From: Omnitrophica bacterium GWA2_41_15
GTDB lineage: Bacteria; Omnitrophota; Gorgyraeia; Gygaellales; UBA12090
Assembly (NCBI GenBank): GCA_919901925.1
Contig: CAKKQA010000199.1
Coordinates: 1 to 32,566 of the forward strand
Direction: 5' to 3'
DNA length: 32,566 bases
Shown piece by piece: positions 1 to 32,566 of this stretch (position 1 is the stretch's first letter; every line of letters starts with the position of its first letter). Under the pieces are notes generated by a model. The model worked only from the letters and a program-made list of their open reading frames with translations, had not been told where the DNA came from and did not search any database. A program made the translations under genes and the position numbers.

Positions 1-219
1 GCCTGCGGCTACCAATTATAACACAGCCGCATTGACACGGTTACTTCCAAGGGCTGAACTATTACTGTATTCCTGACTTATATGAAATATACTCTGCCTC
101 TTAGACTCTGTCAAGAAAGAAATACCAAGAGTTTCCCATTTTTTAACCCAGATTTTGCTCTTTCAGAAAACACTCCTGGCGTCATTGCGGGGAGCCCCCG
201 CTTACTGACCGGTTACTTT

Positions 220-936
220 TTATGGGGCGCAAATGGAAGGAAGGTTTCTCTCGATAAACCCGAGGAGCTTTTTCTGCGTTTCACTTCCAATATCCTTAAA
301 CTCTAACCCCATGCCGGGATAGATCTGCGGCTGAAGTTCTTTCTGCACATGCCAGGCCACCCTCGCATCCATTTCCAGCTCACCCGGCTTAGGCAAAAGC
401 GCCACTTTTAAATCCAATGCCTCGCCCAGAGGGTAAATCTTATCGGCGAAAATCAACATCCCCACGGCGCTTAAATTCAATATTTTTCCTCTGTGAAAAT
501 CCGCTTCCCTTTTTGACTTAAACTGGACATCTATATCAAGCGGCAAGCGCTTAAACCTTCTCCTAAGCTGTTTCTTCTGAATCTCCAAAATGTTTTTGTC
601 GTCTTTAAAACTTTTTATTGCCTGTTTTTCATCGTTATAAAACTCGAAAACCCTGTCCAGCGCCACCAGGCAGAATATCTTTTTAATATGTTCGGGGACG
701 CTCAAGAATTTGATAGTCCCTTTATGGTTAAGCATATTTTTATAAGCAATCGCTAAAACAGACAACCCTGCATAGTCGACTAGATTTATCCCGTCAAAAT
801 TACAGAGTATGTCACAATAGCCGTTTTCGATGCACCAGCCGACTTTCTCTACGAAATTAGCCGAATCAATATCTATATTCCCGGCCAAATCAAGGATAAC
901 TACCGAGCCTGTTTTTCTGAATGAGATTTCTAGCAT
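220..936 (-). CDS. STAS domain fused to PilZ domain, putative c-di-GMP-responsive regulator
   Basis: N-terminus resembles STAS/anti-sigma antagonist (VVILDLAGNIDIDSA...DYAGLSVLAIAY); C-terminus has PilZ signatures RRRFKR and NLSAVGM (RxxxR and N/DxSxxG). Confidence 0.8.
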   Translation of the reverse strand: MLEISFRKTGSVVILDLAGNIDIDSANFVEKVGWCIENGYCDILCNFDGINLVDYAGLSVLAIAYKNMLNHKGTIKFLSVPEHIKKIFCLVALDRVFEFYNDEKQAIKSFKDDKNILEIQKKQLRRRFKRLPLDIDVQFKSKREADFHRGKILNLSAVGMLIFADKIYPLGEALDLKVALLPKPGELEMDARVAWHVQKELQPQIYPGMGLEFKDIGSETQKKLLGFIERNLPSICAP

Positions 937-970
937 AATATTCTAACTCGTATCTGTCCAAATTACGCCT

Positions 971-1077
971 GTCATTGCGAGGAACCATCGTTAGGCATAT
1001 CAGTTACGAAGCAATCTCGCATTTAAAAACGAGATTGCTTCGTCGCCACGTCTGAAATAATAGCTCCTCGCAATGAC
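971..1077. repeat. MITE/REP-like palindromic repeat, copy 1
   Basis: gtcattgcgagg...cctcgcaatgac termini with inner inverted arms gaagcaatctcg/cgagattgcttc. Confidence 0.85.
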
Positions 1078-1098
1078 AGTTTCACTATCATCTGTGTG

Positions 1099-1158
1099 TT
1101 ATTTCTTCTTTTTCTTTGCCTTTTTCTTCTTTTTAGCTCCACATGACCCGCAACTCAT
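1099..1158 (-). CDS. 19-aa microprotein MSCGSCGAKKKKKAKKKKK
   Basis: ATG AGT TGC GGG TCA TGT GGA GCT AAA... TAA, preceded by AAGGAGGTGTTAT (strong SD, 6-nt spacing after GGAGG). Below the ORF track length cutoff. Confidence 0.6.
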   Translation of the reverse strand: MSCGSCGAKKKKKAKKKKK

Positions 1159-1184
1159 ATAACACCTCCTTCTTTGTATTACTG

Positions 1185-1814
1185 TTAACCTTTTTTGTTA
1201 ACCAGCCTCACATAATCGATATATATCGACCCTTTGCCCACCGGCCTGGGTTCAAACTGAAATATATTTATCGGCATATTTAACTCGCCGTTTTTATCAG
1301 ACTTCTCCGGCTGCCAATCGCCTCGAGGGAAAAAATCGCTAAAAGGCACCAAAAATTCTTTCCATCCGTTAAAATCATCGGTAAACATATACCGCCAATA
1401 TTCGAAACCGCTATCAACTAAATCTAACGCGACAGGCGTATTTGTATTTGTGCCGTAAACCCAAAAAGAAACGGCGTTGAACTTTCCAAAATCAATATCT
1501 TTAGGCGCCACTAACCAGGCTTCCGCGCCCTTTACATCTAATCCGTAACCACGGGATACCCATATATATCCGCCGCTTTGCGCGTCAAAATTAATCTTTA
1601 ACGACTGCTCTCCGTGGTATTTAATATCTTTAGCCGCCTCGACAGAAACGCTTGAAGGGCTTCCGGCGCCGCAATCAACGGTACCGTCAGGGCCGCTGGA
1701 TATCGGGCCTTCGAAATCGTCTATTAAAAGCTCATCACTGGACTGGGCAAAGCCATAACAGGCAACTGCTAAAACAAAGAACAATGAAATTAATAACGCG
1801 CGTGCTAATCTCAT
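1185..1814 (-). CDS. secreted carbohydrate-binding/CIA30-like domain protein
   Basis: Signal peptide MRLARALLISLFFVLAVACYGFAQS; DDFEG...FNAVSFWVYG...WKEFLVPFSDF...IYIDYVRLV resembles CBM11/CIA30-like beta-sandwich. Start moved from 1877 to the Met at 1814. Confidence 0.65.
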   Translation of the reverse strand: MRLARALLISLFFVLAVACYGFAQSSDELLIDDFEGPISSGPDGTVDCGAGSPSSVSVEAAKDIKYHGEQSLKINFDAQSGGYIWVSRGYGLDVKGAEAWLVAPKDIDFGKFNAVSFWVYGTNTNTPVALDLVDSGFEYWRYMFTDDFNGWKEFLVPFSDFFPRGDWQPEKSDKNGELNMPINIFQFEPRPVGKGSIYIDYVRLVNKKG

Positions 1815-1945
1815 CCAAGTTCTCCTTTCTGCTACGCCATTCAAATTACAGACAACGGTATGGCTTCGCAGGAACAAGCTCTATTGTATAGTGCTGCGAA
1901 GCTCTACCACAATTGAAATATTGAAGAGCGCAGCAGACCTTTTAA

Positions 1946-2296
1946 TTAATGTTTCTTTTCCGTGTTTTTGCGCATCTGTTTAAATTTATCCTTTTGCGCT
2001 GGCTCAAGAATTTGTTCAATCTCATCGTCGGTTTTAACCTTTAAGTTCCTTACCTTTTCCTTGGCGTCCTCAAATATCTTGACGGTTTCGCTTTTGGAGC
2101 TGGTTAGAATATTTCTAACCCTTACCTTTTGAGATTCAGTCAGGTTAAGTTTTTTACCAAGGCTTTCTACCCTACGTTCGATTTTTTCTCCCTGGGTGTC
2201 TTTGCCTGGTTTTTTACCTTCTGTTTTCTGCGCATACGCGAAAGTGCAGAGCACAAAAGCAAACGCTGCCGTAAAAATAACTATACGTTTTATCAT
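1946..2296 (-). CDS. secreted small helical protein, Spy/CpxP-like
   Basis: Signal peptide followed by charged helical region with LNLTESQKVRVRNIL and EPAQKDKFKQM, like Spy/LTXXQ proteins. Confidence 0.5.
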   Translation of the reverse strand: MIKRIVIFTAAFAFVLCTFAYAQKTEGKKPGKDTQGEKIERRVESLGKKLNLTESQKVRVRNILTSSKSETVKIFEDAKEKVRNLKVKTDDEIEQILEPAQKDKFKQMRKNTEKKH

Positions 2297-2307
2297 AGCC
2301 CGCCCCC

Positions 2308-3381
2308 TTAATGTTTACGTGTTAACATCCTGGCTTTATTTACAATCTCCTCAACGATAAGAACCCCTCCGCCTGCGCGGCCTAAAAACTCGACATCCGC
2401 TCGTCCATTAAGGGCCAACCGGACATCTTCAACCATCTGGCCGCAAGACATCTCAAGGCATAAGAATTTAAGGCGTTTTTTCGTATGGGCAAGGTTTTTA
2501 AAAACGCCGTTGGGAAAAGGCCACAAGCTGACCGGGCGGATAAGCCCGGCTTTAACTCCTTTTTCCCTTAAATCCAACATCGCCTGTTTTGCCAGCCTTG
2601 CCATTGTGCCGTAAGCAACTAAAATAATATCCGCTTTATCTAAATGAAACTTTTCGTAACGTTGCTCTTTTTTATTTATCGTTTTATATTTTTCCTGTAA
2701 TTTTAAATTAAACTTTTCTAACTCGCCTAATTTAAGATAAAATGACTTCGCCACATTTGGTTTTCTTCCTTCACATCCCGTCAACGCCCACGGCTTTGCA
2801 AAATCCTTAACCCTTAACCCTTTACCCTTAACCCTTAACGGTTCCATCATCTGCCCGAGCATGCCATCGCTTAATATAATCACAGGGCATTTGTATTTAT
2901 CAGCCAGGTCAAACGCCAAAGCGGTTAAGCCATAGGCTTCCTGTACTGTCGACGGGGCCAGCACAATACAATGGTAATCGCCGTGGCCGCCGCCTTTAGT
3001 TGCCTGAAAATAATCTGATTGCGCCGGCCAGATATTGCCTAACCCCGGGCCTGCGCGCATAATATTCGCGATAACCGCGGGCAATTCAGCGCCGGCGATA
3101 TAAGAAATCCCTTCTTGCATTAAACTTATTCCGGGGCTGGAAGAACTGGTCATTGCCCGCGTGCCCGTGGCCGAGGCGCCAAAAACCATATTTATCGCGG
3201 CTAGCTCCGATTCCGACTGAATAAAAACTCCGCCTGCCTCTTTCATATTCCGAGCCATATAAGCAATCAATTCATTTTGAGGGGTAATCGGATAGCCCGC
3301 GTAAAATCTGCATCCGGCATCAAGAGCCCCTTTCGCGATCGCCTCATTACCCGACAACAATATTTTATCTTTAAGTGCCAT
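2308..3381 (-). CDS. vorB: 2-oxoacid:ferredoxin oxidoreductase alpha subunit (VorB/KorA type)
   Basis: LLSGNEAIAKGALDAGCRFYAGYPITPQNE..., SSSPGISLMQEGISY, full length; carries a heptad-repeat-derived GLRVKGKGLRVKD segment. Confidence 0.85.
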   Translation of the reverse strand: MALKDKILLSGNEAIAKGALDAGCRFYAGYPITPQNELIAYMARNMKEAGGVFIQSESELAAINMVFGASATGTRAMTSSSSPGISLMQEGISYIAGAELPAVIANIMRAGPGLGNIWPAQSDYFQATKGGGHGDYHCIVLAPSTVQEAYGLTALAFDLADKYKCPVIILSDGMLGQMMEPLRVKGKGLRVKDFAKPWALTGCEGRKPNVAKSFYLKLGELEKFNLKLQEKYKTINKKEQRYEKFHLDKADIILVAYGTMARLAKQAMLDLREKGVKAGLIRPVSLWPFPNGVFKNLAHTKKRLKFLCLEMSCGQMVEDVRLALNGRADVEFLGRAGGGVLIVEEIVNKARMLTRKH

Positions 3382-3402
3382 ATTCGTTAAACTCTTTATA
3401 AT

Positions 3403-3603
3403 TTACTTGTCTACTTCAATTGCCGCGTCGGGGCAAATAAGGGCACACGACGCGCAACCGCTGCAGCCGCTATCGACGAAAACAACCGGTTTTATCCCGC
3501 GCTTATTCAGCTTTATATCGTGCTTTATCAAGCCCTTCGGGCAAACGCTGATACAAAGCAGGCATCCTTTACATTTTTCGCGATTGATTTTAATCCGTGC
3601 CAT
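3403..3603 (-). CDS. 4Fe-4S ferredoxin subunit of 2-oxoacid oxidoreductase
   Basis: Two clusters CKGCLLCISVCP and CSGCASCALICP; directly upstream of vorB. Confidence 0.85.
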   Translation of the reverse strand: MARIKINREKCKGCLLCISVCPKGLIKHDIKLNKRGIKPVVFVDSGCSGCASCALICPDAAIEVDK

Positions 3604-3630
3604 CTTTATAAATTTAAAAGGTAATTTGAC

Positions 3631-5457
3631 TTAACTTCTTATATGCTTGAGTATAGCTTCCGCAATCCCCTTCGCGTCAAGCCCGTATTTCTCAAGCAAT
3701 AAATCCCGCTTGCCATGGACGACAAATTCACAAGGCAGGCCCAAACGCAACAGTGGCCGGTTTAATAATTCTAACACAGCTGAACCAAAACCTCCATCTA
3801 AAATTCCTTCCTCAACCGTAATTATATATTTGAATTTCGCGGATAGTCCTTTAAACAGCTCTTTATCAAGCGGCTTAACAAAACGGCTGTTTATAACACA
3901 GGCGTCAATGCCTTCGCTTTGTAAAATCCGCGCCGCTTCTAAACTTGGGCCAACCATTGAACCGATAGCAATAATCGCGGCATCCTTACCGTCTTTTAAA
4001 ATCTCTGCCTTACCCATTTGAATGCCGGGCACCGGATGCTGAATGCTAATCGCCGTGGCTTTCGGATACCTGATCGCGCAGGGAGCCCTTACATTAACCG
4101 CGAATTCCAGCATACCCTCAAGCTCTTTTACCGAAGACGGCGCCATGACGGTAAAATTAGGAATATGGCGCAGATACGCCAAATCAAAAATCCCCTGATG
4201 AGTAACTCCGTCTTCGCCGCTTATGCCGGCGCGGTCAAGGCAAAAGACAATCGGAAGATTCGAAAGAGCCGCTTCTTCGATTAATTGGTCATAGGCGCGT
4301 TGTAAAAATGTGGAATATACTGCCACAACCGGTAACAGGCCTTTTTTGGCTAAGCCCGCGGCAAAACATACGGTATGCGCTTCCGCGATACCCGTATCAA
4401 AGAATCTCTCCGGGTATGCCGCCTGGAACTTATCCAGGCCTGTCCCGTCGGGCATCGCCGCGGTTATGGCCGTGATTTTTTTATTATCCGCTGCTAATTC
4501 TATCATCTTACTGCCGAAAATATCGGTATAAGTTATCTTGGCCTCTGACAAGCTCCTGCCTGTGGCAATATCAAATTGCCCGACGCTGTGAAACCTGACC
4601 GGCTCTCTTTCCGCGGGCAGATACCCTTTTCCTTTCTTAGTAAGCACATGCAAAAGTATCGGCCCTTTTAAAGAAAGTATGTTTTTAAGCGTTGGAATCA
4701 AGCGTTCAAGGTCGTGGCCGTCAAGCGGGCCAAAATAACGAAAGCCCAGCTCCTCAAAAAGCATCCCCGGGACAAAAAAGCCTTTTATTTCTTTTTCAAA
4801 CTTTGCGGCTAATTTTAGAATCACTTTTCCTTTCGGCATTCTGCCGCGGATAAATTTTTCCAACGAGTCCATAAAACGATTGTACACCGGTTGAGAAATA
4901 ATCTTATTTAAATAAACGCTGATCGCTCCGACTGCCGGAGAAATACTTAATTCATTAGTATTTAAGACTACCAAGATATCTTTTTTAAGGTGGCCGGCGT
5001 TATTTAAGCCTTCAAAACAAAGCCCTCCGGACAAAGAACCATCGCCGATGACCGCGACTGCTTTTTGATTGTTGACAACGCTCATCCCCAGCGCCAGAGA
5101 TACCGCGTCCGAGCTATGGCCGGCAGTGAACGGGTCGTATAGCGATTCGCCCGCGGTCGGAAAACCGCTTAGGCCGCCGAATTGCCGCAGTGTATCAAAT
5201 TTATCATTCCTGCCGGATAATATTTTATGCGCGTATGCTTGGTGGCCGACGTCAAACAACACGGAATCTTTAGGAAGGTCGAGAGAATAATGCAGGGCAC
5301 AGATTAACTCTACGGCACCTAAGCTGGAAGCCAGGTGGCCGCCGTTTTTAGAGACAACTTCGATTATACGGCCGCGCAATTCAGCGCAAAGCGCGTTTAA
5401 TTGCGGAATGCTAAGTTTTTTTAAATCCTGCGGCGTGTTTATAGATTCTAATAACAT
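3631..5457 (-). CDS. dxs: 1-deoxy-D-xylulose-5-phosphate synthase
   Basis: GHQAYAHKILSGR, IGDGSLSGGLCFEGLNN, GPLDGHD, DRAGISGEDGVTHQG. Start placed at ATG 5457 (MLLESINTPQDLKKL) because the track start at 5499 lies in an inverted repeat. Confidence 0.9.
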   Translation of the reverse strand: MLLESINTPQDLKKLSIPQLNALCAELRGRIIEVVSKNGGHLASSLGAVELICALHYSLDLPKDSVLFDVGHQAYAHKILSGRNDKFDTLRQFGGLSGFPTAGESLYDPFTAGHSSDAVSLALGMSVVNNQKAVAVIGDGSLSGGLCFEGLNNAGHLKKDILVVLNTNELSISPAVGAISVYLNKIISQPVYNRFMDSLEKFIRGRMPKGKVILKLAAKFEKEIKGFFVPGMLFEELGFRYFGPLDGHDLERLIPTLKNILSLKGPILLHVLTKKGKGYLPAEREPVRFHSVGQFDIATGRSLSEAKITYTDIFGSKMIELAADNKKITAITAAMPDGTGLDKFQAAYPERFFDTGIAEAHTVCFAAGLAKKGLLPVVAVYSTFLQRAYDQLIEEAALSNLPIVFCLDRAGISGEDGVTHQGIFDLAYLRHIPNFTVMAPSSVKELEGMLEFAVNVRAPCAIRYPKATAISIQHPVPGIQMGKAEILKDGKDAAIIAIGSMVGPSLEAARILQSEGIDACVINSRFVKPLDKELFKGLSAKFKYIITVEEGILDGGFGSAVLELLNRPLLRLGLPCEFVVHGKRDLLLEKYGLDAKGIAEAILKHIRS

Positions 5458-5476
5458 ATTATTCGCGCTCGCTAAC

Positions 5477-5648
5477 GCAATGGAAATTACTGTTCGCACA
5501 CGAAAATTTTTGCCGTCGGCTACGGTTTGCGGCTCATTACGTTCGCCAACATCCTATATACTTGAGTAGGCTCACTTCATTCGCCGCAAATCCTTGCCGA
5601 CTTTTGGCAAAAATTTTCTAATTGTGCGCGAACAGTAATTCCCATTGC
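5477..5648. repeat. ~170 bp imperfect inverted repeat between xseB and dxs
   Basis: gcaatggaaattactgttcgcacac-gaaaatttttgcc ... ggcaaaaattttctaattgtgcgcgaacagtaattcccattgc, with inner stem tttgcggc/gccgcaaa. Confidence 0.8.
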
Positions 5649-5661
5649 TTTTGATATAAAG

Positions 5662-5904
5662 CTATTCTTTCTCTGAAGCGCTCTCCTCATCAAAAGGCTT
5701 AAGTTCAAAGCCTCCCGCATCCTTTTTAGTCAAAACATCCACCTTTTTCTGGGCAGTATCGAGAATTTTAGAGCAGGATTGCGCCAGGCGCACGCCTTCC
5801 TCGTACTTCTTAAGGGATTCCTCTAAAGGAAGCTTGCCGGCCTCTAAGTCGCTTACTATTTTTTCTAATTTTTTTAATGCCTCTTCAAATTTTATCTCCG
5901 CCAT
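5662..5904 (-). CDS. xseB: exodeoxyribonuclease VII small subunit
   Basis: FEEALKKLEKIVSDLEAGKLPLEESLKKYEEGVRLAQSCSKILDTAQKKV. Confidence 0.93.
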   Translation of the reverse strand: MAEIKFEEALKKLEKIVSDLEAGKLPLEESLKKYEEGVRLAQSCSKILDTAQKKVDVLTKKDAGGFELKPFDEESASEKE

Positions 5905-5927
5905 ATGCCCTCACTTTGTTAAAGAAT

Positions 5928-7199
5928 TTATTTCTTTGTAGGGACAGCACACTGTGCTGTCCCTACAGCTGGTTTCTCACTTTTACTTATCACTTCGCTT
6001 ATAAAACTTCCCAAATTCAATCGCGTTTCAACCTTATCCCCGATTTCTAATTCTGTCGCGTCGCTTGCTACTTCCAGCGCGGGGAGCTTAAAGGTTATGC
6101 TGTAGCCGCGTGACAATATATTCAATGGGCTTAAAACATGCAATTTTTCTATCGAATTCACAAACCTGTGCCGGTTGATCTCGACGATATGCCTGATTTT
6201 TTGCTCTTGCCGGCGGCTATAATCATCAATGCGTTGAACATAAACCTGGATGAAATTCTGTGGATATTTTAAAACGTAGGCGCCCCTCAACCTTTCTAAT
6301 TCTTTACCGGAATTTTTTATTTTATTGGCAATGCTTGCGGCGCAAACAGCCAATAAATGCCCTATCTGGCGGGTTAATTCTTCTTTTCCCGCAACAACTA
6401 ATTCCGCTGCCGCCGACGGAGTAGGGGCGCGCAGGTCCGCGGTGAAATCCGATATAGTCCAGTCGATCTCATGGCCAACAGCGCTGATTACCGGTATTTT
6501 AGAATTGTATATTGCCCTGGCAACCGGCTCTTCATTAAATGCCCAAAGGTCTTCCATGCTTCCGCCGCCGCGGCCGACAATCAACACATCGGCTTCTTTA
6601 TATTTATTGAAATCCTGTATTGCTTGGGCAATTTCTTCGGCAGAGCCTTCTCCCTGGACCTTAACCGGTATTAAAATTATTTTTACAAACGGCGCGCGCC
6701 TTTTTAGTATATTTAAAATATCTCTTATCGCCGCGCCAACCGGCGAGGTAACCACCCCAACCACTAACGGCAAAAGCGGGAGCTTTTTTTTACGCGCTTC
6801 GTCGAAAAAACCTTCTTTTTGTAATTTTTCCTTCAGCTGTTGGAAAGCTATTTGTAGCGCGCCCACTCCCTTCGGCTCTAATCTTTGGATATTAAACTGG
6901 TACTGGCCCGACGGGGCGTAAAGAGTTATCCTTCCGAAAGCGATTAACTGCTGGCCATCCTGAAGCTTGAATTTTAATCCTGAATTCGCTCCCTTAAAAA
7001 ACACGCAGCGCAAACTGCTCTTGGCATCTTTAAGGCTAAAATAAATATGGCCTGCCTGCGACTGGGTGAAATTGGAAACCTCTCCCTCAACCCATGCCTC
7101 GGGAAAAGTATTTTCAAGGAGGACTTTTATATCTTCAGTAAGATCGCTTACCGTATAAATCCGCCGTTCTTCTTTTAAACCTACATTCTCTTTACGCAT
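5928..7199 (-). CDS. xseA: exodeoxyribonuclease VII large subunit
   Basis: OB-fold FPEAWVEGEVSNFTQSQAGHIYFSLKDAKSSLRCVFF; VVGVVTSPVGAAIRDILNILKRRAP; GRGGGSMEDLWAFNEE. Confidence 0.95.
   Translation of the reverse strand: MRKENVGLKEERRIYTVSDLTEDIKVLLENTFPEAWVEGEVSNFTQSQAGHIYFSLKDAKSSLRCVFFKGANSGLKFKLQDGQQLIAFGRITLYAPSGQYQFNIQRLEPKGVGALQIAFQQLKEKLQKEGFFDEARKKKLPLLPLVVGVVTSPVGAAIRDILNILKRRAPFVKIILIPVKVQGEGSAEEIAQAIQDFNKYKEADVLIVGRGGGSMEDLWAFNEEPVARAIYNSKIPVISAVGHEIDWTISDFTADLRAPTPSAAAELVVAGKEELTRQIGHLLAVCAASIANKIKNSGKELERLRGAYVLKYPQNFIQVYVQRIDDYSRRQEQKIRHIVEINRHRFVNSIEKLHVLSPLNILSRGYSITFKLPALEVASDATELEIGDKVETRLNLGSFISEVISKSEKPAVGTAQCAVPTKK
5937..5967. repeat. 31-bp perfect palindrome, copy A (inside xseA 3' end)
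   Basis: TGTAGGGACAGCACA C TGTGCTGTCCCTACA. Confidence 0.9.
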
Positions 7200-7220
7200 A
7201 TTTTACTACGTAAGGACTTT

Positions 7221-7369
7221 TGAGGGTTAAGCGGTAAGGGTTAATTGAGGGTTAAGGGGTAAGCGATAAGGGTTAAGGAAAACCCGCATGAAAAATTCAT
7301 TATTTTAAGTTTTTCCTTATCACTTAACCCTTACCACTTAACCCTCTAATTTACCCTTAACCCTTAACT
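7221..7369. repeat. GGGTTAA-type telomere-like palindromic element T1
   Basis: Left side gggttaa/ggtaagg heptad-like units; right side complementary cccttaa/accctta units; core gataagggttaaggaaaaccc. Confidence 0.8.
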
Positions 7370-8143
7370 CTACAGCTTCTCCTGCACCCTCTTTATGCTC
7401 AATGCCTTGCCGCTTTTTACATCCACCTCAATAATCACTCCGCACAATTGTATATCATTTGTGGCGACTTCGAAACGCACAGGCATTCCGGTAAGAAACC
7501 TTTCGATAATCTTGGCCTTGTCCTGCCCGATAACCGAATCATACGGCCCGGTCATGCCTAATTCCGTAATATACGCTGTGCCCGCAGGCAATATTTTTTC
7601 ATCCGCGGTCTGAATATGCGTATGCGTGCCAACTACCGCGCTAACCTCTCCGTCGAGAAAATGGCCCATTGCCACCTTCTCGCTGGTTGCCTCGGCATGC
7701 ATATCCACAAAAATCAAATTTGTTTTTTTCTTCAGGTTAGGCAGTATATCCCGCACGGTTCTAAATGGGCAATCTATGGCCTGCATAAAAACCCTGCCCT
7801 GAAGGTTTATAACAGCCATATCCAAATTATTCTTATTCAATACTGTGTATCCCCCTCCGGGCAAACATGGGGCGAGGTTGGCGGGCCTGACAATACGCGG
7901 ATCTTCGATGATTTTTAAAACCTCCGGCCTTTTCCAGATGTGATCGCCTGTAGTCAGGCAATCGCATCCAGAATCAAAAAGTTCCTGCGCGACTTTGGGG
8001 GTTAAGCCGGAACCGCCGGCGGAGTTTTCAGCATTGGCAATCACAACATCGATGCCTTCGCTGTTTTTAAGGCGGGGGACAATCTCTTTAATCGCCTGCC
8101 TGCCGGGCGAGCCGACTATGTCTCCAATCATTAATATTTTCAT
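7370..8143 (-). CDS. ymdB: YmdB family metallophosphoesterase
   Basis: MKILMIGDIVGSPGRQAIKEIVPRLK, ANAENSAGGSGLTP, TTGDHIWKR, GTHTHIQTADE; next to rny as in other bacteria. Confidence 0.93.
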   Translation of the reverse strand: MKILMIGDIVGSPGRQAIKEIVPRLKNSEGIDVVIANAENSAGGSGLTPKVAQELFDSGCDCLTTGDHIWKRPEVLKIIEDPRIVRPANLAPCLPGGGYTVLNKNNLDMAVINLQGRVFMQAIDCPFRTVRDILPNLKKKTNLIFVDMHAEATSEKVAMGHFLDGEVSAVVGTHTHIQTADEKILPAGTAYITELGMTGPYDSVIGQDKAKIIERFLTGMPVRFEVATNDIQLCGVIIEVDVKSGKALSIKRVQEKL

Positions 8144-8152
8144 GTATCGTAC

Positions 8153-8305
8153 AGGGTTAAGGGTTAAGTGATAAGGGTTAAGGAAAAACCTATGATAAAT
8201 TCAGTAATTTAAGTTTTCTTTATTTTTTCTTTTCCCTTTTTCTTTTTTCCTTATCACTTAACCCTTACCACTTAACCCTCAATTAACCCTTACCGCTTAA
8301 CCCTA
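8153..8305. repeat. GGGTTAA-type telomere-like palindromic element T2
   Basis: gggttaagggttaagtgataagggttaaggaaaaacctatgataaattcagtaatttaag ... ccttatcacttaacccttaccacttaaccc. Confidence 0.85.
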
Positions 8306-8323
8306 CATTTAATTAAACTGAAT

Positions 8324-9877
8324 CTACTTTGCGTATTCAATTGCCCTGGTCTCTCGAATCACCGTTACTTTGATCTGCCCGGGATATTCCATATCTTCCT
8401 CTATTTTCTTGCGTATATCTCTAGCCAAATTTACCGCGTCGCTATCGTTAATCCTTTCCGGCTGGACGATTACCCGGATCTCTCTTCCCGCGTGGATCGC
8501 GTATGATTTTTCTACGCCCTTAAAAAGATTGGCGATAGATTCTAGTTTATCCAAACGTTTTACGTATGTTTCAAGTGTTTCCCTGCGCGCGCCGGGACGT
8601 GACGCGCTGATTGCGTCCGCGGCTATTGCCAAAACCCCTAAAAGGCTTTTAGGTTCGTGCTCTTCGTGATGCGTCTCGATCGCGGCAATCACCTCGTTGC
8701 TTTCGCCATATTTCTTCGCCAGTTCCGCTCCAATACGGGCGTGAGTGCCTTCGACCTGATGATCAACAGCCTTTCCTATATCATGCAACAGGCCTATCCT
8801 GCGGCTGACCCGGTAATCCAGCCCCAATTCAGACGCCATAAGCCCCATAAGAAAAGATACTTCCTTGGAATGCTGTAAAGCGTTCTGGCCGTAACTGGTC
8901 CTATATCGCAGCCTCCCTAAAAGCCTTACCAGCTCCGGATGCAGGCCGTGTATCCCGACGTCAAAAGCCGCCCTTTCGCCTTCCTCTTTAATCTTCTCGT
9001 CCATCTCGCGCTTAACCTTCTCGACAATCTCTTCTATCCTGCCCGGATGGATGCGGCCGTCGACCATCAATTTCTCCAGCGTAAGCCGGGCGATTTCCCT
9101 GCGCACGCTGTCAAAACCCGAAAGCGTTACCGCCTCGGGCGTATCGTCTATAATAACATCGACTCCGGTGGCCATTTCCAGCGCCCGGATGTTGCGCCCC
9201 TCACGGCCGATTATCCTGCCTTTCATCTCATCGCTGGGCAGGCTCACCACACAAACAGTTGACTCAACAGTATGTTCAACCGCGCAGCGCTGTATTGCCA
9301 TCGTTATAATTTCCGTTGCTTTCTTGGCGCTTCCTTCTTTTATTTCCTCTTCATTACGCTTGACCAAAACCGCTTTCTCATTACCCAGCTCTTCGGAAAT
9401 GCGCGCCAATAAAACCTGCTTGGCCTCTTCCGCGGTAAGGCTGGAGATTTTCTGCAGGCGCTCTTTCTCTTCGTTAAGTAAAGCGGCAAGCTGCCTGTCT
9501 TTTGCCTTCAGCGCTTCTTCAGTAGTATGAAGGGCTTCCGAGCGGGATTCTAACTCTTTTTCCTTTTTTTCAAGAAGAGTAACTCTTCGGTCGAGATTTT
9601 CTTCTTTTACAGCCATCCTTTTTTCCAGCCCATCGAGCTCCTGCCGTTTTTCCACGGTGGAACGCTCAAATTCCTGGCGAAGGCGGTGCATCATATCTTT
9701 ACCTTCAAGCTCTATTTCTCTACGAAGGGTTTCCGCCTCTTTTTTCGCCTGTTCGATTATTTGTTGTGCCTTGGTTTCCGCGTCTTGGATTTTCTGTTCG
9801 GCAAAATATTTCCTAAGGTAATATCCGACGCATAGCGATACCAACACGCCTACAATAAATATTATTATGGTTAACAT
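8324..9877 (-). CDS. rny: ribonuclease Y
   Basis: N-terminal TM, coiled coil, KH domain [33 protein letters not shown] domain [30 protein letters not shown]. Confidence 0.96.
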
Positions 9878-9922
9878 GATTGTTTATTCCTCCCTTATAA
9901 AAACACAGATGACTTTAGAAGC

Positions 9923-10013
9923 TGTCTTTGCGAGGAGCCGTCGTTTACACTGGCGACGAAGCAATCTCTAAAAACGAGTTTGTTTCGAACAGCCAAATGC
10001 GGCCTTCGCAAGA
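9923..10013. repeat. MITE/REP-like palindromic repeat, copy 2 (degenerate)
   Basis: gtctttgcgaggagccgtcgtt...gcgacgaagcaatctc..aaaacgag, with a decayed right half. Confidence 0.6.
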
Positions 10014-10035
10014 GCATCTGCGCGTATTTTGTGCT

Positions 10036-10584
10036 TTAGGCGAAGAGGACTTTATCCACGCGGATATCGTGAGGCATACAGGCAGGTAGTTTTTTTAAAA
10101 CCTGGAATTTATAGGCAAGCCCTACTTTTGGAGTATCTTCAGGGACCGCATCCAAGAACCGGTCATAATAACCCATGCCTCGCCCCAGGCGGTTTCCTTT
10201 AAAATCAAAGGCAAGCCCCGGGACAATAACAACGTCGATCTTTTTTGAATCTATGGGCTTTTTATGTAGTGGTTCATGAATATCGTAAGCGCCTTTCTGA
10301 AAATGCTTTTTCTCCAATCCCGTAAGTAAACAGGGAATAATCTTTCTTGTCTTTATATCACAGGTAGGTACTGCCACGTTTTTGCCTAATTTAACTGCCT
10401 CTTCGATCATCCGGCGCGTCTGGACCTCGCCGTCATGCGCTATATAAAACATTACTGTTTTTGCTTGTTTAAAAAACTTCAACCTGAAGAGCTTACGCAT
10501 TATCTTCAGCGATATTGCTTGAGCCTCCTCCTTTTTTTGTGCTCTTAGTTTTGTTATCATTTGTGTTCGTAATGCCTGATTCAT
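10036..10584 (-). CDS. fau: 5-formyltetrahydrofolate cyclo-ligase
   Basis: [28 protein letters not shown] signature; start reassigned to ATG 10584, overlapping the nifU stop (ATGA). Confidence 0.88.
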
Positions 10585-10982
10585 TGCTGCTTTATATTCT
10601 GTTTTTTCCTGTAATCTTCGATTGCCGCTTTGAGGGCCTCTTCCGCCAGCACCGAACAATGCATCTTTATCGCCGGCAACCCTCCTAATGCTTCGGCAAC
10701 CGCTTTATTTGAAACCTTCAGGGCGTCATCTGTGCTTTTGCCCTTAATCATCTCGGTAACCATCGAGCTGGTTGCAATGGCAGCGCCACAACCAAAAGTC
10801 TTAAACCTAGTATTCACTATTATACCATTCTCTACTTTAATATACAATCTAAGGACGTCGCCACAGACAGGATTTCCGACATTTCCTATGCCATTGGCGT
10901 CTGAAAGCTCTCCGCAATTCCTTGGATGAAGAAAATGGTCCATTACTTTCTCTGAATATACACTACCGCTATCTTGTGCCAT
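10581..10982 (-). CDS. iron-sulfur cluster assembly scaffold, NifU/IscU-like
   Basis: [69 protein letters not shown] (three conserved Cys). Confidence 0.92.
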
Positions 10983-12012
10983 ACGCCATCCTTAAATTAC
11001 CATATTTTCGATTTCTATATTTAATGTTTTTCCTAACTCTTATCAAGCCATCTTTCATTCTTTGATGCTTAAGGAATGGCGAAAGCCAATCCAAAAGCTT
11101 CAACAAATCTCGCTTTTTATATACAGCCAATCGCCAGAAATCTTGATTTGTTTTGTATGCTTTATTAAGATGCAATTGATATTTTGATAAGTTCACCTTA
11201 CTGCCCTTTGGCCTGTCTAATGTCAGCTTTGCATTTATCCCTTTGTCACTCAATTTGCTCTGGATTTGAGATAATATATTCCTGTCATAAGTACCTACCC
11301 TCAAATAAGCGCAATTGTTACTGTGAATACCCAAGTCCCCTTCCGCATCTAAATAACCCGCAAAAAAAGAAAAGAAACACCGATTGTTTCGTAATATCCA
11401 AGGCCTAATCATGTCTTTCTTCTCTAACAAAAAGCTAAAAGAATCGTTAAGGGCACACTGAATTCTAATAACCTTTGCTGCATCTCTTTTGGTTATCCGA
11501 ACATAGCCATATTTTTTAAATAAATTCTTAATTAAAACTATTTGATCCAGAATGGCGGAACCACACTCTACTGAAATAATTTTTCCGTTTTTCTCATACT
11601 TTTTAACGAATAAATCGCCTAGCCGGAAACCTACAAGATATGCTTTTTCGATCAAATCTCCTCTGAAATTTTGCTTGGGATATTTGATATGCGCTTCTGA
11701 AATATCTCTAATCTTGATTTGATATTCTTTTAACCTATTTAGTATAGTGCTGTTACTGCATGAATATTCCCGGGCTATCTGAAAACTTGTTTTCTTTTCC
11801 TTTGTATATAAAAATCTTAATCTATCTTTAGGGATGTCCAATTTAACCGACATTGAAGGACGTACTTTAATCTTGTGCTGGTGGAGTTTTCTCTGTATGG
11901 TGGTTGCGCCACAATTATAAACTTTAGCTAAACGACGAACTGAAAAATTATGATTTTCGTATAACTCGCTCATCTGATTCTCATCTATATTAACTTGTCC
12001 TTTACTCATCAA
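10969..12012 (-). CDS. free-standing LAGLIDADG homing endonuclease with two N-terminal HTH repeats
   Basis: Two HTH-like units ([41 protein letters not shown]) then LAGLIDADG-like [12 protein letters not shown] and [14 protein letters not shown]. Confidence 0.82.
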
Positions 12013-12668
12013 CTCTGTCCACTTAGAATTAATCTATGCGGTTTTATCGTCTTCCTATGGTCTTTAGGGGCAGAAATCTCTTTCATCTTTTCCAGCTTGC
12101 CCTTTTTCTCTAACTCGCGGTAGATAAGGACCCAGGCGCAATCCTTGTCCCTGTCCACCTCGCATTTACCCTTTATCATACCACCGCAGGGGCCGTTTAG
12201 CAACCCCTTTGAACAGCGGGTCAGCGGGCAGATACAGCCGGTTTTATCCAAAATGCACTCCCCGCAATTTGAACACACTTCAAAGAAATCTCCCTTGGCA
12301 TCGACGAGCGTGCCAAACATCGAATTCAACGCCGGCAAAACATCCAATCCGAAACGATCGTTTTCTTTAACAGATTGCACGCCCAAACCGCAAGACATCA
12401 CTAAGGCCGCATCGCTTGCTTTTAACGCCGCGATGTTCTTGGCAAAGGCGGTCTTTATCTGCGAAGCCATGCAAGGAGCATCAGGAATCGCGCAGGCAGT
12501 AACTTCTTTTCCTTGCGATTGCAGGTATTCTTTCATCTGCGCTACCTCTGATTCTCCGCCGGTCTTACAAGTCGTCGCGCATTCTCCGCAGCCGACCAAA
12601 AACACGCGCTTGAATTTCTCAAGCATCTTCAAAATTTCTTCCTCTGATTTTTTCTGGGTAACAATCAT
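12009..12668 (-). CDS. metV: methylenetetrahydrofolate reductase C-terminal/MetV-like zinc-binding protein
   Basis: VGCGECATTCKTGGE, VMSCGLGVQ, CSNCGECILDKTGCICPLTRCSKGLLNGPCGG. Confidence 0.82.
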   Translation of the reverse strand: MIVTQKKSEEEILKMLEKFKRVFLVGCGECATTCKTGGESEVAQMKEYLQSQGKEVTACAIPDAPCMASQIKTAFAKNIAALKASDAALVMSCGLGVQSVKENDRFGLDVLPALNSMFGTLVDAKGDFFEVCSNCGECILDKTGCICPLTRCSKGLLNGPCGGMIKGKCEVDRDKDCAWVLIYRELEKKGKLEKMKEISAPKDHRKTIKPHRLILSGQS

Positions 12669-12694
12669 TTTGGGTTGAAAGGTTATGCTTCTAT

Positions 12695-13636
12695 TTACTT
12701 GTTTACTTTACACTCTTCCTCTGAAATAACCCCGCCTGTCCTCGCTGTAAAAATCTTTGTACCGCTTATGCCGCAATTAGAAGGTTTCGCCACTATTTCA
12801 TATCCAGTATCGCTCAGATTCAGAGAATAAACATAACCTGCGAACGCCGAGCCATTAGTAACCTGCTTTGGATAGACCTGCTTCGTACCTCTAAGTTCTA
12901 ATTCATCCTTGGGATACTTTCCTTTTGCGGATTTATATGCCTCTGCCGTTTGAGAAATTATTCTTACGGTTGATTGGGCAACCATATCATCGCCCATAGC
13001 ATCCATCTTTTGCTTTAAGCTATGCTTTAAGCTATTTGGAATTACCATAGGCGCTACTTGCGCACAAACGAACAGTAGAATCCATGGCGCCACAAAAAAA
13101 GCAAACACCGTTCTTACTGTGCCCATTTTATGAATCTTTTTATAACCGATAAATCCAACTACGGTGCCCCAAATTCCACTAATCAACACTCCAAAAAATG
13201 GAATAACAGCCCAAAGGTATGCGGCAGAAGCATACGCGCATATATTAAGCGTCCCCTTAAAACCGCCTTTACCCCGAAACAACAACACAAATAAATGCAT
13301 AAAGGCTGAAACGATATATAAGAATACCACCGCCGCGGGTATCTGCAAAAGATTGGCCCAAGAAAATAGCTTAGGAGCTAATTGAGGCAGTAATTTATTA
13401 ACAAATACTGCCCGCAACAATAATGAAAAAAACAACAAGTTGAAACAGGCAACCAACATATAAACAATCCAGCAAAAATAAACAGGAGCGAAATTGTCTT
13501 TGCCGGTGTCCAGCCTGCTAAAAAAATCCTGGGGATGGAATAAAACTTGTTTTACTGTCCCCACAAAAGCCTTTAAAAAACCTATCTCTTTTCTTTGCAA
13601 CCACGGAACTGGAGTATTTTGGTTTTGTTCTTCCAT
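12695..13636 (-). CDS. Yip1-domain membrane protein
   Basis: FLKAFVGTVKQVLFHPQDFFSRL start and multiple TM helices typical of Yip1; soluble C-terminal tail. Confidence 0.6.
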   Translation of the reverse strand: MEEQNQNTPVPWLQRKEIGFLKAFVGTVKQVLFHPQDFFSRLDTGKDNFAPVYFCWIVYMLVACFNLLFFSLLLRAVFVNKLLPQLAPKLFSWANLLQIPAAVVFLYIVSAFMHLFVLLFRGKGGFKGTLNICAYASAAYLWAVIPFFGVLISGIWGTVVGFIGYKKIHKMGTVRTVFAFFVAPWILLFVCAQVAPMVIPNSLKHSLKQKMDAMGDDMVAQSTVRIISQTAEAYKSAKGKYPKDELELRGTKQVYPKQVTNGSAFAGYVYSLNLSDTGYEIVAKPSNCGISGTKIFTARTGGVISEEECKVNK

Positions 13637-13656
13637 GAGCGCCTCCTCTTTTTCTG

Positions 13657-15003
13657 CTATCCCTTCTTATCCCCGCGTAGCTTCTCTAAACGCTGCTTTA
13701 TCTTCGCCTCATAGCCGTTTTCCGTCGGCTCATAGTATTTTTTATCCGACGGGATATACTCCTGATTCACATAATGATCTTTAAAATCGTGGGCGTATTT
13801 ATATCCTACGCCGTGGCCGAGCTCTTTAGCTGCGGAGTAACTTTTGTCGCGCAAATGCTGCGGCACCTCAAGCAGCCTGCCTTTTTCGACATCCTCAGTG
13901 GCTCGTTCTATCGCCAGATAGCTTGCGTTTGACTTCGGCGCGCAGGCAACATAAATTGTAGCCTGCGACAAAGGGATGCGGCATTCCGGCATGCCGATAA
14001 ACTCAACCGCAGTAAGGGCGTTATTGGCAACAATCAACGCCTGCGGATCGGCATTGCCCACATCTTCGCTCGCGCAGATACATATCCGGCGGGCGATAAA
14101 ACGGGGGTCTTCTCCGGCGTAAAGCATTTTTGCCAGCCAATAAACCGCGGCATCAGGATCTGTGCCGCGCATACTTTTGATAAATGCCGAGATGGTATCG
14201 TAATGGCCGTCTTCCTTGCGGTCGTAGAGGACTTGTTTCCTTTGTATGGATTCCTCTGCCTGCGCTAAGCCGAAATTGATTGAGCCGGCCTTATCTTTTT
14301 GCGTGGTGAGTATCCCGACCTCTAACGCGTTTAACGCCCGTCGAGCATCGCCATCGCAGGCTTGAGCAAGAAATTCAAGCGCATACTTTTCCGCCTTTAT
14401 ATTTAAAGAGCCGAATCCTCTTTCTTTATCTTTGATCGCGTTATTCAGGATAGCCAATATTTCATCCTTTGTCAAGGTTTTAAGCTCGAAGACAAGGCTG
14501 CGCGACAAAAGCGGCGAGATGATATAAAAAAACGGGTTATAAATCGTGGCGCCGATTAAGATTACATTGGCCTCTTCGACGTCAGGCAAAAGCACGTCTT
14601 GCTGGGCCTTGTTAAAACGGTGTATCTCGTCGATAAAAAGCACTGTCTTATGGCCCCGCGCTTTTAGCTTTTTTGCCTGTGAGATTATTTTACGCAGTTC
14701 CTCGACATTAGAAGTAGTGGCGTTGACGTAGACAAATTCGGATTTTGTCTGCGCGGCAATGCAATAAGCCAAAGAAGTCTTGCCTGTCCCCGGAGGGCCG
14801 AACAAAATCAATGATACTAAACGGTCAGCCTCAACTGCCCGGCGCAAAAGCTTGCCGGGGGCAATAACGTGCTTTTGGCCGAAAACCTCGTCTAAAATCC
14901 TCGGCCGCATACGCACTGCCAATGGTAAATCTTTGGTATTTATGGGGATTTGTTCATGGGGAAACAGGTCGGTATTTTCTTGTTCTTTAAGCTTACTGCA
15001 CAT
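13657..15003 (-). CDS. rarA: replication-associated recombination protein RarA (AAA+ ATPase)
   Basis: LAVRMRPRILDEVFGQKHV, Walker A LFGPPGTGKTSLA, Walker B VLFIDEIHRFNKAQQD, C-terminal GVGYKYAHDFKDHYVNQEYIP. Start at ATG 15003. Confidence 0.93.
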   Translation of the reverse strand: MCSKLKEQENTDLFPHEQIPINTKDLPLAVRMRPRILDEVFGQKHVIAPGKLLRRAVEADRLVSLILFGPPGTGKTSLAYCIAAQTKSEFVYVNATTSNVEELRKIISQAKKLKARGHKTVLFIDEIHRFNKAQQDVLLPDVEEANVILIGATIYNPFFYIISPLLSRSLVFELKTLTKDEILAILNNAIKDKERGFGSLNIKAEKYALEFLAQACDGDARRALNALEVGILTTQKDKAGSINFGLAQAEESIQRKQVLYDRKEDGHYDTISAFIKSMRGTDPDAAVYWLAKMLYAGEDPRFIARRICICASEDVGNADPQALIVANNALTAVEFIGMPECRIPLSQATIYVACAPKSNASYLAIERATEDVEKGRLLEVPQHLRDKSYSAAKELGHGVGYKYAHDFKDHYVNQEYIPSDKKYYEPTENGYEAKIKQRLEKLRGDKKG

Positions 15004-15025
15004 ACTGCTCTCGTATATTTGGTGC

Positions 15026-15056
15026 TGTAGTGACAGCACAGTGTGCTGTCACTACA
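15026..15056. repeat. 31-bp perfect palindrome, copy B (upstream of rarA)
   Basis: TGTAGTGACAGCACA G TGTGCTGTCACTACA. Confidence 0.9.
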
Positions 15057-15293
15057 ATGATTGGCGATGAAGCTATAACGTTAGCTTCTGATGTGATCTA
15101 TCGGAATTGTTTACCCTCCTACACCCTTCAACATACGAACGATGGCAGGGCTTCGGAGGGTTATTTGCCGCTTTGCAGGATGATTGTGTTCTTCCGCCTA
15201 CACCCTTCGAAGCCGCAACACTGATAAGGCTACGGCGGATTGTCCCGCCTTCCCGCCTATGGCGGGATCCGCCAAAGGCGTGATCGGCGGAAC

Positions 15294-15467
15294 AAAAAAA
15301 TCCCCGCGCATTGCCGTGGGACTGATTGTCTGAACCCCTTGTTCAGGTGGGCGCCTCCTCTTAACAGCTATCGCTGAAAAGAGAGTCCGGCTCCCGTTTA
15401 TAATTTGTTGGTTCAACTATTTTCTAGTCCTCACGAGCACGGCAGGGATAAGTTCTCTGTTTGCTCT
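15294..15467 (-). ncRNA. ssrS: 6S RNA
   Basis: Minus strand has CCCACCTGAACAAGGGGTTCAGACAATCAGTCCCACGGCAATGCGCGGGGATTTTTTT, matching the 6S 3' side; the 5' side ATCCCTGCCGTG...GTGAGGACT pairs with AGTCCCACGGC...GCGGGGAT. T-run at the 3' end. Located upstream of rarA. Confidence 0.82.
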
Positions 15468-15473
15468 ATTTAA

Positions 15474-15501
15474 AGTATACCACATGCTATTATAAAAGCA
15501 A
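15474..15501 (-). promoter_or_regulatory. sigma70-type promoter for 6S RNA
   Basis: TTGCTT - 16 nt - TATACT, about 7 nt before the proposed RNA start. Confidence 0.55.
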
Positions 15502-15513
15502 GCCTAAGCACTT

Positions 15514-17523
15514 TCACTTTCTTATTGCCGCGCCTAATTTTTCGTTTAATCTCTTGATGATTGAGCCGACAAAGCCCATAGTTTCTTCGCTGGTAAGCGT
15601 CCTTTCGTTGGAACGAAATAAGAGAGACAGGGTTATAGATTTTTTCCCTTCGCCCAATTCTTTGGCCCGGTATAAATCCTTGAAATCAATCTCTTGCAAA
15701 AACCGGATACCGCAAGAAGCGATTTCATCCAAAATCCTTTTATAGGGCAGGCTTTCGTCAACAATTAAACTGATATCAAACTGCGCCGAAGGATATATAG
15801 GAAGGGGCTTGTATTTGCGGCATATAACTGCTTCCCTAACAAGCTCATCTATTTTTAGTTCGGCGACAAAAACATCGCCGCCTTCGATTTTATACCGCGA
15901 TAACGCTTGCGTGTCAACCCTGCCGATAAAACCATAACTTTTTCCGGCAATGCTCAAATCCGCAGCCTGCCCCTCGGCAAAAAAAGAATGGGAGCAAGGC
16001 CCAAACTTATAATTTTCAATGCCCAATTTTATAAATAATAATTCCAGATATCCTTTTGCTTCTAAAAAGTTTTTGCCTTTTGCTAATAGGCATAATGAGG
16101 TATGCTCTCCTTTTAGATCAAAATTATTGCCCAACTCAAATAATAATTCCGGATTATTTTCTAATTCCTGATTTCTTCTCAATGCCTCTAATAATCCGGG
16201 AAACATTGCCGGCCGCAAATATTCCTGCTGGGCGCTTAAGGGATTAGCCAAAGACACGCACTGCTCCTCGAATAACCCTGCCTTTTTCAAAAAATCTTTA
16301 CCGATCAGGCTATATGTTATGATTTCGCTAAATCCGACGGCGCGCAGAATCTCTTTTATCTTCTTACGCGCGCAAATACCCGCGTCTTCTTTGATTTCTT
16401 GCGGCTTTATCGCCGGTAAGGTCACAAGAATGTTTTCATAGCCATAAATGCGGCTGATTTCTTCTAATATATCCGCCTCACATTGGACATCCTGACGGAA
16501 CGCGGGAACAGAAAACCTCAAATTATCTTTTTTCGCGAGGCAAACTTCAAACCCAAGCGGGCTAAGCAAATCTTTGATCTTAGGTGCCGTCAAATTATCG
16601 TTTAGTAACCTGCCCGCGTTAGGCAAGCCCACATTTACCGATGTTTGAGGCACTTTATTGGCGCCGGATTTATACAACCCGCCAAGAGAGCCTCCGGCAA
16701 ATTCCAATATCATTGACGAAGCCATATCGGAACTGCTTACTACTTGCGCGATATCCACGGATCTTTCAAAACGATACGAAGAATCTGTGGATAACGCCAA
16801 GAGGCGGGCGCACTTACGCACTCTAACCGGCGAAAAATACGCGCTTTCCAAAAGTATGTTTTTAGTGGCAACTGTGACTTCGGTATCTTTCCCGCCCATT
16901 ACCCCGGCGGCAGCTAATGGTTTTTTATCGTCGCAAATCAATAAAACCTCGGAAGAAAATTTGCGGTTTTGGCCGTCGATCATTAATAATTGTTCGCCTT
17001 CGTGGGCCTTGCGGACAATAACCCCGCCACCATCTATTTTGTCCAAATCGAAGGCGTGCAACGGCTGGCCTGTGGCGTATAAAATATAATTGGTTATATC
17101 CACAATGTTGTGGACCGGCCTTAAGCCTATTGCCTCTAATCTTTTCGCCAGCCACGCAGGCGACGGGCTGACTTTTACATCACGGATAACTCGAGCGGAA
17201 TAAAACAGGCAATCTTTTTTATCCTGAATAACTATTGAAAGTGACGGCTCCTTTGGCGCTTCTCTCTTGACTGCTAACCCTTTACCCTTTACCCTTAACC
17301 CTGCAAATTTTTTGCCCGTGACCGCCGCTACTTCCCGCGCAATCCCGGCTATCGACAACCAATCCGGGCGGTTTGATGTGATTTCGATTTCAAAGACATA
17401 ATCGTCTTGAAATTTCTCTAAAGAAACCACTTCCAAGCCCGCCATGGTCAGTTTCTCTGCCAAGGCTTCAGGAGAAATCCTGACATCCACAAAATCCTTT
17501 AACCAATTGTAGGTAATTTTCAT
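15514..17523 (-). CDS. pheT: phenylalanyl-tRNA synthetase beta subunit
   Basis: MKITYNWLKDFVDV start at 17523; EITSNRPDWLSIAGIAREVAAVTGK, HNIVDITNYIL, GQPLHAFDLDKI; C-terminal ferredoxin-fold anticodon-binding domain. Confidence 0.94.
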   Translation of the reverse strand: MKITYNWLKDFVDVRISPEALAEKLTMAGLEVVSLEKFQDDYVFEIEITSNRPDWLSIAGIAREVAAVTGKKFAGLRVKGKGLAVKREAPKEPSLSIVIQDKKDCLFYSARVIRDVKVSPSPAWLAKRLEAIGLRPVHNIVDITNYILYATGQPLHAFDLDKIDGGGVIVRKAHEGEQLLMIDGQNRKFSSEVLLICDDKKPLAAAGVMGGKDTEVTVATKNILLESAYFSPVRVRKCARLLALSTDSSYRFERSVDIAQVVSSSDMASSMILEFAGGSLGGLYKSGANKVPQTSVNVGLPNAGRLLNDNLTAPKIKDLLSPLGFEVCLAKKDNLRFSVPAFRQDVQCEADILEEISRIYGYENILVTLPAIKPQEIKEDAGICARKKIKEILRAVGFSEIITYSLIGKDFLKKAGLFEEQCVSLANPLSAQQEYLRPAMFPGLLEALRRNQELENNPELLFELGNNFDLKGEHTSLCLLAKGKNFLEAKGYLELLFIKLGIENYKFGPCSHSFFAEGQAADLSIAGKSYGFIGRVDTQALSRYKIEGGDVFVAELKIDELVREAVICRKYKPLPIYPSAQFDISLIVDESLPYKRILDEIASCGIRFLQEIDFKDLYRAKELGEGKKSITLSLLFRSNERTLTSEETMGFVGSIIKRLNEKLGAAIRK

Positions 17524-17577
17524 ATTAATATAATAACTGTTGAAAAAACGTTCTGTACCTAATGAGCTCTTTTCAAT

Positions 17578-17683
17578 GTCATTGCGAGGAACCCTCGCTT
17601 GACATATCCGTGACGAAGCAATCTCGCACTTAAAAACGCGATTGCTTCGTCGCCTCGTGATAGCGAAAGCTCCTCGCAATGAC
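17578..17683. repeat. MITE/REP-like palindromic repeat, copy 3
   Basis: gtcattgcgaggaaccctcgcttgacatatccgtgacgaagcaatctcg...cgattgcttcgtcg...gctcctcgcaatgac. Confidence 0.88.
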
Positions 17684-17719
17684 AAAAATTGTTATGCATT
17701 ATAATCTAATAGTTTATGG

Positions 17720-18847
17720 TCAAAATTGTTTCAAAAACCTCAAGTCGTTCTCGTAAAACAAACGGATATCATTTATGCCGTATTTTAACATCGCAATCCT
17801 GTCAACGCCCATCCCGAAAGCGAATCCTGTATATTTCCCTTTAGGATAACCCACATTTGCTAAAACATTGGGATGAATCATCCCGCTTCCTAAAATTTCC
17901 AGCCAGCCCTTGCCATGACAAACAGGGCATTGTCTTTGTTCCTCTCGAAGGGGTAAAGGACGACGTTTATCATTTAACCCTTGACCCCTAACCCTTAACC
18001 CTTCACGATGCTTCTGCTCACCACATATTATGCAGGATATATCTACTTCGGCCGACGGTTCTGTAAAAGGAAAGAAATGCGGGCGAAAACGCATTTTAAT
18101 GCTTTCGCCGAAAAGCTGTTTGGCAAACGCGGATAAAACGCCTTTTAGATCTGAGAACCTCACGTTTTCATCGACGAGAAAACCTTCGATTTGATGGAAC
18201 ATGAAAGAATGTGAGGCGTCTGTGGCATCGGGGCGGTAAACTTTTCCCGGCACAATTACCGCCAAAGGCGGCTTGTGCTTTTTCATTACCCGGATTTGAA
18301 CCGGCGAGGTATGGCTGCGCAGTAATAGTTTGCCGGTTTGCCAGTTTGCCGGTTTGCCGGTTAAATTATCTTCTTTTAAATAAAAGGTGTCAAAGGCGTC
18401 ACGCGAAGGATGTTCGAGCGGAATATTTAAACCGGTAAAATTATTATATTCTGTTTCTACTTCCGGGCCTTCCACAATCACAAAGCCCATCCGGGTAAAA
18501 ACAGAGCATACCTCATCCATAACCTGTGTTATTGGATGAGAAGAACCTTGCCTTGGCAATGTGCCGGGCAAAGTCCAATCGAGCGTTTGCGAAACACAAG
18601 GTTTTGAGCTCTTTAATTCCTCTGTCTTTTTGTTAAAAGCGTCCTGCAGTTTGTTTTTGAGCAAGTTGACATTCTTTCCAAACTCCGGACGCTCAAGGGC
18701 TTGCAAAGACGGAATAGACGCGGTCATCCCGGCAAGAAGCCCGCTTCTTCCTAAATACTTGATTCGCAAGGCATCCAGCGCCTGCGATGTCACTGCCTGT
18801 GCTATTCCCCTTAGCGCTTCTTCCTCAATAGCAACAAAGTTATACAT
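17720..18847 (-). CDS. pheS: phenylalanyl-tRNA synthetase alpha subunit (with inserted segments)
   Basis: HPITQVMDEVCSVFTRMGF, EHPSRDAFDTFYL, LLLRSHTSPVQIRVM, FFPFTEPSAEVDI, GWLEILGSGMIHPNVL, FAFGMGVDRIAMLKYGI. Confidence 0.95.
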   Translation of the reverse strand: MYNFVAIEEEALRGIAQAVTSQALDALRIKYLGRSGLLAGMTASIPSLQALERPEFGKNVNLLKNKLQDAFNKKTEELKSSKPCVSQTLDWTLPGTLPRQGSSHPITQVMDEVCSVFTRMGFVIVEGPEVETEYNNFTGLNIPLEHPSRDAFDTFYLKEDNLTGKPANWQTGKLLLRSHTSPVQIRVMKKHKPPLAVIVPGKVYRPDATDASHSFMFHQIEGFLVDENVRFSDLKGVLSAFAKQLFGESIKMRFRPHFFPFTEPSAEVDISCIICGEQKHREGLRVRGQGLNDKRRPLPLREEQRQCPVCHGKGWLEILGSGMIHPNVLANVGYPKGKYTGFAFGMGVDRIAMLKYGINDIRLFYENDLRFLKQF

Positions 18848-18938
18848 TATAGAAACATCCCCATCGTCCAGTATTTTTATCTGTGCCCATCTGTGAAAAA
18901 TATCTTGTCCGCACGAAATCTGTGCTCATCTGTGTTTT

Positions 18939-19286
18939 TTATCCCTTGACTAACTCTACTATTTTTTGAAATGCTTTAGTGTCGTTTATTGCCAATTCCG
19001 ACAGCATCTTTCGATTCAACGCGACCTTTGCTTTTTTTAACCCTGACATGAAAGTGCTGTACGTCATCCCCGCTTGCTTTGCGGCGGCGTTAAGACGGGC
19101 GATCCACAACCGGCGAAATTCGATTTTGCGTTTTTTCCGGTCGCGATAAGCGTAAACCTCGCTATGCATTAAAGACCGCTTTGCCTGAAGGTATTGCTTA
19201 GAGCGGTCTCCCCATTGCCCTTTGGCGCGCTTCATAACCCTCTTTACCCTTTTTTTTCTCGCTACATTAGTTTTAACTCTTGCCAT
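18939..19286 (-). CDS. rplT: 50S ribosomal protein L20
   Basis: MARVKTNVARKKRVKRVMKRAKGQWGDRSKQYLQAKRSLMHSEVYAYRDRKKRKIEFRRLWIARLNAAAKQAG. Confidence 0.97.
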   Translation of the reverse strand: MARVKTNVARKKRVKRVMKRAKGQWGDRSKQYLQAKRSLMHSEVYAYRDRKKRKIEFRRLWIARLNAAAKQAGMTYSTFMSGLKKAKVALNRKMLSELAINDTKAFQKIVELVKG

Positions 19287-19345
19287 TTTCTAGTTCCTTT
19301 CTAAAAAATAATGCTCATTTTAATTACACAGTTAGGGCATTTATA

Positions 19346-19456
19346 GGGGTAAGGGTAAAGTGATAAGGGTTAAGGAAAACCCTATGATAAATTCAGTAAT
19401 TTAAGTTTTTTTCTTTCTTTTTTCCTTATCACTTAACCCTTACCGCTTAACCCTTT
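19346..19456. repeat. GGGTTAA-type telomere-like palindromic element T3
   Basis: ggggtaagggtaaagtgataagggttaaggaaaaccctatgataaattcagtaatttaagttt ... ccttatcacttaacccttaccgcttaaccc. Confidence 0.85.
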
Positions 19457-19479
19457 ACTTGCCCCTTTGTCTCGTCTTG

Positions 19480-19680
19480 CTACCTTCCGTAGGGCATTGC
19501 TGTTTTAATAGTCTTCTCCGACGACTTTGTCACATAACCCTGTATCTTCAGCCTGCGTTTGCGGCCCTCTTTCTTAGAAGAAAGCAGGTGGCTCTTTCCT
19601 GAACGCGCCATTTTTATCTTCCCTGTTTTTGTTATTCTGAATCTCTTCTTAACCCCTTTTCTTGTTTTTAGTTTTGGCAT
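19480..19680 (-). CDS. rpmI: 50S ribosomal protein L35
   Basis: MPKLKTRKGVKKRFRITKTGKIKMARSGKSHLLSSK; start at 19680. Confidence 0.95.
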   Translation of the reverse strand: MPKLKTRKGVKKRFRITKTGKIKMARSGKSHLLSSKKEGRKRRLKIQGYVTKSSEKTIKTAMPYGR

Positions 19681-19713
19681 GTTTCCTCTCTTTATCTTAT
19701 CCACTGTGAACCG

Positions 19714-20223
19714 TTAACTCTTTGGCCCCATGACCATCGTTATCGCCCTGCCTTCCAATATGGGCGGCTTCTCTACGATGCCATGCTCCGTGCTCTCGGA
19801 GATAAGCCTATCCAAAATACGCCGGCCTAAATCCTGATGCGTCATTTCCCTTCCGCGGAAAAACAGGCTTACTTTAATCTTATCCTTCTTCTTCAAGAAG
19901 TCGACAAGATGTTTTAGCTTTACCTGATAATCGTGTTCCTCAATATTCGGCTTCAGCCGGATTTCCTTAATGTGCACCTGATGCTGGCGTTTTTTTGCCT
20001 GGCGCTCTTTCTTCTCCTCGTCGTATTTAAACTTGGAATAATCCAGTATCCTGCACACAGGCGGATTCGCGTTTGTCGCGACTTCAACTAAATCCAACTC
20101 GTATTGCTCAGCCATATCAATCGCTTTTTGCACCTCCACAACGCCTAACTGCTCTCCTTCCGGGCCTATCAGCCTAACCTGCGGCACACGGATTCTTTCA
20201 TTTACTCTGTAGTATTTCTGAAT
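19714..20223 (-). CDS. infC: translation initiation factor IF-3, probable ATT (AUU) start
   Basis: In-frame extension IQKYYRVNERIRVPQVRLIGPEGEQLGVV; AAGGAGGTGGTTTAG precedes ATT at 20223. The track starts at the internal GTG 20187. Confidence 0.88.
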   Translation of the reverse strand: MQKYYRVNERIRVPQVRLIGPEGEQLGVVEVQKAIDMAEQYELDLVEVATNANPPVCRILDYSKFKYDEEKKERQAKKRQHQVHIKEIRLKPNIEEHDYQVKLKHLVDFLKKKDKIKVSLFFRGREMTHQDLGRRILDRLISESTEHGIVEKPPILEGRAITMVMGPKS

Positions 20224-20301
20224 CTAAACCACCTCCTTAAATTTGTTCTGCCTGCGGCGGGATAAATCAAATCTTTAGCCCATCGAAAGCACTTTGTGTT
20301 T

Positions 20302-22032
20302 TTATTTTAGCTGCTCTTTTGTTTCTATCTCTTTTTTTATTTTACTGATAAAATCTTTCAATTCCATTTGTCCCTGGTCGCCGACTCCTCTTTTACGCAC
20401 CGCTATTTTCCCTGCCTCGGCCTCCCTTTCTCCAAGGACAATAATATAAGGTGACTTTTCCATTTCCGCGGTGCGGATTCTTTTAGGCAGTGTTTCATTC
20501 GCCATGTCCAGCTCAACCCTTAAACCGGCGCCGCGCATTTCATTTTCTATATTCTGGGCGTATGCCTGCTGTTCGGTTCTAATAGGAATAATTTTTACCT
20601 GCGTTGGCGCCAGCCATAAAGGAAACGCTCCGGCGTAATGCTCTAACAGCGCCCCCATAAAACGCTCCAATGAACCAAGGATAACCCGATGCAGCATTAC
20701 CGGCTGTCTTTCTTTTCCCTCCGCGTCGATATATTTCAAATCAAACCTGCCCGGTAAAGCAAAATCGCATTGTATCGTCGCGCATTGCCATTGCCTTTTT
20801 AAAGCATCCCGCAGTTTTATATCGATTTTAGGGCCGTAAAAAGCGCCGTCACCTTCATTGATCTGATATTTCAGGCCTTTTTCCTTAAGCGCGTCTTCTA
20901 GCGCCAATGTCGCCCTCTGCCAATCCTCGTCTGTGCCGATAGAATCGCTGGGCCTTGTGCTTAATTCAATAGCCACATCATTAAAACCGAAGTCCTTCAT
21001 TGCCGCGAAAACAAAATCCACAACCTTGACTATTTCTTCCCTTACTTGTTCCGGGGTGCAAAATATATGGGCGTCGTCTTGAGTAAAACCGCGCACACGC
21101 AAAAGCCCGTGCAGGACGCCGGATTTCTCATGGCGGTAGACCGTGCCCAGCTCAAATAATTTTATCGGCAGTTCCTTATAACTATGGAGTTTTGATTTGT
21201 AAATTAAAATGTGTCCCGGGCAATTCATCGGCTTTAAGACAAATTCTTTGCCTTCGATCTGAAAAGTATACATATTCTGAAGGTAGAATCCGTAATGGCC
21301 GGAGGTCTTCCATAATTCCTGCTGCATAATATGCGGGGTGATCACCATGTCGTACCCGCGCCTAAGGTGTTCGTCTTTTTCGTAATCTTCGATTATGCGC
21401 CGCAGCGTCGCGCCCTTAGGATGATAAAACACCAAGCCCGCGCCCGCCTCGTCGTGATAAATATCGAAATACCCTAACTGCGGCCCTAATTTTCTATGGT
21501 CGCGTTTTTTCGCCTCCTCAAGGTTTTTTAAATACTCATCTAATTCTTTCTTGTTTTCAAAACAAGTCCCATAAATCCTTTGCAGCATAGGATTAGTTTC
21601 AATCCCATGCCAATAGGCGCCGGCAACCGAAAGCAATTTAAACGCTTTTATTTCTCCGGTCGACGCGGCATGCGGGCCGCGGCATAAATCAATGAAACTA
21701 TTGCCTGTCTTATATATCGATAATTGCTCATCCACGATACCTTTAATTAAATCGAGCTTATAATTCTCATTTAGCTTTTTAAATAATTCTTCTGCCTTGT
21801 TTCTGGAAAGCTCTTCGCGAATGAATGGTTCGTCATTTTTGATAATCTCCTGCATCTTCTTTTCTATTGCTGCCAAATCATCGTCGGTAAACGGCTCTTT
21901 CTTCTCAAAATCATAATAAAACCCGTCCTCGATAGAAGGCCCTATGCCTAATTTAACATCCGGCCAAAGTTCCTTTACCGCCTGAGCCATTATGTGCGAG
22001 CAAGAGTGCCGTAAAATAGATAAATCTATCAT
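20302..22032 (-). CDS. thrS: threonyl-tRNA synthetase, lacking N-terminal TGS domain
   Basis: LRHSCSHIMAQAVKELWPDVKLGIGPSIEDGFYYDF, MNCPGHILIYKS, RVRGFTQDDAHIFC, GRFDLKYIDAEGKERQPVMLHRVILGSLERFMG. Confidence 0.95.
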   Translation of the reverse strand: MIDLSILRHSCSHIMAQAVKELWPDVKLGIGPSIEDGFYYDFEKKEPFTDDDLAAIEKKMQEIIKNDEPFIREELSRNKAEELFKKLNENYKLDLIKGIVDEQLSIYKTGNSFIDLCRGPHAASTGEIKAFKLLSVAGAYWHGIETNPMLQRIYGTCFENKKELDEYLKNLEEAKKRDHRKLGPQLGYFDIYHDEAGAGLVFYHPKGATLRRIIEDYEKDEHLRRGYDMVITPHIMQQELWKTSGHYGFYLQNMYTFQIEGKEFVLKPMNCPGHILIYKSKLHSYKELPIKLFELGTVYRHEKSGVLHGLLRVRGFTQDDAHIFCTPEQVREEIVKVVDFVFAAMKDFGFNDVAIELSTRPSDSIGTDEDWQRATLALEDALKEKGLKYQINEGDGAFYGPKIDIKLRDALKRQWQCATIQCDFALPGRFDLKYIDAEGKERQPVMLHRVILGSLERFMGALLEHYAGAFPLWLAPTQVKIIPIRTEQQAYAQNIENEMRGAGLRVELDMANETLPKRIRTAEMEKSPYIIVLGEREAEAGKIAVRKRGVGDQGQMELKDFISKIKKEIETKEQLK

Positions 22033-22055
22033 TCTATAATTCTCTCATTGTGGAA

Positions 22056-22376
22056 TTAGTTTTTCTCATACATGACCTTTCCCTTCTCTATAATTTCCTG
22101 TAAAAAGGGGTTCCGGCCAAATTCGCTTCTAAATTCCGCCGGCGTAAGAATCCACGGCTCAAAAGGCATATCTTTTTTAATATGCCGCACCAGGCGGCCA
22201 ACCTCAAGCCATCTTTGCCCATAAGATTTCTTGGTATCTTTAACAATAAGCATATCTATATCGCTGTTTGGCGTAATTTTTCCAGACAAGCAAGAGCCAA
22301 AGAGAATAATCTTCGTTGGCCCATATCCTTTTTTTAACGTTTTTACTATCTCCTTAACCGAATTCTTATAATCCAC
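22056..22376 (-). CDS. MNT-type nucleotidyltransferase domain protein
   Basis: TKIILFGSCLSGKITPNSDIDMLIV (GS...DxD). Start probably GTG 22376; the track start overlaps tRNA-Val. Confidence 0.72.
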   Translation of the reverse strand: MDYKNSVKEIVKTLKKGYGPTKIILFGSCLSGKITPNSDIDMLIVKDTKKSYGQRWLEVGRLVRHIKKDMPFEPWILTPAEFRSEFGRNPFLQEIIEKGKVMYEKN

Positions 22377-22391
22377 TTTTAACCTTTTAAA

Positions 22392-22468
22392 TGGTGGGCC
22401 CAAGAGGACTTGAACCTCTGACCTTCACAATGTCAATGTGACGCGCTAACCAGCTGCGCTATGAGCCC
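22392..22468 (-). tRNA. tRNA-Val(GAC), CCA encoded
   Basis: GGGCTCATAGCGCAGCTGGTTAGCGCGTCACATTGACATTGTGAAGGTCAGAGGTTCAAGTCCTCTTGGGCCCACCA folds as a full cloverleaf. Confidence 0.93.
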
Positions 22469-22485
22469 TAATTTTTTCTTAAAAA

Positions 22486-22894
22486 CTATACTATTTGCAA
22501 CAATCTTTTATTTTGCGGTAATCTTTTATAATTTTCCTTACTGATTACTTTCTTTCCGCTTTTGCGTTCCAATTCTTTTCTGGCATTGCCCGCGACAGCG
22601 CCGCCTTCAAAAGCGGCCTGTTTATTTTCAACAAACCCCTGCGCGTCTTTATTGACAGCTATCTCTTTTGTTGATGCCTCGCCAAGCAAGGGAGGTGGCA
22701 ATTTGCCCCCACCCCTTAGAAAGCTCTGGGTCACGCCTACGCATATCTTTGATGTAGCCGTCAGGCTGAACAGAATCTGTTAAGGCAGCCACCACATCAA
22801 CAATCACAAACCACCATTCCTTATTATGGATGGCCTTTCTGATTTCGCGCTTCCTAAAAATCGCGATTTTAGTCGTTGTTGTTTCTTCATTCAT
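22486..22894 (-). pseudogene. decayed BRO-N / phage antirepressor-like protein (internal deletion plus frameshift)
   Basis: N part MNEETTTTKIAIFRKREIRKAIHNKEWWFVIVDVVAALTDS and C part STKEIAVNKDAQGFVENKQAAFEGGAVAGNARKELERKSGKKVISKEN lie in different frames with the middle missing. Confidence 0.72.
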
Positions 22895-22987
22895 ATTTTC
22901 AAAATCCCGCGCCCCGGCGAACCCTACGCGATACTGACGGACACGATTCGCCTGAGCGTCAATAGTTATGGGCAAGAAGGAAACTGT

Positions 22988-23045
22988 GTCTCTGCGGCCT
23001 TTTCCATGTCAAGGAAACGCTCTAACCGGGCTGAGCTAAGCGCCC
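22988..23045 (-). pseudogene. truncated tRNA-Val(GAC): acceptor 5' strand, D arm and anticodon arm only
   Basis: GGGCGCTTAGCTCAGCCCGGTTAGAGCGTTTCCTTGACATGGAAAAGGCCGCAG then diverges; no T arm or 3' acceptor follows. Confidence 0.65.
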
Positions 23046-23075
23046 CAATAATTTTTCGATGCCTTGTCTAAGATG

Positions 23076-23990
23076 CTAAACAAAATGTCTATTTCCTTTT
23101 CCTAAATTACAGCCTTCACACAAAGTTTGCAAATTCTCCAAATTTGTTTTTCCGCCTTTTGAGTAAGGAATTACGTGATCGACATGCAATTGACAATCAT
23201 AATTCGTAGCAGGGTTTGCGCCACATTTAACACATTTAAATCTATCTCTATTCAAAACTCTATATCTTAATCCCAGAGGAATGCAGTGTCTATCTTCAAT
23301 AACCACACTATGTTTTCTAATGTCTTCCCTTATTGGTTTTTCGATAATCTGCTCGCTTGCCTGCTCTCTTTGATTCATTCGTGCAACAAATGCCATGAGC
23401 GCTTTTCGCCAACTTCCAAAATGAGATCGATAACCCTCAACGGTAATTTCTGATGGTGGTAAGTTCATCTCGCGGTATAAAGGCTGCCTACCGTAGTGCG
23501 TCCATACATTCAAGAGGTTTTCAAAGTACTCGTCGTCTGCCCATCTAATTCCGTGCCTTGAAACCCGCAATCCTGCTTTTTCGACTCCGGCACGCCAAGA
23601 GCCAAAACGACCTTTTATAATCTTTGAGCCAATAATTTTTGAATTCCTACCTATATCTTCAGTAGTAATTTCTTTTTTATCGAGAAGCCTGGCAATTCTT
23701 CTTAATTCTTCGAGTATCTGAACGTTAGTCAGACGTCTTGATTGTTTCAAACGAACTTTCTCGGAAATTTCTAATGGCCCAGAATACTTATCCACAATAC
23801 TCGCTTTTTCGAGTGTAGCTCGCCAACTTCCGTAGCGACGGCAGAGTGTTGCAGAATGGATTTTGCTATACTTGTTAAAATCCCTACTACTTAAAATCTC
23901 CTTACCAACAAGGGAATCAACACGTCTAATTTCTTCAATAATATCTTTCTCTATTACACTTGCCGATAAAAAATTTAGTTCAAATTTCAT
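23076..23990 (-). CDS. HNH endonuclease with three homing-endonuclease-associated repeats
   Basis: Repeats RRYGSWRATLEKASI, GRFGSWRAGVEKAGL, SHFGSWRKALMAF; HNH core CVKCGANPATNYDCQLHVDHVIPYSKGGKTNLENLQTLCEGCNLGKGN. Confidence 0.88.
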   Translation of the reverse strand: MKFELNFLSASVIEKDIIEEIRRVDSLVGKEILSSRDFNKYSKIHSATLCRRYGSWRATLEKASIVDKYSGPLEISEKVRLKQSRRLTNVQILEELRRIARLLDKKEITTEDIGRNSKIIGSKIIKGRFGSWRAGVEKAGLRVSRHGIRWADDEYFENLLNVWTHYGRQPLYREMNLPPSEITVEGYRSHFGSWRKALMAFVARMNQREQASEQIIEKPIREDIRKHSVVIEDRHCIPLGLRYRVLNRDRFKCVKCGANPATNYDCQLHVDHVIPYSKGGKTNLENLQTLCEGCNLGKGNRHFV

Positions 23991-24015
23991 TTCACCTTAC
24001 ACCTCTTTTTAAAAG

Positions 24016-24050
24016 TGGGCAAGGAGGGAGCCAAACCCTCATGCCTCAAT
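24016..24050 (-). other. possible tRNA 3'-half remnant (T-arm-like hairpin plus acceptor-like tail)
   Basis: GAGGCATGAGGGTTTGGCTCCCTCCTTGCCCAC: 5-bp stem GAGGG/CCCTC with 7-nt loop; T-loop TTTGGCT is non-canonical. Confidence 0.35.
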
Positions 24051-24058
24051 TCTAAAAA

Positions 24059-24142
24059 TGCCGGAGAAGGGAATTGAACCCTTAAAACCTTGCGGTCGCG
24101 GGATTTTAAGTCCCGTGCGTTTCCCAGTTTCGCCACCCCGGC
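24059..24142 (-). tRNA. tRNA-Leu(TAA)
   Basis: GCCGGGGTGGCGAAACTGGGAAACGCACGGGACTTAAAATCCCG...GGGTTCAATTCCC...CTCCGGCA, long variable arm, anticodon TAA. Confidence 0.94.
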
Positions 24143-24150
24143 AAATAATT

Positions 24151-24807
24151 TTAATTAAGAACCGTCTTGCTTTTACTCCAGCCTTGATACGAATCAAAAC
24201 ATGCTTGAGCCAATTTTATTTTTCTGTCTAAACCGAAGCAGCCCTTATAATAACATTGTCCGGCAATCTGCCTTGCTGCCATCTTTCCGTATTTCAATAC
24301 CCATAAGCTACTATGCTTATGAATTTTGCCCTCAATTCTCAATAACCTCTCTATTTTACTCTCCAGCCACTTAATAAATTCTACCGACCCTGAAAAAATT
24401 CTGACACTCCACTGTTCTTTCCCATTAGTTGGATGTAGCCAGCGCTGAATACAGCCATCCCCATCAATCAAACCTCGCAAAAAATCATTAAAAAATCCTT
24501 CGGGCACCTTCAAAGAACCTAAAATTAAAGATTTATTCTGCATAAGGCCTATTGATAATAAAAATTCGTAGAAATTCTTATTCGAAATTTGAATACGATA
24601 AGCCTGCTTATTGGTATTTCTATTTTTAACACAAACCCCGGCAGCGAGACCCATGTTTTCTTTTATCTTTAATAGGTACGCGGAATCCTTTGAAGTAATA
24701 TCTACGTGCCTTCCGTCCTTACACAAACACCCATCACTCGTAATAAGGCCCACTAAATACCAAAAATTCGCACCTTTTATCTTTAAATCTTTTCTTTTTT
24801 GTGGCAT
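24151..24807 (-). CDS. LAGLIDADG homing endonuclease
   Basis: Two motifs WYLVGLITSDGCL and FLRGLIDGDGCI about 100 aa apart. Confidence 0.85.
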   Translation of the reverse strand: MPQKRKDLKIKGANFWYLVGLITSDGCLCKDGRHVDITSKDSAYLLKIKENMGLAAGVCVKNRNTNKQAYRIQISNKNFYEFLLSIGLMQNKSLILGSLKVPEGFFNDFLRGLIDGDGCIQRWLHPTNGKEQWSVRIFSGSVEFIKWLESKIERLLRIEGKIHKHSSLWVLKYGKMAARQIAGQCYYKGCFGLDRKIKLAQACFDSYQGWSKSKTVLN

Positions 24808-24887
24808 ATCATTTTACCCCTCGCCGATATTCAAAAAACTAAATCGCTCGGGGTAAATTTTCCTCATATAATACGAGGGAAAATTTA

Positions 24888-24960
24888 AGGCGTGGACCGG
24901 ACTTGAACCGGTGAATAACTGTTTTGCAGACAGTTCCCTTAACCACTTGGGTACCACGCC
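24888..24960 (-). tRNA. tRNA-Cys(GCA)
   Basis: GGCGTGGTACCCAAGTGGTTAAGGGAACTGTCTGCAAAACAGTTATTCACCGGTTCAAGTCCGGTCCACGCCT; U73 typical of Cys. Confidence 0.94.
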
Positions 24961-25009
24961 ACAATCATTCAAAGGGAATGCGCCAGCAAGCGGAGGGAAT
25001 CTTCACGTC

Positions 25010-25115
25010 GTCATTGCGAGGAACCCTTGCTTGGCATATAAGTGACGAAGCAATCACGTTTTTTAAAACGAGATTGCTTCGTCACCACATGTCAACGACA
25101 GCTCCTCGCAATGAC
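25010..25115. repeat. MITE/REP-like palindromic repeat, copy 4
   Basis: gtcattgcgaggaaccc...gacgaagcaatcacg...cgagattgcttcgtc...gctcctcgcaatgac. Confidence 0.88.
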
Positions 25116-25151
25116 GGACTTAAGGTCCCTCCCCCCACCAACTGATTACGT

Positions 25152-25682
25152 TCAAAGAACCCGCTTTACTTCTTTTATAATCTCCTCGACGCTGGCTAAG
25201 TGGCCGATGCCGGCTTGCCCGTTTGCCAATTTGCCCTTAACCGGGCCGATGAATTTATATCCTAATCCTTTCAGCTTGGCAATGTTGCCTTGCAGGATTT
25301 TATTCTCGAACATATTTGAATTCATCGCCGGCGCAATTACAACCGGCGCCTTTGTTGCCATTACGGCACAGCTTAATAGGTCGTCGCAGATTCCACCGGC
25401 GATTTTACTGATTGTATTTGCCGTTGCCGGAGCAATCAAAATCAAATCGCTTTTTTGCGCCAAAGAAACATGCTCAATATTCCAGGCATCAGGATCGGCA
25501 AACATATCGCAATAAACTTTATTACGGGAAAGCGAAGCCAGCGTAAGCGGCGTAATAAACTCATTGGCGTCATCGGTCATTATAACCGTAACGTTAAAAT
25601 TTTCTTCCTTTAACCTTCTTATTATATCACAGGCTTTATAAGCGGCAATACTGCCGGTTACGCCCAAAATAATATTTTTCAT
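25152..25682 (-). CDS. coaC: phosphopantothenoylcysteine decarboxylase (CoaC flavoprotein domain only)
   Basis: MKNIILGVTGSIAAYKACDIIRRL, LAPATANTISKIAGGICDDLLS, PAMNSNMFEN; ends before a CoaB domain. Confidence 0.88.
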   Translation of the reverse strand: MKNIILGVTGSIAAYKACDIIRRLKEENFNVTVIMTDDANEFITPLTLASLSRNKVYCDMFADPDAWNIEHVSLAQKSDLILIAPATANTISKIAGGICDDLLSCAVMATKAPVVIAPAMNSNMFENKILQGNIAKLKGLGYKFIGPVKGKLANGQAGIGHLASVEEIIKEVKRVL

Positions 25683-26278
25683 GTCTTTTCGTCCTTACGC
25701 CTTTCACCCTCGATTATTTTTTTTAATTCTTTTGCCGCTAATGCTACCTTATGATTAACAACGCAGTAATCATATTTTTTCCTATATGCCATTTCCTGTT
25801 TTGCCACTCTTAGCCTGCGCCGCAATGAATGTTTGTGTTCCGTCGAGCGTTGGTGCAGGCGGTTCTTTAAAGTTTCCTCGTCGGGGGCCGCGATAAAAAT
25901 AAGCACCGTCTCTTTAGGAAAAACCTTACGGATGGCCAGCGCGCCTTTTACGTCTATGCACAACAAAACATCGTGCCCGCTTTTTAGCTCTTTTATCAAA
26001 TCCTTTTTAGGCGTTCCGTAATAATTCCCGAAAACCTCCTGCCATTCGGCAAAATACCCTTTGTTTTTACGCCGCGAGAACTCTTCTTCGCTTACAAAAA
26101 AATAATCCCGGCCTTTATGCTCTCCCCGCCGGGGAAGGCGGGTTGTGACCGTGGTAATCTTTGTTATTGTTTTACGGATGGCGCGGCTTTTAGCCAATCT
26201 TTTGATCAGGGTTGTCTTGCCGGAACCCGAGGGCCCTGAAATCACGTAGATTTTTGCGGGTTTAAGTCTATTCTGCAT
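25679..26278 (-). CDS. gmk: guanylate kinase
   Basis: VISGPSGSGKTTLIKRL, TTRLPRRGEHKGRDYFFVSEEEF, FAEWQEVFGNYYGTPK, DVKGALAIRKVFP. Confidence 0.95.
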   Translation of the reverse strand: MQNRLKPAKIYVISGPSGSGKTTLIKRLAKSRAIRKTITKITTVTTRLPRRGEHKGRDYFFVSEEEFSRRKNKGYFAEWQEVFGNYYGTPKKDLIKELKSGHDVLLCIDVKGALAIRKVFPKETVLIFIAAPDEETLKNRLHQRSTEHKHSLRRRLRVAKQEMAYRKKYDYCVVNHKVALAAKELKKIIEGERRKDEKT

Positions 26279-27083
26279 TCTGCAGCTGCTCGCGGATCTT
26301 ATCTATCGCGCTCTTAATCTTTATCACCGACGACGACACCCGCGCGTCCTGCGCCTTGGCGGAAATGGTGTTTGCTTCTCTCTGGATTTCCTGCGAAACG
26401 AAATCCAGCTCTTTGGCGCCGGAGGCGGCCTTGGAAAGTATGGCCCTAAAATTTTTAACGTGGTAATTTATCCTGGTCAGCTCCTCGGAAATATCCGTGC
26501 TTTTCAGGAAAACGCCATATTCGTCGTCGGTAAGCCTCTTCGCCTTTTCTTTTATCGAGGCCTTGGTGAGGGTGGAAATATTTTCGCTTTCTTTTTGTAT
26601 TGTTTTTATATGCTTCGAAACGTCGTTGTTTAAAACCTCGCCTTCTTTATCTTTGATTGACAATAATTTTGCCAGCGCCTTGTGGGTCAAGCCCTTGACA
26701 AAACGCGTAAACTCCGGGGTCACCTCAACTTTCTCGACGGTAAGAATGCCCTGCATGGCGGTAACCTGACTTAAGGTTATATTGTTTTCTAGCTTTAACT
26801 TTTGGTTTAGGTTTTTTAGCGCTCGTGCGTAATTTTGCGCTAAATCATAATTTACAGTAACTATCGGTTTCAAATTATTAATCGATAAAACAACGGTGAG
26901 CCGGGCGCGGTTTATTTTCGCGCGTACTTCGTCTTTAATCATATCTTCCAAAACACCCAGCCCTTCAGGAAGGTGCGCCGCGCACTCAAAAAAACGGTGG
27001 TTAAGGCTTCTCATTTCCAGATTTATTTCTACGTTCTTATAACAGCCCTTTGCATGGGCAAAACCGGTCATGCCTCTTAACAT
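26268..27083 (-). CDS. yicC: YicC family protein
   Basis: MLRGMTGFAHAKG, EMRSLNHRFFE, C-terminal KELDFVSQEIQREANTISAKAQDARVSSSVIKIKSAIDKIREQLQN. Confidence 0.93.
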   Translation of the reverse strand: MLRGMTGFAHAKGCYKNVEINLEMRSLNHRFFECAAHLPEGLGVLEDMIKDEVRAKINRARLTVVLSINNLKPIVTVNYDLAQNYARALKNLNQKLKLENNITLSQVTAMQGILTVEKVEVTPEFTRFVKGLTHKALAKLLSIKDKEGEVLNNDVSKHIKTIQKESENISTLTKASIKEKAKRLTDDEYGVFLKSTDISEELTRINYHVKNFRAILSKAASGAKELDFVSQEIQREANTISAKAQDARVSSSVIKIKSAIDKIREQLQNAE

Positions 27084-27095
27084 ATTTTCCCCTTC

Positions 27096-27623
27096 TTACG
27101 CGCTTGTATCCCAAACGCGCCTTTTATATTCCTTCTCCACGATTGTTTTAGCCGGATAAAGATCAACAATTATCTCATCAGGCGCGAACCACAGCTGTAT
27201 TTCTCTTTTTGCTTCCTCTTCATTGCTTGAGGCATGGATTACATTTTCATACAATCCCTTTGTGGTTATGCGGCCGTAAGCGCCGCGGATTGAAACAGGG
27301 TCTGCCTCTTCGGGATTTGTTGCCCCTGCCATTTCGCGGACCTTCTTGATAGCTTCTTCGCCCCAATAAACCATCGCCATAACTTTCTTGCGGTCATGAA
27401 GTTCGCCCCGCAAATACCTGATAAGCTCATCGAAGAACGGCTTATCTTTCAGATGCTTATAATGCTCCGCCGCTAACTCCTCGGATACCCTTACCATTTT
27501 CGCGGCGGCGATTTCCAGCTTTGTCTCTGCCATGCGGGTAAGAATATTGCCTGTCAGCGATTTCTTCAGCCCGTCGGGCTTGATCAAAATAAGCGTTGCC
27601 TGATTTTTCTTTATTGTATTCAT
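27096..27623 (-). CDS. ndk: nucleoside diphosphate kinase
   Basis: ATLILIKPDGLKKSLTGNIL, ENVIHASSNEEEAKREIQLWF. Confidence 0.93.
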   Translation of the reverse strand: MNTIKKNQATLILIKPDGLKKSLTGNILTRMAETKLEIAAAKMVRVSEELAAEHYKHLKDKPFFDELIRYLRGELHDRKKVMAMVYWGEEAIKKVREMAGATNPEEADPVSIRGAYGRITTKGLYENVIHASSNEEEAKREIQLWFAPDEIIVDLYPAKTIVEKEYKRRVWDTSA

Positions 27624-28480
27624 CTTTTTATTATCCTATAAATCCTTTCCAAATCTTCATTAGAATAAAACTCTATTGTTATACTGCCCCGCTTTACGCC
27701 CTGGGCTATCCGGACCTTTGTGCCCAGCATCTGCTGAAATTCCTCCTCGAGCGCCTTTGCTTGCGCGGAAGCACTGTCTGTTTTTACCGAGTGTTTTTTA
27801 GGCGTTGCCGACGCAAGCATCAATCCATTAAGCTCGGCCACTGTCAGGCCTTTCAACGCTACCTGCCGAGCCAAGGCCAGCTGGCGCTGATTGTCGTCTA
27901 TCTCAAGCAGTGCCTTTCCATGCGCAAAGCCAATAACGCCTTTACGCAGCATCCCCTGAATCTCCTGCGGAAGCTTCAGCAAACGCAAGGTATTTGTCAC
28001 GGAAGCCCTTGCCTTACCCACTGACTGCGCGATTTTTTCCTGCGTATAACTAAACTTCTCAATTAAATGCCTGTAGGCGCAAGCCTCCTCCATAGGATTT
28101 AATCCCTGCCTCTGTATATTTTCTATTAACGCGATCTCCAAAGATTCCTCGTCTTTTATATCCCTTACTATGGCCGGAATCTCTTTTAAATTTAATGCCT
28201 TGACCGCGCGCAGGCGGCGCTCTCCGGCGATAAGTTCGTATATACCGCCTGCTATACGCCTGACCAGGACCGGCTGGATAACGCCCTTCTCTTTAACCGA
28301 GGCGGTTAGGTCTTCTATACTTTCCTGATTAAAATCTTCTCTCGGCTGATAAGGATTCGGCTGTATCTTATTCACATCGATTAAAACAACCTCTTCTCCT
28401 TTGGCCTCGTCAACCACCAGCTGTTCTCTCATTGGAATCAACGCGCTTAACCCCCTGCCTAATCCGTGCCTTTCAATCAT
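27620..28480 (-). CDS. parB: chromosome partitioning protein ParB
   Basis: RHGLGRGLSALIP, INKIQPNPYQPREDF, GERRLRAVKALNLKEIPAIV, LIENIQRQGLNPMEEACAYRHL, SVGKARASVTNTLRLLKLP. Confidence 0.95.
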   Translation of the reverse strand: MIERHGLGRGLSALIPMREQLVVDEAKGEEVVLIDVNKIQPNPYQPREDFNQESIEDLTASVKEKGVIQPVLVRRIAGGIYELIAGERRLRAVKALNLKEIPAIVRDIKDEESLEIALIENIQRQGLNPMEEACAYRHLIEKFSYTQEKIAQSVGKARASVTNTLRLLKLPQEIQGMLRKGVIGFAHGKALLEIDDNQRQLALARQVALKGLTVAELNGLMLASATPKKHSVKTDSASAQAKALEEEFQQMLGTKVRIAQGVKRGSITIEFYSNEDLERIYRIIKR

Positions 28481-28513
28481 TTTACGTGCCCTCGGTTATA
28501 AATAGGCCTGCAT

Positions 28514-29713
28514 TTATTTTTCTTGCTGGTTTTCTACCGGAATTTTCTCTGAAATAACAATTGTGTTTTCTTCCACAGCCTGCGCAATCTTTTTTGTGCC
28601 TTGTGTTTTAATCCTGTTCGCGAAAGAAGGCTCCGCTGGCTCAACTCCAATAATTTCCTCCGCCAATTCATTATATTTGCGGGCGCCGATAGAATCCTTA
28701 TCGTAAAATAAAATAGGTTTACCATAACTGGGTGCCTCTGTCAAGCGAATATTCCGGGGGATAACCGTGCGGTAAACCTTATCTTTAAAATGCTGGCGCA
28801 CCTCGGCTATAACCTCCTGTGTCAGGCGGGTACGATAATCGGCCATAGTCAAAAGAACGCCTTCAATTTCCAATGCCGGATTAAGATTATCCCTTACGAG
28901 CGCTATTGTGTTCATCAGTTGGGTTAACCCTTCCAACGCGTAATATTCGCATTGAACGGGAATTAGTATTGAGGTTGCCGCTGTTAAGGAGTTAATGGTT
29001 AACAAGCCTAAAGACGGCGGCGAGTCCATAATTATAAAATCATATTCGTCCTTAATAGGCTCTAATGCCTTTTTTAAACGATACTCTCTCCCCATTACAG
29101 CCACCAATTCTATCTCCGCTCCTGTCAAATCTACGTTCGAAGGCAGAATGGACATTTTCCCAATCAGATTGGACATTTCGCTTTTCTGTTTGGACATTAC
29201 GTTTTCCAGATTGGACATTAATTTTTCGCCTGTTTCCAGATTGGACATTTCGCTTTTCAGATTGGACATTAATTTTTCAGCATCTTTTTTTTTGCTGTTT
29301 TTTGGCAAATTGGACATTTCTGAAGCTAAATCAATGTCCAGACTGGACGTTAATTTTTCGGCGGTTTTCTGATTGGACATTAATTTTTCGCCTGTTTCCA
29401 GATTGGACATTACGTTTTCCAGATTGGACATTTCTCTGGCTGTCTTTTCTTCTGAGTCTTTTGTTGGTTGTACTTCCGGGTAGGGTTTTATGGCTTGCCT
29501 AATGGGAATTTCTTCTATGATAACATTGTATATGCTACGTGCTTCTTTTGCTTTGTCTAAACCCATGCCGCTAGTGCTGTTGCCTTGAGGATCAAGATCG
29601 ATCAGCAATACTCGCTTCCCTGCCGCGGCTAAGGCTGTTCCTAGATTTACCGCTGTGGTTGTTTTACCAGTTCCGCCTTTTTGGTTACAGATTGCGATTA
29701 TTTTAGCTGACAT
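28514..29713 (-). CDS. parA: chromosome partitioning ATPase ParA/Soj with large repeat-derived insertion
   Basis: IAICNQKGGTGKTTTAVNLGTALA, LLIDLDPQGNSTSGMG, IIMDSPPSLGLLTINSL, VQCEYYALEGLTQLMNTI; insertion of MSNLxxx repeats at about residues 84-187. Confidence 0.93.
   Translation of the reverse strand: MSAKIIAICNQKGGTGKTTTAVNLGTALAAAGKRVLLIDLDPQGNSTSGMGLDKAKEARSIYNVIIEEIPIRQAIKPYPEVQPTKDSEEKTAREMSNLENVMSNLETGEKLMSNQKTAEKLTSSLDIDLASEMSNLPKNSKKKDAEKLMSNLKSEMSNLETGEKLMSNLENVMSKQKSEMSNLIGKMSILPSNVDLTGAEIELVAVMGREYRLKKALEPIKDEYDFIIMDSPPSLGLLTINSLTAATSILIPVQCEYYALEGLTQLMNTIALVRDNLNPALEIEGVLLTMADYRTRLTQEVIAEVRQHFKDKVYRTVIPRNIRLTEAPSYGKPILFYDKDSIGARKYNELAEEIIGVEPAEPSFANRIKTQGTKKIAQAVEENTIVISEKIPVENQQEK
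29146..29435. repeat. intragenic 21/30-nt tandem repeat array within parA
   Basis: Iterated cagattggacatt followed by tcgctttt, acgttttc or aatttttcgcctgtttc (+ strand). Confidence 0.92.
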
Positions 29714-29718
29714 TTGTC

Positions 29719-29732
29719 GTTCCCCAGGGAAC
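29719..29732. promoter_or_regulatory. palindrome GTTCCCCAGGGAAC immediately upstream of parA (possible operator or parS-like)
   Basis: 6-bp inverted arms GTTCCC/GGGAAC; overlaps the SD-like GGGGA of parA. Confidence 0.25.
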
Positions 29733-29785
29733 TCGCTTATTGTATATACTATTGTACGTTATTATCTGCTTGTAATTCTTGGTTG

Positions 29786-29855
29786 TCAAGTAAAATCTGC
29801 CGAAGGCAGATTTTACTTGATCCTGAGCGCCGCCGAACAGGCGGCGCGAAGGATC
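29786..29855. repeat. two consecutive strong hairpins (35-bp perfect palindrome plus GC-rich hairpin)
   Basis: TCAAGTAAAATCTGCC GAA GGCAGATTTTACTTGA, then GATCCTGAGCGCCGCC GAACA GGCGGCGCGAAGGATC. Confidence 0.8.
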
Positions 29856-29916
29856 TTACTTAGAAGAATCTTACTGTAATTGAACCAATCAATGAATTAA
29901 AGAACCCATTTGATCA

Positions 29917-30017
29917 TCATTGCGAGAAGTTGTAGCCTATACGCGGCGACTAGGTAATCTCGTTCTTGATTGCGCGATTGCTTCGTCGCCTCATAACTAC
30001 AAATGCTCCTCGCAATC
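29917..30017. repeat. MITE/REP-like palindromic repeat, copy 5 (diverged)
   Basis: tcattgcgagaagttg...gcgactaggtaatctcg...gcgattgcttcgtcgcc...gctcctcgcaatca. Confidence 0.75.
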
Positions 30018-30079
30018 AGTCTGTGTCATAATTGGCAAATTGCAATAACTTGAAAATTCTTTACTCCACTTTATGTTAT

Positions 30080-30141
30080 AGATTCCCACTTTCGTGGGAA
30101 TGACGCCTAAGAAATGTCATTCCCGCGTAAGCGGGAATCCA
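30080..30141. repeat. palindromic repeat of the gtcattcccgc family
   Basis: gattcccactttcgtgggaatgac gcctaagaaat gtcattcccgcgtaagcgggaatc. Confidence 0.8.
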
Positions 30142-30189
30142 CAATAAAATGTAAGCGTCAATTGTGACACAGTCTGAATGACGAACGGA

Positions 30190-30423
30190 CTACGCCTGCT
30201 TCTGACTCTTTTTTATAACTGTGGCCCTTACCTTGGCTGGACGCGCTCCGTCCATCCCGAATAAACCCTTCTCTTCCTCGGAAAGGATTTTAATCCGCAC
30301 CTCGTTTCTAGTGACGCGCAATATTGCCAAGGCTTTTTCGATGGCTTCTTCCGGAGTTTTTCCTTCTGTCTCAACGGATTTTAATTTCCCTTGACTGTAT
30401 TCGTTGTTCGCAGAGTTTTCCAT
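30190..30423 (-). CDS. Jag N-terminal domain protein, lacking KH/R3H
   Basis: SVETEGKTPEEAIEKALAILRVTRNEVRIKILSEEEKGLFGMDGARPAKVRATV; ends at 77 aa. Confidence 0.78.
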   Translation of the reverse strand: MENSANNEYSQGKLKSVETEGKTPEEAIEKALAILRVTRNEVRIKILSEEEKGLFGMDGARPAKVRATVIKKSQKQA

Positions 30424-31943
30424 TGTGTAAAGGTAGTCAATAATGTGTTAATAAACCAGTATAGATTTAATCCACTGGGAAACTTATAAAATATAAACCC
30501 GAACAATATCGGAAAAAGCCAAAGCATCATCTTTTGCTGTTCAGCCGAAGTGCCCACTGCCGTGCTGGACTTCATAGTGATTCTCTGCTGAAAAAACATT
30601 CCAATGGCCATTAGTATGGGCAAGATGTTTAACTCCTTGCCTAAAATAGGCAATCCCGAAGAAAAAACAAACAATCTATCCGGTTCCGCGAGGTCTTTTA
30701 TCCAAAGAAACGCTGTCCCTTTTAGCTCCACGGAACGATACAGCGCCTGGTAAAGCCCAAAGAAAATCGGGATCTGTAAAAGCATCGGTAAACAGCCGCC
30801 CAAAGGATTCACCTTATTCTTTTTATACAGATCCATTATCTCTTTGTTTAACCGCTGTGGATTGTCCTTATAGGCTTTCCGCAAGGCCTCGATTTGCGGT
30901 TGAAGCATCTGCATATGTTTCATTGACTGCATTTGCTTGAAGCTTAATGGGTACAAACAAATATAGACCAAAATACTAAGGAAAATTATCGCTAACCCCC
31001 AGCTGTGCAACACGTTATGGAGAAAGCGCATTATTGAAAGCAAAACCTGAGAAATGAAATCAAAGCCGCCAAAATAAACAACATCTTCCGCGCCAAGATT
31101 AAACTGCTTTAACAAATTGATATCCTGAGGCCCGCAATACAGCTTATATTTTTGCGTAATCTCGCTGTTTGCCGGAACTTTTATATTCTCTAAATCCATC
31201 GCTATAACCGCGCCTTGTCCCGCGCGCTCAATAGAAAAATAACGCTGAATCTCCGACGGGGATTCCGGAACTAAAACTAAACAAGAATACCTGTCGCGAA
31301 ATCCTATATACCCGTCAATGAGCGCGGCTGTAAATCGCCCCTTTATGCTTAAAGGATTTTTCCGATGAATTGTATCCTGCCCTTTCCAAAAAGCCTCATA
31401 CAAGCGGCTGGCATCTGGATGCGCGCCCTGAGGGATATCATTCAAAACGATGCTATCATTAAAAAGCCACGCCGTGTTAGTCGTGTTTTTATAAACAATC
31501 TCTAAGTCCAGGACATAGTTTAACTTATCGTAAGATATAGACTTATATAAGGAATGCCCGGATTGAACATTATAAATGCCTACCTTACCATCATTTTTTT
31601 CTATTGTATAGGGTTTGTCAAAGCTGAATTTATTGCCTAGAAGATCTTTAAATTCAAAATTTAAATTATAATCCTTAAAGTGGCCATTTGCTAATGTTCC
31701 TCTAAGACTTAATACGTCTAACCTAAACTTGTTGTTTTCTAATCTTGCGGCCAAAACATCTTCCGTGGCAAGCCGGGAAATAGGCGTAACCGTGGCAGGC
31801 TGAACATTTTTTACAATTTCTGTTGATGTTTCTTTTGCTATAACTCCTTTATTAGCAATTATTTGCGGCTTAACAAACAAGGTTTGCCAAGATATTAAAA
31901 CAACCAATGATAACAATATTGCAAGAAATGCCTTTTTATCCAT
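30381..31943 (-). CDS. yidC: membrane protein insertase YidC
   Basis: MDKKAFLAILLSLVVLISWQ, periplasmic domain, YPLSFKQMQSMKHMQMLQPQIEALRKAYKDNPQRLNKEIMDLYKKNKVNPLGGCLPMLLQIPIFFGLYQALY. Confidence 0.97.
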   Translation of the reverse strand: MDKKAFLAILLSLVVLISWQTLFVKPQIIANKGVIAKETSTEIVKNVQPATVTPISRLATEDVLAARLENNKFRLDVLSLRGTLANGHFKDYNLNFEFKDLLGNKFSFDKPYTIEKNDGKVGIYNVQSGHSLYKSISYDKLNYVLDLEIVYKNTTNTAWLFNDSIVLNDIPQGAHPDASRLYEAFWKGQDTIHRKNPLSIKGRFTAALIDGYIGFRDRYSCLVLVPESPSEIQRYFSIERAGQGAVIAMDLENIKVPANSEITQKYKLYCGPQDINLLKQFNLGAEDVVYFGGFDFISQVLLSIMRFLHNVLHSWGLAIIFLSILVYICLYPLSFKQMQSMKHMQMLQPQIEALRKAYKDNPQRLNKEIMDLYKKNKVNPLGGCLPMLLQIPIFFGLYQALYRSVELKGTAFLWIKDLAEPDRLFVFSSGLPILGKELNILPILMAIGMFFQQRITMKSSTAVGTSAEQQKMMLWLFPILFGFIFYKFPSGLNLYWFINTLLTTFTQWKTLRTTNTVKGN

Positions 31944-31990
31944 AATGCTCTCTTTCTATCAGTCTTTTACCCTATTTGTCTATAATGAGG

Positions 31991-32242
31991 CTATACCGGG
32001 TCCCATCCCCCGGCAAAAAAAGGGTTACAGCGTAAAATACGCCATACCCCCTTTAGGCCGCCTTTGAAAATCCCAAACCTGCGCACTGCCTGCGTAAAAT
32101 ACTCTGAACAGCTCGGGCTAAAGCGGCAAGACGGCACTATATATATCGATATATATATTTTGTAAAATAAAACCGGCAACGTAAGTCCGCGCTCAGTCAA
32201 ATCACGTATTGTGCTTATTGATTTTGCTATTTGCCAAGGCAT
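31991..32242 (-). CDS. yidD: membrane protein insertion efficiency factor YidD
   Basis: PSCRFSPSCSEYFTQAVRRFGIFKGGLKGVWRILRCNPFFAGGWDPV; the N-terminus may start further in. Confidence 0.9.
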   Translation of the reverse strand: MPWQIAKSISTIRDLTERGLTLPVLFYKIYISIYIVPSCRFSPSCSEYFTQAVRRFGIFKGGLKGVWRILRCNPFFAGGWDPV

Positions 32243-32243
32243 G

Positions 32244-32381
32244 CTAAACCGTAAGCCGATGCCTGCCCTTAAGACGCCTTCGTTTTATAACCTTACGGCC
32301 ATCCTTGGTCTTCATCCGTCGGAGAAAACCGTGCAGGCGCTTACCTTTAATCTTTGTGGGAGTGTTAAGATTTTTTTTCAT
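32244..32381 (-). CDS. rpmH: 50S ribosomal protein L34
   Basis: Translated by hand: [45 protein letters not shown]; missing from the ORF track because it is 45 aa. Confidence 0.93.
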
Positions 32382-32506
32382 GTTTTAAGCCCTTTCATTA
32401 TTTGCTTGGACAATAACCCATTATAGCTCTATAGGTTTTATGAATTATAACATATTATCTTCAATCGTCAAGGAAAATCGTCCTCTTTTTGTAACTGGTC
32501 AGTGAA

Positions 32507-32566
32507 CGGGTGTAGGGGCTTGATTTATCAAGCCCGCTACGTCGGGCGCGATAAATCGCGCCCCTA
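32507..32566. repeat. palindromic repeat, truncated by window end
   Basis: gtgtaggggcttgatttatcaagcccgctacgtcgggcgcgataaatcgcgccccta: two hairpins in a larger inverted repeat. Confidence 0.65.

Follow-up and report, generated by a model that had tools for sequence, protein, structure and literature searches.

A family of lysine-tailed CGxC microproteins in Omnitrophota with a probable link to oxygen defence

A 19-residue open reading frame (ORF) in a 32,566-nucleotide stretch of Omnitrophota DNA (the window) is, judging from sequence comparison, a genuine microprotein gene and a member of a conserved family of this uncultured phylum. The family combines a CGxC head with a lysine tail and, as far as gene order indicates, is linked to the genes for superoxide reductase (SOR), flavodiiron protein (FDP), hybrid cluster protein (Hcp) and rubrerythrin in most genomes outside, and not within, the GTDB family of the window. 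This association with oxygen defence was missed in the earlier reading of the sequence alone and is the main clue to function, and we infer that the microprotein is probably part of an oxygen/ROS-stress response. In the reading that we favour, with confidence a little better than even, the microprotein serves the response to oxygen or ROS; its CGxC head would bind metal or undergo thiol redox chemistry, and its cationic tail would act as an anchor. This reading draws on the extent and specificity of the family, selection at the protein level, synteny, the O2/ROS gene neighbourhood together with a reverse test of it, and a fused form of the peptide.

The microprotein gene and its surroundings are listed in Table 1. 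The initial annotation had described a 19-residue microprotein with a consensus ribosome-binding site (RBS), situated between a secreted protein gene and a palindromic repeat, and this description holds on the minus strand. The end of the GGAGG core lies 6 nt, and that of the full Shine-Dalgarno sequence 4 nt, from the ATG, which itself follows the stop codon of the CBM_11-domain gene by 26 nt; the CBM11, microprotein and STAS–PilZ genes all share the minus strand. A plus-strand reading of 1099-1158 was rejected, as the frame is interrupted and unrelated and holds no such ORF. The palindromic element is a dispersed sequence that lies outside the microprotein gene and is unrelated to it.

Table 1. 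Location of the microprotein gene and neighbouring features in the window
Feature	Position	Strand	Details	Evidence
Microprotein gene, product MSCGSCGAKKKKKAKKKKK (19 aa)	1099..1158	minus (1158→1099)	ATG 1158-1156, stop TAA 1101-1099	Translation and homologues with the same pattern
Shine-Dalgarno sequence AAGGAGGTG	1163..1171	minus (1171-1163)		Sequence; GGAGG in 36/39 family members
Upstream gene, signal-peptide protein with CBM_11-like domain	1185..1814	minus		Pfam CBM_11 E=2.5e-15; syntenic in GTDB family
Downstream gene, STAS + PilZ domain protein	220..936	minus		Pfam PilZ 1.9e-14, STAS 7.9e-11; syntenic in GTDB family
Dispersed palindromic (MITE-like) element, between microprotein and STAS–PilZ genes	969..1079		Other copies 17578-17683, 25010-25115	Inverted repeat arms 969-988/1060-1079

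Some further features of the window were recorded in passing. The palindromic element is about 105-111 bp long, ends in CTGTCATTGCGAGGA(A/G)C and has an inner ACGAAGCAATCTCG palindrome, and three two-ended copies are present in the 32.5 kb; a similar sequence comes after the microprotein at one other locus (L149). Two ORFs, 10969-12012 (beside a NifU-like gene) and 24151-24807, resemble homing-endonuclease-like proteins.

The extent of the family was probed using pattern searches with matched controls. The pattern M-x-CG-x-CG-x-KKK was matched in 4 of 58 relatives (the window's own genome counted), while the control gave no match. A lysine-free pattern (RBS followed by M-x-CG-x-CG) was matched in 35 of 384 Omnitrophota genomes as compared with 2 for the reversed pattern, and a wider pattern in 33 of the 384 as compared with 1. 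When translated, the lysine-free matches are mostly ORFs of 13–24 aa that carry a lysine tail, even though lysine was not in the query; the exceptions are about eight recombinase-type zinc-ribbon copies, one chance ORF and two longer Cys proteins. A strict exact scan of an 84,980-species GTDB collection returned 14 matches, 13 of them in Omnitrophota and one in Nitrospirae, and a survey of 148 Nitrospirota genomes yielded this one as the single real case, with a rubrerythrin neighbour, and one chance match. On the basis of these distributions the family appears to be essentially confined to Omnitrophota. Within 400 kb of Omnitrophota control DNA, no RBS-preceded, Lys-rich short ORF of the family kind was found, only two unrelated CxxC-type ORFs. 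Furthermore, when 30 SOR and 30 flavodiiron loci that had been fetched without any pattern were scanned with a relaxed CxxC query, again mainly CGxC–Lys members were recovered.

The family as collected comprises 39 short genes encoding 36 distinct peptides of 13–26 aa, with the consensus M-[S/G]-C-G-x-C-(G/A/K) followed by the Lys tail; the search patterns themselves dictated C3, G4 and C6 of this consensus, and the stricter patterns also G7. At residue 2, which was left free in both phylum-wide patterns, 21 of the 39 genes encode Ser and the other 18 Gly. Nearly all short members contain two cysteines and a few contain three, and His is almost absent. The CxxC, the Lys tail and the RBS, whose loss in close relatives would have counted against the gene, are conserved in relatives. 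Five short members had no match in Pfam, two had no relevant match in NCBIfam, and short members gave no meaningful match in PHROGs; the open-access literature searched yielded no description of a poly-Lys family of 13–26 aa with a single knuckle in oxygen-defence operons. There is consequently a strong case for a new family, although tiny stress-linked proteins as such are already known. Common gene finders apply a minimum ORF length near 30 codons, so that the whole family escapes them, even though its sequence, its RBS and its gene order are conserved across many families of the phylum.

Codon usage shows that selection acts on the protein. Among the purine-only codons in frame, the 39 genes contain 208 AAG, 132 AAA, 59 GGA/GGG and 17 AGA/AGG codons and not a single GAA or GAG, whereas AGA or GAA abounds when the genes are read in either of the other two frames. 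A purine tract conserved as such would ignore the frame, and this frame-specific choice therefore points to selection at the protein level. Similarly, Asp, Glu, Phe, Trp and Tyr are absent from all 39 genes, and charge is carried by Lys and Arg only. Of the Lys codons, 61% are AAG, as compared with 41% in 348 background ORFs. The longest A-run has a mean length of 5.4 (maximum 8); shuffling of the same Lys codons raises this mean to 6.8±0.27, and none of 2000 shuffles gave runs as short. Homopolymeric A causes ribosomes of E. coli to slide, and output falls with iterated AAA codons (PMC4363877); the avoidance of A-runs thus suggests a codon order that favours faithful translation. A chance or low-complexity ORF was rejected as an explanation by the codon, RBS, synteny and distribution tests.

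In most loci the ORF is followed by a strong hairpin. Stems of 7 bp or more come after the stop codon in 30 of the 39 loci, as compared with 62 among 348 other genes, and the first 70 nt beyond the stop fold more stably (−22.4 versus −11.4 kcal/mol, p=4e-16). The hairpin looks like an operon-end terminator or an RNA-stabilising hairpin; in the window the stem test did not detect it, and the dispersed palindromic element occupies the site. A short ORF with a strong RBS and a hairpin superficially resembles an attenuator, and the initial annotation had raised the idea of a regulatory uORF with lysine-dependent stalling, in which stalling or sliding of ribosomes at the Lys tail or the Cys codons would control the downstream gene through the hairpin. 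However, a leader-peptide attenuator needs a 5' leader, a constant regulated gene, and alternative pairing between the ORF RNA and the terminator. In 36 of 39 loci the microprotein gene comes after a gene of the same strand, at a distance of no more than 70 nt in 22 of these, so the microprotein is usually a distal cistron and not a 5' leader; the gene that follows is variable; and pairing between the ORF and the downstream sequence is no stronger than with permuted partners (14.5 versus 13.8 +/- 0.8 pairs). Enrichment of AAG and avoidance of A-runs favour smooth translation (PMC4363877), which is the opposite of a stall cassette, and a search of positions 1-4000 of the window against Rfam gave no match. 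The leader-peptide explanation is thus disfavoured, and we regard it as distinctly improbable. That a non-coding RNA or 3'UTR element is the functional entity and the ORF incidental is suggested by the hairpin, but is at odds with the frame-specific codon constraint, the conservation of the RBS and the same negative Rfam result, making this explanation highly improbable.

Gene order in the window's own GTDB family provides a further line of evidence for the gene. The microprotein gene adjoins the CBM11 gene, the STAS–PilZ gene or both in six genomes (G000 and G002, G003, G004, G005, G006), and a seventh copy, MGCGTCGPKKPKKPKK in G001, was reached by way of the STAS–PilZ gene, that is by synteny and not by pattern. 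The arrangement is therefore present in 7 of 7 genomes with the locus, which belong to five genera, and the peptides have diverged across the family, with MGCGTCAPKKKKSTAKPKAKAKAKKR at the far end. No STAS–PilZ orthologue was found in the assemblies of the two remaining genomes of the family, which are 64–65% complete. In this family the neighbours are CBM11 and STAS–PilZ genes, not redox genes, and the SOR gene of the window's genome is located on another contig (C116). That redox neighbours are absent here is what weakens the oxygen-response reading most.

In other families the neighbourhood is of a different kind. A core O2/ROS gene lies within 3 kb of the microprotein gene at 24 of 41 loci, as compared with 0 of 580 background positions, which were taken from 400 kb in 20 stretches of six of the same genomes and overlap, so that the chance rate is bounded only to a few percent. 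A tblastn search of the 400 kb of background DNA with the same references likewise found nothing. Based on Pfam assignments, the genes within 3 kb encode flavodiiron protein (16 of the 41 loci), SOR (9), Hcp (8), rubrerythrin (7), Tpx-like peroxiredoxin (7), thioredoxin reductase (7), glutaredoxin-like protein (4) and MsrB (2), and Rrf2 regulators (12), FNR-type reductases (12) and 2-oxoacid:ferredoxin oxidoreductase (9) are also nearby. For SOR, the nine loci observed compare with about 0.4% of positions expected from roughly one copy per genome (6 kb of ~1.6 Mb). The listed neighbours are co-directional with the microprotein gene, except for the single Nitrospirota one, a divergent rubrerythrin gene. 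Among the gene orders are Hcp–microprotein–SOR and FDP–microprotein–PNPOx-like; at two loci the gene after the microprotein encodes rubredoxin. In the reverse test, a Lys-tailed member was recovered in 7 of 30 flavodiiron and 6 of 30 SOR loci versus none in the 400 kb of background; a search with the Prismane family returned mostly full-length Prismane/CODH-family loci and not the short Hcp of the clusters. No listed redox gene is found within 3 kb at 14-17 of the 41 loci. Many Omnitrophota with SOR or FDP have no recognisable copy of the microprotein, which is therefore not an obligatory partner of these enzymes.

Other small proteins are encoded in these regions. A different small Cys-rich protein of 36 aa, MCKTCGCSPCKCGKKIVKGVCEGCGKKSDECSCLKK, with an RBS and no Pfam match, lies near SOR at two loci of genus g19 (L080:2631 and L090:768, in G026 and G041) and is possibly a metallothionein-like partner of the same stress cluster. 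Also near SOR, genome G330 encodes MCSTCGCRNKPKPK (L083:3036; 14 aa, with an RBS), which may be a second divergent microprotein, in addition to a normal member (L064). A conserved small zinc-ribbon ORF (CPGQD...CxxCGY...PSCVDWCKAA) is found in the same Hcp/SOR cluster at L066, L069, L041, L058 and L063 and is fused to an HD domain in some genomes.

The microprotein also appears as part of a longer protein. Proteins of 44–48 aa (L074/L235, L075/L238, L148/L237 and L236) begin like the microprotein and continue with Y-x-C-x-x-C-G…CCGxxMKKK, which resembles the pattern of desulforedoxin. Their N-terminus reads CGxC-KKK, and the CxxC is not strictly kept, as L239 has CGSH. One of these proteins (L074) adjoins SOR, ferredoxin and a ferritin-like protein; within the group L235-L239 (also L074, L075 and L148), three come after response-regulator-like genes. 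The fusion form aligns with Desulfoferrod_N at E=0.0033, below the Pfam cut-off. A model of the fused 46-mer is of medium confidence (pLDDT 76), and its highest-probability Foldseek match is desulforedoxin (1dxg, 0.82), with an E-value that is not significant; a PDB sequence search with the fused form gave only weak zinc-ribbon look-alikes. The fusion hints at a shared role but does not prove one.

Taken at the level of the peptide, the reading of an oxygen/ROS-response microprotein suggests the following mechanism. Because residue 2 is Ser or Gly, which permits removal of Met, the mature peptide would begin with a (S/G)CGxC head. The two thiols of the head may bind Fe(II) or Zn(II), in the simplest case as a Cys4 site formed between two peptides that each contribute half a rubredoxin knuckle; a two-Cys peptide reaches a Cys4 site only by dimerising. 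Alternatively, the head could cycle between dithiol and disulfide, like the CGxC site of thioredoxin/PDI-type proteins. The Lys tail would anchor the head electrostatically to an acidic partner, either nucleic acid or the ribosome or an acidic redox protein such as rubredoxin. We favour the metal-binding knuckle over pure thiol chemistry, given that C-G-x-C-G has the form of a rubredoxin/zinc knuckle, that a desulforedoxin-like fusion is present, and that sites this small are possible, as designed peptides demonstrate. A metal/thiol peptide is plausible, not proven, and the metal- or nucleic-acid-binding peptide of the initial annotation is likewise a plausible description. A bolder version, to which we assign a low probability, is a natural minimal redox metallopeptide in which two CGxC-polyLys peptides of 13-26 residues hold one common Fe/Zn Cys4 site, dock via the Lys tail, and would be, for the SOR/flavodiiron system, the smallest electron carrier or metal buffer that is genetically encoded.

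Two other functions were weighed against the favoured one. CGxC is the form of thioredoxin and PDI active sites, and a thiol-only, mini-thioredoxin-like peptide that is reduced by thioredoxin reductase and passes electrons to peroxiredoxins or to disulfide repair would fit the thioredoxin reductase, Tpx-like peroxiredoxin and MsrB genes counted above. Such a peptide would, however, have no Trx fold to tune its thiols; the CGxCG of most members is equally rubredoxin- or zinc-knuckle-like, and flavodiiron protein, SOR and Hcp genes are linked to the microprotein no less strongly, so we consider a purely thiol-based role unlikely. In the other proposal the Lys tail is the active part, being protamine-like or ribosome-binding, and the CGxC head serves as a redox- or metal-dependent switch by which the protective or regulatory peptide is released or dimerises. 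The exclusively basic charge and the linkage to stress genes are consistent with this role, whereas the tail is variable in composition (Lys with Ala, Pro, Ser, Thr or Gly) and has no recognisable nucleic-acid-binding fold; this proposal, too, seems rather doubtful to us. Under the favoured reading, the linkage to oxygen defence gives the microprotein a testable role in the oxygen survival of strict anaerobes, and so small a peptide lends itself to probing the lower size limit for a metal or redox protein.

The closest known systems are the rubredoxins and desulforedoxins, the Fe(Cys)4 electron carriers of SOR–FDP–rubrerythrin systems, which have the C-x-x-C-G knuckle and the gene neighbourhoods in common with the microprotein. 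In contrast to the single CxxC of the strongly basic microprotein, these proteins possess two CxxC motifs (four Cys) in 36-55 aa, and their models match none of the short members searched (five in Pfam, two in NCBIfam), the fused form alone giving a sub-threshold hit. The real rubredoxins encoded beside it in two loci indicate that the microprotein is not simply a replacement. The bacterial metallothioneins are also small, Cys-containing proteins of a metal or oxidative-stress context, but use many Cys to build metal clusters where the microprotein has two or rarely three, and show no Pfam or NCBIfam similarity to it. That a tetrahedral metal site can form in very short peptides with Cys is demonstrated by the designed miniature rubredoxin METPsc1, which has an FeCys4 centre in 28 residues (PMC10130062), and by METP3, a designed homodimer of a short peptide (PMC8434281); these artificial peptides contain designed folding elements where the microprotein has only a Lys tail. 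The haloarchaeal one-domain zinc-finger micro-proteins are tiny Cys-knuckle proteins whose deletion produces stress or lifestyle phenotypes (PMC6562870), but they are folded zinc fingers of under 70 aa with four ligands, as opposed to two Cys and a poly-Lys tail in another lineage. Finally, MtrI of Methanosarcina, likewise a small protein that earlier annotation of an anaerobe had overlooked, acts upon exposure to oxygen and binds the Mtr complex (PMC12774963); it differs from the microprotein in size class, sequence and lineage.
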